A stretch of DNA of 64,000 nucleotides from an uncultured Clostridia bacterium (GTDB lineage Bacteria; Bacillota; Clostridia; Lachnospirales; Anaerotignaceae): the NCBI GenBank assembly GCA_944384265.1, contig CALWSR010000008.1, positions 1-64,000 on the forward strand, written 5' to 3'. The notes below the pieces were generated by a model. That model saw nothing but the letters and a program-made list of their open reading frames with translations, was not told the origin of the DNA and did no database searches. The stretch's first letter is position 1. Every line of letters begins with the position of its first letter. The position numbers and the translations under genes are program-made. Below are positions 1 to 64,000 of the stretch, piece by piece.

Positions 1-21
1 CACAAGAAAGGACGATGCTTT

Positions 22-474
22 ATGGCAAATAGTTTATCACATACAAAATGGGTGTGCAAGTATCATATCGTATTTACGCCTAAATATAGAAGAAAGATAA
101 TATACTATGAATTACGAAAAGATATTCAAAAAATAATAAAAGATTTATGCAAATGGAAAGGGGTAGAAATCATAGAAGGACATATGATGCCAGATCATAT
201 TCACTTATTGGTAGAAATACCACCTAAATTAAGTGTGTCGCAATTTATGGGGTACTTAAAGGGAAAAAGTGCAATGATGATATTTAACCAGCATGCAAAT
301 TTGAAGTATAAATTTGGAAATAGAAATTTTTGGGCAACAGGATATTATGTTAGCACAGTAGGGTTAAATACAGCAACAATACAAAAATATATAAGAGAGC
401 AGGAAAAGCAATATCAAATAGAAGATAAGTTAACTACAAAAGAATATGAAAACCCTTTTAAGGGTAGCAGATAA
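22..474 (+). CDS. tnpA: IS200/IS605-family Y1 transposase TnpA
   Basis: This is a small Y1 (HUH) transposase that cuts and joins single-stranded DNA at hairpin ends. Its 150 residues are the normal family length. The HUH pair is H59-I-H61 in the PDHIHLL motif. The expected nucleophile is Y123 in the C-terminal helix, after the GYYVSTVG segment at 107-114. There is no tnpB next to it, so it is of the IS200 type. An AAGGA ribosome site lies just upstream of the ATG. Subterminal hairpins follow at 504-580, while the left end is outside the window. The protein is intact and probably active. A related but clearly different copy at 7561-7925 is broken. Confidence 0.93.
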   Translation: MANSLSHTKWVCKYHIVFTPKYRRKIIYYELRKDIQKIIKDLCKWKGVEIIEGHMMPDHIHLLVEIPPKLSVSQFMGYLKGKSAMMIFNQHANLKYKFGNRNFWATGYYVSTVGLNTATIQKYIREQEKQYQIEDKLTTKEYENPFKGSR

Positions 475-503
475 TCATACCGTCAGGGCTTGAACGAAGT
501 GAA

Positions 504-582
504 AGCCAGCGTCATTTAGGCGCTGGCTAATTGATATGCCCTTATAGGGCTAGTGCAAACCACGTCTTTTAGGCGTGGTTTT
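504..582 (+). repeat. IS200 right-end hairpins
   Basis: Three hairpins follow the transposase: AGCCAGCG/CGCTGGCT (504-528), GCCCT-TAT-AGGGC (538-550) and AACCACG/CGTGGTT (558-580). The last has the position and form of the right-end recognition hairpin of IS200/IS605 elements. The same arrangement, a GCCC hairpin then GCAAACCAC then a hairpin, recurs at 881-925 and at 7364-7406 on the other strand. Confidence 0.7.
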
Positions 583-604
583 GATTGGTTCATCAAACAG
601 TCGA

Positions 605-818
605 GCGGTCTAGAATGTAGCCAAAATCGACAGCCCTTTCTCAAAAGCGCATTTCATGCAAGCCTTTGAGGAGTAGATAGAAGTAGAAACACCATGGGCA
701 TAGCATTGTTTTTTTTATAGAAAATGAATTTGCGGATTAAAACAGCTTGGGAAAGGCCTCATTTCCCACCCCTTTTGCTCTCTTGCAGTCATATAAAGCT
801 GGCTTTGTATACAGCCTG
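605..818 (-). repeat. R1 repeat, diverged copy A
   Basis: Read on the minus strand, this stretch aligns by eye with the R1 copies at 23189-23403 and 40168-40395. It begins CAGGCTGTATAC (copy D begins CAGACTGTATAA). It keeps hairpin 1 as TGGGAAA/TTTCCCA (748-768) and the block CAAAGGCTTGCATGAAATG near 640-665. The middle has diverged. I see no flanking direct repeat, and the IS200 right end lies close to its far end. The boundary near 605 is approximate. The 475-910 stretch holds no credible gene. Confidence 0.6.
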
Positions 819-880
819 AGCCGGCAAAGGCGTCTGTTAAAAAAAGACTTGAGGCAGGCTTTCAGCACAATGCCGGCAAA

Positions 881-925
881 AGCCCCTTTTGGGGCAGAGC
901 AAACCGCCTGCTAAGCCGATGGTTC
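881..925 (+). mobile_element. Solo IS200 right-end remnant
   Basis: This short stretch matches the right end of the broken IS200 copy at 7364-7406 (minus strand) almost base for base. It has a GCCCC-TTTT-GGGGC hairpin, the linker AGAGCAAACC, and a degenerate copy of the ACCACCGGC/GCCGGTGGT hairpin. No transposase remnant is attached. It overlaps the stop codon of the YbjQ-like gene, so an old insertion appears to have rewritten that gene's 3' end. Confidence 0.6.
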
Positions 926-1240
926 TGATTTTTTAAAACAAACTGCTGTGCCATATGCCATCACCTCTGCCGCTCCCTGCATAATAGATGCAGAAGCATA
1001 TCTGATATTGACAACGGCATCTGCTCCTAATTTTGCAGCCTCTTCTACCATTCTTGCCGTGGCCACCTCACGAGCTTTGTTCATCATATCTGTATATGCC
1101 TTTAATTCTCCTCCTACTAAATTTTTAAGGCCTTGTGTAATATCTCTTCCCAAATTTTTTGTTTGTACTGTGCTTCCCTTTACAATGCCCAGCATTTCCA
1201 ATTCCCTTCCTGCAATATAATCAGTATTTACCAACATCAT
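911..1240 (-). CDS. YbjQ/UPF0145-family protein
   Basis: The 109-residue protein resembles the YbjQ (UPF0145) family, small oligomeric proteins annotated as possible heavy-metal-binding; the true function is unknown. Family marks are the N-terminal V-x-T-x-x-x-x-G-R-E-x-x-x-x-G-x-V-x-G segment and the later GADAVVNIRY motif near residues 73-82. It starts inside the end of the small membrane-protein gene upstream (20-base overlap), so the two are probably coupled. The last residues (about SEPSA and the stop) come from sequence matching an IS200 right end, so the natural C-terminus was probably altered by an insertion. Confidence 0.8.
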   Translation of the reverse strand: MMLVNTDYIAGRELEMLGIVKGSTVQTKNLGRDITQGLKNLVGGELKAYTDMMNKAREVATARMVEEAAKLGADAVVNIRYASASIMQGAAEVMAYGTAVCFKKSEPSA

Positions 1241-1439
1241 TCTTTTTTTCCCTCCTGATATGCTTTATTTCCCGTTTTAACATCAATATACAAACACAAA
1301 GCAGCATAATACAAAATGTACAAAGCAGCAGCTTTAATAAAAAAGGGGCCGGTATGGTAATACAAAAATAGAAATAGCCAATCAAAAGAAGCATAAAAAA
1401 GAGAATGACTAAAACAGATATGATATTGCTCCTTTTCAT
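1221..1439 (-). CDS. Small two-helix membrane protein
   Basis: I do not recognise this 72-residue protein. It has two hydrophobic segments (about residues 7-27 and 33-54), a proline between them, and a basic tail (KREIKHIRREKK), so it is predicted to be a small membrane protein with a cytoplasmic C-terminus. The start is well supported by AAAGGAGAGG about six bases before the ATG. It overlaps the YbjQ-like gene by 20 bases and probably forms a two-gene operon with it. Confidence 0.6.
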   Translation of the reverse strand: MKRSNIISVLVILFFMLLLIGYFYFCITIPAPFLLKLLLCTFCIMLLCVCILMLKREIKHIRREKKNDVGKY

Positions 1440-1745
1440 AATATCCTCTCCTTTCTATGGCCTGCCAAATGATATTTTTGCCCCCATTTTGCTTTTTATC
1501 ATCAAGAGGCTTAAATACATTGACAGCATATCCCAAAATTCTTTTGCTGCCTTTTTTTCAATCACATAACATGAATTCCTTTCTTCTGCCCAAAAGCTCA
1601 TACTTACCATGCCATATCCTATTTCACACACCTTTATTATAAATCCTCTAAAAAGGATTACAATAAAAAAATCTTAACAATTTTATTACAATTTACAAAA
1701 ACATATTGCAATAATAGGGATAATATGGTAATCTATTTAAACAAT

Positions 1746-1800
1746 AATGATTATCGTATAATAATCATTTTCTTAATAAATAATTATTATCATATAATAT
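1746..1800 (+). promoter_or_regulatory. Fur/PerR-like operators before rubrerythrin
   Basis: A perfect inverted repeat with 9-base arms, AATGATTAT and ATAATCATT, lies at 1746-1769 with a 6-base spacer. A second AT-rich partial dyad (TAATTATTATCATATAAT) follows at about 1781-1798. Both resemble the GATAAT/ATTATC blocks of Fur and PerR boxes. The position 40-90 bases before rubrerythrin, an oxidative-stress gene, fits PerR or Fur control. The rest of the 1440-1835 stretch is AT-rich and shows no gene. Confidence 0.5.
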
Positions 1801-1835
1801 CTATTTTCTTTTAATAATATAAGGAGGTTTTATTC

Positions 1836-2393
1836 ATGGAATTAAAAGGCACACAAACAGAAAAGAATTTACAAGCGGCTTTGACAGGAGAATCCATTGC
1901 CAGAAACAAATACACCTTTTTTGCAGACAAGGCAAAGCAAGAAGGCCATCCTGATGTGGCAGAATTGTTTGAAAAAATGGCAAAAAATGAATCCACCCAT
2001 GCAAAGCTGCTCTATACATCATTATACGGCTCCATACAGGACAGCATGGCCAATTTAAAAATTGCAGCCTCCGGAGAAAATGGTGAATGGATGACAATGT
2101 ATCCTGATTTTGCAAAGGTGGCAAGAGAAGAAGGCTTCCCTGAGCTGGCTTCTTTATTTGAAAAAATCGCTGACATTGAAAAAGACCATGAAAAAAGATT
2201 TTTAAAAGCAATGATGAATTTAGCAGCAGAAGGAAAAGCAAAATCCACAGAAGATGTGCCAAAGCCTCAGCCTACCAAAACAGTGGCAGGATATCGCTGT
2301 ATGTTCTGCGGTGCAACCTATGAGCATCGTCCTGATGTATGCTCTGTCTGCGGTGCCATCGGCTCCTTTGAAGACTGTGATATTATAAAATAA
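1836..2393 (+). CDS. rbr: Rubrerythrin
   Basis: Rubrerythrin is a cytoplasmic non-heme iron peroxidase that reduces hydrogen peroxide in anaerobes. The N-terminal four-helix diiron domain carries E19, E52-xx-H55 and E115-xx-H118. The C-terminal rubredoxin-like domain has C155-xx-C158 and C169-xx-C172. The length of 185 residues is typical. The ATG is preceded by AAGGAGG with good spacing. The upstream dyads at 1746-1800 suggest peroxide or iron control. The next gene, a cyclophilin lipoprotein, starts 88 bases on; co-transcription is possible but not shown. Confidence 0.95.
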
Positions 2394-2481
2394 TGTCTGT
2401 TATTGTCTATTTTATTGACAGTGCATTGGAAGTATATTACAATGACAAAATAATGGCTTCAATGCAGAAAGGATGAAATAG

Positions 2482-3312
2482 ATGAAAAAATTAACAGCAT
2501 ATTTTACCATGGGTATGCTTCTTTTTTCCGCTGGGGGCTGTGCTTCCAATACAGACGCCCCGGCAGAAAATCCCCCGGCAGTGGAGCAAACTGCCCAAGA
2601 AACAGAGCGTGATGAAACAGCCCCTCTTTTGCAGGCCCAGCCGCCTCAGGAGGGAGAAGAAATTGCAGTGATACAAACCAATAAAGGGGAAATTCGTATG
2701 CGCTTTTTCCCTGAGCAAGCCCCCAAAGCTGTGGAAAATTTCAAAACCCATGCTCAGGAGGGCTATTTTGACGGTATCACATTTCATAGAGTCATTGAGG
2801 GCTTTATGATACAAGGAGGCGACCCCACAGGTACAGGCGCAGGTGGAGAAAGCATTTGGGGAAAGGACTTTGAAGACGAGCCTTCCAATGAATTATATTT
2901 TTTTAGGGGCGCAGTAGCAATGGCAAACGCAGGCCCCAATACAAATGGAAGTCAGTTTTTTATTGTACAAAATGACACTGTACCACCATCACTGATTGAT
3001 ATTTTGAGAGAAGCAAAGGCATTTGAAGAAAATGATGACAGCTTAGGAATCAAATTTGGAAATATGACCATAAGCTTAAAGGAAATCAAAAATGCTTTTA
3101 CCAATCAGGCATTAGATTATTATGAGCAAAACGGCGGCTCCATTGATTTAGAAGCTATATTTTCCGGTAGTGTATACACCATATTCGGACAAGTATACAG
3201 TGGCTTGGAAACCGTTGATGCCATTGCTGCCTCTGAAACAGATGCCTCTGACAAGCCCACAGAAGACATCATAATTGAAAAAGTTACCATAGAACCTTAC
3301 CACATACAATAA
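2482..3312 (+). CDS. Cyclophilin-type peptidyl-prolyl isomerase lipoprotein
   Basis: This is a cyclophilin that speeds proline isomerisation during folding, here anchored outside the membrane. The N-terminus is a lipoprotein signal with the lipid-acceptor cysteine at about C20 (SAGGC). A variable acidic linker follows, then the cyclophilin domain from about residue 60. Motifs are FHRVIEGFMIQGGDPTGTG (about 107-125), the active-site F-H-R, and GSQFFIV. About 50 extra residues interrupt the C-terminal half (VPPSLIDILREAKAFEE onward), as in other clostridial secreted cyclophilins. The AGAAAGGATGAAATAG leader supports the ATG. Confidence 0.92.
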   Translation: MKKLTAYFTMGMLLFSAGGCASNTDAPAENPPAVEQTAQETERDETAPLLQAQPPQEGEEIAVIQTNKGEIRMRFFPEQAPKAVENFKTHAQEGYFDGITFHRVIEGFMIQGGDPTGTGAGGESIWGKDFEDEPSNELYFFRGAVAMANAGPNTNGSQFFIVQNDTVPPSLIDILREAKAFEENDDSLGIKFGNMTISLKEIKNAFTNQALDYYEQNGGSIDLEAIFSGSVYTIFGQVYSGLETVDAIAASETDASDKPTEDIIIEKVTIEPYHIQ

Positions 3313-3325
3313 TATTTTTATCATC

Positions 3326-3368
3326 AAAAAAAGGGATTTGCAGCAAATATACAAATTCCCTTTTTTTT
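3326..3368. terminator. Bidirectional terminator between convergent genes
   Basis: AAAGGGATTTG and CAAATTCCCTTTTTTTT form a stem with one bulged base and a T-run on the plus strand. An A-run on the left arm gives a T-run on the minus strand too. It sits between the cyclophilin gene and the convergent deacetylase-like gene. Confidence 0.8.
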
Positions 3369-3386
3369 GTTTGAAAAAAACAATGC

Positions 3387-4205
3387 TTATTTTGACAAAA
3401 TTTCTGCCAGCTGGCTTACTGTCACAAACACAATGCCCTGCTGCTCCAGCTGGGGAGCCATCTGTTTTATGGCTTCTGCTGTAATGTTGCCCCCTTCCGG
3501 CCCCACATGGCCAATGGCCAAGGCATATCCCTTTTCTTTGGCAATTTCTGCCGTGGTCAAAAGCTGTTTTTTTACCACATTGATATCCTCTGTACTATCT
3601 AAAAATACATCTCTTTTTAGCAAAGGCACACCCTTTTTTTGACAAACCGCTTCTGCTACTGTATTGGCCGTAGTCATACTGTCTATAAAAAGAAGGCCTT
3701 TTTGTGCGGCCACATCCATCACAGCAGAAAAACACCTTTCATCCTCCATAATGGCAGAGCCCATATGATTGTTGATACCCTTTGCAGGTGTGACAACAGC
3801 AAGGGCCTCTTGTACACGCTGCTTTATTTCTTCATCAGACATGGATTTGAAAATGCCTTTTTCTCCCACCCATTCTCTTTTGCCTGTCAAAGATTCCATA
3901 GGCATATGTAATATCATTTCTTTTCCCGCAGATTGCAGTTTTGAAACGTTTTCATAGGATTTATCAGAAAAAGGCATCACTGCCGCAGTGAAGGGAATAT
4001 TCAGTGCAATCATGCTGTCTGTACCCTCTCCATCATATCCAAAATCATCAATGACAATGGCAACATAGGCCGTTTTAGAGGTATCTGCCGAAACAGCAGC
4101 CGCATCAGGCTTTATCACATTTACAGCTGTCAAAAAACAAAAAATGCCGCAAACAAAAAAAATGACTCTTTTGATTAGCTTTTTTCCATCCAAAACAAAA
4201 AACAT
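3387..4205 (-). CDS. Divergent polysaccharide deacetylase (YibQ family)
   Basis: The protein belongs to the divergent polysaccharide deacetylase family (YibQ, DUF610), which has a deacetylase-like fold; its substrate is unsettled. From the chosen start it has 272 residues: one N-terminal membrane anchor or signal (about 12-30), then the catalytic-like domain beginning AIVIDDFGYDG. Later family motifs are NNHMGSAIM and the FIDSMTT/AIGHVGPEG segments. A longer reading frame extends 198 bases upstream, but that part overlaps the next gene and is low-complexity. The ATG at 4205 has a GGGGGA ribosome site. It is probably the last gene of a leftward cluster. Confidence 0.87.
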   Translation of the reverse strand: MFFVLDGKKLIKRVIFFVCGIFCFLTAVNVIKPDAAAVSADTSKTAYVAIVIDDFGYDGEGTDSMIALNIPFTAAVMPFSDKSYENVSKLQSAGKEMILHMPMESLTGKREWVGEKGIFKSMSDEEIKQRVQEALAVVTPAKGINNHMGSAIMEDERCFSAVMDVAAQKGLLFIDSMTTANTVAEAVCQKKGVPLLKRDVFLDSTEDINVVKKQLLTTAEIAKEKGYALAIGHVGPEGGNITAEAIKQMAPQLEQQGIVFVTVSQLAEILSK

Positions 4206-4284
4206 ATTTTTTCCCCCAAATAAAACGATTATTATATTTTTATGGGAAAAAAACAACATTATGACAGTTCTTTTTGCCGCTGAT

Positions 4285-5115
4285 TCATTTTCCAAAGCAA
4301 TATTTTTCAATGGCATATCCAACGCCGTCCTCATCATTGGAAAGTGTGATAAAATCAGCAGCATCTTTGATTTGCTGCTCTGCATTGGCCATTGCAACGC
4401 CAATGCCTGCCTGCTGTATCATTTCCAAATCATTTCCGCTGTCCCCCATGGCCATCACTTGAGACATATCCAGACCTATCACATCACAAAGTCCCTTTAG
4501 ACCATCGCCTTTATGGGCGCCTTGTTTGTTGATTTCTATATTTTGGGCTATGGAAGAGGTAAGGGCAATGCCCTCTATGGCAGAAAGACGGTTTAAAAGC
4601 TCAGCCCTTGTTTGTGTTGTAATCCATGGCAAATTGATTTTTTCTACTCCATTTATACGGGCATACAAAAATGATTTCATATCCTGCGCTGTTTTTTTCT
4701 GTGTGCCATAATATTGGCGAAAAGGCTCCGGTATATGAAATGTATCTATTTTTTGCAGTATGCTCTGTTCAAAATAGCCATAGCCCTCTACATAAAACTC
4801 TTTGATACAATCTATATCTTCAATGGCATGAAAAATCTCAAGAGCTTTTTCTCTGCTCATAAAATTGGTATAAATAGGGCTTTGCTCTCCCACACGGTAT
4901 ACAGCGGCGCCATTGGAGGAAAGCACATATTGCACCCCCGGCAAATTTTTCACAGGCTCAGGCAATGTGCTGTAAACCCGTCCTGTTGCCGGCACAATAT
5001 AAATGCCTGCCTTCATGGCCTTTTCCAAAGCGGCTTGATTGCCCTTTGAAAGCCGGCTTTGACTGTTGAGCAATGTACCATCCATATCCAATGCCACTAA
5101 TTTGATGTTTGTCAT
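4285..5115 (-). CDS. Cof-type HAD-IIB sugar-phosphate phosphatase
   Basis: A 276-residue Cof/YidA-type HAD hydrolase that removes phosphate from small phosphorylated metabolites, often sugar phosphates; the exact substrate cannot be read from sequence. Motif I is D10-M-D12-G-T, with D10 the phosphoryl acceptor. Motif II is in VPATGR. Motif III is the lysine in NKQGAHKGDGLKGL. Motif IV is GDSGNDLEMI near the C-terminus. The ATG overlaps the stop of the upstream MBL hydrolase as ATGA, so the two are translationally coupled. Confidence 0.93.
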   Translation of the reverse strand: MTNIKLVALDMDGTLLNSQSRLSKGNQAALEKAMKAGIYIVPATGRVYSTLPEPVKNLPGVQYVLSSNGAAVYRVGEQSPIYTNFMSREKALEIFHAIEDIDCIKEFYVEGYGYFEQSILQKIDTFHIPEPFRQYYGTQKKTAQDMKSFLYARINGVEKINLPWITTQTRAELLNRLSAIEGIALTSSIAQNIEINKQGAHKGDGLKGLCDVIGLDMSQVMAMGDSGNDLEMIQQAGIGVAMANAEQQIKDAADFITLSNDEDGVGYAIEKYCFGK

Positions 5116-5843
5116 GCCATTTCCTCCTCATTTGCCAACACAAATGTTTCATTTCTATGGTGTATTTGAGCAATACGGTTTCTGTAAGAAAGGGTTCTTT
5201 CCTCCTGCTGCAAACGGTCAAATATGGAATAATCCTCCCAAAAATGCATTGGAAAGGCATTTTTGACCTCTATTGTTTTCATCACATAATCCAATCCCAA
5301 TATGTAATTTTCCTCCAAACGGGGGTCAACAGGCACAAAAGCCACATCCAACACTGTTTTTTTCATATAGTCGATTTCTTTGCGATACATTCCTGCAATG
5401 CCTTTGTTAAAATTGTCGCTTTCTCCATTCCAATGCCACCAATTTAAATCACCGGCATGGTATATATTTTTTCCGTCTGCCTTTACCAAAAAAGCAACGC
5501 CTTCATCATTGGAGTGAAATGTTTGTATCAAAACATCTTCCACTGTATAGCTTTTTCCAAAATGTACTTTTAGCACGTTTTTTACATAGGAAGGCGGTGT
5601 AACATCATCTGACAAAATATATTGTATTTGCGGCAGACGCTTTTGCCATTGAAATATGGCTCTGTCATAGTGGTCATGATGAAAATGGGATACAAACACC
5701 ATTATTTTTTTGGAGGCATATTTTGCAATGTCTATGAAATTATATTTTTCATTTTCTGTAAAATAATCAAATATCATACAATGCTTTTCTGTTTCCACCA
5801 AAAAACCACTGTGATGCAAATAGGTTACATTCAGCATACTCAT
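5112..5843 (-). CDS. MBL-fold metal-dependent hydrolase
   Basis: A 243-residue metallo-beta-lactamase-fold hydrolase. The metal site is H53-F-H55-H-D57-H58 (HxHxDH), with a later histidine in IYHAGDLNWWHW and another in PMHFWEDY. The LHHSGFLVE start resembles the UlaG-like branch, which acts on varied small molecules or nucleic acids; the substrate is unknown. AAAGGATGG precedes the ATG. It overlaps the HAD phosphatase by four bases and lies eight bases after the RHH gene, making a tight leftward operon. Confidence 0.88.
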   Translation of the reverse strand: MSMLNVTYLHHSGFLVETEKHCMIFDYFTENEKYNFIDIAKYASKKIMVFVSHFHHDHYDRAIFQWQKRLPQIQYILSDDVTPPSYVKNVLKVHFGKSYTVEDVLIQTFHSNDEGVAFLVKADGKNIYHAGDLNWWHWNGESDNFNKGIAGMYRKEIDYMKKTVLDVAFVPVDPRLEENYILGLDYVMKTIEVKNAFPMHFWEDYSIFDRLQQEERTLSYRNRIAQIHHRNETFVLANEEEMA

Positions 5844-5850
5844 CCATCCT

Positions 5851-6039
5851 TTACGGTTCTTCTTCCAAATTGGTTTTCTTTTTTTGTTTTTTTCTTCTTT
5901 TGACAGCCTCTGTCAACAAATATTCAATTTGACCATTGATAGAGCGAAAATCCTCTTCTGCCCAGCGTGCCAGCTCTTGATACAATGTAGGCGACAGCCG
6001 CAGAGGAATTTGCTTTTTTGCCATATCCTTCTCTGCCAA
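5851..6039 (-). CDS. Arc-like ribbon-helix-helix protein
   Basis: A small basic DNA-binding protein of 62 residues from a TTG start. The core KKQIPLRLSPTLYQELARWAEEDFRSINGQIEYLLTEAV fits an Arc/MetJ ribbon-helix-helix unit: a short beta strand then two helices. The tail is very basic (RRKKQKKK). TTG at 6039 is chosen because AAGGAGGAGATAGC precedes it at good spacing. The internal ATG at 6024 has a poorer site, and the longer frame reads into the SPFH gene. It starts 25 bases after the SPFH gene; such small Arc-like proteins are commonly found next to SPFH proteins in Clostridia. Confidence 0.8.
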   Translation of the reverse strand: MAEKDMAKKQIPLRLSPTLYQELARWAEEDFRSINGQIEYLLTEAVKRRKKQKKKTNLEEEP

Positions 6040-6064
6040 GCTATCTCCTCCTTCATATTTTATT

Positions 6065-7063
6065 TTAATAGATAGAACCGGAATTGACAACAGGCTGAGG
6101 GTCTTTATTTCCGCAAAGCACTATCATCAAATTGGATACCATTTGTGCCTTTCTTTCCTCATCCAGCTGCACAATGTTTTCTTCCCCCAGCTTGCAAAGG
6201 GCCATCTCCACCATGCCAACAGCTCCTTCCACAATCATTTTTCTGGCATCAATGACGGCAGAGGCCTGTTGTCTTTGCAGCATCACAGCGGCAATCTCCG
6301 GTGCATAGGCCAAATGGGTGATTCTGGCTTCCATAATGGTCAGGCCTGCCATTTCCACTCTTTGCTGTATTTCATTTTTCAAATTTTCTGCAATTTCCTG
6401 AGAAGAGCCTCTCAGGCTTTTTTCATCTCCTCCTTCAGAAACATCATAAGGATAAAGACGGACAATGTTTCTCAGTGCAGAATCACATTGTATGGACAAA
6501 AACTCCTGATAATTATCTACATGAAATACGGCCTTTGCTGTGTTGGATACCTTCCATATGACAGCAATGCCTATGATAATAGGGTTTCCCAGCTGGTCAT
6601 TGACCTTTTGCTTTTCGTTGTTCAATGTCATGGCTTTTAAGGATATTTTTTTATTTCTTGTTTTCTGCATTTTTATGCTCATACTGCCTGATGCACTTCC
6701 CTCGGCAGATATGGTGCTTTCCTGCTGGCTTTCCACAGCAGGGTTTGTGGCAGAGCAAAAGGGATTTACAAAAAAGATACCTTCTCCCTTTAATGTGCCG
6801 TGATATTTTCCAAACAGTGTCAATACAAGGGCTTCATTGGGCTTTAATATTTTGATGCCCAAAAATATCATCCAATCTATGACAACCAAATAAAATAGCC
6901 CCACTACAAACAGTAAAACACCTATACCCTTTTCCATGAACATGGCTCCAAAAATGACAGCCGCTATGGATGCAGCCATCAATATTATATTCAGAAACAA
7001 TATGGCAAGTCCGTTTTTGGCATTTAGCTGTTTTTCTTCATAATATAAATCCTTTTGTTCCAT
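6065..7063 (-). CDS. SPFH/band 7 membrane protein
   Basis: A 332-residue SPFH (stomatin/prohibitin/flotillin/HflK) protein, a membrane scaffold family thought to organise membrane domains. Two hydrophobic segments near the N-terminus (about 20-45 and 48-70) are followed by the SPFH domain ([26 protein letters not shown]) and a helical region with [15 protein letters not shown]. The ATG at 7063 has AAAGGAGTGGGAAAT before it; an upstream GTG, three codons earlier, lies inside that site and is less likely. It heads a tight cluster with the RHH, MBL and HAD genes. Confidence 0.88.
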
Positions 7064-7152
7064 ATTTCCCACTCCTTTTTGATATTATTTTGATATCATT
7101 ATTATATATTATTATATCATAAAAGTCAATCCAAACAGCAATAGAAAGCAAC

Positions 7153-7300
7153 AAAAAAGGGCTGTCATAAAACAGCCAAATCATAGTGTACAAAAAACGG
7201 TTGCCCTTTGAGCAAATTTCACTCAGAAAACAGCCAATTTTCTATTCCTTGCAAGCCTGCTTTGCACAAGCTGCTGCCGCAATTTCATTTTGCAGCATCC
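7153..7300 (-). repeat. R2 repeat, copy 1
   Basis: First of three R2 copies. Plus-strand order is a GGGCTGT/ACAGCC hairpin, ATCATAGTGTACAAAAAACGG, TTTGAGCAAATTTCACTCAGAAAACAGCC and finally the CAGCTTG/GCAATTTCATTTTGC block. The minus strand carries a miniature frame of 21 codons (7223-7288) beginning MKLRQQL and ending KLAVF. Copies at 32136-32274 and 34575-34732 keep the same order and both frame ends. Confidence 0.65.
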
Positions 7301-7363
7301 TCCAAAATGTCAGCAATATCCATCTCATTTTTTACAGGTTTTGACAGTCGGGCAACAATCAGG
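7285..7363 (-). pseudogene. C-terminal gene fragment beside IS200 end
   Basis: Directly after the IS200 right end, the minus strand has an open frame reading LIVARLSKPVKNE then MDIADILEDAAK and a stop. It looks like the tail of a real protein, but it has no start and begins at the IS boundary. Its TGA overlaps the ATG of the R2 miniature frame as ATGA. I cannot name the family. Confidence 0.35.
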
Positions 7364-7406
7364 ACCACCGGCTTAGCCGGTGGTTTGCTCTGCCCCTAGA
7401 AGGGGC
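7364..7406 (-). repeat. IS200 right-end hairpins of the broken copy
   Basis: ACCACCGGC-TTA-GCCGGTGGT (7364-7384) is a 9-base-pair stem, and GCCCCT/AGGGGC (7392-7406) is a second hairpin. They lie downstream of the pseudogene transposase and are its right end. A near-identical solo copy sits at 881-925. Confidence 0.7.
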
Positions 7407-7560
7407 TATTACTAGCTGCGCTTGCAAGCCCATTGAAAGTCTACCAAGGGCTTCACTTTCTCAACTGCCGCTCTTGGCGGCTATTTTTATTTACTTTTTC
7501 CCCCTTAAACGGGGCAATATACTCACTTAAGCTGATTTGTTCTGCCATCCAATCTTCTTT

Positions 7561-7925
7561 TCACTGATTGTTGACATATTCTCGAATCTTTTTTGTATTC
7601 CTTCCCACTGTATCAGCATAATATCCCCTGTCCTATTTCCATATTTGTACTTTAGGCTCGCATATCTGTCGAAAATAGTGAAAGCGCTTTTTCCTTTCAA
7701 ATATCCAATAATTTCTGATACATTAGACGGTATGGGAAGCAATATGTGTATATGATTCGGACAATACTCTGCTGCTATGCTTTCTATTCCTTTTCTATCA
7801 CATAATTCTCGAAGGATTTTTCCTATCTCAGCTTTCATTTTTCTGTATATTACCTGTCTTCTGTACTTTGGTGCGAATACAATATGATATTTACATTCCC
7901 AACTTGTATGTGATAAACGATTCAT
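7561..7925 (-). pseudogene. tnpA: Frameshifted IS200-family transposase
   Basis: The first about 100 codons match an IS200 transposase (MNRLSHTSWECKYHIVF, then the NHIHILLPIP HUH motif, then LKYKYGNR). The codons for about four residues (usually HFWA or NFWA) are then missing and the frame shifts near 7621-7632. After the shift the correct C-terminus is still readable in another frame: GYYADTVGRNTKKIREYVNNQ, written here in parts (GYYADTVG, then RNTKKIREYVNNQ), and a stop at 7561. That part carries the catalytic tyrosine, so the product would be inactive. Read straight through, the frame runs on to 7527 with an unrelated tail. Confidence 0.85.
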
Positions 7926-7927
7926 AT

Positions 7928-7993
7928 AAAAAACCTCCTATGCCTTCTTGTGTCTTGGCGGACTCAAGATTATGATAGCATAGGAGGTTTTTT
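7928..7993 (-). promoter_or_regulatory. Hairpin sequestering the tnpA ribosome site
   Basis: A perfect 16-base inverted repeat, AAAAAACCTCCTATGC (7928-7943) and GCATAGGAGGTTTTTT (7978-7993), lies directly upstream of the transposase start. On the minus-strand transcript the AGGAGG ribosome site is inside the stem. IS200 elements are known to silence their transposase by such 5' structures. It is also the likely left-end structure of the element. Confidence 0.7.
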
Positions 7994-8165
7994 GCCTGAA
8001 GCTAAAGCTTCCTGATTTCATTGTGAAAAATGCATTTCCATTGCAAACTGTGTTTAGGAAATCTTTTATTGTTCAAATCTTTTTTTATTATTCAAACAGC
8101 ATAAAGCATTGTAACCCACTTTTTTGTCAAACAAAAGGGATTGTTTCTTTTTTCATACTATTTTA

Positions 8166-9485
8166 TTATTCTGTTTTAATGGCTGACAATGCACTCAATT
8201 TCATGGCTCTTTTTGCCGGCAAATATCCTGCGGCAATGCCTATGAATGTGGCAAAAACCAAAGAGGCGCCGCATAGCCACAAGGGGATGGAAGAGAGCAT
8301 ATCGCTGTTGGTGCGGACTGCAATGATATTTACAATTTTTGAAGAACCCAAACTGATGATAATGCCCAAAAAGCCCCCTGCAAAGCCTATGAATGCCGCT
8401 TCTGTCAAAAACAATTTTTTGATATCTGCCAAAGAAGCACCAATCACCTTCATAACACCGATTTCTCTTGTCCTTTCATAAATGGCCATAACCATAGTGT
8501 TTGTAATCCCTATGGCCGCCACAATCAAAGAAATGGCTCCAATGGCTCCCAACATCATACGAAGCATTTTTGTGGTTTCTTTCATGGTTTCCAGCTCGTC
8601 TGTCAGGCTGTATGCCTGAAAGCCCATTTCTTTTATCACATCCTGCACCTGTTGTACCTCCTCCATGGATGCCACTTTCACCATGGCATTTTGATAAACA
8701 CCCTTTTTGACTCTGTTTACATTTTTTGTGCCGGATTGCTTTTCTTCATATTCCTGCTGGTCTTGTTTGATTTGTTCCAATGCTTTGATGGGCATAAATA
8801 CAGCATAGCCTGTTTCTCCGCCGCTTGGCAGTATACCCACCACATCCACTTTAATGGGCTTTAAATTTTTGTCGGCATGGCGTGTGCCATAGTTCCAATC
8901 GGTGGTAATCATCACTTTGTCATTTAGCACATCCACCTCCGGAGGGGGAGAATTATAACGCATTTCCCAGCTTAATTTGGGATTATAAAATCCAGTAACC
9001 ACATCAGCGCCAAACACAAGAGTATTATTATCTCCCTCCTCCAAAAAACGTCCCTGCTCCACTTTATAACCCATAGCCTCCATACTGGCAGGGTCTATGC
9101 CCTTTACAGAGGCGTCTGCCATATATTTTCCACAAACAAAATATAAATATTCTGACATAACAGGGGTAGCTGCCTCTACACCGGCAATTTTTTTAAATTC
9201 CTCTATGGTAGAAGCCGTGATTTCCGTTGCCTGCTTTTCATTTCGACTGCTGCCGGAGTTAGAAACGCTTACCATGCCGCCGCCGGCTGCGCTGACATTG
9301 ATTACCTGCAAGCTGCCCCATTGCTCCACCTGCTGCTGAAAGCTTTCATTCATGCCAATGCCGATGGATACCATTACCACAATAGATGCTGTGCCAATGA
9401 CAACGCCTAATATTGTCAAAAACGTTCTCAGCTTTCTTTTCCATAAATTTCGCAATGCCATTTTAATCATATCAGAGGTGCTCAT
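8166..9485 (-). CDS. MacB/FtsX-type ABC permease
   Basis: The membrane subunit of a MacB-like ABC exporter. From the ATG at 9485 it has 439 residues. One N-terminal membrane helix (RTFLTILGVVIGTASIVVMVSIGIG) leads to a large extracellular MacB_PCD domain (about 45-300). Three C-terminal helices form the FtsX domain (from LGAIGAISLIVAAIGITNTM). Upstream in-frame ATGs are rejected because GAAGGGATAAAA precedes this one. It overlaps the end of the S-layer-like gene by 14 bases and is last in the operon ATPase - S-layer-like - permease. Systems of this kind export peptides, lipids or drugs; the cargo is unknown. Confidence 0.9.
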   Translation of the reverse strand: MSTSDMIKMALRNLWKRKLRTFLTILGVVIGTASIVVMVSIGIGMNESFQQQVEQWGSLQVINVSAAGGGMVSVSNSGSSRNEKQATEITASTIEEFKKIAGVEAATPVMSEYLYFVCGKYMADASVKGIDPASMEAMGYKVEQGRFLEEGDNNTLVFGADVVTGFYNPKLSWEMRYNSPPPEVDVLNDKVMITTDWNYGTRHADKNLKPIKVDVVGILPSGGETGYAVFMPIKALEQIKQDQQEYEEKQSGTKNVNRVKKGVYQNAMVKVASMEEVQQVQDVIKEMGFQAYSLTDELETMKETTKMLRMMLGAIGAISLIVAAIGITNTMVMAIYERTREIGVMKVIGASLADIKKLFLTEAAFIGFAGGFLGIIISLGSSKIVNIIAVRTNSDMLSSIPLWLCGASLVFATFIGIAAGYLPAKRAMKLSALSAIKTE

Positions 9486-11694
9486 TTTTATCCCTTCCTT
9501 CCTGCTCTTTGGGATAATCCGGCTCATCATATGGCATTTGCTGATCATAGTCTACATCCTCTGGGGCAAAGGTATCCTCTTCCTCGTCCTCTGCCAAAAA
9601 TGCTTCTTCTTGTTTTTTCTTTTTTCTTTTTTGTATCAGCACAGCAGCAACAATGGCTGCCGCCACTATAATGCCCGCCGCTATTGCAATGATAACAGGC
9701 TTGCCCATACCCTCCTGCGGCATATCCTCCATGCCTGCCACATCCTCCACAGGCAGAGGCTCTATGACATCTAATACAAAATCCCGTTTTTCTTCTATGG
9801 TTTCTCCGCTGGCATCATCATAGCTTATGATAATGCTGACAGGCAGCTCTCCCATAGACATAGGGGTAAATGTGCCTTCATAATAATCACTGGAGCCGGA
9901 TTCTAAATTGCCAATATATGTATTTCTGGTTTGGGTATCCACATCTCCTTCAATGCGAATCATCAAATTGTTTAATGTCACCTTGCCTGTATTATAGTAA
10001 TTAAAATTGATTGTAACAGGCATACCCATTTCCACCTGCTCCGGCAGTGTATAATCATCCACATCCAGCTCTGTCACCTGCTTTACATTGATGCCCAAAA
10101 GCTCCTGAGAGGTATATTCATTTCCTTCATCGTCCTCATATTCAAAATTGACAGTCAATGTATATGTTTTTGGCTGGGCGTCCGGTACCACATAAAGGCG
10201 GAGTGCTTTTTCCACACTGCCCTTTGGCACAATGTCATCAAAATAAAATGTATTGCTGCTGTCCACCGGTGTAAAAATATTGCCTGTTTTTGCTGTGTCA
10301 GAGGAGGTTTCCTCTGCCATTGTCAAAAACATTTTGATATTATGCACCGCTTTATATTTATGGCTGTTCATCAATGTCATGGTCAAATCAAATTCTTCTC
10401 CTGCCATCACAATAAGAGGGTCACAGACATAGTCGCTTACAATAATTTTGGGCTTGCTTTTGGCTTCCTCCTCCTGCCCCTCCTTATCCTTTTCAGGATT
10501 GGATACATTGACACCTGCATACTGTTTAAATGTGGTCACATCCTCCCCGGAGGCTTGGTATTCTATTGTAAACTCTATGGGATAGTTTTGTGAAACAGCA
10601 GAGGCTGTGGCTGCAAATGTAAATGTAAAATGACTGGTTCCCTTTGGGGCCAATGCTTTTACATTTTTGATGCTGGTGGATTTTGGCACCACAGCACCGG
10701 CTTCTCCCATGCCTGCCGCCGTCACCTTTATATTTTTTGCTTCTCCTTCTCCAATGTTTGCAATATCAAAGCTGATTTCAAAATTTTCATTCACACCATA
10801 AATGCCTGTGGGTTCTTTCATATTGCGTATTTCCAAGCTGGGCTTTTGTGCAGAGGAACCGCCCACATTGACATAATAATTTTGAGATTTATCATAGGAG
10901 CGGCCTGCATCATCCTTGTAGGACAGCTTTAATGTAATGGGATAGGTGCCGCTGGCAATTTCCCCTCCTGCAATCAATGGAAATGAAAAACGCTCTGTGG
11001 TGCCGGGAGCAATGCGGGAAAAATACTTGCTGTCTAAAGCATTGTGAATGCTGATACCATCATTGGAAAGCCCCTCCAGTGTGAGTGTGGCCTCATGCAT
11101 TGTAATAAAATTGTTGTTTGTAATTTCTCCTGAAATGGTGGTGGTATCTCCAGCCTCTATTTCAGATGGTGTGATGGTTACATTTTCAAATTTAAAATCC
11201 GGCTCTCCCGAAAGATTATTGACTTTTAAATAAATGGTGCTGCTTCCTGTAAATTTTATATTATATACATTAAAAAAGCTGTAATTTAATGTGACAGGAT
11301 AGTTTTTTGTTGCTGCCGTTCTATCCACATCAACAGTCAGCTCCACTTCTGTTTCGCTTCTGGGAGCCAGTGCAGAAATACGATTTTCATTTCCTGCAAA
11401 TCCCACTGTAAAAGGAGTATTGTCAATGTCTGTAAATGTGGGCTGTATGACAATGGCCTTTGCGCCATAAGCACTGCCGTTTCGCAGCTTGATTTTAACT
11501 GTATTGGTTTTTCCCGGGGTCACTTCAAACACCGGTCCATTGATGAGTATCACCTCCGGCTGTGCCGCATTGGGGTCTACCGTCTCCTCCTCCCCTTCAC
11601 TGTCATATGTTGCTGCAAGGGCTGTCACGGGCAAAGCAGCAGACTGCAATGCCAATGCCAGTATCAAAAGAATGCTTGTAAGTATCTTTCTCAT
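9472..11694 (-). CDS. Secreted CARDB/S-layer-like adaptor with C-terminal anchor
   Basis: A 740-residue extracellular protein with a signal peptide (about 1-28, ending ALAATYDSEG) and tandem beta-sandwich repeats of the NEW3/CARDB kind (COG1361-like). Typical lines are VTPGKTNTVKIKLRN, FEISFDIANIGEGEAKNI and VEMGMPVTINFNYYNTGK. One membrane helix near the C-terminus (VIIAIAAGIIVAAAIVAAVLI) is followed by a charged cytoplasmic tail rich in Glu and Asp. It is encoded between the ATPase and permease with overlaps on both sides, so it probably works as the external part of the exporter, in place of a MacA-type adaptor. That role is inferred from context. Confidence 0.82.
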   Translation of the reverse strand: MRKILTSILLILALALQSAALPVTALAATYDSEGEEETVDPNAAQPEVILINGPVFEVTPGKTNTVKIKLRNGSAYGAKAIVIQPTFTDIDNTPFTVGFAGNENRISALAPRSETEVELTVDVDRTAATKNYPVTLNYSFFNVYNIKFTGSSTIYLKVNNLSGEPDFKFENVTITPSEIEAGDTTTISGEITNNNFITMHEATLTLEGLSNDGISIHNALDSKYFSRIAPGTTERFSFPLIAGGEIASGTYPITLKLSYKDDAGRSYDKSQNYYVNVGGSSAQKPSLEIRNMKEPTGIYGVNENFEISFDIANIGEGEAKNIKVTAAGMGEAGAVVPKSTSIKNVKALAPKGTSHFTFTFAATASAVSQNYPIEFTIEYQASGEDVTTFKQYAGVNVSNPEKDKEGQEEEAKSKPKIIVSDYVCDPLIVMAGEEFDLTMTLMNSHKYKAVHNIKMFLTMAEETSSDTAKTGNIFTPVDSSNTFYFDDIVPKGSVEKALRLYVVPDAQPKTYTLTVNFEYEDDEGNEYTSQELLGINVKQVTELDVDDYTLPEQVEMGMPVTINFNYYNTGKVTLNNLMIRIEGDVDTQTRNTYIGNLESGSSDYYEGTFTPMSMGELPVSIIISYDDASGETIEEKRDFVLDVIEPLPVEDVAGMEDMPQEGMGKPVIIAIAAGIIVAAAIVAAVLIQKRKKKKQEEAFLAEDEEEDTFAPEDVDYDQQMPYDEPDYPKEQEGRDKNEHL

Positions 11695-12422
11695 ATTTGA
11701 TTTCCTCCTTCAACAGTTGCCTTTTTTTTGTTGGTATTATGCTGTATTTTTTCAATTTTTCCATCAGAAATATGTATGATACGGTTAGCATATTCGGCAA
11801 TTTCCAAGTCATGGGTGACAATGACAAGGGTTTGTTTATTTTTTTGTGCCAATGCTGTAATCAAATCCATCATTTCATATGTGGTTTTTGTATCCAAATT
11901 TCCCGTAGGCTCATCGGCAAACACCACCTGAGGGCTGTTGATAAAAGCCCTTGCAATGCTGACTCTCTGCTGCTGACCGCCGCTCATTTGGGCAGGCTTG
12001 TGGTTGGCCCTTTCAGAAAGCCCCACTGCCTCCAGCATTTGCATTGCTTTTTTATTTCTTTCTGCCGCAGGCACCTTACGAAATATCAGCGGCAGTGTGA
12101 CATTTTCCAGTGCTGTCAGCGTAGAGAGCAAATTGTAGGACTGAAACACAAATCCCACATACTGCTGTCTGAATTTTGCCAGCTGGTCCTCATTCATACG
12201 CTCTATATGACGTTTGTTAAATATAATGCTGCCCTTTGTAGGCTTTTCCAATCCTGCAATCAAATTTAACAATGTGGATTTTCCCGAGCCTGATTTTCCC
12301 AGCAGACAGCAGATTTCACCATAAGCAATGTTTAAACTGATATTATTTACAGCAGAAATTTTTTCCTGTCCCATACGATAAACCTTTTTGACATTTCTAA
12401 TTTTAATTACATTTTCTGCCAC
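11691..12422 (-). CDS. ABC transporter ATP-binding protein (LolD/MacB type)
   Basis: The ATPase of the exporter. From a GTG start at 12422 it has 243 residues. The Walker A motif is GKSGSGKST (about 42-50), the Q-loop is in FVFQSYNLLSTLTALENV, the signature is MSGGQQQRVSIARA, Walker B is VVFADEPTGNLD and the switch histidine is in VTHD. AAAGGAGGTACTCCT precedes the GTG; the longer ATG-started frame has no comparable site. Its stop overlaps the S-layer-like gene start as ATGA. It is transcribed away from marR. Confidence 0.93.
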   Translation of the reverse strand: MAENVIKIRNVKKVYRMGQEKISAVNNISLNIAYGEICCLLGKSGSGKSTLLNLIAGLEKPTKGSIIFNKRHIERMNEDQLAKFRQQYVGFVFQSYNLLSTLTALENVTLPLIFRKVPAAERNKKAMQMLEAVGLSERANHKPAQMSGGQQQRVSIARAFINSPQVVFADEPTGNLDTKTTYEMMDLITALAQKNKQTLVIVTHDLEIAEYANRIIHISDGKIEKIQHNTNKKKATVEGGNQI

Positions 12423-12488
12423 AGGAGTACCTCCTTTATAAAAATTGCAAAGCACTTACTTTTATAAGACAATGTAAAAAAACAAAAA

Positions 12489-12765
12489 GTTTCAAAAAGA
12501 AACAAAATACCAAAAAAATTTTTAAAAGCTACAAATGCCTGCTTCTGAAATTCTGTACAAAAAATTAATATTATTATAAACTAATTTTGTTACATAATCA
12601 TTAAATATTCTAAATGATATATTACATTTTTCTTACGATTTCCATAGTATTTTTTTGTTTCAAAGCAAATACAGCATTCTATGCATAATAATACAGCTTT
12701 CAAAAGCAATTCCTTTGTTTACTTATTTTTTTATATAAACAAAAAATGAATAAACATTTTTGTTT
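12489..12765. promoter_or_regulatory. Divergent promoter region with palindromes
   Basis: This is the 458-base gap between the ABC exporter and marR. It holds two clear dyads: GTTTC-AAAAA-GAAAC (12489-12503), close to the ABC operon, and AACAAAAAATG/CATTTTTGTT (about 12738-12764), close to marR. MarR regulators usually bind palindromes beside their own promoter, so these are candidate operators for both efflux systems. The second also resembles a terminator because of its T-run, but no gene reads into it. The rest is very AT-rich without genes. Confidence 0.4.
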
Positions 12766-12880
12766 TTTTTCCGTAAAACTTTATAGACATTCTTCATAAA
12801 AGCATGGGGGAAGCTTCGTTGACAGAAAAACCGTTTTATTATAAAATGATATCTGTTTTGAATGCAGATAGGAGGAAGTT

Positions 12881-13339
12881 ATGGAAGAAGAAGCATCCCG
12901 CAGATTGGCAAAAAAGCTGTTTGATTTCCAAATACAATGGGGACAGTGGCACAAAAATCTTTCCAATCACATATTCAACATCAATGGTAAAAATAACATC
13001 AACTTAACCATACAGCAATTTATTATTTTAACACTGATACATAAAATGGATATTAACACGGTTTCTCAAATGTCTTATTTGTTGAATTTAAGCAAAAGCA
13101 GTCTTTCTCTGACACTTTCTAAAATGGAGCAGGAGGATTTATTAAAAAAAACACCTCCCGCCAAAGGAGAGGACGGCAGAAGAGTCTATTTTTTCATTAC
13201 CAAAAAGGGAATTGCCGCATTGGAGGAAAGAGAAAAAAGAGTGTTGGAATTTTTTACAGAGTTTTGTGAAGGCTTGTCACAGGAGCAAAAACAGTATTTA
13301 GAAACAGGCATTGAAAATTTAAGCCGTGTTTTGAAATAA
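12881..13339 (+). CDS. MarR-family transcriptional regulator
   Basis: A 152-residue winged-helix regulator of the MarR family. MarR proteins dimerise, bind palindromic promoters and release them on binding small toxic ligands. The HTH lies in INTVSQMSYLLNLSKSSLSLTLSKMEQEDLL (about 58-88), and the wing is PPAKGEDGRRVYFFITKKGIAAL. GATAGGAGGAAGTT precedes the ATG. It is 28 bases before the RND adaptor gene and divergent from the ABC exporter, so it probably controls one or both. Confidence 0.9.
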   Translation: MEEEASRRLAKKLFDFQIQWGQWHKNLSNHIFNINGKNNINLTIQQFIILTLIHKMDINTVSQMSYLLNLSKSSLSLTLSKMEQEDLLKKTPPAKGEDGRRVYFFITKKGIAALEEREKRVLEFFTEFCEGLSQEQKQYLETGIENLSRVLK

Positions 13340-13367
13340 TAAAAATCACGAGGAGGAAGCCAAAAGT

Positions 13368-14747
13368 ATGAAAAAAAATTATGCAGCTATGTTCACAGCA
13401 TTGCTATTGACCATATCATTAGCAGGCTGTGGAGGAAATCCCCAAGAAGAACCCACACAACCGCAGCAAACGGCACGGGCCATAGAAGTGATGAAGCTTT
13501 CCAAGGAATCCATATCCAATGAATATACCTACTCCGGAAAGGTGGCGCCAAAAGAGGAGGCACAGGTTTTCAGCACTATTGCAGGAAAAATTGCTCAGAC
13601 CAACTACGAAATTGGCGACAGTGTCAAAAAAGGAGCCGTTCTTTTTCGTATGGATACCTCTGATTTGAACAATCAGTTAAATGTATTGCAAGCCTCTTTG
13701 ACTGCTGCCGAGGCCAGCATTGCCTCTGCCCAAACCAATTTGGAGCTGGCAAACGGCGCCTCCATGCAGTCACAAATTGAATCTGCAAAGGCTGCACTGG
13801 AAAATGCAGAGCTAAACTATAACAATGCAAAAACAAATTATGACAACAACAAAGTGCTTTTTGACGCCGGCATATTATCCCAAGCAGAAATGGACCAGAT
13901 ACAGCTGGCATATAACAGTGCAGAGGTGACATATAACCAGGCAAAGGAAAGCTATGATTTGGTGGCAAACAAAATGCCCGCAGAAAACCAAAGAAAAGCA
14001 GAAGATGCCTACAATGCGGCTGTGGCACAAAAGGCCTCCATCCATGCACAAATGCAAAGCACACAAAAAACAATAGGCGACGCCACTGTAACCGCCCCCA
14101 TTTCCGGCGTGATTACGGCAAAAAATGTTGTAGCAGGCACTGTGCTTTCTCAAAGCAGCCCTGCTTATGTCATCACAGATATGAGCAAGGTTAAAATTGA
14201 TGTTGCCGTTACACAAGAAGTTATCAATACACTTTCTGTGGGACAGCAGGTAAATGTCACCCTTTCCGCCGTTTCAAAAGAGCCTTTTACTGCAACCATC
14301 ACAACCATCAATCCGGCGGCAAATGCACAGGGTACATACGATGTTCAGGTAGAGCTGGACAATGGAAACGGTGTATTAAAGGTTGGTATGCTGGCAGAGG
14401 TTTCTTTTACAAAGGAAAGTGCAGAAAATACCATTGTACTGCCAAGAGACTGTGTCATTGAAAAAAATGAAGAGGTTTATGTTTTTGTAGAAGAAGCAGG
14501 AAAAGCCAAAAAGGTACCTGTTGTCACAGGCATTGATACCGGCGAAACCATTCAAATTGTAACCGGTTTAGAAGAAGGCATGAATGTTGTCACAAAGGGA
14601 CAGACATATCTTTCTGACGGCGAGGATGTAGAAATTGCCGCATCAAGCAATGCCGGCACAACGGACAGCAGCACTTCTTCTGCTGAAAACACAACTATTT
14701 CCAATGAAGAAAAATCTGACAGCACTTCCAACAAAAAGGAGGAATAA
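13368..14747 (+). CDS. RND efflux adaptor lipoprotein (HlyD/MFP family)
   Basis: The 459-residue membrane fusion subunit of the RND pump. A lipoprotein signal ends at LAGCGG (C21). The lipoyl half begins EYTYSGKVAPKEEAQVFSTIAGKI. A long coiled-coil hairpin (about 95-230) is rich in Ala, Asn and Gln. The second lipoyl half contains TVTAPISGVITAKNVVAGTVL, followed by the beta-barrel and membrane-proximal domains. The C-terminal Ser/Thr/Glu-rich tail is low complexity. Monoderms lack an outer membrane, so such adaptors act between the membrane and the wall. It is four bases before the permease gene. Confidence 0.92.
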   Translation: MKKNYAAMFTALLLTISLAGCGGNPQEEPTQPQQTARAIEVMKLSKESISNEYTYSGKVAPKEEAQVFSTIAGKIAQTNYEIGDSVKKGAVLFRMDTSDLNNQLNVLQASLTAAEASIASAQTNLELANGASMQSQIESAKAALENAELNYNNAKTNYDNNKVLFDAGILSQAEMDQIQLAYNSAEVTYNQAKESYDLVANKMPAENQRKAEDAYNAAVAQKASIHAQMQSTQKTIGDATVTAPISGVITAKNVVAGTVLSQSSPAYVITDMSKVKIDVAVTQEVINTLSVGQQVNVTLSAVSKEPFTATITTINPAANAQGTYDVQVELDNGNGVLKVGMLAEVSFTKESAENTIVLPRDCVIEKNEEVYVFVEEAGKAKKVPVVTGIDTGETIQIVTGLEEGMNVVTKGQTYLSDGEDVEIAASSNAGTTDSSTSSAENTTISNEEKSDSTSNKKEE

Positions 14748-14751
14748 ATAG

Positions 14752-17700
14752 ATGGGTTCCTTATCAAAATTATCCATACTTCGCCCTGTCACAACAGTTA
14801 TGGTACTGTTGATGGTAGTTATGGGCGGTATATTGGGATACAGCGGGCTGGGCCTTGCACTTATGCCCAGCATGGACCTGCCCATTGCCCTTGTCAGTAC
14901 AACCTATGTGGGGGCCGGTCCCAGTGAAATCGAATCTCTCATTACAGAACCAATAGAAGAAGCACTGGCTTCCATCAGCAATGTGGACACCATCACATCC
15001 ATGTCTTCTTCCAACAGCTCCATTGTGCTGATACAATTTGCAGATGGTATAGACATTGATATGGCTGCCATTGATATGAGAGAAAAAATAGATATGGTAA
15101 AGGGTACTTTGCCGGAAGACGCCAATGACCCTATGGTAATTAAAATGGATATGAATGCTCAGTCCATTTATGTGGGTGTAACAAGCGATAATTTGGATTT
15201 GGCACAATTAAACGACTTGTTGGATGAAAACATTGTCAATCTTTTGGAAAGAATTGAAGGCGTTTCTTCTGTCACACTTTCCGGCGGTGATGAAAATGAA
15301 ATTCAAATTACATTAAACCCAGATAAAATGGACGGCTATGGCTTGACCACTGCACAGCTGAGCCAAGCATTGGCCTCAGAAAACTTAAATCTGCCTTCAG
15401 GAAGCATCTCTCAGGGTACAAGCAAATTGCAGGTTAGAACCATGGGAGAATTCGAATCCCTTGATGACATCAGAAATGTGATGATTACAACAGGCACAGG
15501 GGCAGTCATTGCTTTAGATGAAATTGCAGAGGTGGATGAGGTGGCAAAGGAGAGAAGTGCCTATACCATCATTGATGGAGAGCAGGGTATCATGATTGCC
15601 ATTGATAAAAGCTCCACTGCCAATGTGGTGGAGGTCAGTGACAGAATCAATGAGGTGTTAAACGACATTGCTGCACAGTATCCGGAAATCAACATCCGTA
15701 TGCTGACAGACACTGCCGAATACATTCGTCTTTCTATCAACAATGTTACTACCACCGCATTTCAAAGTGCCATCATTGCCGTGATTGTATTATTTTTGTT
15801 TTTAAGAAATCCCACTACCTCTTTGATTATTGGTGTGTCCATTCCAACGTCCATATTGGCAACATTTGGACTGATGTATTTATGCGACATGACATTAAAT
15901 GTCATTTCCATGAGTGGTATCACCATTGGTATTGGTATGCTGGTTGACAACTCTGTTGTTGTGATGGACAATGTGTTTAAATATTGGAACAAGGGCTATT
16001 CTCCAAAAGAGGCTGCCATGATTGGCTCCAAGGAAATCGGCATGGCCATTGCCGCCTCCACATTGACCACCGTTGCTGTGTTCATTCCCTTAACATTTAT
16101 ACAGGGAACCATAGGACAGCTGTTTCGAGATTTATCATTTACCATTTGTTTTGCCCTTTTGTCTTCTTTGGTTGTTTCATTGACGTTTGTGCCTATGGCC
16201 TGCGCCCAGCTGTTAAAAAGAAGAGAAAGCAAAAAGAAGCAAAGAAAAGGGGCTATTGCTAAAATATTGGATGTTTGGGGCAAAGGCATTGATGCCTTGG
16301 ATACCGGTTACCGCCGTCTGTTGGTTTGGGTGCTGCACCACAAAAAAAGAACGGTGGCCATTGTATTGGCTTGCTTTATTGGCACATTGGCTTGCGCCCC
16401 CATGGCCGGCTTTGACTTTATGCCGGAATCTGACGAAGGCTCTGCCTCTATTTCCATTGATTTGCCAAAGGGTACAGAGCTGGCAGAAACAGAAAAAATT
16501 ACAAATGAAGTACTCTCCAGAATAGAGGGCATTCCGGAAATTGAATATGTATATGCCACTGTGGGTTCAGGTATGCTTTCCAGCGGAACAGACTCGGCCA
16601 GTGTCAACATCAATTTGGTCAGCATAGAAAACAGAAACAGAAGCACAGATGAGGTTTGTGAAGAAATCAAAGTGCTTTTAAAAGGCATTGCAGGGGCTGA
16701 TATCTCTGTGGAAAGCTCCAGCAGTGCCATGGGGTCTTTGGGCGGTGCCGCCATTTCATTTAACATTACAGGCTATGACACAGATACACTGCGTGAAATT
16801 GAAAACGATGTTGTGGCACTGCTGTCTGATGTGCCGGGATTGGTGGATGTAGAAGGCTCCTCTGAAGATGTTGTGCCGGAAGCCCGTGTGGTATTAGACA
16901 GACAAAAGGCTTCTCAATACGGCATCAGCACCTCTTCTATGGCAAATGCATTGAGTACAGCTGTATCCGGCTCTGTTGCAACACAATATAAAGTGGACAA
17001 CAAAGAAATGGACGTGCGCATTCGCTATGACCAAAGCAAAATGAATTACATCACAGATTTGCAAAATATCACCATAAAATCCAGCACAGGTGCTTCCATT
17101 CCTTTGACAGAGGTAGCAAACATTGAAATGACAGACGGTGCATTGCAAATCAACCGTGAAAATCAAAAGGAATATGTCAGTGTCAGCGCCAACACAGACG
17201 GCATTGATACCAGCACAGCGCAAAGACTCATTGATGAAAAGCTGGCAGCATATCCTTTTCCTGACGGATATGAATACTCCTATGGCGGCACCACAGAAGA
17301 AATGGTAAAAGCATTTTCCAGCTTGGCAGTGGCTTTGGTGGTGGCTATCCTATTGATTTATATGATTATGGCTTCTCAGTTTGAATCCTTAATCTATCCG
17401 GGTATCGTTATGTTTGCCATGCCTTTGGCATTGACCGGCGGTGTATTTGGATTGCTTATTACAGGAAACACCATTACAGTCAATTCCTTTATGGGATTTA
17501 TCATGCTGGTAGGTATGGTTGTAAACAACGCCATTGTATTGGTGGATTATACCAATCAGCTGAGAGAAAGAGGTATGTCCTGCTATGATGCATTGGTAGA
17601 GGCAGGTCCAAACCGTCTGCGCCCTATCCTAATGACCACATTAACCACCATCATTGGTATGCTGCCTATGGCATTGGGTGTGGGAGAAGGTATGGAAACC

Positions 17701-17982
17701 CAAAAGCCTTTGGCAATCACCATCATATTTGGTATGACCATATCCACTATGGTAACACTTGTGTTAATTCCTGTGTTATATTTGGGTGTTACAAACTTCC
17801 GTGACAAATTTAGAAGAAATCACCCTAAAAATGACTTTGCCGGCGGCGACCATGATAAAGAGGATTATGAACATTTTAATTCTGCCATTAAAATACCGGA
17901 TTTAAAAGTAAATGTAAAACCAAAGAAAAAAAATAAAAACAGCCAAAATACACCAATACAGGACGGAGGATATGATGCATGA
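14752..17982 (+). CDS. RND efflux permease (AcrB/SwrC-like)
   Basis: A 1076-residue proton-driven RND pump with the usual 12-helix pattern and two large external loops. The first helix is TTVMVLLMVVMGGILGYSGLGLALMP (split here: TTVMVLLMVVMG, then GILGYSGLG). In TM4 the motif is GIGMLVDNSVVVMDN: one of the two acidic relay residues of AcrB is Asn here. In TM10 VGMVVNNAIVLVDY has Asn where AcrB has its relay lysine. These changes look typical of Gram-positive members, from memory. The stop overlaps the PII gene as ATGA. Substrates could be antibiotics, bile salts or surfactant-like peptides; sequence does not say. Confidence 0.93.
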   Translation: MGSLSKLSILRPVTTVMVLLMVVMGGILGYSGLGLALMPSMDLPIALVSTTYVGAGPSEIESLITEPIEEALASISNVDTITSMSSSNSSIVLIQFADGIDIDMAAIDMREKIDMVKGTLPEDANDPMVIKMDMNAQSIYVGVTSDNLDLAQLNDLLDENIVNLLERIEGVSSVTLSGGDENEIQITLNPDKMDGYGLTTAQLSQALASENLNLPSGSISQGTSKLQVRTMGEFESLDDIRNVMITTGTGAVIALDEIAEVDEVAKERSAYTIIDGEQGIMIAIDKSSTANVVEVSDRINEVLNDIAAQYPEINIRMLTDTAEYIRLSINNVTTTAFQSAIIAVIVLFLFLRNPTTSLIIGVSIPTSILATFGLMYLCDMTLNVISMSGITIGIGMLVDNSVVVMDNVFKYWNKGYSPKEAAMIGSKEIGMAIAASTLTTVAVFIPLTFIQGTIGQLFRDLSFTICFALLSSLVVSLTFVPMACAQLLKRRESKKKQRKGAIAKILDVWGKGIDALDTGYRRLLVWVLHHKKRTVAIVLACFIGTLACAPMAGFDFMPESDEGSASISIDLPKGTELAETEKITNEVLSRIEGIPEIEYVYATVGSGMLSSGTDSASVNINLVSIENRNRSTDEVCEEIKVLLKGIAGADISVESSSSAMGSLGGAAISFNITGYDTDTLREIENDVVALLSDVPGLVDVEGSSEDVVPEARVVLDRQKASQYGISTSSMANALSTAVSGSVATQYKVDNKEMDVRIRYDQSKMNYITDLQNITIKSSTGASIPLTEVANIEMTDGALQINRENQKEYVSVSANTDGIDTSTAQRLIDEKLAAYPFPDGYEYSYGGTTEEMVKAFSSLAVALVVAILLIYMIMASQFESLIYPGIVMFAMPLALTGGVFGLLITGNTITVNSFMGFIMLVGMVVNNAIVLVDYTNQLRERGMSCYDALVEAGPNRLRPILMTTLTTIIGMLPMALGVGEGMETQKPLAITIIFGMTISTMVTLVLIPVLYLGVTNFRDKFRRNHPKNDFAGGDHDKEDYEHFNSAIKIPDLKVNVKPKKKNKNSQNTPIQDGGYDA

Positions 17983-18317
17983 AAAAAATAGAAATCATCA
18001 TTCGCCGTGAAAAGGTAGACGCCGTAAAAAAGAAGCTTTATGAAATGGGCGCCACAGGCATTATGCTCTCTAACATTGCCGGCTATGGCCAGGACGAGGG
18101 ATATATACAAAAATACAGAGGCAAAGAATACACCTTTCAGACAGTACAAAAAATGAAGCTGGAAATGGTCGTAAGAGATGAGCAGGTTGGTGCTATCATA
18201 CAAATTGTAATGGACCTTGCCCGTACAGGAAACCATGGCGACGGCAGAATCTATGTATACGATGTCAGTGAAGTGATACGCATCCGTACAGGAGAAAGAG
18301 GCTCGGAGGCATTGTAA
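17979..18317 (+). CDS. PII-family signalling protein linked to RND pump
   Basis: A full-length (112 residues) PII trimer protein, normally a sensor of ATP/ADP and 2-oxoglutarate. The T-loop is complete: GYGQDEGYIQKYRGKEYTF, with tyrosine at position 51 as in E. coli GlnB. The C-terminal signature TGNHGDGRIYVYDVSEVIRIRTGE is intact. Its ATG overlaps the RND permease stop (ATGA), so it is co-translated with the pump, with no amtB or glnA nearby. PII-like proteins beside RND pumps have been noted before. The implied role is control of the pump by nucleotide or metabolite state, which is inference. A strong terminator follows. Confidence 0.93.
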   Translation: MKKIEIIIRREKVDAVKKKLYEMGATGIMLSNIAGYGQDEGYIQKYRGKEYTFQTVQKMKLEMVVRDEQVGAIIQIVMDLARTGNHGDGRIYVYDVSEVIRIRTGERGSEAL

Positions 18318-18331
18318 CAAAATACGTTTTT

Positions 18332-18371
18332 AAAAACACAGTCAAACAAAAATTGTTTGGCTGTGTTTTTT
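18332..18371 (+). terminator. Rho-independent terminator after PII gene
   Basis: The arms AAAACACAGTCAAACAA and TTGTTTGGCTGTGTTTT pair along 17 positions, counting one G-T pair, and end in a T-run. It closes the marR-RND-PII operon. Confidence 0.92.
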
Positions 18372-18446
18372 GTACAAAAAAAAATTGTTCTCTGAAGCCA
18401 TATTGTGGTATGATAAACATCATAACATTGTAAAGAAGGGAAAAAA

Positions 18447-19622
18447 TTGAACCAAACCATTTATTATAAAAAAGAACAAAATCATATTGTCATTATGGGC
18501 TATGGCGGCGGAGGCACACTGGTGTTGCCGGACAGTATAGAAGGACTGCCTGTTACAAAAATTGCAGCCTATGCCTTTTCGGAGCAATCCCTTCCCTGCA
18601 TAGAGCAGACGGAGGAAAGCTTTTATACAAAAGAGCAATACCAATGCATACCATGGCAGCAAAACATGGTAATGGAAAAAAAAGGCTATCTGCAAAAAAT
18701 TGTACTGCCTGATACCATTACACAAATTGAAAAGGCCGCCTTTTACAGCTGTACTGCACTGACACAAATAGACCTGCCCAGCCAAATAGCTGTAATAGCA
18801 GAGGAATGCTTTGCCCACTGCATTTCACTAAAAGAAATCAAAATTCCTGAAGCTGTTGCAAAAATAGAGCAATATGCCTTTCACTGCTGTGTGAAGCTGG
18901 AACAGATTATTTTGCCCACCTGTCTCAAAGCACTGGGAAACTATGTATTTTATAACGATGCCTCTCTTTTGGAAATCAAACTGCCTGAGGGCGTTTCTGT
19001 GGGGATAGGCGTTTTTAAAAACTGCAAAAAATTAAAAAAAGTGGCTTTGGAAGGCAACACTGCATTTTTAGATGTTTTTGCAGATTTGGAGCAGGAGGTG
19101 GAGCTGACCATTGACCATATGCCAAAGGAGCAAAGGGGCTGCACAAATGCAAAGCTGTTGTTTCCTGACTTTGAATATGAATATATGGAAAACTATCCTG
19201 CAAGACAGTTTAAACAAATGAATTATGGCTCCGGCTATTTATACCACCAATGTATACACAATTCCGGCATTGATTTTTACAGATATGATGATTTGTTTTC
19301 CATGGCGCAAAGAGAAGAAAGCAAAGCAATGGCATTGGAAATTGCCCTCAACCGTTTGCAGTATCCCTATAAATTAAGACAAAAAAATGAATTGGAATAC
19401 AAATCATTTTTAAAGGAAAATATATTATTTGCAGTAAAAATCTATTTAAAAAACAGAAATATGCTTTCTTTTTTGGCCAACACAGAGGGGCTTTTTACAG
19501 CAGAAAATATGGATGCTGTCATTGCCATTGCCACAAAAGAAAAAAATATAGAGGCCACCGGTTTTTTGTTGGATTATAAAAGAAAAAAATTTGGACTCTC
19601 TCAAAAAACATTTGAGCTATAA
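18447..19622 (+). CDS. BspA-type leucine-rich repeat protein
   Basis: A 391-residue protein with BspA-like LRR_5 repeats in the first half: LPDSIEGLPVTKIAAYAF, VLPDTITQIEKAAFYSC, LPSQIAVIAEECFAHC, IPEAVAKIEQYAFHCC and LPTCLKALGNYVFYN. The second half (about 200-391) is helical and unrecognised. There is no signal peptide, so it is probably cytoplasmic, unlike secreted BspA proteins. The start is TTG at 18447 with AAGAAGGG upstream; the first in-frame ATG lies inside the first strand. It is 27 bases before the VWA gene and probably the adaptor or target-binding part of an LRR-VWA-AAA system. Confidence 0.82.
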   Translation: MNQTIYYKKEQNHIVIMGYGGGGTLVLPDSIEGLPVTKIAAYAFSEQSLPCIEQTEESFYTKEQYQCIPWQQNMVMEKKGYLQKIVLPDTITQIEKAAFYSCTALTQIDLPSQIAVIAEECFAHCISLKEIKIPEAVAKIEQYAFHCCVKLEQIILPTCLKALGNYVFYNDASLLEIKLPEGVSVGIGVFKNCKKLKKVALEGNTAFLDVFADLEQEVELTIDHMPKEQRGCTNAKLLFPDFEYEYMENYPARQFKQMNYGSGYLYHQCIHNSGIDFYRYDDLFSMAQREESKAMALEIALNRLQYPYKLRQKNELEYKSFLKENILFAVKIYLKNRNMLSFLANTEGLFTAENMDAVIAIATKEKNIEATGFLLDYKRKKFGLSQKTFEL

Positions 19623-19649
19623 CATAATTTCATTCAGAGGTGATATATT

Positions 19650-21023
19650 ATGAATGATTTAAAACAACAGCTGATTGCCATTGGCAAAAATATATTGCAG
19701 TCCTCCCGAAATGAGCTTTATCTATCCATGCGCTTTTTGGACATTGCATTGAGCGGACTGGAATATGAAATGAATTTGTCCACATTATATGTTGGCACAG
19801 ACGGCAGTAAAATATTATTCAATCCCCGTTATTTAACACAGCTTTATCAAAATGATGCCATATTGGTAAACAGAGCCTATATGCATATGCTTTTGCACTG
19901 TGTATTTCGCCATATGTTTCATAGAAACAAAAGAAAAGAGGATTATTGGAATTTGGCCTGTGACATTGCTGTGGAATCTATGATAGACCGTTTGCAGGTG
20001 CCTGCACTGCGCATGACAGTGTCTGATATGCGAGAAGAAACCTATGCCCTTATGGGCAAAAAATTAAATGTATTTACAGCAGAAGGCATTTATATACAGC
20101 TTTTGTCCATGTCTGTTTCTGAATTGCAGCTATTGAAATTGAGAAAGGAATTTTGGGTGGATGACCACAGCCTTTGGCAAAGCGATGAGGATGGAGAAAA
20201 TGAAAATCCACAAAACAATCCACAGCAGTCTCAGCAAAACACACCGGAGCAAAACAGTGCAAAACAGCAGCAGCTTTTGCAAAAATGGCAGGATATCAGC
20301 GAAAAAATGAAAACAAATTTGGAAACATTTCAAAAAGATATGGGACAAGAGGCAGGAGATTTGCTCTCCCATTTGAAAGTGGAAAACAGGCAGAGATATG
20401 ATTACCGCCGTTTTTTAGAAAAATTTGTCACACTAAAGGAAGAAATACAGCTGGACGAAGATGCCTTTGATACCGTATTTTATACCTATGGACTTCATAT
20501 GTATGGCAATATGCCTTTGATTGAAGCATTGGAATATAAAGAGGTGGAAAAAATAGAAGAGCTTGTCATTGCCATTGATACCTCCGAATCCTGCTCTGAT
20601 GGTATGATAAAGGGATTTTTGGAGGAAACCTACAATATATTACAAAGTAAGGAAAGCTTTTTTCAAAAATTTCAAATACACATAGTGCAATGTGATGCAG
20701 ACATACAGTCTGACACCCTCATCACAGACTATTTGCAATTACAAAAATATATGGAAAGCTTTGCAGTAAAAGGCGCAGGAGGCACTGATTTTCGTCCTGT
20801 TTTTGCCTATGTGGACAAGCTGATAGAGGAAAAAAAATTTAAAAATTTAAAAGGGCTTATTTATTTTACAGACGGCTATGGCACATTTCCTAAAAAACGC
20901 CCTGCCTATGACACAGCATTTGTATTTATGACACAGGGAGACAGAACCGTCACAGTTCCTCCCTGGGCTATGAAAGTGATATTGACACCGGAGGACCTGC
21001 AAATAAAGGAGGCAGAAAAATGA
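19650..21023 (+). CDS. DUF2201/VWA-like protein, degenerate metallopeptidase
   Basis: A 457-residue protein of the VWA-like DUF2201 type. The N-terminal half resembles a metallopeptidase but has H79-MLL-H83 and a further H88, where the usual HExxH would be: Glu is replaced by Met, so peptidase activity is doubtful. A Gln/Asn-rich linker spans about 185-215. The C-terminal von Willebrand A-like domain has a MIDAS motif D310-T-S312-E-S314 and GAGGTDFRPVF. The next gene, a MoxR-like ATPase, overlaps it as ATGA. VWA proteins paired with MoxR ATPases act in protein or metal-cofactor remodelling. Confidence 0.85.
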   Translation: MNDLKQQLIAIGKNILQSSRNELYLSMRFLDIALSGLEYEMNLSTLYVGTDGSKILFNPRYLTQLYQNDAILVNRAYMHMLLHCVFRHMFHRNKRKEDYWNLACDIAVESMIDRLQVPALRMTVSDMREETYALMGKKLNVFTAEGIYIQLLSMSVSELQLLKLRKEFWVDDHSLWQSDEDGENENPQNNPQQSQQNTPEQNSAKQQQLLQKWQDISEKMKTNLETFQKDMGQEAGDLLSHLKVENRQRYDYRRFLEKFVTLKEEIQLDEDAFDTVFYTYGLHMYGNMPLIEALEYKEVEKIEELVIAIDTSESCSDGMIKGFLEETYNILQSKESFFQKFQIHIVQCDADIQSDTLITDYLQLQKYMESFAVKGAGGTDFRPVFAYVDKLIEEKKFKNLKGLIYFTDGYGTFPKKRPAYDTAFVFMTQGDRTVTVPPWAMKVILTPEDLQIKEAEK

Positions 21024-22555
21024 ATATTAAACAAGCAAAGGAAGAAATCAAAAATACCATAAAGGCCTATTTGCAAAAGGACAGCTATGGTAATTACAAA
21101 ATACCCATTGTACGACAAAGGCCTGTTTTGCTCATAGGGGCTCCCGGCATTGGCAAAACAGCCATTATGGAGCAGATTGCAAGAGAATGCGGCATAGGCA
21201 TTGTTGCCTACACCATTACACACCACACCAGACAAAGTGCCATTGGTCTGCCCTTTATACGCCAAAAAATATATGGAGGAAAAGAATATTCTGTAACAGA
21301 ATATACCATGAGCGAAATCATTGCCTCTGTATATGAAAAAATAGAAAGCACAGGATTATCAGAGGGCATTCTTTTTATTGATGAAATCAACTGTGTTTCT
21401 GAAACACTTGCCCCTGCCATGCTTCAGTTTTTACAAAACAAAACATTCGGTACCCATCAGGTGCCTGAGGGCTGGCTCATTGCAGCAGCAGGCAATCCGC
21501 CGGAATACAACAAATCTGTAAGAGAATTTGATATTGTTACACTGGACAGAGTGAAAAAAATAGAAGTCATTGAGGATTTTACCATTTGGAAGGAATATGC
21601 CTATAAGCAATCCATTCACGGTGCCATTTTATCCTATTTAGAAATCAAAAAAGACCATTTTTATGTTGTAGAAACCACAGTGGATGGAAAGCACTTTGTG
21701 ACAGCAAGGGGCTGGGAGGATTTATCCCGCATGATGGAGGCCTATGAGGAGCTGGATATTGCCGTAAATGAAGGCGTCATCTATCAATATGTACAGCATA
21801 GAGCCATTGCAAAGGATTTTGCCAACTATCTGGATTTATATTACAAATATCAAAATGATTATCATGTGGAGGAAATATTACAGGGGCATATTTCCAAAAA
21901 TGCACTGAAAAAGCTTTCCTCTGCCTCATTTGATGAAAAGCTGAGTGTAATGGGCCTGCTTTTAAGCCGTTTGGGAGAAAACTTTAAACAGGTATATAGC
22001 ATGGATTTATTTGTCACTGCACTGCATGGTGTTTTGACACAAATGAAACCGCTTTTTTTGTCTGAAGAGGCCTCCTGCAATGAAATATTGCTGCAAGCTA
22101 TAAAAGAACAGACACAGCTTTTGCAACAGCAAAAAACAGCAAATCTTTTGGAGCCTTTGGAAATACAAAGCCGTATGCTGCTTTTGGAGGCACTGGAGCA
22201 GTATCAAAAAAATATAAATGAAAAAAATATACAAAATGGCTTGATTGGCTTTGAAAGTATAAAAGAAAGCTTTTCTGCTTCTGTGACCCAAAGAAAAGAA
22301 AAAATAGAAGAAACATCAGAATATTTAAACAATGCCTTTTTGTTTTTAGAGCAGGCATTTGGGGAAAATCAGGAAATTGTTATATTTATTACAGAGCTGA
22401 CAAGCAATCCATACAGTGTGCAGTTTATCAATGAAAATGGCTCGGAAAAATATTATCATTATAATAAATCCCTGCTTTTTGAAGAAAGACATAAGGATAT
22501 ATTGCAGCAAATTGATTCTGTTTCAGGTATGTTAGATACACTTCATTTGGACTGA
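21020..22555 (+). CDS. MoxR-like AAA+ ATPase
   Basis: A 511-residue AAA+ protein of the MoxR/midasin-like type. Walker A is GAPGIGKT (40-47), Walker B is ILFIDEIN (about 117-124), sensor 1 is in WLIAAAGNPPEYNKS and an arginine-finger region is in FDIVTLDRVKKIEV. The C-terminal 230 residues are helical and charged and not recognised. It overlaps the VWA gene by four bases, so both are made together. MoxR ATPases typically remodel a partner complex through a VWA protein; here the LRR protein may supply specificity. No terminator is visible directly after it. Confidence 0.88.
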   Translation: MNIKQAKEEIKNTIKAYLQKDSYGNYKIPIVRQRPVLLIGAPGIGKTAIMEQIARECGIGIVAYTITHHTRQSAIGLPFIRQKIYGGKEYSVTEYTMSEIIASVYEKIESTGLSEGILFIDEINCVSETLAPAMLQFLQNKTFGTHQVPEGWLIAAAGNPPEYNKSVREFDIVTLDRVKKIEVIEDFTIWKEYAYKQSIHGAILSYLEIKKDHFYVVETTVDGKHFVTARGWEDLSRMMEAYEELDIAVNEGVIYQYVQHRAIAKDFANYLDLYYKYQNDYHVEEILQGHISKNALKKLSSASFDEKLSVMGLLLSRLGENFKQVYSMDLFVTALHGVLTQMKPLFLSEEASCNEILLQAIKEQTQLLQQQKTANLLEPLEIQSRMLLLEALEQYQKNINEKNIQNGLIGFESIKESFSASVTQRKEKIEETSEYLNNAFLFLEQAFGENQEIVIFITELTSNPYSVQFINENGSEKYYHYNKSLLFEERHKDILQQIDSVSGMLDTLHLD

Positions 22556-22624
22556 TTTTTTCGCTCCGACTTTAGAAAAAAGCTTATCTAAAGGGCTGAA
22601 ATGGGTATTATGGCAGTCAGCCGG

Positions 22625-22725
22625 TGTTTTAAATGATATTGGCTGAATGTGTCTGACACACATTTCATACAAGCCTTTGCCAATCAGGCAGAAACAGAGT
22701 GTTTTTGAGGTGGAAGCCTTCTAAA
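22625..22725 (-). repeat. Possible R1 remnant, copy B
   Basis: On the minus strand a block TTTCTGCCTGATTGGCAAAG then GCTTGTATGAAATG resembles the core of R1 (TTCTGTCTACTCGTCAAAG then GCTTGCATGAAATG). Nothing outside this core clearly matches, and the right arm of hairpin 3 is not kept. It may be an old fragment or chance. It lies within the 1.1-kb gene-free stretch 22556-23647. Confidence 0.35.
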
Positions 22726-22860
22726 ATAAGTATTACTAATACAGGGATTGCATACATTTCTATTTTTAAAATAATGTAATAATCCATTTTGATATCATTT
22801 GAGCCGGTATTTCAAATACCCCTTATGATTTATAGTGTGATTTTATAAAAATCTTTTTTT

Positions 22861-22905
22861 AGAAAACGCTGAAAAACCTGTAATGCGGGTCTTTCAGCGT
22901 TTTCT
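22861..22905. terminator. Strong orphan hairpin
   Basis: AGAAAACGCTGAAA (22861-22874) and TTTCAGCGTTTTCT (22892-22905) pair perfectly over 14 bases, with ACC/GGT extending the stem. T-rich sequence lies on both sides, so it can terminate either strand. The nearest gene end is 300 bases away, so it may serve an untranslated RNA or the long 3' end of the AAA gene transcript. Confidence 0.65.
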
Positions 22906-23170
22906 TATTTTGATTTATAAAAAATATGAAGTAAATTGTCATTTTTTTAAAACCAAACAAAAAATTTCCTTACTTAATCACTTCCCATGTATCACAATGG
23001 CTTTCACAAGGCTTCTTTCCAATGCCTCCTCTCATGTAAGCAATACTGATTTTATATCACATTATTTCCATAATATACAATGTCTTTTAAAAAATATAGA
23101 TAATCATATATCATAGCCTTTGTAAAAAGGCAGTACAAAAAATGTATAGACAGCATTCCCACAAATATAA

Positions 23171-23421
23171 AAGAAAGGCAAAAGCCTTGACTAGATTTTA
23201 TATTTTCTCAAGCCCGCAGAAAGGGTTGGAAAACGAAGGGCTTTCCAACCAAAATCCCCAGGGGGAATTTATTTCCCACCAGGAAAAGCAGGCGTTTCAA
23301 GGCTCTCAGCCCATGAAACCTCTGCTTTATACTTCTGTCTACTTTTCAAAGGCTTGCAGGAAATGAGAATTTGACCACAGTGTGTGGACCTTTTTACCAT
23401 CTGAAGAAATGCAAAAGCCTT
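23171..23421 (+). other. Direct repeats flanking R1 copy C
   Basis: The left repeat AAGAAAGGCAAAAGCCTT (23171-23188) and the right repeat AAGAAATGCAAAAGCCTT (23404-23421) match at 17 of 18 positions. They differ wholly from the repeats flanking copy D, so they belong to the target and not the element. The left copy is a small hairpin. Confidence 0.65.
23189..23403 (+). repeat. R1 repeat, copy C
   Basis: A 215-base element matching copy D at 40168-40395 along most of its length. It keeps hairpin 1 as GGTTGGAAA/TTTCCAACC (23224-23250), the AATCCCC/GGGGAATT hairpin, AAGCAGG, TTTCAAGGCT, CTTCTGTCTACT, CAAAGGCTTGC and the ending GTGTGGACCTTTTTACC. It is flanked by 18-base direct repeats (23171-23188 and 23404-23421) that differ at one base and contain the palindrome AAGGC-AAAA-GCCTT. 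There is no credible open frame. It looks like an inserted non-coding element. Confidence 0.75.
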
Positions 23422-23647
23422 CCTTATTTCCTATTTTAACAATCTATTTTGTCATGCCTTTTTATTTTACAGCATATTATTTGCTTTAAAATTCCTTTTT
23501 GAAGGGAAGCATATTAAATTGGGGGTTTGTTTCTTATACTATTGTTTTGAAGTATTTCTTTTATAATACAAAATATCATTTATTATTTATGATTCCTATT
23601 CCTTTTAATATCAGCAGCCCTGCCTTTCCAAAAGGGCTGTTTGAATG

Positions 23648-24907
23648 CTATTGCACTTTACAAATATCTGCTCCTAATTTTTTCAGCTTTTTTTCAATAT
23701 GATAATATCCTCTTTCAATGTGATATATATCGCTGATTTCTGTCTTCCCTTCTGCCGCCAATGCAGACAGTATCAGCCCTGCCCCCGCTCTCAAATCTGT
23801 GGCCTTCACCTGTGTTCCTGTCAATTTTTCTACCCCTTCAATAATGGCACTTCTGCTTTCGATGTTGATTTTTGCCCCCATTCTTTGCAGCTCTCCTGCG
23901 TGGAGAAATCTATTTTCAAACACCGTTTCTGTGATGACACTGGTGCCTTTTATCACAGAAAGCAGGCTCATAAAGGGTGCTTGCATATCTGTGGGAAATC
24001 CGGGAAAAGGCATTGTTTTTAAGCTAATAGGCTGTAATTTTGCTGTGGTATATACCCTTAATGTTTTTTCTGCTATTTTTTCTGTTTTCACATTGGCCTC
24101 TGAAAGCTTTGCCAATATGGGCTTTAAATCCCTTTCTACTACATTTTCTATCATGATATCTCCTTTTGTAATAGCGGCGGCAATCATAAATGTCCCTGCC
24201 TCAATTCTGTCAGGCATGACAGTATGTTCTGCTCCATGAAGCTTTTTGACTCCTGTAATGGTAATGGTGTCCGTACCCTCTCCTGAAATATCGGCGCCCA
24301 TTTTTTTTAAAAAAACAGCCAAGTCAATGATTTCCGGCTCTGCCGCCGCATTGACAATGGTTGTAACCCCCTTTGCCAATACAGCCGCCATCATAATATT
24401 TTCTGTTGCACCTACACTGGGAAAGTCCAAATAAATTTTATCTCCCTTGAGCTGTTTTGCAGTAATGTGTATGGAGCCATGGGCCTGCTGTGTTTTTGCC
24501 CCCAAGGCGGAAAATCCCTTCAAATGCAAATCCACAGGCCTGCTGCCAATGGGACAGCCTCCCGGCAATGGAATGTTTGCCTCCTTGCACCTTGCCAGCA
24601 AAGGCCCCATAATGAGAAAGGAGCCTCTTAATTTTCCTGCTTTTTCATAATCTGCTTCTGTTTTTAATATATTTTTTGCTTTTATCCATATGGCTTCCTG
24701 CTCTTTTTGAAATACAATGTCTATACCCATATCCGAAAGCATACTGCAAAGTGCTGTTACATCAGAAAGCACAGGAACAGATTTTATAACACATTCTTCC
24801 TCTGTCAGCAGTGTGGCTGCTAATATAGGCAATATGGCATTTTTAGAGCCACTGATGGCTACATTCCCTTTCAGCCCCTTGCTTGTTCCTACTATAAATT
24901 TTGCCAT
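23648..24907 (-). CDS. murA: UDP-GlcNAc 1-carboxyvinyltransferase MurA
   Basis: MurA transfers enolpyruvate from phosphoenolpyruvate to UDP-N-acetylglucosamine, the first committed step of peptidoglycan synthesis, in the cytoplasm. The 419-residue length is typical. K22 in SGSKNAILP and the active-site C118 in PGGCPIGSRPVDLHL are present, so it should be sensitive to fosfomycin. The last part, AAEGKTEISDIYHIERGYYHIEKKL, matches the family. The start MAKFIV has AGAAAGGATTGTACC upstream. It stands alone, with gene-poor DNA downstream. Confidence 0.96.
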   Translation of the reverse strand: MAKFIVGTSKGLKGNVAISGSKNAILPILAATLLTEEECVIKSVPVLSDVTALCSMLSDMGIDIVFQKEQEAIWIKAKNILKTEADYEKAGKLRGSFLIMGPLLARCKEANIPLPGGCPIGSRPVDLHLKGFSALGAKTQQAHGSIHITAKQLKGDKIYLDFPSVGATENIMMAAVLAKGVTTIVNAAAEPEIIDLAVFLKKMGADISGEGTDTITITGVKKLHGAEHTVMPDRIEAGTFMIAAAITKGDIMIENVVERDLKPILAKLSEANVKTEKIAEKTLRVYTTAKLQPISLKTMPFPGFPTDMQAPFMSLLSVIKGTSVITETVFENRFLHAGELQRMGAKINIESRSAIIEGVEKLTGTQVKATDLRAGAGLILSALAAEGKTEISDIYHIERGYYHIEKKLKKLGADICKVQ

Positions 24908-25089
24908 GGTACAATCCTTTCTGTCATAAAAAAAATATCTATCATTGCAAAAATTAGTATATCCAAAAATAAAAAATCAAACAGCTTTAGAGAAAGTAAT
25001 TTTTTCACAAAAAAAGAGGTAATATCCCTCTTCCACCATCCAAGAATGCCATATACCTCTCAAAATCATATCACCATGTCAAAAGCATT

Positions 25090-26331
25090 TTAAAACCACA
25101 ATAGCCATACAGCCATATGAGCCAATGTGTTGTTTTGTTTGAATATTTCATACATTTTTTCCCACACCTGTCTGCTATGAGTCAAAATTCTGGAAAGCAC
25201 CACAATACAGTCAATGATTTGCTCCTGTGTTTTTTGTTTTTGACAATACAGTGTAAGTACAAAATGATAAATGCTGTAAACAACAGCAAAAAGACAATAG
25301 CTCTCCCAAAGAGAAAAGCCGGAAATATAAGGATATTCATTGTACCAAGCAACAGAAACCATAATATTTTCCAAAAAATGGGGGTTTTTTTGCAGATATT
25401 GTTCAAATTCCTTTTTGGCATTTTCATATGCTGCTTTATCTATATCCATTGCTTTGTTTTTGTCATGTTGTGTTTTGTTGTGGTTGCTTTTCTGTGGCAT
25501 AATTTCTTCCCATATCTGCCCCCAGGTCCCTTTATGATTTGACAAAATATCCAAATAGGCCATCATATGCTGTATATTCACTTTGCTGTCTTTTTTTACT
25601 TTTTTAAAAAAATCCCTATACATTTTTTGATATTCAGCTTGATTCATATTGTTCAAAAAATGGTTTACAAATGCAGGTATATTTTCTAAATGCTGCTCTT
25701 TTTCTATTTTTTGCAATGCCATTGCCAGCAAAACCATTCTTTCTGACAAAGTGTATTGTCTGTTTTGCAATATGCCCAAAAACAGCATTTTCATATCATA
25801 AAAATAAACAACAGAAGGAAACTGTTTGGCTTTATTGTCATCAAAAATATCACACACCATTTTTTTGTCTGCCTGCTGTTGACAAGCTTTTATAAAAAAG
25901 CCGTCTTTTTGCAAAAAAAGCAGACGAACTACCTCTTCACATCCTAATGAGAGGGCATAATTTGCCTTTTGCATATAATAAAGTGTGGCCCTTTTTGGAA
26001 AGTTTTTACAAACCTGTGCCAGCAGAGCCTCACCGCATTCCTTGTGGATACGGCAAAGCCCCTTTTCATCCAAAAAAAGACAGTTGCCATATTCGTCTTG
26101 TTTGATTTGATATGTTCTTGTTTTTTGCATACTTGTGTGGTGCTGTGCAGAAAATCCATGGGCAAAAATATTTTTTAATTCTTCTGACTGTATATGACGT
26201 TTTATATTTTTAAATTCTTGTTTTGTGATTTTCACATTCCAGTCATGACAGCAGTGATTGCGGCACCGACTTCCTATGCAATGAAAATCGTCATAAAAGC
26301 CGGGTTTGAAAACAATTCTTTTTTCACTCAT
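25090..26331 (-). CDS. fliB: Flagellin lysine-N-methylase FliB
   Basis: FliB methylates lysines of flagellin. From the ATG at 26331 (GGAGGCTAAT upstream) it has 413 residues. The N-terminal cysteine-rich zone CIGSRCRNHCCHDW, with later C-L-F-L-D-x-x-G-x-C and C-G-x-x-x-L-x-x-x-C-x-x-F-P-R-like motifs (CGEALLAQVCKNFPK), is the YkgJ/FliB metal-cluster region. The C-terminal half is helical and variable. A longer frame adds 15 residues without a ribosome site. It lies directly downstream of flagellin, separated by a terminator, and flagellin is its expected substrate. Confidence 0.9.
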   Translation of the reverse strand: MSEKRIVFKPGFYDDFHCIGSRCRNHCCHDWNVKITKQEFKNIKRHIQSEELKNIFAHGFSAQHHTSMQKTRTYQIKQDEYGNCLFLDEKGLCRIHKECGEALLAQVCKNFPKRATLYYMQKANYALSLGCEEVVRLLFLQKDGFFIKACQQQADKKMVCDIFDDNKAKQFPSVVYFYDMKMLFLGILQNRQYTLSERMVLLAMALQKIEKEQHLENIPAFVNHFLNNMNQAEYQKMYRDFFKKVKKDSKVNIQHMMAYLDILSNHKGTWGQIWEEIMPQKSNHNKTQHDKNKAMDIDKAAYENAKKEFEQYLQKNPHFLENIMVSVAWYNEYPYISGFSLWESYCLFAVVYSIYHFVLTLYCQKQKTQEQIIDCIVVLSRILTHSRQVWEKMYEIFKQNNTLAHMAVWLLWF

Positions 26332-26403
26332 ATTAGCCTCCTGTATTGAAAAAGATACATTTTTTGAAAACAGCAATTTTACAATATATTGATAACAATG
26401 TCT

Positions 26404-26454
26404 TTTTCTTTCTGTTATAACAGAAAGAAAAGACTGGCAAATGCCAGTCTTTTT
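26404..26454 (-). terminator. Flagellin terminator with perfect palindrome
   Basis: AAAAGACTGGC/GCCAGTCTTTT (26428-26453) forms the terminator stem for the flagellin transcript, with T-runs on both strands. Directly beside it a perfect 28-base palindrome, centred on GTTA/TAAC, occupies 26404-26431 and shares bases with the stem, so the RNA could fold in two ways. Confidence 0.8.
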
Positions 26455-26509
26455 CTATAAAGAGAATGTTTGATAGTATAAATGGTTCTACCAAACTGTC
26501 GGAACCCAA

Positions 26510-28798
26510 TTATTGTAATAACTGAAGCACACCCTGTGGCACTTGGTTTGCCTGCGCCAGCATAGCTTGAGAGGATTGCAGCAATATGTTGTTCTTTGTG
26601 TAATCCATCATTTCTTGTGCCATGTCTGTATCTCTGATACGGCTTTCTGCTTCTGTCAAGTTGGTTGTGGTTGTTTCCAAGTTGTTCAATGTATGGTCAA
26701 GTCTGTTTTGTGTAGCACCCAGCTTTGCTCTTACTCTGGAAACAGTGTCAATAGCAGCTTTGATTTTATCAATACCTGCTGCCGCACTATCTACTGTTGT
26801 AACATCTATGTCAGCTACATCCAATGCCTGTGCATGGCAGTCTTGAACGCTTACCTTCAGTTGGTTAAAAGTATCTGCTGTATCGCCGATTTGAAGCTGC
26901 AAACCGCCGTCTCCTGTGTAAGAGCCATCTTTGTCAGCAAATGTTAATATATTATTTGTGCTGTCAAAGCTGTGTTTGATGCCATCTGCTGTCAGCTGTT
27001 TGGAAAGATTTTCCAATGTATCTGTAATATTGGCACCCAGACTGATTCTTACATTGCCTCTGCCCACTGGCTGAGAATTGTCATCACTAAATTCATATGT
27101 TTTGCCATTGATTGTGATGGTATCTCCGCTTTTCAGATTTGCAACGCCGTCTTTTACAGCCAATGTTTTACCATCATCTTTTCCCGCTACGGTTGTTGCA
27201 GAAATAGTACCTGTTGCATCTGTTGTTTCAATGCCTGCAAATGTAACAGCACTTGCACCTTTTCCTCTTGCTGTAAGGGAGATAGTACCGTCCTGATTGT
27301 CTACAACATCAAAGTTTTTCACGATGTCAGCATTGTTTTTCAATGCTGCTGCAATTGCTCCAGCATTGAGTGTTGCATTTGTATTAGATATATAGGACAA
27401 TTCAATTTTTTGCGCCTGTCCGTTTTCATCTTTGTAATGGAATGTCAATTTTTCCTGGTTGCCGCTACCTGTTGCAACAGTGAGTGTTGCTTGCTGTGCC
27501 ACTGCTTTTTGGTCGCTGATAACCAAATCGGTGGAGGATGCGGAAACCTGGTCCCCTGCTTGGTTTTCTTTCATTTGGTCTAAGTTTTTGAATATCAATT
27601 TTGTAGCATCGTTTTTGCTGATTTCTACATCAAATCCGTCTTTTTTCAACTGTGCAGCCAATGCCTGTGCCGCTGTACCATCTGTTGTACCTCTATTGAT
27701 GGCAATGTTGCCTGTGGAAGCTGTACCACCTGCAGAAACAAATTCATATGTTTTTCCGCCAATGGTAACTGTGTCGCCATCTGCAATGTCTGTACCGGCA
27801 CCAGTTGTATCAGTTGTGCTTAAATCAATGTGATATCCGGCTGCTTCTGCCTGCTGTGTTGTCACGTCTTCTGCCACACCGCCTGCTGTTGCCAAATTGT
27901 TCACTGCTGTGGTAACATCTGCTCCTGTGGCTGTTTTGAAGCCTAAAAGCTCAGCACCGCTGGCAGCATCCTTTGCAGTAATCACAATACCATTTTCATT
28001 ACCACCAGTACCTGCTGCTGTGGTGGATGTGATGTTAAAAAGCTCTCTAAATTCAGCCAAATCATTAGGGTCATTATTTACATTTGTCAGATTTAATCCT
28101 GTACCGCTGCTTAATGCTGCTGCCAAGCCTGCCACGTTAGCAATATCTCCGACTGCACCTTCTGCCAATGTAATTGTTTTTGTTTCTCCTGCGCTGTTTC
28201 TAAATGAAATTTCATAAGCGTCCAATCTGTCGTTTTTGGTCAATACATTACCAGTACCATCAGAAAAAACAGTCTGTTTTGCCTGCGCATCCTGCAAACT
28301 GCTGTCAAATGTAGCGGCATTCATATTGCCCTCTACACTTACAAGCTGTTTTTCCCCTGTTGTGGCTGTGGAATCAGCCAAAGAACCGTCTAAAAGATTG
28401 ATGCCGTTGAAATTGGTGGAATCGGCGATTCTGTCGATTTCATCCTGCAGTTCTATGATTTCATCCTGCAATTTTTGTCTGTCTGCATCAGAATAGGTAC
28501 CATTGGAAGCTTGTGTTGCCAGCTCTACCATTCTGTTTAACATGGCGTGTACTTCTGTCAAAGCACCTTCACCAGTCTGCACCAATGAAATACCGTCTTG
28601 GGCATTTTGCTGTGCTGTTTCCAAGCCTGTAATTTGCGCTCTCATTTTTTCGGAAATTGCCAAACCGGCTGCATTGTCTGCCGCACTGTTGATTTTATAA
28701 CCGGAAGAAAGCTTTTGTAAATTTTTTGCCAATGCATTGTTGTTGCCGCTTAATTGGTTGTAAGAATTTAATGCAGAAATATTATGTTGAATAATCAT
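26510..28798 (-). CDS. fliC: Large flagellin with duplicated central module
   Basis: The 762-residue flagellar filament protein is much longer than simple flagellins (about 270-500). The conserved D0/D1 parts are residues 1-140 ([37 protein letters not shown]) and about 675-762 ([15 protein letters not shown] ... [14 protein letters not shown]). The surface-exposed centre has two related modules, at about 338-405 and 555-622, each running GDTxTIxGKTYEF ... GNxxI ... QLxxDG ... LxFxxxD. There is a single cysteine (C654). The AAGGAGG ribosome site and an upstream GGA-loop hairpin suggest CsrA control. The methylase FliB is next door. Confidence 0.95.
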
Positions 28799-28804
28799 AA
28801 AAAA

Positions 28805-28840
28805 ACCTCCTTGAATACTGTCAGGGGCGTCCTTTCCCCT
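28805..28840 (-). promoter_or_regulatory. Predicted CsrA-binding leader of flagellin
   Basis: On the minus-strand transcript AGGGG-AAAGGACG-CCCCT (28840-28823) makes a short hairpin with GGA in its loop, the classic CsrA site. The AAGGAGG ribosome site (28805-28811) holds a second GGA about ten bases further on. In Bacillus subtilis CsrA binds such a pair in the hag leader and blocks translation. csrA is the adjacent gene. Confidence 0.6.
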
Positions 28841-28919
28841 CTGATTATTACTTTTGATGATTTATTTCAATTTTTATGAGAAGGGGCCCTTCCTCCCACA
28901 AAAACCAAAAACAAAGCAA

Positions 28920-29123
28920 TCACTTGGCTTTTTTCAATTTTTTTGTTCTTTGAATGCACTCCGGCACAGGGTGTTTTTTTTCATAATTTTCTCCCCGCTC
29001 AATACTGATGTGCTTTGGTGCATCAATGGCCAAGCGCAGACAGCCGTCTATTTCTACAACCTCCACAATGATGTTGCCTCCTATGACTATGTATTCTCCT
29101 GGATTCCTTCCCAACGAAAGCAT
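28920..29123 (-). CDS. csrA: Carbon storage regulator CsrA
   Basis: CsrA is a small dimeric RNA-binding protein that represses translation by covering ribosome sites. The 67-residue sequence starts MLSLGRNPGEYIVIGGNIIVEVV and continues with LAIDAPKHISIERGE, the usual five-strand core with the RNA-binding R in its C-terminal part; in most members strand 1 reads MLVLTRK, so this one is somewhat divergent. AAGGAGGAGTTTAT precedes the ATG. It is 122 bases upstream of flagellin on the same strand. The partner fliW is not in the window. Confidence 0.93.
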   Translation of the reverse strand: MLSLGRNPGEYIVIGGNIIVEVVEIDGCLRLAIDAPKHISIERGENYEKKHPVPECIQRTKKLKKAK

Positions 29124-29148
29124 ATAAACTCCTCCTTGTGTTTTTTTT

Positions 29149-29295
29149 AATAGTCACACTATTGTTTATGTGTAAAAAAAAGTATTACTATTTTTAAAAA
29201 GTATAGTAATTCTTTTGTCTGTCTATTTTATATATCGTCACACTATTTTAAAACTTAATAGTAAAACTATTATTTTTTTTATTTGTGTTACTATA
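29149..29295. promoter_or_regulatory. Array of AATAGT-NNN-ACTATT operators
   Basis: Dyads of one pattern recur between csrA and the divergent XRE gene. They are AATAGTCACACTATT (29149-29163), AAAAGTATTACTATT (29178-29192), a half site TATAGTAATTCTTTT (29202-29216), TATCGTCACACTATT (29233-29247), AATAGTAAAACTATT (29257-29271) and a weak ATTTGTGTTACTATA (29281-29295). Centres are 24-31 bases apart. The first and fifth are perfect inverted repeats. The simplest reading is cooperative binding by the XRE protein, controlling both itself and csrA. Confidence 0.65.
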
Positions 29296-29346
29296 TGGCG
29301 AAAAAGCCGCTTTTTTAATAAACTAATTTTAAGGCAGGTGAAAAAG

Positions 29347-29610
29347 ATGGCATTTAGTCAACAAGAGCTGGGCAAAAGAATACGAAATGAAAGAATCAAA
29401 AATAAATTGACCATAGAACGACTTTGTGAGCTTTTAGATGTTTCTCCTTCTTTTATTGGATTGGTAGAACGGGGAACAAGTGGTATCAGCTTGGAAAAAT
29501 TGTGCCGTCTTTCAGAAATTTTTCAAGTTTCTACGGATTATTTAATTAAAGGCATAGAAGACCCCAATGCACCGGCAAAAAAACAGCAGCAAATTCTTTG
29601 GATATTTTAA
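29347..29610 (+). CDS. XRE-family regulator with a possible frameshift end
   Basis: A helix-turn-helix XRE regulator (LGKRIRNERIKNKLTIERL, then LLDVSPSFIGLVERGTSGIS, then LEKLCRLSEIFQVSTDYLI). As read directly it is 87 residues and ends QQILWIF after an A7 tract at 29577-29583. The other frame continues well: TAANSLDILNTYLYN, YTDEEITFVLDLLKF, MKPRVEIKSKK, stopping at 29708. A -1 slip at A-AAA-AAA joins the two into a protein of about 119 residues with a dimerisation-like helix. The gene could be phase-variable, a programmed frameshift, a mutation or a sequencing error. AAGGCAGGTG precedes the ATG. Confidence 0.8.
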   Translation: MAFSQQELGKRIRNERIKNKLTIERLCELLDVSPSFIGLVERGTSGISLEKLCRLSEIFQVSTDYLIKGIEDPNAPAKKQQQILWIF

Positions 29611-29708
29611 ATACCTATCTATATAACTACACAGATGAAGAAATCACATTTGTTTTAGATTTGCTCAAGTTTATGAAACCTCGTGTAGAAATCAAATCCA
29701 AAAAATAA
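29584..29708 (+). other. Out-of-frame C-terminus of the XRE regulator
   Basis: This -1 frame continuation encodes about 41 residues resembling the C-terminal helix of XRE regulators (EITFVLDLLKFMK). It has no start or ribosome site of its own, so it is only translated if the ribosome or polymerase slips on the A7 tract just before it. Confidence 0.6.
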
Positions 29709-30012
29709 AATATATCATTTCAAAAAGGACTTTTGCAAAAATAACCAGAGGTTATGGTGCAAGGTCCTTTCTTTTATGTGCACCTATTTTTTGTATTTTA
29801 TGAAAAAAGGCAGTCAGGAAAAGCATTGTATGTTTTTTACAAAATAAAAGCCATTGCAGTCTGCCAACAGTCAAAAAATCATTGCAGTCAATCCCTTTAG
29901 AGCAAAAAATGGAAAGGAGGTGAAGGATTTTTTCTATATCATAAAGGAAAGGAGGATTTTTTTGTTCACAGTAGTTATATGGAAATAAAACGCTAGGAAG
30001 GGAATTGATATT

Positions 30013-30282
30013 GTGAAAGAAGAAAATATGTTTCAACAAAAGCTGGAATCGTTTATACATGAATACATCGCAGAAAAAATCCATACCATTCGCCAGCAAA
30101 ATCCCCTTTGCAAAGAATTGGTAGAGGCAAAATCGGCTGTGGCAAAGCAATTACAGGACTGCACTGCCTTTTGGTCCTATGAAGAGCTGGAAACACAATA
30201 TATCATTGTATTGACAGAAGCTGTTTACAGACAGGCTATGGAGGATTTTTATTTTTTTGTTACATATTATTTAAAAAAATAA
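30013..30282 (+). CDS. Small helical protein, unknown family
   Basis: An 89-residue, largely helical protein with a GTG start (an ATG lies five codons on). An AGGAAGGG-like site lies upstream. The plan is a leading amphipathic helix (FQQKLESFIHEYIAEKIHTI), a second helix (LCKELVEAKSAVAKQLQD) and a third ending EAVYRQAMEDFYFFVTYY. This resembles small clostridial proteins of unknown function that end YRQGF-like, but I cannot name the family. It follows the XRE gene by about 300 bases and precedes a hairpin terminator. Confidence 0.55.
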   Translation: MKEENMFQQKLESFIHEYIAEKIHTIRQQNPLCKELVEAKSAVAKQLQDCTAFWSYEELETQYIIVLTEAVYRQAMEDFYFFVTYYLKK

Positions 30283-30292
30283 TATAAAAAAC

Positions 30293-30322
30293 AGTCTGGG
30301 ATTTGAAAAAAATTCCCAGACT
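30293..30322. terminator. Hairpin terminator
   Basis: AGTCTGGGA and TCCCAGACT form a 9-base-pair stem with a 12-base A-rich loop. The T-run is on the minus strand side; the plus strand is followed only by CTATATATA. It ends the small gene or blocks antisense reading. Confidence 0.6.
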
Positions 30323-30432
30323 CTATATATATTGTGTATGTTTTCTTTGGATTGCATTGCATATCTTTCTTGCTTTTGGTAAAATAAAACAGCCGGAATA
30401 CAATCAAAACAGAATAAAATGAGGTGAAGTAT

Positions 30433-31629
30433 TTGGACAAGGACCAGCGAAAAAAATATATTTTCACAAGTATTACATTATTTGGCGCCATTGCCGCAGC
30501 CATACTATTTTTCTTTTTTCTTTTTAAGCTAGACACTGTGCTGAAAGGGGCCCAAACGGTTTTAAACATATTGGCACCAATCAGCTATGGATTGGTGCTG
30601 GCATATCTTTTGACGCCTATTTACAATAAATTTTTAAAAAAAATAGAACCCTTTATGATTGAAAGGGTTTCCAAAAAACGAGGAACCGCATTGGCAAAAA
30701 CACTCAGCACCACAATCACACTGCTTTTCATGTTTGCTGTTTTGACAGGCTTTTTTTGGATGGTATTTCCTCAGGTTTATAAAAGCATTTTGGGCATCAT
30801 TGATTTGATTCCCCAAAGTGTAACAAAGGTATCCAAATGGCTGGAAACCATTTTTGAAAACAACATACAGGCACAGGAAACATTTCGCCAATATTTCGAC
30901 GAGGGCAGCAAATATTTTGAAACATGGCTGGAAATGTCCCTTTTGCCCAGTATGCAGACATTTGTGACAAATCTTTCCACAGGTGTTTTTAAAGTATTGA
31001 ATTTTTTGAAAAATTTTTTGATTGGCATCATTGTGGCAGTATATGTATTAAACTGCAAAACCAAATTTGCCACACAGGCAAAAAAAATAATATACAGCAT
31101 ATGCAACGAAAATCTGGGCAGTGCCGTTATTTACGAAATCCGGTTTGTGCATCAGGTTTTTGGTGGATTTATCATTGGAAAGCTGATTGATTCCTTGATT
31201 ATCGGAATCCTTTGCTACATTTGCCTGACACTGATGAAAATGCCCTACACCATGTTAATCAGCGTCATTGTGGGCGTTACAAATGTAATACCATTTTTTG
31301 GCCCTTTTATTGGTGCCATTCCCAGCTTCTTTTTGCTTTTGATTGTTTCGCCCATACAAAGCTTGTATTTTATTATATTTATATTTATATTACAGCAGTT
31401 TGACGGCAATATTTTAGGCCCCAAAATATTGGGAGATTCCACAGGCCTCAGCAGCTTTTGGGTGTTGTTTTCCATACTCCTTTTTGGAGGACTGATGGGC
31501 TTTTTTGGCATGATTATAGGCGTACCGTTTTTTGCAGTGGCATACCATTTGATTTCTCAGGCAGTCAACAAAGCATTGGAAAAAAAGAAGCTTTCTACAA
31601 AAACGGAGGATTATAAAAACATTCCCTAG
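30433..31629 (+). CDS. AI-2E/PerM-family permease
   Basis: A membrane protein of the AI-2E transporter (PerM, YtvI) family; members export a signal or act as ion-coupled transporters, and the substrate is unknown. It has about eight membrane helices: two or three at the N-terminus (YIFTSITLFGAIAAAILFFFFLF), one near 85-105, then a cluster from about 195. The family signature lies in VIVGVTNVIPFFGPFIGAIPS, and FGGLMGFFGMIIGVPFFAV ends it. TTG at 30433 fits GAGGTG at six bases; a GTG three codons earlier lies inside that site. Confidence 0.88.
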   Translation: MDKDQRKKYIFTSITLFGAIAAAILFFFFLFKLDTVLKGAQTVLNILAPISYGLVLAYLLTPIYNKFLKKIEPFMIERVSKKRGTALAKTLSTTITLLFMFAVLTGFFWMVFPQVYKSILGIIDLIPQSVTKVSKWLETIFENNIQAQETFRQYFDEGSKYFETWLEMSLLPSMQTFVTNLSTGVFKVLNFLKNFLIGIIVAVYVLNCKTKFATQAKKIIYSICNENLGSAVIYEIRFVHQVFGGFIIGKLIDSLIIGILCYICLTLMKMPYTMLISVIVGVTNVIPFFGPFIGAIPSFFLLLIVSPIQSLYFIIFIFILQQFDGNILGPKILGDSTGLSSFWVLFSILLFGGLMGFFGMIIGVPFFAVAYHLISQAVNKALEKKKLSTKTEDYKNIP

Positions 31630-31881
31630 CTATATTTTTATTGGATGTGTTACATGAATATGAAAAATGATATGGCATACTGTTTCAAAACAGCACAAAG
31701 AAATTGGTGTTGTTGTTTTTGAAAGAAGGCGGCAAAGGAAATTAGAGATATTGCAAATGCTTCTCAATTCAGAGAGGTACTTTAAAAATGAGAGAAGAAA
31801 TGCAAAGAACTGGTTTTGGCTGTAAAACCAATGCGGTATGGATTTCTATTTCCTATTGAAGTAACAGAATCTTTTTATTTC

Positions 31882-31909
31882 AAAGGGGGATTATTAGTAG
31901 CCCCCTTTT
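31882..31909. terminator. G/C hairpin with T tail
   Basis: AAAGGGGG and CCCCCTTTT pair over eight bases with an 11-base loop. It sits 250 bases beyond the AI-2E gene. The 31630-32348 stretch around it looks like decayed coding DNA without a readable frame, plus R2 copy 2. Confidence 0.55.
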
Positions 31910-32135
31910 ATGATGCATTGCAAACAGACAAGGCTTTATTCCATAGGGTGATATGATTGAGCAATGGTATGATATGGCCGAAAACAGACTGTTTTTACAG
32001 CAGCCGCTCCATATATGAAAAAAGCAGTGCTTGAAACAGAAAACTTCATAGATGCAAATGCTTTGAAGCCCTACTGTGGGGAATGCACTTTCCAATCTCT
32101 AGTGGCATCAAAACTAGATTGTATCCTATCTAAAA

Positions 32136-32274
32136 CAACCAAAGCATAGCGTACAAAAACCGGTTGCCTTTTGAGTAAATTCCACTCAGAAAACAGCCGG
32201 TTTTTTATTATCTGGAAACTTATTATCTAAAAACTTTCTTTGTGCAAGCTGCTGCAATTTCATTTTGCCGCAGC
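32136..32274 (-). repeat. R2 repeat, copy 2
   Basis: R2 copy with a strong hairpin AAAACCGG/CCGGTTTT (32156-32204) followed by a T-run on the plus strand, so it can end plus-strand transcription. The minus strand has a 25-codon miniature frame (32186-32263) beginning MKLQQLAQRK and ending NKKPAVF. It lies just downstream of sdaAA. Confidence 0.65.
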
Positions 32275-32348
32275 CCCTGAAATTTTTTATGTACAGCAAA
32301 TGCTTGATTGAAAAAACAGAAGTATTTTTATAACTGCTTACAAAACAT

Positions 32349-33221
32349 TTATTTTTGCAAAACTCTTTCTGCAATGGCTTGGCCTGTGGGTGTTGCCGCC
32401 AAACCGCCCATTGCCGTTTCTTTTATTTTATAAGACATTTCTCTTCCAATTTGTCCCATGGCGTCAATAACGTCATCGGGCGGAATGACACTTTCAATGC
32501 CTGCCAAAACCATGTCTGCCGCTGCTACTGCATTGACTGCTCCAATGACATTTCTTTTTACACAAGGTACCTCTACCAAGCCTGCAACAGGGTCACAGGC
32601 CAGCCCCAAAAGATTTTTTAAAGCAATGGCTGCTGCATCTCCCACTTGCTTTGGTGTTCCCCCTTTGATGGCCGCCAAGCCTCCTGCTGTCATGGCGGAT
32701 GCTGTGCCTACTTCTGCCTGACAGCCGCCTGAAGCTCCTGCAATGGAGGCTCTTTCTGCCACCACCTTGCCAATGCCTGAGGCGATGTATAATGCTTCAA
32801 TAATCTGTTTTTCTGTCGCTTTATTTTCTTTCAGCAATGTGACAAACACAGCCGGCATAATGCCGCAGGAGCCTGCTGTAGGCGCCGCCACAATTCTTTT
32901 CATACAAGCATTTGACTCACTGACCTGCACTGCCTGTGTCATTACTTTATTGATGAAATCTCCACAAAGAGTATCCCCTTTTTTGCCATATTCCTCCAGC
33001 TTTTTTCCGTCTGTTCCCACCAGTCCGCTGTTGGAACGCAAAGAACCGTCATACTGCTCTGCTGACAAAAGCATTGCTTTCCATATATTTTCCATTTCCT
33101 GTATGGATTCTTCTCTGGATACATCTCTTTCTGCCATATCATCCTGCAAAACCACTTCCCACAAAGGGATGTTCTTTTCCTCTGACATTGCGATCCATTC
33201 CTTGATTGCGTGATAAGACAT
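32349..33221 (-). CDS. sdaAA: L-serine dehydratase, iron-sulfur, alpha subunit
   Basis: The catalytic subunit of the oxygen-sensitive iron-sulfur L-serine ammonia-lyase, which converts serine to pyruvate and ammonia. The 290-residue length is typical. Conserved cysteine regions that hold the 4Fe-4S cluster are SNACMKRIVAAPTAGSCGIMP and DPVAGLVEVPCVKRN. It begins one base after the sdaAB stop and GAGAGGTGGC provides the ribosome site, so the two subunits are made together. Serine breakdown of this kind is common in amino-acid-fermenting Clostridia. Confidence 0.95.
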   Translation of the reverse strand: MSYHAIKEWIAMSEEKNIPLWEVVLQDDMAERDVSREESIQEMENIWKAMLLSAEQYDGSLRSNSGLVGTDGKKLEEYGKKGDTLCGDFINKVMTQAVQVSESNACMKRIVAAPTAGSCGIMPAVFVTLLKENKATEKQIIEALYIASGIGKVVAERASIAGASGGCQAEVGTASAMTAGGLAAIKGGTPKQVGDAAAIALKNLLGLACDPVAGLVEVPCVKRNVIGAVNAVAAADMVLAGIESVIPPDDVIDAMGQIGREMSYKIKETAMGGLAATPTGQAIAERVLQK

Positions 33222-33222
33222 T

Positions 33223-33888
33223 TTATGCCACCTCTCTATTAAAATAAGTCACTTTTATGATTCCTTCCACCCGTTTGAGCCAATCCAATGCAGATTGAGG
33301 CATTTGCTGGTCAATTTCAATTACCATACAGGCATAGCCGCCCCTTCTGTCACGGTACAAATGCATATTGGCAATGTTGACACCCTTATGGGCCAAAAGA
33401 GAAGTGACCTCTGCCACATGGCCAGGTTGGTCAACATTATGTATAATGAGTGTATTATATTCTCCGCTGAAATTGACATCAATATCATCAATTTTATTAA
33501 TCATAATTCTGCCGCCGCCCAGTGAAGAGGCCTGTATTTTTAATGTTCTGCCATTTTCTCCCTCCATTTCAATGAGGGCTGTGTTGGGATGGGCCTCCTT
33601 CAAATCCTTGTTTTGTATGGAAAAGGCAAGTCCTTCCTCCTTTGCCACATCAAAGCTGTGTGGTATTCTCATATCATCCGGCTGCATACCCAATATCCCT
33701 GCCACCAATGCCTTATCTGTACCATGGCCTACTCCCGTTGCTGCAAAGGAGCCATGCAAAAAAATATTTGCCTTTACAGGCTTTTCTGCCAACAGCTTTC
33801 TTGCAGTCAGTCCAATTCTGGTTGCTCCTGCTGTATGAGAGCTGGAGGGGCCGACCATAACCGGTCCTAAAATATCAAAAATGTTCAT
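33223..33888 (-). CDS. sdaAB: L-serine dehydratase, iron-sulfur, beta subunit
   Basis: The 221-residue partner of SdaAA. It has the serine dehydratase beta domain (DILGPVMVGPSSSHTAGATRIG, split here: DILGPVMVGPS, then SSHTAGATRIG) and a C-terminal ACT domain from about residue 148 (NTLIIHNVDQPGHVAEVTSLL). ATAGGGGGTATTTT precedes the ATG. The upstream 850 bases to ribH hold no credible gene, so the promoter should be just upstream, in the AT-rich stretch from 33900. Confidence 0.95.
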   Translation of the reverse strand: MNIFDILGPVMVGPSSSHTAGATRIGLTARKLLAEKPVKANIFLHGSFAATGVGHGTDKALVAGILGMQPDDMRIPHSFDVAKEEGLAFSIQNKDLKEAHPNTALIEMEGENGRTLKIQASSLGGGRIMINKIDDIDVNFSGEYNTLIIHNVDQPGHVAEVTSLLAHKGVNIANMHLYRDRRGGYACMVIEIDQQMPQSALDWLKRVEGIIKVTYFNREVA

Positions 33889-34096
33889 AAAATACCCCCT
33901 ATTTATTTAAAAATTTTATCATTTTGAAAATTATGATTATAATATTAATATCTATGATAGTGCAAATTGTATAAAATGTCAATGACTGACACAGAATTTC
34001 TATTTTTATACTAGGATATTGTACAGAAAAGCTAATTTTTATCCATATATAAAACACAGTGATTTTTGATGTAAAAAAGCAACAAGGGGTTTGCCC

Positions 34097-34126
34097 CATA
34101 CAAGCATAGCTTCATGGGCTTGTATG
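34097..34126. other. Hairpin in gene-free stretch 33889-34741
   Basis: CATACAAGC (34097-34105) and GCTTGTATG (34118-34126) form a perfect 9-base-pair stem. A T-run follows at some distance. The surrounding 850 bases hold one open frame (34221-34628) with no ribosome site and a membrane-like but low-quality sequence; I see no convincing gene. The right part is R2 copy 3. Confidence 0.4.
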
Positions 34127-34574
34127 ATGAAGCAATCTGCTAGCTTTTTTTGTTATCTGCTGTTGTGAAAAAAGCTTACTGTTTTAGTATGAATCCTTCT
34201 CCCAGTTAGTATCTCTTTCATTGATTTTATATTCTTTTTGCATTTTTTACTTCTCTGCAAATAACATCTGCACCAGTATATCTAAATATGCACCTCATAT
34301 CCTGCTCTTTTTCCTAAAAATTGATATGCTTATTTTAGGAGATATTTTCACCGGCATATGTATGTGGTTGGGGCATATCTCCGCTTTTATCATGATACGC
34401 TTTTTTTGTGCATATAATTTGTATTCCTATTTCTCTCATTGCCCTTTTTTTTACTATGCTTTTGCAACTGGCAAAGCCCGATTTTATGACGGTAAAAAGG
34501 CATTTTTCTGCATCAATGCCAAAGGGCTTTATGGAACCATGCCGCTAACAGGTGGTTTTATTTACACAAAAAAG

Positions 34575-34732
34575 GAGGTGTGGCAAAATGAAATTGCAGC
34601 AGCTTGCACAAAGAAAGCTTCCAAATAATAAAAAGCCGGCTGTTTTCTGAGTGGAATTTGCTCAAAAGGCAACCGGCTTTGTACACCATGATATTAAAAG
34701 GGCCATTTTGCAACAGCCCCTTTTAATATCAT
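34575..34732 (+). repeat. R2 repeat, copy 3
   Basis: R2 copy in the opposite orientation to copies 1 and 2. The 20-codon frame at 34588-34650 starts MKLQQLAQRK, ends NKKPAVF and has an excellent ribosome site (AAGGAGGTGTGGCAAA). The AAAGCCGG/CCGGCTTT hairpin overlaps its end. A 15-base-pair hairpin (34688-34702 with 34718-34732), containing GGCCATTTTGCAACAGCC, closes the unit and may terminate ribH from the other strand. Confidence 0.65.
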
Positions 34733-34741
34733 ATCAAAAAA

Positions 34742-35212
34742 TTATATGGATTTGCTTAAATTTACCATTTCTATGGCAGATACAGCACAATCATATCCTT
34801 TATTGCCTGCCTTTGTGCCTGCTCTTTCAATGGCCTGCTCAATAGAATCTGTTGTCAAAATGCCAAACAATACAGGCACTCCTGTTTGCAGTGAAACATG
34901 GGCAATTCCCTTTGAAACCTCACTGCAAACATAGTCATAATGAGAGGTGGCTCCCCGAATGACTGCTCCCAAGCAAATGACAGCATCATATTTTCCAGAC
35001 TGGGCCATTTTGGAAGCAATGAGGGGGATTTCAAATGCTCCCGGAACCCATGCCAGCACAATATCATCCGCATCTACATTATGACGCTTTAATCCGTCTA
35101 CGGCTCCGCTAATCAGCTTGGATACAATAAATTCATTAAATCTGCTTGCTACAATAGCCACCTTGATATCATTTGCTACCAGATTTCCTTCTAATATTTT
35201 CATTTTTTTCAA
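34742..35212 (-). CDS. ribH: 6,7-dimethyl-8-ribityllumazine synthase
   Basis: RibH condenses the ribityl-aminouracil intermediate with dihydroxybutanone phosphate, the step before riboflavin synthase, in an icosahedral or pentameric particle. The 156 residues are typical. Conserved parts are [49 protein letters not shown] and [23 protein letters not shown] precedes the start. It is 152 bases after ribBA without a clear terminator between, so it is probably the last gene of the FMN-riboswitch operon. Confidence 0.96.
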
Positions 35213-35363
35213 TCCTTTCTTTGTTTTATCATTGGGTTTATGTAAATTATAAAGTTAGAAAAGCCTGCTAAAATATAAATATTTGCTTTTTTGTGTTTTG
35301 CTCAACAAGCCTTTGTATAAAAATTTGGTTTGTACTGTTTAGTGAATTTGTTTGGCGAATTCT

Positions 35364-36569
35364 TTAATAGTCCAATAAATGTCCCATTTTTTGTTGTTTT
35401 GTTTTTAAATAAAAAGCATCTTCTTTTCCCAATTCCATTTGTATAGGCACACGCTCTGTAATTTCCAATCCATAATGTGCCAAGCCTTCTATTTTTTTGG
35501 GATTATTTGTCATAAGCCGCATTTTTTTCACACCCAAATCTGCCAAAATTTGTGTTCCAATGGTATAATCTCTCATATCAGCAGGAAAGCCCAATTTGAT
35601 GTTTGCTTCAATGGTATCATAGCCTTGGTCTTGTAGGGCATAGGCTTTTATTTTATTGATTAAGCCAATTCCTCTGCCTTCCTGACGCATATAGAGCAAT
35701 ACACCTCTGCCCTCATTGGCAATTTTTTTCATGGCCGCATCATATTGTTCTCCGCAGTCACATCTGGCAGAGCCAAGGGCGTCCCCTGTCAAGCATTCTG
35801 AATGCACACGGCAAAGCACAGGCTCACCGTCGTTAATATCCCCCATAGTCAATGCCACATGATGCTCTCCGTTTAATTTATTGATATAGCCATATATGGT
35901 GAATGCTCCATATCTTGTAGGCATTTTTGCTTTTGCAACACATTCTACCAGCTTTTCATGATTTTTGCGATATGAAATCAAATCTGCCACTGTAATAATT
36001 TTTAAATGATGTTTTTTGGCAAACTCCACCAAATAGGGCAGTCTTGCCATATAGCCGTCATCTCTCATAATTTCACAGCAAAGCCCGCAAGGCTTTAATC
36101 CTGCCAGCTTCATCAAATCCACAGTGGCCTCCGTATGTCCCTCTCTTTCCAAAACTCCCATAGGCTTTGCAACCAGCGGAAACATATGTCCCGGTCTTCT
36201 AAAATCCTCCGGCTTTGCAGCTTCCTCCACTGCTTTTGTTGCAGTAATCCCTCTTTCATAGGCAGAAATGCCCGTTGTGGTATCCACATGGTCTACCGAA
36301 ACAGTAAATGCTGTTTCATGATTATCTGTGTTTTTGCTTACCATAGGGAAAAAATCCAGCTTTGCTGCCAATTCCTGTGTCATGGGCATACAAATCAGTC
36401 CCTTGGCATAGGAGGCCATAAAATTGATTGCCTCTGTGGTGGCAAATTCTGCTGCTACAATCACATCCCCCTCATTTTCTCTTTTTTCATCATCTACTAC
36501 CACAATGCATTTGCCTGCCTTTAAATCTTCCAACGCTTCTTCTATGGTATGAAATTGAAATTCACTCAT
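35364..36569 (-). CDS. ribBA: Bifunctional DHBP synthase / GTP cyclohydrolase II
   Basis: The fused enzyme supplies both precursors of riboflavin. Residues 1-205 are dihydroxybutanone phosphate synthase ([18 protein letters not shown], then [11 protein letters not shown], then [17 protein letters not shown]). Residues 206-401 are GTP cyclohydrolase II, with zinc cysteines in [20 protein letters not shown] (partly CLTGD...CDC) and the RQEGRGIGL motif. The ATG at 36569 is preceded by AAAGGAGTGAAAAA, which overlaps the end of ribE; an upstream frame extension is rejected. It follows ribE by 13 bases. Confidence 0.96.
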
Positions 36570-36582
36570 TTTTTTCACTCCT

Positions 36583-37230
36583 TTAAAATCCATGGCTTTG
36601 TAAAAATTCTAATGTAATGTCTTTTTTGGCTGGCTGCTGTTTTTGGACAAAAAGCAGTTTTTCCACATATTTTCCTATTACATCACACTCTAAATTCACT
36701 TTGTCGCCCACATTTTTTTTCAAAAGTATGGTTTCTGAGGCAGTATGAGGAATGATAGAAACCTGAAAGCACCGCTCATCTACAAAAGCCACTGTTAGGC
36801 TGATGCCGTCAATGGCAACAGAACCTTTTTCCACAATATATTTTAATAAACCTTCTTTTGCCTGAATGGTAACCCATACGGCATTTTCTTCCTTTACAAA
36901 GGAGGAAATGACTCCTGTGCCATCCACATGGCCAGAAACAATATGTCCCCCAAAACGGCCGTCAGCCTTCATGGCCCTTTCCAAATTGACAAGGCTTCCC
37001 TTTTGCAATGCTCCCAAATTGCTTCTGTTCATGGTTTCTGCCATAACATCGGCTCTAAAATAAGTATCTGCAATAAAGGAAGCCGTCAGACAAATGCCAT
37101 TGACTGCAATGCTGTCTCCCAAATGAATATCCTCCAGTATTGTTTTTGCAGAAATGGAAAGCCTTGCTGATTTTTGATTTTTTTCAATTTTTAAAATCTG
37201 TCCCACTTCTTCTATGATTCCTGTAAACAT
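36583..37230 (-). CDS. ribE: Riboflavin synthase, alpha chain
   Basis: Riboflavin synthase joins two lumazine molecules to give riboflavin. The 215-residue protein has two lumazine-binding repeats: [12 protein letters not shown] ... [12 protein letters not shown], and [12 protein letters not shown] ... [14 protein letters not shown]. The ATG overlaps the ribD stop by one base (TGATG), so translation is coupled. It lies between ribD and ribBA in the usual Firmicutes order. Confidence 0.96.
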
Positions 37231-38327
37231 CACAGTTCACCTGCCTTTTTGACATCATATTCCAAAAGCATATCTTCCCCCACTTTTTGACAGCTTCTAA
37301 AATGCAATGGATAAGCATCCCTTGCCAGCAAAACCCCCCTGCCGCCCACAGGCGTTTTTGACTGGCTTCCTCCAAAAATTTTGGGGGCAATGTAAAGGGC
37401 GATTCTTTGCACAATGCCTGACTGCAATGCACATTCATTCAATGTTGCTCCTCCCTCCAGCAAAACACTGTCTATTTCCTGCTTTGCCAATGCTGTCATC
37501 AATGCTTTTAAATCTACTTTTCCATATTCATTGGGCAAATACAAAAGCTGTATGCCTGCCTGCTGTAATTTTTGCTGTTTTTCAGGCTGTTTTTTGGCAA
37601 AGGCCACAATGGTGGGAATTTCATTTGCTGTCTGCACAATCTGACTTTCCATGGGAATTTTTAATGTACTGTCACAAATGATGCGGGTAGGATTTTTTCC
37701 TCCCTCTATGCGACAGTTTAACAAAGGATTGTCTGCTAAAACCGTTCCAATGCCTACCATAATAGCAGAAAGAGCATTTCTCATATAGTGTACCTGCTCT
37801 CTGGCTTTTTCTGATGTAATCCATTTGCTGTCACCTGTGACAGTGGCAATTTTTCCATCGGCAGTCATGGCATATTTCATTACAACATAAGGCTGTTTTG
37901 TTTTGATGTAATGAAAAAAAACCGTATTTAATGCATCACATTGTTCTTTTAATATACCGGTTTCCACATGAATGCCCTTTTGCTGTAAAATGGCAATGCC
38001 CTTTCCTGCCACCAAAGGATTTGGGTCTGTGGAGCCTATAAAAACATTTTTTATATTTTTTTCAATAATGATATCTGTACAAGGAGGTGTTCTGCCATGA
38101 TGACAGCAAGGCTCCAATGTGACATATAAATCCCCTTCGGCAGGGTCCTCTGTGCAGTTTAAAAAAGCATTTCTTTCTGCATGAAGCCCTCCACAGTATT
38201 GATGATAGCCCTCTCCTATGATTTTATTATGTTTGACAATCACTGCCCCCACCATAGGGTTTGGACTAGTGTGTCCCACTGCTAATTGAGCCAGCTGCAA
38301 AGCCCTTTGCATATAATGCTCTTTCAT
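37230..38327 (-). CDS. ribD: Riboflavin deaminase/reductase RibD
   Basis: RibD carries out the deamination and side-chain reduction steps of riboflavin synthesis. The N-terminal deaminase domain has HAERNA and LEPCCHHGRTPPC, with zinc ligands H, C and C. The C-terminal reductase domain has ADGKIATVTGDSKWITS and LLEGGATLNECAL. From the ATG at 38327 it has 365 residues. An ATG one codon earlier is possible; AGAGGTGAT is better spaced for the second. It is the first gene after the FMN riboswitch and its two hairpins. Confidence 0.95.
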   Translation of the reverse strand: MKEHYMQRALQLAQLAVGHTSPNPMVGAVIVKHNKIIGEGYHQYCGGLHAERNAFLNCTEDPAEGDLYVTLEPCCHHGRTPPCTDIIIEKNIKNVFIGSTDPNPLVAGKGIAILQQKGIHVETGILKEQCDALNTVFFHYIKTKQPYVVMKYAMTADGKIATVTGDSKWITSEKAREQVHYMRNALSAIMVGIGTVLADNPLLNCRIEGGKNPTRIICDSTLKIPMESQIVQTANEIPTIVAFAKKQPEKQQKLQQAGIQLLYLPNEYGKVDLKALMTALAKQEIDSVLLEGGATLNECALQSGIVQRIALYIAPKIFGGSQSKTPVGGRGVLLARDAYPLHFRSCQKVGEDMLLEYDVKKAGEL

Positions 38328-38344
38328 CATATCACCTCTGAAAT

Positions 38345-38382
38345 AAAAAAAGCACTGCATTTTTAAAAATACAGGGCTTTTT
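38345..38382 (-). terminator. Second hairpin before ribD
   Basis: On the minus strand AAAAAGC...CTG pairs with CAG...GCTTTTTTT around an AT-rich middle, ending in a T-run just 12 bases before the ribD ribosome site. It may be a second terminator or may affect access to the ribosome site. Confidence 0.6.
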
Positions 38383-38446
38383 GATATTGTTAAAAAAACA
38401 ACAAAAAATAAAACAATTATTACACTGCTGTTTTTGCATTATCATG

Positions 38447-38479
38447 AAAAAACCCTGAAATACAAACAGTATTTCAGGG
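38447..38479 (-). terminator. FMN riboswitch expression-platform terminator
   Basis: CCCTGAAATAC and GTATTTCAGGG form a perfect 11-base-pair stem with a 5-base loop, followed on the minus strand by TTTTTT. It lies 60 bases downstream of the FMN aptamer and is the expected switchable terminator. Confidence 0.85.
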
Positions 38480-38540
38480 CAAACTACAACATGAAAAAAT
38501 GATACACAAAAAACAATGCATAACAATATTTTTATGGTTT

Positions 38541-38662
38541 CTTCTTTCATCCAGACTATTACTGTCGGTTTTGGAATTGCACCAAATCCTGAGCATTTGC
38601 TCCTGCGTTTGCACGCTCGCGGACTTTACCGCCGATCGGGAATTACACCCTGCCCTGAAGAA
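38541..38662 (-). promoter_or_regulatory. FMN riboswitch (RFN element)
   Basis: The minus strand contains the conserved RFN blocks in order: TTCAGGGCAGGGTG, AATTCCCGATCGGCGGTA, AAGTCCGCGAGC, GGATTTGGTGCAATTCC, AAAACCGACAGTA and AGTCTGGATGAAAGAAGA. FMN binding would favour the terminator at 38447-38479 and switch off ribD-ribE-ribBA(-ribH). Confidence 0.97.
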
Positions 38663-38788
38663 CACTTTTATTCATTTTTTTTATGATACACCTATTTTTG
38701 TCATTTGTAAAGCATTTTTTGAAATTTTTTTCACAATTTTCATTTTATTTTTTGTATTGTTTGAATTGCAGTGCATATTTATACAATA

Positions 38789-39862
38789 TTATATGTTATG
38801 ACAAATCAATTCTCCCATTTCCTTTGTTCCCACTTGCTTCATACCCTCACTGAATATATCCGGCGTTCTATACCCCTGCTCCAAAACAGCTGTAACTGCA
38901 TTTTCAATGGCTTGGGCTTCTTTGTCCAATTGAAAAGAATATTTGAGCATCATGGCAGCAGAAAGAATTGCTGCAATGGGATTTGCAATATTTTTTCCTG
39001 CAATATCTGGTGCAGAGCCGTGGATAGGCTCATACATACCTGCTCCTGTTTCTCCCAGACTGGCAGAAGGCAGCAAGCCAATGGAGCCGGTAATCATGCT
39101 TGCCTCATCGGAAAGAATATCTCCAAATATATTGGATGTAACAATCACATCAAACTGCTTTGGATTTCTCACCAGCTGCATTGCTGCATTGTCTACATAC
39201 ATATGGTTCAATTCCACTTGGGGATACTGCTTTGCCACTTCTGTGACCACTTTTCTCCAAAAACGGGAGCTTTCCAATACATTGGCTTTGTCTACACTGG
39301 TTACTTTTTTATTTCTCTGCATGGCCACTTCAAAAGCATTTTTAGCAATTCTTTTGATTTCCATTTCGCTGTAAGCTTCCACGTCATAGGCCTCTTTACC
39401 ATACTTTCCTTCTCTGTACCCTCTTTCACCAAAATAAATGCCGCCTGTCAGCTCTCTTACAATCAATATATCCAATCCGTCTGCGGTGATTTCCGGCTTT
39501 AAAGGACAAGCCTCAGCCAATGCCTTGTGTATGGTAGCAGGACGCAGATTTGCATATAATCCCAGTCCTTCTCTTAAACCAAGCAATGCTTTTTCCGGTC
39601 TTTGGTTGTTTGGCACATTGTCCCATTTGGGTCCTCCCACTGCTCCCAGCAATACAGAATCTGCTTTTTTGCAGCATTCCAATGTTTCTTCTGGAAGGCA
39701 TTTTCCTGTTGCATCAATGGCACAGCCCCCTGCCAATACATTTTGAAACAAAAATGTATGTTGAAACTGTTCTCCAATTTTATTTAATACTGCCATAGCC
39801 TGCTCTGTTACCTCCGGACCAATGCCATCTCCGGATACTAAAGCAATTTGAAATTGTGACAT
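38789..39862 (-). CDS. leuB: 3-isopropylmalate dehydrogenase
   Basis: LeuB oxidises 3-isopropylmalate with NAD in leucine synthesis. The 357 residues are typical. Motifs are [36 protein letters not shown], the catalytic region [12 protein letters not shown] and the metal-binding [35 protein letters not shown] precedes the ATG. It follows leuC and leuD but is separated from leuD by about 550 bases that contain R1 copy D. Confidence 0.96.
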
Positions 39863-40146
39863 GACTTTTCTCCTTTCTTTCAGAAAGATACCATTGATTT
39901 TTACACTACTTCACAATGAAATAGCCGTTTTCTTTTATATTGAAACGGTTTGATTGCACTGCTTTGCTGTCATTCAAACAAAAACAGCATTCACATTTTG
40001 TTGGCTTTTCAAAAAAATTACTTTTATGTGTGTCTGGATACTACTTTAAAATAGAGCTTCCATTTATCTGTTTCATATTCTTTTTTATAAAAATCCAGTA
40101 CATAAAAATATTTTAAAATGTTGTAACGATATTTCAAAATAAAATA

Positions 40147-40416
40147 TATTATGCTGTTTGCATAAATCAGACTGTATAAAAGCTAGCTTTTATATTTTTT
40201 TAAAGGCACAAAAGCGGTTGGGAAACGAAGGGTTTTCCAACTGAAATCCCCAATGGGAATTTATTTCCGGGGGAAAAAGCAGGCATTTCAAGGCTTTTAG
40301 CCCATGGAGCCTCTACTTTATACTTCTGTCTACTCGTCAAAGGCTTGCATGAAATGAGCCTTTGACGACAAGGTGTGGACCTTTTCCCCGCACTGTATTA
40401 TGCTGTTTGCATAAAT
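40147..40416 (+). other. Direct repeats flanking R1 copy D
   Basis: An identical 21-base sequence occurs at 40147-40167 and 40396-40416, immediately outside the element. It contains the palindrome TTATGC-TGTTT-GCATAA. The right copy touches the leuD stop codon, so the original site was a small hairpin directly after leuD. The repeats look like a target duplication. Confidence 0.75.
40168..40395 (+). repeat. R1 repeat, copy D (best preserved)
   Basis: A 228-base non-coding element between leuD and leuB, starting CAGACTGTATAAAAGC and ending GGACCTTTTCCCCGCACTG. It folds into at least three hairpins: GTTGGGAAAC/GTTTTCCAAC (40217-40241), AATCCC/GGGAATT (about 40245-40261) and TCGTCAAAGGCT/AGCCTTTGACGA (40334-40368). 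The flanks carry perfect 21-base direct repeats. Copies C and A share its layout. Nothing in it looks coding. Confidence 0.8.
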
Positions 40417-40910
40417 TATTTTTCTAATCTTTTTTTGGTATATTCCACCAAGCCGTCTGCTTTCATAATTTTTTTGATAAATTCAGGAAATGCCTGTGCC
40501 TGATAGGTTTTATTTTTTGTTATATTTGTGATAACACCTGTATCAAAATTAACAGATACTTCATTGCCGTCTTCAATATCATTTGCTGCTTCTTCACATT
40601 CCAATATGGGCATACCAATATTGATGGCATTGCGATAAAATATTCTTGCAAATGTGCTGGCAATGACACAGGAAACACCGGCACATTTGATTGCAAGGGG
40701 TGCGTGTTCTCTGGAGGAACCACAGCCAAAATTTTTGGTGGCTACAATCATATCTCCTTTGTGCATTTTTTTTACAAAATCCGGGTCAATATCCATCATA
40801 CAATATTTTGCCAATTCTTCTCCGGTGGATACATTTAAATAGCGTGCCGGTATAATAACATCTGTATCCACATTATCGCCATATTTAAATACTCTACCTT
40901 TTGCTTCCAT
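40416..40910 (-). CDS. leuD: 3-isopropylmalate dehydratase small subunit
   Basis: LeuD is the swivelling small subunit of isopropylmalate isomerase. The 164 residues carry [19 protein letters not shown] and the [14 protein letters not shown] motif. It begins three bases after leuC and is translated with it. Its stop codon lies at the edge of the direct repeat next to R1 copy D, so the leucine operon's 3' end has been altered by that insertion. Confidence 0.96.
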
Positions 40911-40913
40911 ACT

Positions 40914-42179
40914 TTAACCCTCCATATTTTCCGGATTTGCAATTTTTCCTGCAATGGCAGAAGCTGCCGCAACAGCAGGACTTGCAAGATACACTTCACT
41001 TTCTACATGACCCATGCGTCCTACAAAATTTCTGTTGGTTGTAGAAACACATCTTTCTCCTGCTGCCATAATGCCCATGTGTCCTCCAAGACATGGCCCG
41101 CAGGTTGGTGTGGAAAAGATAGCCCCTGCATTGATAAAATCCTCTACATAGCCTGCCTTGACACAATCCAAATATATTTTTTGTGTGGCAGGAATGATAA
41201 TGGTTCTCACGCCCTTTGCCACCTTTTTGCCTCTTAAAATATCGGCGGCTATTTTCATATCAGAAAATCTGCCGTTTGTGCAGGAACCAATCACCACTTG
41301 GTCAATTTTGATATCTCCCACCTCTTCTATTGTTTTTGTATTTTCAGGAAGATGGGGAAATGAAATGGTCGGACGCAATGCAGACAAATCAATGGTATAT
41401 TCCCGTTCATATTCTGCATCCGGGTCTGCTTCATAAATGGTATATGGCTTTGTGGAATGCTCCTTTGTATAAGCAATGGTCAAATCATCTACTGGAAAAA
41501 TACCATTTTTGGCACCGGCTTCGATTGCCATGTTTGCAATGGTAAATCTGTCATCCATGGAAAGCTCTTTTACACCCTCTCCCATAAATTCCATAGATTG
41601 ATACAACGCACCGTCTACACCAATCAAACCAATGATATGCAGTATCACATCCTTGCCGCTGACATATTTGGAGGGCTTTCCTACCAAATTGAATTTGATG
41701 GCAGAAGGCACTTTAAACCAGCACTCCCCTGTGGCCATGCCAATGGCCATATCTGTGCTGCCAATGCCTGTGGAAAAAGCACCCAATGCACCATAGGTAC
41801 AGGTGTGGCTGTCTGCGCCTATAATCACATCTCCCGGTACCACAATGCCTTTTTCCGGCAGAAGAGCGTGCTCAATGCCCACCTCTCCCACATCAAAAAA
41901 GTTTTTGATATTGGTATCATAAGCAAACTGTCTGCAGCTTTTACACTGCTCTGCCGCTTTAATATCCTTGTTAGGTGTAAAATGGTCCAATACCACCACA
42001 ACCTTTTCTTTGTCAAATACCTCTTTTGCTCCTGTTTTTTGAAACTCAGGTATTGCAACGGCTGTTGTAATATCATTTCCCATTACAATGTCTAATTTTG
42101 CCTGAATCAGCTCTCCTGCTTTGACAGATTCCATACCAGCATGGGCAGCCAGTATTTTCTGGGTCATTGTCATTCCCAT
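40914..42179 (-). CDS. leuC: 3-isopropylmalate dehydratase large subunit
   Basis: LeuC is the aconitase-like, 4Fe-4S-containing subunit that converts 2- to 3-isopropylmalate. The 421-residue length matches the archaeal/clostridial short form. Cluster cysteines are in [12 protein letters not shown] and [12 protein letters not shown], and DHFTPNKD and [13 protein letters not shown] are also present. AAGGAGGAGTCAAAA precedes the first ATG. It lies 207 bases after leuA, with hairpins between. Confidence 0.96.
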
Positions 42180-42266
42180 TTTTGACTCCTCCTTCGTAAA
42201 GCATTTTATATGAAAAAAATTTTTTTAAATTGAAGCACAGCTATGGAAGGCCTTGCCAAGCCTGCC

Positions 42267-42350
42267 AAAAAAAGCACCAGCTTTTGCTGGCTGCCTTTTT
42301 TGAAGTATTGCTGTTTATCTAAAAGTGTTAAAACACTCTTTTTTTATTTG
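42267..42350 (-). terminator. Hairpins between leuA and leuC
   Basis: On the minus strand GGCAGCCAGC-AAAA-GCTGGTGCTTTTTTT (42267-42301) is a good terminator. A smaller AGTGTT/AACACT hairpin (42327-42345) precedes it. Together they should stop or reduce leuA read-through, so leuC and leuD may need partial read-through or their own promoter. Confidence 0.7.
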
Positions 42351-42386
42351 AAACATAGTGATTGTCTTTGGCCATGGCTTTGCTTT

Positions 42387-44063
42387 TTATGCTTCTTTTT
42401 CTGCAGTCAACATTTTGTTGATGGTGCTTACCACTGCACGCAATGAGGATTTTCCCACACTGCTGGAAGTGCCTGCACCAAAATATTTTTTGCCGTCCTT
42501 TCCCTTTGCCTCAATATAAGAAATGGCCCTTGCCTTTGTGCCATATTCCAAAGAATGTCCCCGATAATCCAATATATTGACAGACATACCCACAATATCC
42601 TCCACTGCATGGCAAAATGCAGATACAACGCCGTTTCCTTCTCCTTCTATATAACATTTCTTTCCTTCATATTCAATTTCTGCGGCAATGGACACCACAT
42701 CCCAATCTTCATTTACAGTTTCTGTTCTATAATAATTCAACTGCAATGGTGTTCTGATATCTACATATTCTTTTTGGAACACATCATAAATTTGTTCCGG
42801 CGTTAATTCGGACTGCATTTCATCAGATACACCTGTGATGATATCTCCTGCATCTCTTTGGAATGCCTTTGGCAGATATAATCCATAATTTTGTTCCAAT
42901 ATAAATGTAACACCACCCTTGCCGGACTGACTGTTGATTCTGATAATGGGGTCATAATTTCTGCCCACATCCTTGGGGTCAAGAGGCAAATATGGCACCT
43001 CCCAATGGTCAGGATGCTTTTGCATTGCCGCCATACCCTTTCTGATGGCATCCTGATGGGAGCCGGAAAATGCTGTAAATACCAATTCACCGGCATAGGG
43101 ATGACGAGGAGGGACATTCATTTGAGTGGCATCCTCATAAATTGAAATGATATCATTCATATGACTGAAATCCAGCTCTGGGTCAACCCCTTGTGTAAAC
43201 ATATTCATGCCAATGGTCAATATATCTGCATTGCCTGTTCTTTCTCCATTTCCAAAAAGGGTACCCTCCACTCTGTCTGCGCCGGCCATCAATCCCAATT
43301 CGGAAGCTGCCACCGCACAGCCTCTGTCATTATGGGTATGTAAGCTTAATATGACATTTTCTCTGTGATTCAAATGACGGCTCATATATTCGATTTGGTC
43401 TGCATAAACATTTGGAGAAGTCATTTCCACTGTGGAAGGCAAATTGATAATCACCTTCTTTTCTGCTGTGGGCTGCCATACATCAATGACGGCATTACAT
43501 ATGTCTGCGGCAAAATCCATTTCTGTTCCTGTAAAGCTTTCCGGAGAATATTCAAATGTAAAGTTTGTTTCCGGATATTGCACCGCAATTTCATTCATCA
43601 ATTTTGCACCAAAAACGGCCAGTTCGATTGTTTTTTCCTTTGAATTGCCAAAAACCACTTCTCTTTGCAGTGTGGATGTGGAATTATAAAGGTGTACAAT
43701 GGCATTTTTGGCACCTGTCAAAGCAGAAAATGTTTTTTCGATGATTTTGGCTCTGGACTGTGTCAGCACCTGTATGGTAACATCATCGGGAATCAAATCT
43801 TGGTCAATCAATGCCCTTGTAAATTCATATTCTGTTTCAGAGGCCGCCGGAAAACCAATTTCAATGGTTTTAAAGCCCATATCTACCAAAAACTGAAAAA
43901 ACTGTAATTTTTGATTCAATCCCATAGGTGTAATCAATGCCTGATTGCCGTCACGCAGGTCTACACTGCACCAAATGGGGGCTTTTGTAATTTTTTTATC
44001 TGGCCAGGTTCTGTCTTTTAATGTAATAGTTGGGTAAACTTTATATCTGTTATAATTTTTCAT
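42387..44063 (-). CDS. leuA: 2-isopropylmalate synthase
   Basis: LeuA condenses acetyl-CoA with 2-ketoisovalerate, the first step to leucine. At 558 residues it is the longer (type 2) form. The TIM-barrel start is WCSVDLRDGNQALITPMG. Metal-binding histidines lie in SLHTHNDRGCAVAASELG. The C-terminal regulatory LeuA-dimer domain (from about 430) ends SSSVGKSSLRAVVSTINKM. TTAAAGGAGCG precedes the ATG. A leucine T-box leader controls it, so it responds to uncharged tRNA-Leu. Confidence 0.95.
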   Translation of the reverse strand: MKNYNRYKVYPTITLKDRTWPDKKITKAPIWCSVDLRDGNQALITPMGLNQKLQFFQFLVDMGFKTIEIGFPAASETEYEFTRALIDQDLIPDDVTIQVLTQSRAKIIEKTFSALTGAKNAIVHLYNSTSTLQREVVFGNSKEKTIELAVFGAKLMNEIAVQYPETNFTFEYSPESFTGTEMDFAADICNAVIDVWQPTAEKKVIINLPSTVEMTSPNVYADQIEYMSRHLNHRENVILSLHTHNDRGCAVAASELGLMAGADRVEGTLFGNGERTGNADILTIGMNMFTQGVDPELDFSHMNDIISIYEDATQMNVPPRHPYAGELVFTAFSGSHQDAIRKGMAAMQKHPDHWEVPYLPLDPKDVGRNYDPIIRINSQSGKGGVTFILEQNYGLYLPKAFQRDAGDIITGVSDEMQSELTPEQIYDVFQKEYVDIRTPLQLNYYRTETVNEDWDVVSIAAEIEYEGKKCYIEGEGNGVVSAFCHAVEDIVGMSVNILDYRGHSLEYGTKARAISYIEAKGKDGKKYFGAGTSSSVGKSSLRAVVSTINKMLTAEKEA

Positions 44064-44100
44064 ACGATACGCTCCTTTAATATTTTATTTTTTTCACAAA

Positions 44101-44367
44101 AAAAACCCTTCATCTTCTTTCAAAAGAAGATGAAAGGCAAATCCTTCCACGGTACCACTTCTATTTATCCCAAAAAGGGATACACCTCACACAGATACTG
44201 GTTAAAAAACCTAATATCCTGTTCCTATAACGTGGAACCTACGTTACCGCCTATGAAAAGCATTCAGCGAACCACTCCGAGGCCAGTTCAGCTTTCTTCT
44301 GCTGATTGTCTTGCACCCTCCGACAACTCTCTGTATTGTTCCAAAAGCTTACTACTCCTCATCACTG
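44101..44367 (-). promoter_or_regulatory. T-box leader of leuA
   Basis: The minus strand shows a T-box leader from GATGAGGAGTAGTAAG to the T-box itself, GAAGTGGTACCGTGGAAGG, followed by a strong terminator whose arms TTCATCTTCTTT and AAAGAAGATGAA end in T8. The specifier region reads GAA-CTG-G, with CTC just after it; both are leucine codons, fitting tRNA-Leu sensing. Which codon is in the loop needs a fold. Confidence 0.92.
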
Positions 44368-44414
44368 TGTTTTAAAACATATTTATCATGAGAATAAATT
44401 TAGCACAAATCAAT

Positions 44415-44756
44415 TTATATGTCAATGGTTTTTTGAAAATTAATTTTTGTTTTATTTACAATTTTCAAATAAGCTCCTGCACAGCAGTACATTAAAACCG
44501 CATTGCAGGTATAATACTGCCATTGGCTTTGTTCCCGCTGGGCTATCATTTCTCTAAGCAATATATGAAAAATCACAAGTCCCTTTTTTATATCTTCCTT
44601 TGAAAGGGCAGAAACCAATGTGTCTAATGTTCCTTTCCAAAAAAATATATTGTTTTGTTTTAAAATATCTGTATTTTCAAACATGGTTTCATTGAGCAAT
44701 ATGGCATTTTGGGGCATATGGGCAATATTTTCATCTATGTATAATATGGTGTGCAT
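44415..44756 (-). CDS. Unrecognised 113-residue protein
   Basis: I do not recognise this protein. It starts MHTILYIDENIAHMPQNAILLN, has a mixed alpha/beta middle and one possibly membrane-buried helix near the end (YYTCNAVLMYCCAGAYLKIV) with two adjacent cysteines. AAAAAGGAGCAACAGCCT supports the ATG. It stands alone between the leuA T-box and the divergent metF gene. The 337-base gap to metF holds the metF promoter. Confidence 0.55.
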   Translation of the reverse strand: MHTILYIDENIAHMPQNAILLNETMFENTDILKQNNIFFWKGTLDTLVSALSKEDIKKGLVIFHILLREMIAQREQSQWQYYTCNAVLMYCCAGAYLKIVNKTKINFQKTIDI

Positions 44757-45020
44757 AGGCTGTTGCTCCTTTTTATGGATATGATAAATGATTGTTTTAT
44801 ATTATTTTTACCAAAGCTTTTTTCTGTCTGCTTTTTGAAGGAATTTCTATTTCAGCAGACCGGCAGTATGAAAAACATCATAAAATTTTTTGTATCAAGC
44901 AATGCAAAAATATTTTGGCTTTGCATACTCATATGCAAAATAAAACGATGCTTCCCTTTTTTATTATATAACACATAATAGTCCTTGGCACAATAAATAT
45001 AAACGATATTTTACCATTTA

Positions 45021-45049
45021 TTGTCTTTTTATGACAAACTTGTTATAAT
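45021..45049 (+). promoter_or_regulatory. metF promoter
   Basis: TTGTCT (45021-45026) and TATAAT (45044-45049) are spaced by 17 bases, a near-consensus housekeeping promoter 44 bases before the metF start. No SAM, T-box or cobalamin riboswitch is visible in the leader. Confidence 0.75.
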
Positions 45050-45093
45050 AAGCTATTAGCAGCATTATCATATCATAAGGGGGTTTTATTTTT

Positions 45094-45969
45094 ATGAAAA
45101 TCAAAGAAATTATTGCTATGCCAAGACCGACACTTTCCTTTGAAATATTCCCACCCAAGCCGGGAGCTGATTTTGAACCGGTTTTAAAAGCTGCCGAGGC
45201 CATTGCAAAGCTGAAACCGGATTTTATCAGCGTAACATATGGCGCAGGAGGAGGCACCAGCGTCAATACCGTAAAAATTGCATCCTTTATACAGCAGCTG
45301 GGTGTGACAGCACTGGCCCACCTGACCTGTGCTTCCTCCACAAAAGAAGAAGTGGAAAATGTATTGCACCAAATTCAACAAAACGGCATTGAAAATGTAC
45401 TGGCACTGCGGGGAGATATTCCGGAAGGAAGCAATTTTCCTCAGCCAAATCAATATCGTTATGCCAGTGAATTGGTAGAGCATATAAAAAAAAGCAGTGA
45501 CCTTTGTGTGGGCGGTGCCTGTTATCCCGAAAGCCATACAGAATCCAAAAGCTGGACAGAGGATATTGCCAATCTTAAGAAAAAAACAGATATGGGCTGT
45601 GATTTTTTGACTACACAAATGTTTTTTGACAACAATATATTATATAACTATTTATATCACATTCGGGAAGCAGGCATTACAACACCTATATTTGCAGGCA
45701 TTATGCCTGTCACAAACGGAAAACAAATTGCAAGAATCTGCCAGCTTTCCGGCACCATACTCCCCCAGAGATTTCGGGCCATTGTAGATAAATTTGGAGA
45801 CAAGCCTGAGGCTATGAAGCAGGCAGGCATTGCATATGCCACAGACCAAATCATTGATTTGATTGCAAACGGTGTAAAGGGAATCCATGTTTATTCCATG
45901 AACAAACCGGATATTGCAGAAAAAATTGCCCAAAACCTTTCTGAAATCATTCATATCAATCAGGAGTGA
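45094..45969 (+). CDS. metF: Methylenetetrahydrofolate reductase
   Basis: MetF reduces methylene-tetrahydrofolate to methyl-tetrahydrofolate, the methyl donor for methionine synthase. The 291-residue TIM barrel starts TLSFEIFPPKPGADFE and has FISVTYGAGG, ALAHLTCASST, LRGDIPEG and FLTTQMFFDN. AAGGGGGTTTTATTTTT precedes the ATG. It is four bases before the methionine synthase reactivation gene and heads a three-gene methyl-group operon. Confidence 0.96.
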   Translation: MKIKEIIAMPRPTLSFEIFPPKPGADFEPVLKAAEAIAKLKPDFISVTYGAGGGTSVNTVKIASFIQQLGVTALAHLTCASSTKEEVENVLHQIQQNGIENVLALRGDIPEGSNFPQPNQYRYASELVEHIKKSSDLCVGGACYPESHTESKSWTEDIANLKKKTDMGCDFLTTQMFFDNNILYNYLYHIREAGITTPIFAGIMPVTNGKQIARICQLSGTILPQRFRAIVDKFGDKPEAMKQAGIAYATDQIIDLIANGVKGIHVYSMNKPDIAEKIAQNLSEIIHINQE

Positions 45970-45973
45970 TACT

Positions 45974-46627
45974 ATGCAATGGAAAGATGTTTCTCAAAAA
46001 GAGGTGCTTCGTTATTTAGGCTATGGCAGACAGGAGGCCGATGAGGCTGTAAAAAATCTGGTTTCAGAATGTATTGGTGAAATTTTAAATCAATGCCATT
46101 GCAAGCATGTTTATAAAAGATTTCATTGTACCATAGAGCAGCATAGCATTATGTTTGAAAATGTTGTAATAGAAAGTAAAAATCTTTCTAAAAATCTGTC
46201 AGAATGTGAGCAAATGATACTTTTTGCCGCTACATTGGGTCCACAGCCCGACATATTGCTCAAAAAATACAGCCGCTTGGACATGAGCAAGGCTGTTGTC
46301 ATGCAGGCTGCTGCTGCTGCCATCATAGAAGAATATTGTGACCAATGTCAAAAGCAAATTGAAAAGGAATTGGAGCAGGAGCAGCTCTATTTGCGGCCTC
46401 GCTTCAGTCCCGGCTATGGAGATTTTCAGCTAAAGCATCAAAAAGATATGATATTGTTATTAGATTGTCCCAGAAAAATCGGATTGACATTAACAGACAG
46501 CCTGTTATTGGCTCCCTCCAAATCCGTAACGGCTGTAATGGGCATTTCCAAAAAAAATAAGCATTGTCATATAAAGGGCTGTGAAGCTTGTGAAAACAGA
46601 AATTGTACATTCAGAAGGGATGGATAG
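45974..46627 (+). CDS. Methionine synthase reactivation-domain protein
   Basis: A 217-residue protein corresponding to the activation domain of MetH, which reductively methylates inactive cobalamin using SAM. In E. coli this domain is the C-terminus of MetH; here it is a separate gene. Motifs are LYLRPRFSPGYGDFQL and LTDSLLLAPSKSVTAVMGIS, typical SAM-binding lines, followed by a cysteine-rich tail (KGCEACENRNCTF). The ATG at 45974 has CAGGAGTGATACT; an upstream frame extends into metF and is rejected. Confidence 0.93.
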   Translation: MQWKDVSQKEVLRYLGYGRQEADEAVKNLVSECIGEILNQCHCKHVYKRFHCTIEQHSIMFENVVIESKNLSKNLSECEQMILFAATLGPQPDILLKKYSRLDMSKAVVMQAAAAAIIEEYCDQCQKQIEKELEQEQLYLRPRFSPGYGDFQLKHQKDMILLLDCPRKIGLTLTDSLLLAPSKSVTAVMGISKKNKHCHIKGCEACENRNCTFRRDG

Positions 46628-46630
46628 CAT

Positions 46631-49015
46631 TTGAGTATATTAGAACTTTTGGGAAAACGTATGATATTTTTTGATGGCGGTACCGGCACCCTTTTGCAGG
46701 AAAAGGGGCTGAAAGCAGGAGAGCTGCCGGAAATTTGGAACATAGAAAACAAACAAGCTTTAATAGAAATTCATAAAAACTATTTTGAAGCAGGCAGTGA
46801 CATTGTGCTGACAAATACCTTTGGTGCAAATCGAATCAAGCTTCATGATATTCCTTACACCATAGAAGAAATCATCACTGCAGCTGTAAAAAATGCCAAA
46901 ACCGCTTCAGAAGAAGCACACTGTGAACAAAAGGGCTATGTGGCATTAGACATTGGTCCCACAGGAAAATTGCTGCAGCCCTTGGGAGATTTGTCATTTG
47001 AAGATGCTTACAGTGCTTTTCAAGAAATGGCTGTTGCAGGAGAAAAAGCCGGTGCCGACTGTATTGTCATTGAAACCATGAGCGATATTTATGAAGCCAA
47101 GGCGGCTGTATTAGCTGCCAAAGAAAATACAAAGCTGCCTGTATTTGTCACAATCGTATTTGATGAAAAAGGAAAGCTTTTGACAGGCAGTGACATTGCT
47201 TCTGCTGTAACCATATTGGAAGGATTGGGCGTGGATGCTTTGGGCATGAACTGTGGTCTTGGCCCCCATCAAATGCTTGCTTTGGCCGAGGAGGTTTTGC
47301 AAAACTGTTCCATTCCTGTGATTATAAAACCCAATGCCGGTTTGCCCAGAAACGAAAACGGAAAAACAGTATTTGATGTATTGCCCAAAGAATTTGCACT
47401 GGCAATGGAAAAAATTGTGGACAAAGGGGCATGGATGGTGGGAGGCTGCTGTGGCACTACCCCCGGACATATCAAAGCATTATATGAACAATGCAAAAAC
47501 AAAAAGCCTTTGCCCATTGTACCAAAAAATAAAACAATGATTGCCTCCTACACCCATGCTGTGGAAATAGGAAAAGCCCCTATTATCATAGGAGAGCGCA
47601 TCAATCCTACGGGAAAAACCCGTTTTAAACAGGCATTGAGAGAAAAGGATTTGGATTATATTTTAAGGGAAGGATTTGCACAGCAGCAAAAAGGAGCTCA
47701 TGTGCTGGATGTCAATGTGGGTCTGCCTGACATTGATGAAACAGAAATGCTTGTTCATGTTATGAAAGAGCTGCAAAGTGTCATTGACCTTCCTTTACAA
47801 ATAGATACCTCCAATACTGAGGCAATGGAAAAAGCACTCCGCCTGTATAACGGAAAGGCCATGATAAACTCTGTCAATGGCAAACAGGAATCTATGCAGG
47901 CCATATTTCCCCTTGTCAAAAAATATGGCGGTGTGGTAGTGGGACTGACATTGGACGAAGAAGGCATACCTCCCACTGCCGAGGGAAGATTTTTGGTGGC
48001 CGAAAAAATTGTAAATACTGCTGAAAGCTATGGTATATTAAGAAAAGACATTGTAATAGATGTTTTGGCCATGACAATCAGCTCTGACCAGCAGTCTGCA
48101 CTGGAAACATTAAAGGCATTGCAGCTGGTAAAGCAAAAGCTTCATGTCAAAACCATTTTGGGTGTATCCAATATTTCATTTGGTTTGCCTCAAAGAGAAA
48201 CCATCACAGCCAATTTTTATACCATGGCAATGCAAAATGGTTTGGATGCAGGCATTATCAATCCCAATGCAGACAGTATGATGCGCTCCTATTATGCTTA
48301 TAGAGCATTGGCAGGACTGGATGAAAATTGTATGGATTATATACAGCACTATGGAGGACAATCTGAAACAACTGTTTCTGCTACAAGCAACTCTGACATC
48401 TCTCTTGGCACAGCCATAGAAAAAGGGCTGAAAGAAAGAGCAAAGCAAGCCGCAGAAGAAAAGCTGCAAAACACAGAGCCTCTTACAATCATAAACGAAG
48501 AATTGATTCCTGCACTGGACCATGTGGGAAAAGGCTTTGAAAAGGGAAGTATATTTTTGCCTCAGCTTTTGATGAGTGCAGAAGCGGCAAAAGCGGCCTT
48601 TGAAGCCATCAAGGTTCACATGGGAAAACAAGGCAGTGTGCAGACAAAAAAAGATAAAATCATACTTGCCACTGTAAAGGGAGATATCCATGACATTGGC
48701 AAAAACATTGTAAAAGTGCTTTTGGAAAATTATAGCTATGACGTAGTGGATTTGGGCAAAGATGTTCCTCCTGAAAGCATTGTGGAAACAGCACTTTCTC
48801 AAAATATCAATCTGGTGGGATTAAGTGCTCTGATGACCACAACTGTGACCAGTATGGAGGAAACCATTCGGCAGCTAAAAAAACAAAAGCCGGATTGTAA
48901 AATTGTGGTGGGTGGTGCTGTGCTGACACAAGAATATGCCGATATGATTGGAGCTGACCACTATGCAAAGGACGCTATGGCAACGGTATATTATGCACAA
49001 CAAATATTAGGATAA
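46631..49015 (+). CDS. metH: B12-dependent methionine synthase (no activation domain)
   Basis: A 794-residue MetH with three modules. The homocysteine-binding zinc domain is about 1-290 (FFDGGTGTLLQE, MNCGLGPHQM, GGCCGTTPGHI). The pterin-binding domain is about 315-570 (IIGERINPTGKTRFK). The cobalamin domain is about 590-794, with DIHDIGKNIV near residue 688 supplying the cobalt-ligand histidine. The activation domain is missing here and encoded upstream. The start is TTG, three bases after the reactivation gene, with GAAGGGATGG as ribosome site. Confidence 0.95.
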   Translation: MSILELLGKRMIFFDGGTGTLLQEKGLKAGELPEIWNIENKQALIEIHKNYFEAGSDIVLTNTFGANRIKLHDIPYTIEEIITAAVKNAKTASEEAHCEQKGYVALDIGPTGKLLQPLGDLSFEDAYSAFQEMAVAGEKAGADCIVIETMSDIYEAKAAVLAAKENTKLPVFVTIVFDEKGKLLTGSDIASAVTILEGLGVDALGMNCGLGPHQMLALAEEVLQNCSIPVIIKPNAGLPRNENGKTVFDVLPKEFALAMEKIVDKGAWMVGGCCGTTPGHIKALYEQCKNKKPLPIVPKNKTMIASYTHAVEIGKAPIIIGERINPTGKTRFKQALREKDLDYILREGFAQQQKGAHVLDVNVGLPDIDETEMLVHVMKELQSVIDLPLQIDTSNTEAMEKALRLYNGKAMINSVNGKQESMQAIFPLVKKYGGVVVGLTLDEEGIPPTAEGRFLVAEKIVNTAESYGILRKDIVIDVLAMTISSDQQSALETLKALQLVKQKLHVKTILGVSNISFGLPQRETITANFYTMAMQNGLDAGIINPNADSMMRSYYAYRALAGLDENCMDYIQHYGGQSETTVSATSNSDISLGTAIEKGLKERAKQAAEEKLQNTEPLTIINEELIPALDHVGKGFEKGSIFLPQLLMSAEAAKAAFEAIKVHMGKQGSVQTKKDKIILATVKGDIHDIGKNIVKVLLENYSYDVVDLGKDVPPESIVETALSQNINLVGLSALMTTTVTSMEETIRQLKKQKPDCKIVVGGAVLTQEYADMIGADHYAKDAMATVYYAQQILG

Positions 49016-49296
49016 AATGAAAGCTTCAAAATCATTTCATCTCTATTATAAAATAAATAAAAAGCCAATATCCTAAAAAATGGATACTGGCTTTTTATTT
49101 CTCCCTTTGTATACTCTATTGTCTTAATAGAATGAGAATCAATATAATCTATTTCTCCTTTGCCATAGCCTATATAATAGGGTTTAAAATAGAAAACATT
49201 TTTTATTTCATTTAGCTGCTTGGCAATGTACTCCTTTTTTTGGTTGCTTTCTTTTAAACCAAGCCTTCGTAAATTTTGAAATTTTATACAATACAT
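48991..49296 (-). CDS. Doubtful ORF opposite the metH end
   Basis: An open frame of 101 codons beginning MYCIKFQNLRRLGLKESNQKKEYIAKQ. It has no ribosome site, contains the metH terminator and runs into the metH 3' end on the other strand. The segment IDSHSIKTIEYTKGEIK looks protein-like, so it may be a gene remnant. I do not recognise a family. Confidence 0.25.
   Translation of the reverse strand: MYCIKFQNLRRLGLKESNQKKEYIAKQLNEIKNVFYFKPYYIGYGKGEIDYIDSHSIKTIEYTKGEIKSQYPFFRILAFYLFYNRDEMILKLSFYPNICCA
49060..49097. terminator. metH terminator
   Basis: AAAAAGCCAATATCC and GGATACTGGCTTTTT pair with one mismatch and end in T-runs on both strands, 45 bases after metH. Confidence 0.85.
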
Positions 49297-49557
49297 TTTT
49301 CATATTGACTCAGCACATTCCAAAAAAAAGCATAATGGAATATTTCCAAATTTTTAAGCATTTGGAAATATTTAAAATGTTTTTCCTTTTTTCTAAAAAA
49401 ACAATATGGATGCACCATATATCTCATATTTATCACATCATTTTTCATGCTCACCAAACACATATCATATATTTCATTTTTACACATTTTCTGTTTTATG
49501 ATTTTTCATAAATGGATATAAACTAAATTTTGGCATAAAATATATTTCCTGATATAT

Positions 49558-50334
49558 TTATAAAAAACATTCCATTGCCCTTTTCAATGCTTTATCAAAA
49601 AACAAAAAATCATGATTGCCTTGCCAATATTCATATGTTACATCAAATGAAAGCTCATTTAATTTTTTATAAAAAAAAGTATTTTCGTTATAAAAACTAT
49701 CTTCTGTTCCACACGCCATATAAATTTTAGGTGTTTGTTTTTTATTTTTACAAATTTTTGCCAGCTCCAGCAGCTCATGCTCTGGCTTCCACTGCAAATC
49801 CTCCCCTAATATGGCTTGAAAATCCACATAAAGCTGTTTTCCATATCGCTTTACAAATTCCTCATTGAGTCCATATTTTTTTTGTTCCTCTAAGGCTTTT
49901 TTTAAAAAAAGACAGCCGGAGGAAAACGCCGCACACTTTCCATATTGCTCCGGCTTTGAAAATGCAGCCTTCAATGCTCCATATCCTCCCATAGAGACAC
50001 CTGCAATGGCAGTATCCTCTCTTTTGGCAGAAATTTGAAATATGCTTTTACAAATTTGGGGCAATTCCTCTGTAATATAAGTAAAATAAGAAAAGCCATA
50101 TTTCATATCTGTATAAAAGCTTCTTGCCACTTCCGGCATAATAAATATGGTATTTCCATTTTTAGCATAAAAGGGCAGCATAGAATGGTTTACCCATTTT
50201 TCATGATTGCCTCCAATGCCATGAAGCAAATAAACCACATTATATTTTTGAGGCAGTATTATATGGGGTGTTACAATTGATATTCCTGTTTCCATTTGTA
50301 ATATATTTGAAAATACAGTTCCCTTTAAAATCAT
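49558..50334 (-). CDS. Esterase-D/tributyrin-esterase-like hydrolase
   Basis: A 258-residue alpha/beta hydrolase of the putative esterase (esterase D) family. The oxyanion region is VVYLLHGIGGNHEKW, the nucleophile elbow is AGVSMGGYGAL (Ser in GVSMGG), the acid is in CGTEDSFY and the histidine in GNHDFLFFDKAL. No signal peptide is seen, so it is cytoplasmic. The ATG at 50334 has AAGAAGGGGACTT; the longer frame would start inside the parS-like site. The substrate is probably a short acyl ester. Confidence 0.88.
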   Translation of the reverse strand: MILKGTVFSNILQMETGISIVTPHIILPQKYNVVYLLHGIGGNHEKWVNHSMLPFYAKNGNTIFIMPEVARSFYTDMKYGFSYFTYITEELPQICKSIFQISAKREDTAIAGVSMGGYGALKAAFSKPEQYGKCAAFSSGCLFLKKALEEQKKYGLNEEFVKRYGKQLYVDFQAILGEDLQWKPEHELLELAKICKNKKQTPKIYMACGTEDSFYNENTFFYKKLNELSFDVTYEYWQGNHDFLFFDKALKRAMECFL

Positions 50335-50358
50335 AAGTCCCCTTCTTTCTCTATATTG

Positions 50359-50374
50359 TTTCATGTGAAACATA
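50359..50374. promoter_or_regulatory. parS-like site
   Basis: TGTTTCATGTGAAACA differs at one position from the standard ParB site TGTTTCACGTGAAACA. An identical copy lies at 53615-53630 beside parA. It is directly next to the DnaA boxes at 50391-50517. Confidence 0.75.
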
Positions 50375-50390
50375 ATTGGTTTTATATATT

Positions 50391-50517
50391 ATCCACAATT
50401 TATCCACAGAACTATTCTTTTTTATCTGTTTACAGAAAGCCTATTATTTCAACATTTTTGACGATTTTATGGCATATTTTTATTTTTTGCACATAAGATA
50501 TCAACAATTTATCCACA
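50391..50517 (+). other. DnaA-box cluster, possible replication origin element
   Basis: Three perfect DnaA boxes TTATCCACA lie at 50391-50399, 50402-50410 and 50509-50517. The first two are 11 bases apart, so they face the same side of the helix. The surrounding sequence is very AT-rich, with an A/T stretch at 50520-50580. A parS-like site adjoins it. The cluster could be an oriC element or a secondary DnaA-titrating site. No dnaA gene is in the window; by gene order it should lie beyond the right edge. Confidence 0.6.
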
Positions 50518-50585
50518 GATATTTTTTGTTTTTTCACACCATCGATTTCATAGATATTTTTTACTGTTTTTCATCATAATATGAA

Positions 50586-50627
50586 AAAAATATTGCTGTA
50601 AAAATAAATATTCACAGCAATATTTTT
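50586..50627. terminator. Terminator after the DUF4446 gene
   Basis: AAAAATATTGCTGT and ACAGCAATATTTTT form a perfect 14-base-pair stem with a 14-base loop and A/T-runs on both sides, just after the DUF4446 stop. Confidence 0.85.
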
Positions 50628-50633
50628 ATATTT

Positions 50634-51827
50634 TTATTTTTTATGCTTCTTTTCTTCTGTGGTGCTTTCTTCTTTCATTGCAGTATAAATCACTTCTTTT
50701 TCTGCCGCATTTTCAATGGCCTTTTTTACAACAGTTTGTATTTCTTGCTCTACGGATATTTTTTCTTCTATTTTCTGAGGCTGCTTTTGATTGAATTCCT
50801 TTTGTTTTTGTTCTGTTTTTTGAGCAATCTGTTCTATAATATTTTCCACAGAATCAGAAATGGCATTGATACGCTCCTGCCCTTCCTCATGAGAATCATC
50901 CTGTGAAAGCTGCTCTATTTGCGTAATGATTTTAATTTTTTCTGTTTGAAAGGGTTCCGGTCTATGATATTTTTTGACTCTGCCTTCTTCTGCATTTTTC
51001 TCTGTCAAAAGCAATACCTGCTCTTCTAAACGGCGTACTTTTTCTGCGGTGTCATACTGATGTATGGTTTCTTTTACCAGCTCTTTTACCGTTTCTTTGA
51101 TATTTTCCATTTCCACTTGATTTTTGATTATCACTGTATTTTCAGAAATTTGCTGTGCAATTTCTTCCTCTGCCATAATAGAAGCACTTTCGTCTGTTGT
51201 AACATCTCCTATCATTTCTATTTTTTCCTGTTTTGCCGGCTCTGTTTCAAACAATGGTTTATCCTTTCGTTTAAACAGCTTTTTCGGCTTCACTTTTACC
51301 ACTTTTTCTGCTTTTTGTTTGTGGGCAGTTTCCTGTGCTAATTTCACTGCCTGTATCTCCTCTGTGGAAAGAACATAGGTACTGACACCCATTTCAATAG
51401 GCTTTGCATATGTAAAAGAGCCTGTTCTGCTGTGGATGCCATTTAGCACCACACCATTATCCTTGGCATCCAACAATGCCAATGCAAAACAAAGATTCCC
51501 CCCCATTTCATCAAAGGGATTGTAGCGAATCAGTCCCACCTTTTGTATGTTCTCAGAAGCAGTGGCATCAATATCCGTCACCATGTCCAACAGCTTGTCA
51601 TATTTCTTTTCAATAGATTTTACTGTTTCAAAATAATCATTTATTTTCATTTCCAAATTATGGTCAGGTCGGCGGCTTGTACCCATAAAAATATCATATC
51701 GTTTTCTTTCTCTGCCTATTTTTAAAAATAATATGATACATAATAGAAAAAGCAATATGACAGCCACTACCAAACCGGCCAATATAAAAGGCAAATAAAT
51801 CTGTATGATAGTATTTACTGTTTCCAC
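50634..51827 (-). CDS. DUF4446 membrane protein with long charged tail
   Basis: A 397-residue protein from a GTG start placed six bases after GAGGTG. It has one N-terminal membrane helix (ILAGLVVAVILLFLLCIILFL), then the DUF4446 domain (about 30-160; KVGLIRYNPFDEMGGNLCFALALLDAKDNG, split: KVGLIRYNPFDEMGG, NLCFALALLD). DUF4446 proteins usually stop there. Here about 230 extra Lys/Glu-rich, probably coiled-coil or disordered residues follow. It lies directly after parB, the usual place of DUF4446 in Clostridia, suggesting a link to chromosome organisation. Confidence 0.85.
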   Translation of the reverse strand: METVNTIIQIYLPFILAGLVVAVILLFLLCIILFLKIGRERKRYDIFMGTSRRPDHNLEMKINDYFETVKSIEKKYDKLLDMVTDIDATASENIQKVGLIRYNPFDEMGGNLCFALALLDAKDNGVVLNGIHSRTGSFTYAKPIEMGVSTYVLSTEEIQAVKLAQETAHKQKAEKVVKVKPKKLFKRKDKPLFETEPAKQEKIEMIGDVTTDESASIMAEEEIAQQISENTVIIKNQVEMENIKETVKELVKETIHQYDTAEKVRRLEEQVLLLTEKNAEEGRVKKYHRPEPFQTEKIKIITQIEQLSQDDSHEEGQERINAISDSVENIIEQIAQKTEQKQKEFNQKQPQKIEEKISVEQEIQTVVKKAIENAAEKEVIYTAMKEESTTEEKKHKK

Positions 51828-51840
51828 ACACCACACCTCA

Positions 51841-52737
51841 TTATCTTTCTATTCCTTTAAACATGCCTAATATTCTGTCTAAATCATCATCGGAATAGTA
51901 TTCGATTTCAATTTTTCCTTTGTTTTTTTGACTGCTTACTTTCACCTTTGTGGCAAAAAGACTTTTTAAATCGTTTTCAATAGAGCGATAGGCAGTTGTA
52001 TTAAATTGTACTTTTTGCTCCTCTTTATTTTCTTTTGGCTGCTTTTTTTCTTCCTGCATTTTTTTTACAATATTTTCAACCATTCTCACACTTAGTCCTT
52101 CTTCAATGATTTTTTCAGCCAATTCAAATTGTATTTCTCCGTCTGTAATGGGCAGCAGTGTTCTGGCATGGCCTCCTGAAAGCTTGTTCTCTCTTACAAA
52201 ATTAATGACACGGCTGTCCAAATTTAACAAACGCATGGAGTTTGTCACAGCAGAACGGCTCTTCCCCACCTTTTTTGCAATTTCCTCCTGGCTTAGCTGA
52301 AACTCTGTCTGCAATTTATGAAAGCTTTCTGCTTCTTCAATGGGATTTAAGTCCTTTCTTTGCAAATTTTCTACCAATGCCACTTCAAATGCCGCCATTT
52401 TATCCAAATCCTTTATAATTGCAGGCAGCTTTGTAAGCCCTGCTATTTTTGCAGCACGGAATCTTCTTTCCCCTGCAATCAATTCATAATAATCCTCTAC
52501 CTTTTTCACCACAATGGGCTGTATCACACCATAGTTTTTTAAAGATTCTGCCAGCTCCAAAAGGCTTTCTTCATCAAAATATCTTCTGGGCTGATTTCTG
52601 TTTGGTTCAATTTTATTGATGTCAATTTCCAATATCCCCTCCCCTTCCCTCTGTTCAGAGGAATAATCCATTATTTTTGTGTTGATGAGAGCTTCCAGCC
52701 CTTTTCCTTTAGAGCCAAGACCTTTTTTTAATGCCAT
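51841..52737 (-). CDS. parB: Chromosome partition protein ParB (Spo0J)
   Basis: ParB binds parS, spreads along DNA as a CTP-dependent clamp and loads SMC. The 298 residues include the CTPase/box motif GERRFRAAK, the ENLQRKDLNPIEEAE motif and the HTH EIAKKVGKSRSAVTNSMRLLNL (split: EIAKKVGKSRS, AVTNSMRLLNL). A Lys/Gln-rich linker and a C-terminal dimerisation domain follow. Its ATG comes right after the parA stop. parS-like sites lie upstream of parA and at 50359. Confidence 0.96.
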   Translation of the reverse strand: MALKKGLGSKGKGLEALINTKIMDYSSEQREGEGILEIDINKIEPNRNQPRRYFDEESLLELAESLKNYGVIQPIVVKKVEDYYELIAGERRFRAAKIAGLTKLPAIIKDLDKMAAFEVALVENLQRKDLNPIEEAESFHKLQTEFQLSQEEIAKKVGKSRSAVTNSMRLLNLDSRVINFVRENKLSGGHARTLLPITDGEIQFELAEKIIEEGLSVRMVENIVKKMQEEKKQPKENKEEQKVQFNTTAYRSIENDLKSLFATKVKVSSQKNKGKIEIEYYSDDDLDRILGMFKGIER

Positions 52738-53511
52738 TTACCCCCACTCCTTTTCTATCACTTCTTCTGCCAGTAATTCATAACTTTCTGCACCCTTTGA
52801 TTTTGGGTCATACAAATGAATGGGAAGACCATGACTTGGTGATTCTCCCAAACGGACATTTCTTGGAATAATGGTGCGATATACATTTTCGCCCAAGCTC
52901 TTTTTTACTTCCTCTACTACCTGCAATGATAAATTGGTTCTGGCATCAAACATAGTAAACACAATGCCTTCCAATTCTAAATTTCTGTTTAAGCCTTTTT
53001 TGACAAGATTGATGGTATGTAATAATTGCTCCAAGCCCTCCAGCGCAAAATATTCACATTGTATTGGCACAAGTACTGTATCAGAAGCAGTCAACGCATT
53101 GATGGTAATGACATTTAAAGAAGGGGGACAATCTATAATAATAAAATCATAATTCTGTTTTATTTTTTCCACTTCTTTTTTTAATATAAATTCCCTGTCT
53201 TCCTTTCCAATCAGTTCAATTTCTGCACCTGTCAGGCTGATGTTGGCAGGCACCACCTCCAAGCCGTCTACACAAGTAGGCAGCTTCACATCGGACAATG
53301 TACATTCTCCCAACATCACATTGTAAATGGTCATTTCCATTTCATCTTTTTCCAATCCAAGTCCGCTTGTGGTATTTCCCTGCTGGTCTGCATCAATAGC
53401 CAATACCTTTTTTCCCATGGCCGCCAAACAAGCAGATAAATTGATGGCTGTGGTTGTTTTTCCCACACCACCTTTTTGATTTGTAATGGCTATAATCCTT
53501 ACTTTACCCAT
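52738..53511 (-). CDS. parA: Chromosome partition ATPase ParA (Soj)
   Basis: A deviant Walker ATPase that works with ParB in origin segregation and, in Bacillus, controls DnaA. The 257 residues begin MGKVRIIAITNQKGGVGKTTTAINLSA (split: IAITNQKGGVGKTTT) and include DADQQGNTTSGLG and DFIIIDCPPSL. The ATG has AGGAGTGGCGATAT upstream. It starts the leftward parA-parB-DUF4446 unit, and three parS-like sites lie 100-185 bases before it. Confidence 0.97.
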   Translation of the reverse strand: MGKVRIIAITNQKGGVGKTTTAINLSACLAAMGKKVLAIDADQQGNTTSGLGLEKDEMEMTIYNVMLGECTLSDVKLPTCVDGLEVVPANISLTGAEIELIGKEDREFILKKEVEKIKQNYDFIIIDCPPSLNVITINALTASDTVLVPIQCEYFALEGLEQLLHTINLVKKGLNRNLELEGIVFTMFDARTNLSLQVVEEVKKSLGENVYRTIIPRNVRLGESPSHGLPIHLYDPKSKGAESYELLAEEVIEKEWG

Positions 53512-53614
53512 ATATCGCCACTCCTAACTAAATCACAACTATTTTTCATAAAAAAAGAGGCCCTTTGCCTTTCTCTATTTTTATTATACATAGAAAACAA
53601 AAGAATTGCAATAA

Positions 53615-53694
53615 TGTTTCATGTGAAACAGAAAAATAAAACAGCAGTGATATGGTTTCACATGAAACATATTTTTTATGTTCCACGTGGAACC
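53615..53694. promoter_or_regulatory. Cluster of three parS-like sites
   Basis: The sites are TGTTTCATGTGAAACA (53615-53630), GGTTTCACATGAAACA (53654-53669) and TGTTCCACGTGGAACC (53679-53694). Each differs from the standard parS at one to three positions. They lie between parA and the lipid-kinase gene and are expected to nucleate ParB. Confidence 0.85.
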
Positions 53695-53696
53695 AT

Positions 53697-53739
53697 AAAA
53701 AAGACGCCTTTTCTATGTGAAAAAAGACGTCTTTTTTTT
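53697..53739. terminator. Terminator after lipid-kinase gene
   Basis: AAAAAAGACG and CGTCTTTTTT arms, about 21 bases apart, end in T-runs on both strands right after the kinase stop. Confidence 0.75.
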
Positions 53740-54640
53740 ATTCAAATTTTCCAAATATGGCAAGCCTTTTTGGTATTACTGTAATGTCTAACGGGATATT
53801 TGGCCCCTGCTCTCCATCTACTGTTGTTTCGTGAAACTGTAAATTTTCTTTGTCCAAGCATTCAATTTGAAATGATTTTCTTTTTAAATAAAGCACACCT
53901 CTGTCTTTTACAAATTCTCCATTAAATATTTTAAAAAACAGCTTTGGCAATTCAATGACCGGCTTTGCTTTGATGCCCACAAAATCAAACATACCATCTG
54001 TAATAGACGCCGATGGAGCAATGTGATTAAACCCTCCTGTGCCTGCACTGTTAAGCACCAAAAATAAATATAAATTTTCTTCCACTTCCTCTTTTTCTGT
54101 TGTGATGCGAAAAGGTATTTTTTTAAAATTTGTCAGCTGCTCTATTCCTTTGATATAATAAGATAAACTGCCCAATGCGTGTTTTAAATCCTTGTCCACA
54201 TTTTGAGAAACATTTGTAAAAAGCCCGCCTGCACAAACATTAATAAAATACTGTCCATTGACCACACCAATATCAATTTTTTTTGGCTGCTCTGTGATAA
54301 TGACATTGCAGGCAGCTTCCACATCACCTGTTTTTAGTCCCAAAAATGTAGCAAAATCATTTGCTGTACCAGAAGGAATGACTCCCAATGGTATATCCAT
54401 ATTTCTTTGCATCATAGCATTGACAACAATATTGATGGTACCATCTCCTCCGGAAACAACCATCAAATCATATGCTGTATCCATTGTTAAAATATGCTCT
54501 TTGATATCACCGCTTTTTATGGTACGAAAAATATGCACCTCATATCCTGCTTTTTGAAATATTGAAATACAGATATCCAAATCAAATTTAAATGTCTTGC
54601 TGCCTGAATAGGGATTATAAATTAGTTTGCATTTTTTCAT
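53738..54640 (-). CDS. YegS/DagK-like lipid kinase
   Basis: A 300-residue diacylglycerol-kinase-family protein (YegS, BmrU, DgkB-like) that phosphorylates lipids at the membrane. The ATP-binding region is KLIYNPYSGSKTF and VVSGGDGTINIVVNAM; GVIPSGTANDFATFLGL is the second signature. The C-terminal half is the beta-sandwich lid. The ATG at 54640 has GGGAGGAGAATTT. It is 37 bases after argS and likely shares its transcript. Confidence 0.92.
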   Translation of the reverse strand: MKKCKLIYNPYSGSKTFKFDLDICISIFQKAGYEVHIFRTIKSGDIKEHILTMDTAYDLMVVSGGDGTINIVVNAMMQRNMDIPLGVIPSGTANDFATFLGLKTGDVEAACNVIITEQPKKIDIGVVNGQYFINVCAGGLFTNVSQNVDKDLKHALGSLSYYIKGIEQLTNFKKIPFRITTEKEEVEENLYLFLVLNSAGTGGFNHIAPSASITDGMFDFVGIKAKPVIELPKLFFKIFNGEFVKDRGVLYLKRKSFQIECLDKENLQFHETTVDGEQGPNIPLDITVIPKRLAIFGKFE

Positions 54641-54677
54641 AAATTCTCCTCCCTTTTTTGTCATTTTCATTTTTTTA

Positions 54678-56372
54678 TTACATTTGCTCCGGTGCCTGTA
54701 TGCCCAGTATTGCCAAGCCTTCTGCCAGCACCATTTTCACTGCAATGACAAGGGCAATTCTTGCTTGCTTGATAGGCTCTTGGCTATTTAATATGCTGTT
54801 GTCATGATAAAACTTATTAAATGCCTGAGATAAATTGACAAGATGTCTTGTAACCACAAAAGGCTCTAATTTATCTGCTGCTTCCTGTATTTTTTCAGGA
54901 AATTGTCCCAAAAGCTTTAATACCTCCATGGAAGCCTCATCTGTTAAATTTGCATAATCAATCTGCTCCGGCAGGCTGCATTGTCCCTTACGCAGTATGC
55001 TGCAAGCACGGGCATGGGTATACTGTACATAAGGCCCTGTTTCGCCATCAAAATTCAACATTCTTTCCCAAGAAAACACAACGTCTTTGATTCTGCTGTT
55101 ATATAAATCATTGAATATCACTGCACCAATGCCAACCTTTTTTGCCACCTCTTCCTTATTTGGCAAATCCGGATTTTTTTCCTCTATAATTTTTCTGGTT
55201 TCCTCTATGGCCTGGTGCAGCAATTCCTCCATCAGCACCACATTGCCATGACGTGTAGAAAGCTTTCCGTTGTCTAAGCTGACCAAACCAAAGGGGACAT
55301 GAATCAAATCCTGCCACCAATCATATCCCATTTTTTTGATAACAGCAAACCATTGTGCAAAATGGAGATTTTGGTCCAATGCAGTCAAATAAATACACTT
55401 GTGAAAATCATATGTCTTTTTGCGGTACAATGCTGCTGTAATATCTCTTGTGGCATACAGCGTACCTCCGTCTTTTCTGATAATCAAACAAGGAGGCATT
55501 TTTTCTTCCTCCAAATCTACTATCATAGCTCCTTCACTTTGTTTTAAAAGATTTTTTTGTTTCAATTCCTCCACAACAGCATCCATTTTATCATTATAAA
55601 AGCTTTCACCTGTATAAGCATCAAAATGAACCCCCAGCATATCATAGACTCTGTCAAATTCTTTTATACTAATATCATAAAACCATTTCCACAATGAAAG
55701 TGCTTCTTTTTCTCCATTTTGCATTTTTACAAACCAGCCCCTTGCTTCCTCCTCCAGCTCCGGTGCTTTTTCCGCTTCGTCATGAAATTTTACATAGATA
55801 CGCATCAGCTCTTGTATGCCGGATTCTTCCACTGCCTGCTGAGAACCCCACTTTTTGTATGCTACAATCAATTTGCCAAACTGTGTTCCCCAATCTCCCA
55901 GGTGATTGACTCCCTGACAAACATATCCCAGCTTTTCAAAAATATGATACAAAGCATTTCCTATGACAGTGGAACGAAGATGTCCCACATGAAAGGGCTT
56001 TGCAATGTTGGGGGAGGAATAATCAATGACAATGGTCTTCCCCTCCCCTACTGTACTTTTGCCATAATTCTCTTTTTTTAATAATACCTCTTGTAATACC
56101 TCTTGGGCAAAAAATGCTTTTTTTACAAAAAAATTCAAATATGCCCCTTGTACTTTTATCTCTTCCACAAAATTCGGTTTTTCTATTTTTTCAGACAGCT
56201 GCTGCGCAATCAATGGTGGTGCTTTGCGAAACTGCTTTGCCAAGCGAAAACAAGGATATGCAAAATCTCCCATTTCTTTATTTGGCGGTATTTCTATTGC
56301 ATCTACAATTTCCTGCTTTGAAAGCTGTGTCACCTCTTGCAAAAGCTGTGCAATTTCTAATTTAAAATCCAT
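54678..56372 (-). CDS. argS: Arginyl-tRNA synthetase
   Basis: A class I synthetase that charges tRNA-Arg. From the ATG at 56372 it has 564 residues. The HIGH motif is PFHVGHLRST, the KMSKS-like motif is KLSTRHGNVV, and the N-terminal Add-1 domain and C-terminal helical anticodon domain (with YVQYTHARACSIL) are present. TATATGGAGGGAAATGAT precedes the start; 24 extra upstream codons are rejected. The family's N-terminal sequence MDFKLEIAQLL fits the choice. Confidence 0.96.
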   Translation of the reverse strand: MDFKLEIAQLLQEVTQLSKQEIVDAIEIPPNKEMGDFAYPCFRLAKQFRKAPPLIAQQLSEKIEKPNFVEEIKVQGAYLNFFVKKAFFAQEVLQEVLLKKENYGKSTVGEGKTIVIDYSSPNIAKPFHVGHLRSTVIGNALYHIFEKLGYVCQGVNHLGDWGTQFGKLIVAYKKWGSQQAVEESGIQELMRIYVKFHDEAEKAPELEEEARGWFVKMQNGEKEALSLWKWFYDISIKEFDRVYDMLGVHFDAYTGESFYNDKMDAVVEELKQKNLLKQSEGAMIVDLEEEKMPPCLIIRKDGGTLYATRDITAALYRKKTYDFHKCIYLTALDQNLHFAQWFAVIKKMGYDWWQDLIHVPFGLVSLDNGKLSTRHGNVVLMEELLHQAIEETRKIIEEKNPDLPNKEEVAKKVGIGAVIFNDLYNSRIKDVVFSWERMLNFDGETGPYVQYTHARACSILRKGQCSLPEQIDYANLTDEASMEVLKLLGQFPEKIQEAADKLEPFVVTRHLVNLSQAFNKFYHDNSILNSQEPIKQARIALVIAVKMVLAEGLAILGIQAPEQM

Positions 56373-56397
56373 ATCATTTCCCTCCATATAAAATAAG

Positions 56398-56423
56398 AAA
56401 GCCCCATAAAAAAGGCGGCTTTT
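56398..56423 (-). terminator. Weak hairpin in the argS leader
   Basis: On the minus strand AAAAGCC and GGCTTT pair across a short T-rich loop and are followed by CTTATTTT. It may end transcription of the small upstream gene or act in the argS leader. The stem is short. Confidence 0.4.
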
Positions 56424-56544
56424 GTTTGTTTGAAGCTGTTTCATATTTTATAGTATACCATTGTTTTCTTCTTTTAACAATCTATCATAGTAAATAGAAA
56501 ATTGCAAGAAAAAATAGGAAGCTGGCACTGCTTTGAAATCTCTT

Positions 56545-56745
56545 TTAAAATGGAAATATATCAAACAGCCTTGAAAAATGCTCATACATAAAATTTAATA
56601 CTAACGCTAAAGAGGCCACATAGCCGGCAAAAAAAATGACTTTGGAATAAGGATTGTTTTGTTTTCCGCAAAGCATTGCTTCCAATATAGATTGCACACA
56701 AATAATCAAAAACATTTCTCCTGCCAATCTTAAAAAATCCTGCAT
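56545..56745 (-). CDS. Small membrane protein, unknown
   Basis: A 66-residue protein from the ATG at 56745, with AAAGGGGCG upstream. Two hydrophobic helices (LAGEMFLIICVQSILEAML and IFFAGYVASLALVLNFMY) are joined by a short polar loop. The layout resembles the N-terminal two-helix part of SpoIIIAF-like sporulation proteins, but that is a weak resemblance. A longer frame of 89 codons has no ribosome site. It is divergent from the hydrolase at 56856. Confidence 0.5.
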   Translation of the reverse strand: MQDFLRLAGEMFLIICVQSILEAMLCGKQNNPYSKVIFFAGYVASLALVLNFMYEHFSRLFDIFPF

Positions 56746-56855
56746 GGTTTTTTCGCCCCTTTCTATTTTAAACTTATGAAAATTTTTCTTTTCAAAGAAC
56801 ACTTTTTGTATCATAATAGAAAGAGAGGGGAAGCAACGAAAAGGAGTGATAACAT

Positions 56856-57803
56856 ATGAAAAAAATAAAAAAGAAATTTTGTTTAATTAGCTGTATCACA
56901 GCCGGCTGTATATTGCTGTTGGGTGCCATACAAAAATTTATTTTTTGGAAGGCAAATAGCAAAGTCATAGAACAGCAAAAGAAAACATACCACTGGAAGG
57001 AAGGAGATGTTGCCTATTGTGTATATGGCACAGGCCGCCCTGTTTTGCTGCTTCACAATACAGAGGCGGGAGCCAGCGGTGCAGAATGGCAAAACAATGT
57101 CAAAAGCCTCTCCCGTATTTATCAGGTATTTGTTCCCGACCTGCCCGGCTTTGGAGATTCCCAAAAGCCAAAAATAACATACACAGCTTACCACTATGCC
57201 CTATTTATCAATGATTTTATTGAAGATGTGATACAAAGACCGGCTTCTGTCATAGGCTCTTCTGAAGCTGCAGATTTTGGACTGATGGCTTATGCTTTAA
57301 AAAGTAAAAATATCAGAAAATTAGTATTGATTTCTCCCACAGGATTGGAAAAAAAATTCCCTTCCGCAAAAGAAAACCACAAACGTCTGTTATTGCAATG
57401 CCCCATATTAGGCACCCATTTTTTTATACGCTCTGCTTCTAAAAAAGCCATAAAAAAACAATTCACACAACAGTATTTATTTGGAAAGGAAATGGCTACA
57501 AAGCAATTGACAGACACCTATTACACTATGGCTCATAGGGGCAATGAAAATGCTCGTTTTTCATTTGCCTCTGTTTCTGCAAATTTTACTTTTGCGGATA
57601 TTGAAAAAGTATTGAGAGAAATCAAAATCCCCTTTTGTGTCATATGGGGGGAAAATAACATCAATAATACTGCACAGCATTTAAAAGAAATAGAACATTT
57701 ACGAAAAGACGGTACCTATTTTTTATTTGAAAACACCAGAATGCTTCCTCATTATGAAAACAGCGAAGTATTCAATGAAACGGTACACAGCTTTTTACAA
57801 TAA
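56856..57803 (+). CDS. Membrane-anchored alpha/beta hydrolase
   Basis: A 315-residue alpha/beta hydrolase with an N-terminal signal anchor (LISCITAGCILLLGAIQKFI, about 9-28), so the domain is outside the cell or membrane-bound. The oxyanion region is VLLLHNTEAGASG. The elbow reads VIGSSEAADFG: Ser is present but the last Gly of GxSxG is Ala. The acid region is FCVIWGENN and the histidine is in MLPHYENSE. AAAAGGAGTGATAACAT precedes the ATG. The thioesterase gene follows 22 bases later. Confidence 0.85.
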   Translation: MKKIKKKFCLISCITAGCILLLGAIQKFIFWKANSKVIEQQKKTYHWKEGDVAYCVYGTGRPVLLLHNTEAGASGAEWQNNVKSLSRIYQVFVPDLPGFGDSQKPKITYTAYHYALFINDFIEDVIQRPASVIGSSEAADFGLMAYALKSKNIRKLVLISPTGLEKKFPSAKENHKRLLLQCPILGTHFFIRSASKKAIKKQFTQQYLFGKEMATKQLTDTYYTMAHRGNENARFSFASVSANFTFADIEKVLREIKIPFCVIWGENNINNTAQHLKEIEHLRKDGTYFLFENTRMLPHYENSEVFNETVHSFLQ

Positions 57804-57825
57804 ACAAAAGAAAGGATTTTTTAAT

Positions 57826-58305
57826 ATGGCAAATCATATCAGTGGAACACAGCAGGACATGGAAAAATGGATGGAAAAAAGCTTTGGAACAAATTCCAAG
57901 CTATATACAAAGGGAATCATCGCTCAGCTAAATCCTTCTTTTATTTGCTGTGATTTTGAAAACAATTCTCTCACACTGGAGTTTACAGCAGAGCCATGGG
58001 CTGCCAATCCGGAGGGCATATTGCATGGAGGGATTTTGGTAACAGCATTTGACACCACATTTGGTGCATTGTGCCATTATTATGCCAAACAAAATATGAT
58101 TAATACTGTGGAAATCAGTACCTCTTTTTTAAAACCGGTGCCTTTAAACAGTAAATATCAAATTACAGCAAAAGCAAATCATGTGGGACGCACACTTACC
58201 TCTATGACAGCAGAAGCTCGTTTGGTACAATCAAACACATTGCTGGCAACAGCTTCCACTACATTTATAAAGCTTCATAAAGAATTTTCTCAAAAGCTGC
58301 CTTAA
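57826..58305 (+). CDS. PaaI-type hotdog thioesterase
   Basis: A 159-residue hotdog-fold acyl-CoA thioesterase of the PaaI/YdiI type. The conserved region is NPEGILHGGILVTAFDTTFGALCHYY, with the GxxHGG motif (quoted parts: GILHGGILV), and STSFLKPVPLNSKYQI follows. The ATG at 57826 has AAAGGATTTTTTAAT; an upstream frame overlaps the hydrolase gene and is rejected. The substrate is unknown. A long hairpin follows before the convergent noc gene. Confidence 0.88.
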   Translation: MANHISGTQQDMEKWMEKSFGTNSKLYTKGIIAQLNPSFICCDFENNSLTLEFTAEPWAANPEGILHGGILVTAFDTTFGALCHYYAKQNMINTVEISTSFLKPVPLNSKYQITAKANHVGRTLTSMTAEARLVQSNTLLATASTTFIKLHKEFSQKLP

Positions 58306-58314
58306 ATGAAAAAC

Positions 58315-58398
58315 AAAAAAGCCCTTACCCTAACAAAGTCGTCATCTAAAACACAACCATTTTTTTTGATGCCAACTGTTATGGATGGGGGCTTTTTT
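58315..58398. terminator. Long structured hairpin between convergent genes
   Basis: Outer arms AAAAAAGCCC (58315-58324) and GGGCTTTTTT (58389-58398) enclose further pairings on the minus strand: TAACA/TGTTA and GTTGGCATC/GATGACGAC (eight of nine paired, one G-T). The result is an 84-base rod with T-runs on both strands, much longer than a usual terminator. Confidence 0.6.
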
Positions 58399-58444
58399 AT
58401 ATCAACTGCCACAAAACAATGCTTGTCCTTTTTTTTCATATGCT

Positions 58445-59269
58445 TTATTTACGAATCCTTATGAGTATTTCACAGCCATCTTCTTTTTCTTTATTTTCAT
58501 AAGACACAGTCATGCCTGATTTTTTGATGATGTCAATGGACTGGCGAATGGAATTTGTAAAAAGCCGAATATCTGTAATATATCTTTTTTCTTTTTGAAT
58601 ATGTCTTTCTCTTTTGGGCCGGCACATATGCTCCATGGTTCTTGCCACCAATTCCTCTGTTTGTTTTACAGTCAGCTCTTCTTCTGCAATATGCTCTATC
58701 AAATCCAGCTGTACAGATTCCTCGGGAATTTTGAGTATGGCTCTGCCGTGACGCTCTGTCAGCTGATACTGCACAATTTTCTTTTTCACAGCATCACTCA
58801 ATTTTAAAAGACGAATTTTGTTGGCAATAAAAGACTGGCTTTTAGAAAGCTTTTCTGCCAATTCCTCCTGTGTCATATTATAATCCTCTAATATGCTTTG
58901 GTATCCTTCCGCCTCTTCCAAAAAGTTTAAATCCTGTCTTTGCAAATTTTCTATTAAAGCAATCAATGCACTTTGGTTATCATTTACATGCAATATGGCA
59001 GCGGATATGGTGGTATAACCGGCCAGCTCACAGGCTCTTAACCTTCTTTCTCCTGCCACCAGCTCATAATATGTATTTCCTATTTTTCTGACTGTAATAG
59101 GCTGCAGCAAACCATATTCTTTGATAGAATTGGCCAATTCCTCCAAGGCCGTGAAATTAAAATATTTTCTGGGTTGATATGGATTTGGTCGGATTTTATC
59201 AATAGGAAGTACTTGTATTTTTGTATCCTTTCTGAAAAATGTGATATCAGAAAATTTTAAAACCTCCAT
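58445..59269 (-). CDS. noc: Nucleoid occlusion protein Noc (ParB-like)
   Basis: A 274-residue ParB paralogue. Noc binds its own DNA sites and blocks cell division over the nucleoid. It has NPYQPRKYF, GERRLRACE, ENLQRQDLNFLEEAEG and the HTH ELAEKLSKSQSFIANKIRLLKL (split: ELAEKLSKSQS, FIANKIRLLKL); the SQS-IANK-RLLKL recognition helix is the Noc form, unlike SRSAVTNSMRLLNL in ParB here. Its place next to rsmG matches Bacillus noc. The start at 59269 follows AAAGGAATG at fitting distance. The amphipathic N-terminus may bind membrane. Confidence 0.9.
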   Translation of the reverse strand: MEVLKFSDITFFRKDTKIQVLPIDKIRPNPYQPRKYFNFTALEELANSIKEYGLLQPITVRKIGNTYYELVAGERRLRACELAGYTTISAAILHVNDNQSALIALIENLQRQDLNFLEEAEGYQSILEDYNMTQEELAEKLSKSQSFIANKIRLLKLSDAVKKKIVQYQLTERHGRAILKIPEESVQLDLIEHIAEEELTVKQTEELVARTMEHMCRPKRERHIQKEKRYITDIRLFTNSIRQSIDIIKKSGMTVSYENKEKEDGCEILIRIRK

Positions 59270-59366
59270 AAGAAACATTCCTTTCATTACAGCTATATTA
59301 AATTTCTCTATTCATTTTCCAGATTATACCATATATTTTGACCCTATGGTTGTTTTTTTGAAAGCA

Positions 59367-59405
59367 AAAAAGATTCTTTTTTGACAGAAAAAGAATCTTT
59401 TTTTA
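59367..59405. terminator. Terminator between rsmG and noc
   Basis: AAAAAAGATTCTTTTTT and AGAAAAAGAATCTTTTTT pair almost fully and end in T-runs on both strands, immediately after the rsmG stop. Confidence 0.85.
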
Positions 59406-60125
59406 TTATATTATAGGATTTTTTAATACTTTACCTGCTTTTCTGGGATATTGGCTTGGAGTTTGTATTACTTTTTTGATTAAAACAAGTGTGTGTCGCA
59501 ATTCTGTATCAGGAATTATAATTTGTTTGATTTCTATTACCTCTCCCCCCAGCACCTGTATTGCCCTTTTTGCCTGATTTACCTCCTGCTCTGCCTCCGG
59601 TCCTTTCAGTGCAATCAATAGTCCCCCTAATTTCACAAAGGGCAGACAATATTCTGAAAGAACTGTCAAATTTGCTACGGCACGGGAAACACAATAATCA
59701 AATTGTTCTCTATAATATTCATTTTTTCCTCCATCCTCTGCTCTGGCATGAACACATGATATATGCTCCAACGATAATTTTTTTATGACCTCCTCTAAAA
59801 ATACAATTCTTTTTTGCAAAGAATCCAAAAGCGTCATGTGCAGACAAGGACAAACCACCTTCAAAGGGATACCGGGAAAGCCGGCTCCTGTTCCCACATC
59901 TATCACAGAAGCATTTTTTGGCAGTGAAACAGCAGAAACAATGCTGATACAATCTGCAAAATGCTTCAGCATCACTTCCCTTTCCTCTGTAATGGCGGTC
60001 AAATTCATTTTTTCATTCCATTCCAACAGCAGCTTTTGATACTGCAAAAATTGTTCTAACTGCTTTTCTGTCAATAAAACACCCATTTTGGCACAGCTTT
60101 CATATAATATGGTTTTACCATCCAA
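59406..60125 (-). CDS. rsmG: 16S rRNA m7G527 methyltransferase RsmG
   Basis: RsmG (GidB) methylates G527 of 16S rRNA with SAM; its loss gives low-level streptomycin resistance. The 239 residues contain VIDVGTGAGFPGIPLKVVCP (the SAM-binding motif), LLDSLQKRIVFLEEV and FDYCVSRAVANL. AGGAGGAATTTTTTTGG precedes the ATG. It follows mnmG by 18 bases and is probably translated from the mnmG transcript. Confidence 0.95.
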   Translation of the reverse strand: MDGKTILYESCAKMGVLLTEKQLEQFLQYQKLLLEWNEKMNLTAITEEREVMLKHFADCISIVSAVSLPKNASVIDVGTGAGFPGIPLKVVCPCLHMTLLDSLQKRIVFLEEVIKKLSLEHISCVHARAEDGGKNEYYREQFDYCVSRAVANLTVLSEYCLPFVKLGGLLIALKGPEAEQEVNQAKRAIQVLGGEVIEIKQIIIPDTELRHTLVLIKKVIQTPSQYPRKAGKVLKNPII

Positions 60126-60143
60126 AAAAATTCCTCCTCTGCA

Positions 60144-62033
60144 CTATTTTTTATTTTGAGCCTTTTGCCGCTGCATATAAATCAAAAGTACAGAAATATC
60201 TGCCGGAGAAACCCCTGTAATACGAGAGGCCTGTCCCAATGAAACAGGACGTATGGCATTTAATTTTTGCTGTGCTTCAATACGCAGTCCCTTTATGGCA
60301 GTATAGTCCAAATTTTCGGGAAGCAATTTTTTTTCCATTTTTTGAAATTGTTCCACCTGCTTCATTTGTTGTTTTATATAGCCTTCATATTTGATTTGTA
60401 TATTGACCTGCTCTTTTACCGGCTCAGACAGCACAGGTCTTTGTTTATCCAATTCATATAATTTTTCATAATCCAATTCAGGCCGTTTCATCAGCTCACT
60501 CAGACGCACTCCTGTCTGTATGGGTGTACTTCCATATTGCTTTAAAAATTGCTGCACCTCTTCAGAAGGCGCAACCACAATGCCGGATACCCTTTTGATT
60601 TCCTCCTCTGTCTGTTTTTGCTTTTGCAAAAGAGCATCATATCTTTGCTGTGAAATCAATCCCAGCTCATATCCCAAGGGTGTCAGTCTTTGGTCTGCAT
60701 TATCCTGTCTTAGCAGCAAACGATATTCTGCACGAGATGTCAGCATACGATATGGCTCTTTTGTTCCCTTTGTCACCAAATCATCTATCAACACACCAAT
60801 ATATCCATCAGAGCGTTTTAATATGACAGGGCTTTCCCCCTTGATATAACGAACTGCATTGATACCCCCAAGCAGTCCCTGTGCTGCCGCCTCTTCATAT
60901 CCGGAGCTTCCATTTAACTGTCCTGCACTAAACAATCCTTTGATATGTTTAAATTCCAAATTTAATTTTAGCTGTGTTGCATCAATACAGTCATATTCTA
61001 TGGCATAAGCATTTCTTGTCATTTCACAATGCTCCAGTCCGGGTATGGTACGATACATTGCCAGCTGCACATCCTCCGGCAGTGAAGAGGACATTCCCTG
61101 TATGTACATTTCTTCTGTCCCCTCCCCTTCCGGCTCCACAAAAAGCTGGTGTCTTTTTTTGTCCGCAAAACGTACTATTTTATCTTCTATGGAAGGACAA
61201 TATCTGGGGCCTGTTCCTTCAATTACACCGGAATACATGGGAGAACGGTGTAAATTTTTTTCTATAATATCATGGGTTTTTTCATTGGTATAAGTCAGCC
61301 AGCAAAGCACCTGCTCCCTTTGAATTTTTTCCGGTGTATTTTCAAATGAAAAAGGTACAATATTTTCATCCCCATATTGCGGCTCCATTTTAGAAAAATC
61401 AATGGAATTTTTATTCATACGGGCAGGCGTACCTGTTTTAAAACGATACAATGTGATTGACAAATCCCTTAAACACTGGCTCAATTTTGAAGCCGCCATC
61501 AAATGATTTGGACCGCATTCTGTTATCACATCTCCATACAAACAGCGTGCTTTTAAATAGGTTCCTGTACAAAGTATTACTGCTTTGCATTGATAAATGG
61601 CATTTCCTTGGGTTTTCACACCTTTTATTGTGCCATTTTCTACCATCAGTTCTACAATTTCATCTTGTCTGATATGAAGATTTTTTGTTTTTTCCAATGT
61701 ATGCTTCATTTCCGACTGATAACGGACTTTATCTGCTTGAGCTCTCAAAGAATAGACTGCCGGTCCTTTTCCTGTATTGAGCATTTTTGTTTGAATATAG
61801 GTTTTATCAATGTTTTTTCCCATTTCACCGCCCAAAGCATCAATTTCCCGCACAATATGCCCCTTTGAGCTTCCTCCAATACTGGGATTACAAGGCATCA
61901 AAGCAATGCTGTCCAGGCTAATGGAAAATAATACGGTTTTCATACCCATGCGGGCAGCTGCCAATGCGGCTTCACAGCCGGCATGACCTCCTCCAATCAC
62001 TGCAATATCTATTTTATCGGCAATATATGACAT
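60144..62033 (-). CDS. mnmG: tRNA U34 modification enzyme MnmG (GidA)
   Basis: MnmG works with MnmE to add carboxymethylaminomethyl to U34 of certain tRNAs, using FAD and methylene-tetrahydrofolate. From the ATG at 62033 it has 629 residues. The FAD motif is [18 protein letters not shown], and [21 protein letters not shown] and [13 protein letters not shown] follow. The C-terminal helical domain ends in [25 protein letters not shown] supports the start. A 240-base AT-rich gap separates it from mnmE and probably holds a promoter. Confidence 0.96.
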
Positions 62034-62273
62034 TTTTATCACTTCCTTTTTTTTGTTTTTTACAAAATTTGATACCATTCTTTTTTATATTTTATATTTC
62101 TATATTATACTATATTATAATATATATTTCACTCTTTTTTAAAATTATAATGGTTTATTATATTAAATATTCAGTTTTATTTTTTTCATGGATATAATTT
62201 TTATTTATTTTATATTTAAACAAGGAACATATATTTGTATTTTATAAAATCTTTTATAGTATAAAATAAAGTA

Positions 62274-63665
62274 TTATTTTCCCAAACAAAATTTTGTAAA
62301 AATACGGTCTATAATTTCTTCGTCTACTGTATCTCCTGTAATCTCTCCCAATGCCCTATTTGCTTGCTGCAAATCCATAGAAATAAAGTCCTCAGGCATT
62401 TTGGATACGATGGCACACAAAGCCCTTTCCATGGCCTCCTTTGACTGATACAATGCATTTTTGTGACGGACATTTCCCAATATGCCATCCTCAGCAGACA
62501 CCACACCTCCTGAAAAAAACAATTCCTTTAACCTTTTTTTTAGCTGCTCAAAGCCTTCATTTTCTTTTACAGAAATAGGCAGTATGTCCCTTTTGTCCCT
62601 ATCCCTTTCCAGCATTTGTACCGTTATTTTTTGCTCTAAATCCGTTTTGTTTAATAACAAAATGGTCTTTTTATTTTTTACAAATTCCAGTATTTCTTTG
62701 TCCTCCTTTTCCAAAGGACACGAGGAATCCAAAAGAAGTAATATCAAATCTGCTTTTTCTGCATAGGCTTTTGATTTTTCCACACCAATTTTTTCTACCA
62801 CATCTCCTGTTTGGCGAATACCTGCTGTATCCACTATTTTCATAGGAATGCCATCTATGTTGATATATTCCTCCACAGTATCTCTTGTAGTGCCGGGAAT
62901 GTCTGTCACAATCGCCCTTTCTTCATCCAAAAACCAATTTAACAAAGAAGATTTTCCCACATTTGGTTTGCCAATGATAACCGTTTGCAGTCCCTCCCGT
63001 AGTATTTTTCCTTTGTCTGCGCTGCTTAAAAGCTGCTCCATTTCTGCTATCACAGCTTTTGTTTTTTCCTCCAATGCTTGATAGGTATCCTCTTGTATAT
63101 CCTCATCGGGATAATCAATGACTGCCTCTATGGAAGCAATCATATCCAACAAATGAGAACGAAGCTCTTTTACCTTTTCATACAGCCTTCCCCCTAATTG
63201 ATTGACAGCAGACTGCATGGAAACATCTGTTTTGGACTGTATCAAATCAATGACTGCCTCTGCTTGGGACAAATCTATTCTGCCATTTAAAAAGCTTCTT
63301 TTTGTAAATTCCCCCGGCTCTGCCAAACGGGCGCCGTTTTGGAGCAAAAGCTCTAATATTTTTTGCATTACCAATATACCGCCATGGCAATCTATCTCCA
63401 CTACATCTTCTTTCGTATATGTGTTTGGTGCCTTCATTACCATGACTAAAACTTCATCAATAATATTGTCTGTTTTGTTATCTATAATGGTTCCATAGGA
63501 GATAGTATGACTTTTTTTATGATATAAAGAAGTATTATTTTTAGCTTTAAAAACTTTATTTGCTATCAAAATGGCATCTGCGCCACTCATACGCACAATA
63601 CCAATACCACCTGTTCCTCCTGTGGATATTGCTGCAATGGTATCCTCCAATAATATATTGTGCAT
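62274..63665 (-). CDS. mnmE: tRNA modification GTPase MnmE (TrmE)
   Basis: MnmE is the GTPase partner of MnmG. The 463 residues show the N-terminal folate-binding domain (TIAAISTGGTGGIGIVRMSG, then VEIDCHGG), a helical domain and an inserted G domain with GKPNVGKSS, DIPGTTRD, DTAGIR and NKTD motifs. The C-terminus is FCLGK, the essential CxGK end. AAAGGAGGAAAAGCA precedes the ATG. The gene order jag-mnmE-mnmG-rsmG is that found near Firmicutes origins. Confidence 0.97.
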   Translation of the reverse strand: MHNILLEDTIAAISTGGTGGIGIVRMSGADAILIANKVFKAKNNTSLYHKKSHTISYGTIIDNKTDNIIDEVLVMVMKAPNTYTKEDVVEIDCHGGILVMQKILELLLQNGARLAEPGEFTKRSFLNGRIDLSQAEAVIDLIQSKTDVSMQSAVNQLGGRLYEKVKELRSHLLDMIASIEAVIDYPDEDIQEDTYQALEEKTKAVIAEMEQLLSSADKGKILREGLQTVIIGKPNVGKSSLLNWFLDEERAIVTDIPGTTRDTVEEYINIDGIPMKIVDTAGIRQTGDVVEKIGVEKSKAYAEKADLILLLLDSSCPLEKEDKEILEFVKNKKTILLLNKTDLEQKITVQMLERDRDKRDILPISVKENEGFEQLKKRLKELFFSGGVVSAEDGILGNVRHKNALYQSKEAMERALCAIVSKMPEDFISMDLQQANRALGEITGDTVDEEIIDRIFTKFCLGK

Positions 63666-63685
63666 TGCTTTTCCTCCTTTGATTG

Positions 63686-63724
63686 AAAAAAACCGATATA
63701 TTTACTGCAATATATCGGCTTTTT
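63686..63724. terminator. Terminator between jag and mnmE
   Basis: AACCGATATATT and AATATATCGG form a stem with A/T-runs on both sides, between the jag stop and the mnmE start. Read-through or a nearby promoter must supply mnmE. Confidence 0.8.
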
Positions 63725-63738
63725 ACAGAAATTAACTA

Positions 63739-64000
63739 TTATTTTAATGTAATAACCACATTACGATAGGGCTCTTCTCCTTCGCTGTATGTGGTGACAT
63801 AACGGTCATTTTGTAAAGAAGAATGAATGATTCTCCTTTCATAAGGATTCATAGGCTCCAATACTACATTTTTTTTGGTCTGTTTTACTTTTTTTGCCAA
63901 ATTATAAGCCAGGCTTTCCAATGTTTCTTTCCTTCTTTGACGATAATTTTCTGTATCCAGCATAATGCTGATATAAGGGGCATTGCCTTTATTGACTACA
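63739..64000 (-). CDS. jag: RNA-binding protein Jag/KhpB, C-terminal part
   Basis: The 3' end of jag (KhpB, SpoIIIJ-associated), cut by the window edge; its start lies beyond 64000. The visible 86 codons include the end of the KH-II domain (VVNKGNAPYISIMLDTENYR) and the R3H domain (LEPMNPYERRIIHSSLQ, then VTTYSEGEEPYRNVVI). An internal ATG at 63963 is not the start because the frame stays open and conserved to the edge. Jag binds RNA and affects cell elongation in Firmicutes. Confidence 0.95.
   Translation of the reverse strand, partial: VVNKGNAPYISIMLDTENYRQRRKETLESLAYNLAKKVKQTKKNVVLEPMNPYERRIIHSSLQNDRYVTTYSEGEEPYRNVVITLK

Follow-up and report, generated by a model that had tools for sequence, protein, structure and literature searches.

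Short gene-less elements of Anaerotignum-type Clostridia lie between direct repeats as long as the hairpins they contain

The window, the whole stretch of 64,000 nucleotides analysed here (contig CALWSR010000008.1, positions 1 to 64,000), carries several copies of a short repeated element, R1. Copy C lies between an AAA-type ATPase gene on the plus strand (21020-22555) and a murA-like gene on the minus strand (23648-24907), both named by reading their translations without a family search. The two genes are convergent, and the gap between convergent genes is the usual location of a two-way terminator. The element occupies positions 23189..23403 of the plus strand (215 nt), and, read from the sequence as in the original prediction, its 18-nt flanks match at 17 of 18 positions. 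The AAGGC-AAAA-GCCTT stem that had been described for both flanks is intact in the left one, whereas the right one reads AATGC and loses one pair. The left hairpin copy (23171..23188, plus strand) is AAGAAAGGCAAAAGCCTT. The right 18-nt repeat, AAGAAATGCAAAAGCCTT (23404-23421), belongs to a longer imperfect hairpin that runs on to CCTT, so that the right hairpin copy is AAGAAATGCAAAAGCCTTCCTT (23404..23425, plus strand). The left flank ends at GCCTT, and the element then starts with GACTAG and not with CAGACTGTANAAAAACTAG. Since the left hairpin stops early and the element lacks its usual start, a deletion at the left tip is indicated: by comparison with other copies, about 14 nt of the element appear to have been removed, probably together with the final 4 nt of the left hairpin, and the original duplication was therefore probably 22 nt long.

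Copy D is preserved at both ends and lies between leuB- and leuD-like genes. Its 228 nt (40168..40395, plus strand) have the complete ends CAGACTGTATAAAAG...CCCGCACTG and are enclosed by a left hairpin copy, TATTATGCTGTTTGCATAAAT (40147..40167, plus strand), and a right copy (40396..40416, plus strand) that matches it perfectly. A degenerate copy on the minus strand (611..818, approximate boundaries) has no recognisable flanking repeats. Three further segments of the window (7168-7277, 32131-32278 and 34573-34680) form a second repeat family of about 80-150 nt, which is 82-92% alike, unrelated to R1 and includes an inverted pair 2.3 kb apart. On the minus strand, an FMN riboswitch (38535-38666) and a T-box leader (44123-44374) score above the Rfam gathering score.

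A DNA search of the same genome, of the Anaerotignum type, finds 43 matching pieces, corresponding to about 40 copies. Complete R1 copies measure about 200-230 bp, start with CAGACTGTANAAAAACTAGATTTTATATTTTTTCAAG and finish with GTCGACTTTTTCNACACCCTG, which together form a short imperfect terminal inverted repeat with the scheme CAG..TGT..AAAAA. The ends follow the patterns CAGACTGTNRAAAAA (left) and NNTTTTTCGACACNCTG (right), or CAGACTGTNRAAAAA / CAGNGTGTCGAAAAA at the two ends in the end-pattern searches, and nearly every copy has precise CAG...CTG ends. R1 is non-coding: it has no reading frame, and no open frame is reported in its matches of about 140-350 bp. At E <= 1e-4, relatives of R1 are present in 41 of 58 genomes of the GTDB family to which this one belongs, spread over 13 of 17 genera; this count includes genomes without intact ends. 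The named matches are Anaerotignum species, Clostridium sp. MD294 (ASF356) and uncultured Lachnospiraceae-type Clostridia, and one genome of the family, G051, holds about 80 copies with 155 ends. Three pairs of handles (G021/G005, G015/G007 and G018/G013) each apparently denote one genome, and they are not independent because their coordinates are the same. R1 itself has no match in the phage and plasmid collections. By its anatomy (short, gene-less, with terminal inverted repeats and direct target repeats), R1 is a MITE.

The interior of R1 is structured. Its helices are conserved, with 25 of 43 pairs changed on both sides and 93% of cells paired, and the core covariation score is 0.357 compared with 0.174 for shuffles and at most 0.117 for slid controls. 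R1 has no Rfam match at the gathering score in the window, and a relaxed threshold on related loci gives no family either; the top score over these searches is 26 bits for Clostridiales-2, against a gathering score of 58.6. Six loci of Anaerotignum relatives (L081, L084, L094, L119, L127 and L128) carry extra modules of about 60 nt in the hairpin loops of R1, GGTCAACACATTTGC...GCGGTGTGT and GCACCCCGAAAGAGACGGGGGCAGCGAAGC..., once in tandem (L127).

In most copies, direct repeats abut both ends of the element with zero gap. Each of these repeats forms a hairpin, usually that of an intrinsic terminator, with a sequence different at every site, for example AGCTAGTGTAATTTTTTAATTACACTAGCC (L095), AAGCTCTGGAATATCCAGAGCT (L014), AGAGTATGTCACTTTATATGACATACTCT (L121) and AAATCCCCCTTGCATGTTTTTGCAAGGGGGATTT (L127). 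The original prediction had proposed a choice of hairpin targets from two copies, and it is borne out by a very large excess in 39 copies and then in 56 more from other genera. The palindrome test that the original prediction called for, run on the 39 copies of the same genome and its relatives with repeats abutting both ends, gives strong enrichment of hairpins over 4000 intergenic control segments. In 33 of the 39 copies, the centres of dyad and repeat are no more than 1 nt apart, compared with 17% of controls (binomial P 4e-20), and a strong centred palindrome is present in 59% of the copies compared with 1.9% of controls (binomial P 1e-29); shuffling the flanking repeats gives a median z of -3.5. 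The repeats are 16-34 nt long. Among copies with identical repeats, the modal length is 2 nt more than the stretch bounded by the outermost G:C pair, and the other genera share this mode. Repeat length correlates with stem span at rho 0.68 in the 19 copies with identical repeats and at 0.24 in 38 copies, a relationship no more than moderate when older, decayed copies are counted in. In the other genera, rho is 0.44 (36 copies), with a stem span that was measured inside the repeat and hence cannot exceed it.

Most of the targets are intrinsic terminators. Of the sites with long repeats, 62 of 73 have an A-tract immediately preceding the hairpin or a T-tract immediately following it, but only 1 of 9 with short repeats does, compared with a background rate of about 11% per side. 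Where the tract is on one side only, the count is 21 to 16, and the element thus has no clear orientation preference.

The length of the duplication falls into two classes. G051 has the same element both in hairpins and in plain AT-rich DNA, and the lengths were compared in 56 copies from this genome and two other genera. Clean non-hairpin sites (n = 7) have duplications of 8, 8, 9, 9, 10, 10 and 10 nt, such as TTATAAGT, AATATTATCA and CATATCTTTT, whereas hairpin sites (n = 37, median -15 kcal/mol) have duplications of 19-32 nt. No duplication of these genera lies between 11 and 18 nt, two short values at or beside hairpins (L200 and L240) were left out of the count, and 10 of the 56 copies have no repeat. 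A few repeats from G021 and G002, of 4-7, 11 and 13 nt, fit neither class cleanly.

We consider it probable that R1 is a non-autonomous, MITE-like element, moved in trans by a transposase that recognises its ends, prefers hairpins and duplicates them whole. The same distribution might have arisen through survival, if a transposase indifferent to hairpins inserted widely and selection left the insertions in terminators, which lie between genes. All copies detailed here are intergenic, such as copies C and D, and an insertion that duplicates a terminator keeps a terminator on its outer side, as this explanation would predict. However, centred strong palindromes are enriched about 30-fold over other intergenic DNA, and survival fails to account for a duplication that is centred on the dyad and matches the hairpin in length when non-hairpin sites of the same genome have 8-10 bp. 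We therefore regard survival as an unlikely explanation.

An empty site and a set of unrelated elements bear on what is inserted. The flanks of one copy (L013, in G000) align to a region of G002 that has the same two genes, no element and one terminator hairpin, AAAAGAGCAGTATTTTCTGCTCTTTTTT; this single hairpin favours insertion with duplication over an element with hairpins of its own. Duplicated hairpins also enclose elements of 174, 233 and about 244 bp in two genera (g6 and g10); these elements have no more than 15-27 terminal nucleotides in common with R1. On a gut viral contig (L304), a 202-bp element whose 16 terminal nucleotides equal those of R1 has a copy of ACAGGGCGCTGAAAAGCGCCCTGT on each side, and two relatives of it, on human faecal phage scaffolds (L316 and L319), also lie between duplicated hairpins. 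The other matches on viral contigs are mostly chance ones inside genes, and L304 is the one real relative. The L304 element (reverse strand, 10900-11101) and those of L316 and L319 form another structured family, which has ends of the same type and the core ..CGACATGTGCG...

Since unrelated interiors with the same ends behave alike, the end sequence is the recognised part, and the ends are sufficient. The structured core of R1 is dispensable for hairpin targeting, because unrelated elements also target hairpins, and hairpin duplication thus reaches wider than R1. These elements also bear on an RNA route, in which the structured core is transcribed and then reverse-transcribed into nicked hairpins by target priming, giving variable duplications. 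Such a route would suit the strong covariation of the core and the variable duplication length, but the inverted repeats are conserved at both ends and the core is not needed, which makes it quite improbable.

For the transposase that acts in trans, we propose the following course. The enzyme would recognise the terminal inverted repeats of R1 and, in ordinary AT-rich DNA, would transfer the strands at points some 8-10 bp from each other. It would favour a hairpin-forming sequence as its target, in practice an intrinsic terminator, presumably attacked as an extruded cruciform or single-strand hairpin. The element ends would be joined to the two strands, one at each foot of the extruded hairpin, where a four-way junction would bring both attack points close in space although they are 20-34 nt apart in sequence. 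Gap repair would then duplicate the whole hairpin, giving a direct repeat of the stem-loop and about one nucleotide per side. Attack on the junction would account for the centring and the variable length, for the two classes and for the tandem arrays of G001, in which hairpin, element, hairpin, element and hairpin follow one another (L053/L056, L074/L059 and L071); such arrays are expected, because each duplicated hairpin would remain a target. A duplication as long as the hairpin suggests that the putative enzyme recognises the shape of the DNA rather than its sequence.

CRISPR adaptation resembles this geometry. Cas1-Cas2 duplicates a palindromic repeat by attacking its opposite ends on opposite strands, with a length fixed by a ruler and at a fixed leader site. 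A Cas1-like integrase that moves R1 in the same way would yield a palindrome of 20-34 bp on both sides of the insert, as well as the tandem arrays of G001. In R1, however, the length depends on the hairpin, with 8-10 bp where there is none, the sites are many and different, and the inserts bear transposon-like inverted repeats. A Cas1-like integrase is accordingly very unlikely.

A transposase gene bounded by R1 ends was not found in any genome examined, several of which are fragmented assemblies, and because of this we infer the class of the enzyme, a DDE-type transposase. The search for an autonomous copy, by end pattern in the same genome and its relatives and then over 3-6 kb behind lone ends, gave short elements and host genes only, and no known transposase locus that was inspected has R1 ends. 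These repeats break the assemblies of several genomes, so that an autonomous copy may have been missed; alternatively, a single-copy host gene may encode the enzyme, or the enzyme may have been lost. The missing gene would also be expected if no dedicated target-recognising transposase existed and a host enzyme cut hairpins or cruciforms, with the element captured at the break during repair, and hairpin-length duplications are likewise expected from such breaks. The precise CAG...CTG ends and the 8-10 bp duplications at non-hairpin sites nevertheless require an end-recognising enzyme, and we judge capture at host breaks highly improbable.

Five transposase domains were looked for, of which Y1_Tnp, Transposase_mut and DDE_Tnp_1_3 are unlikely or excluded as the source of R1. 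An origin from IS200/IS605 or from RAYT and REP sequences was rejected, as Y1_Tnp (PF01797) is absent from G002, a complete genome, and from G021 and G051; these genomes without a match are those with the most intact copies. A derivative of the IS256 family was rejected on the absence of Transposase_mut (PF00872) from G002, G051, G021, G019 and G060, and one of the IS982 type because DDE_Tnp_1_3 (PF13612) has matches in just 2 of 10 genomes, none of them in G000 or G002. DDE_Tnp_1 (PF01609), the domain of the IS4/IS5/IS1634 group, is absent from G002, which could have lost the enzyme, and the IS1182 family domain PF13751 is absent from G000, the single genome searched. A group IIC intron was also rejected: group II intron RNA has no Rfam match in the window at the gathering threshold, and relaxed searches of related loci give no relevant match. 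That R1 is moved, like REP palindromes, by a single-strand HUH (Y1) transposase of the kind seen in IS200/IS605 or RAYT is highly improbable, for although R1 is a non-autonomous element rich in hairpins and Y1 transposases abound in G000, G001 and G015, the domain is lacking where intact copies are richest and IS200/IS605 insertion is not known to produce a target duplication.

The window has Y1 sequences of its own: IS200/IS605-type Y1 transposase genes or remnants lie at 46-402 and 7635-7904. Hairpin arms are present at 883-933 / 7354-7404, and the AACCACCGGCTTAGCCGGTGGTTTGCTCTGCCCC hairpins near the Y1 genes look like the right ends of these genes. In G001, the Y1 transposase domain matches about 150 times, in many cases with an interrupting in-frame TGA; these are either decaying IS200/IS605 copies or cases of TGA readthrough.

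Several known systems share parts of this behaviour. Group IIC introns and two IS elements directed at REP palindromes, IS1397 and IS1111, target terminator hairpins or palindromes, as R1 does. These introns, however, are not known to make a target duplication and IS1397 makes duplications of 3-4 bp, whereas that of R1 is of hairpin length. In the sections of PMC10969869 drawn on here, IS1111 is inserted in the QMITE2 palindrome, and the bacterial MITEs RUP, BrickBuilt and Chunjie are, like R1, short, non-coding, intergenic and hairpin-rich, with high copy numbers and with inverted and direct repeats. Whole-hairpin duplication is not described for MITEs in the sections of PMC10969869 and PMC4596501 used; in the latter, BrickBuilt lies near terminators in 10 of 19 cases, and its duplications are unrelated and irregular. 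IS1549 and IS1634 have direct repeats of variable length (8 to 514 bp), as R1 does, but in the part of PMC2266710 that covers them these repeats are presented without a mechanistic model and no link to hairpins is stated. The consensus end of the IS1634 family in the table of that paper, C-----YT, does not fit the R1 end, CAGACTGT, and the IS1634 group domain is lacking from G002, as described above. MITEs are already known, and it is the duplication of hairpin length that appears new; neither such a duplication nor insertion in terminators with copying of the hairpin was found in the open-access literature, the only literature covered, in which an absence weighs little.

The length of a target duplication is normally a fixed signature of the transposase. 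Here, one element gives 8-10 bp or 19-34 nt according to the folding of the target, which points to structure-guided target choice, and the model is testable for variable-length duplications such as those of IS1549/IS1634. It is possible, though our estimate falls just short of even, that a class of transposase prefers the extruded hairpin, as a four-way junction or a single-strand hairpin, and duplicates exactly it, so that the fold of the target sets the length, and that this class moves several unrelated non-coding elements across Clostridia. If it exists, other unexplained duplications of variable length could be explained. Such an enzyme is also a possible tool for insertion at neutral sites. 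For the elements themselves, landing in terminators and copying them would permit spread with little harm to the host, because a complete hairpin remains on each side.
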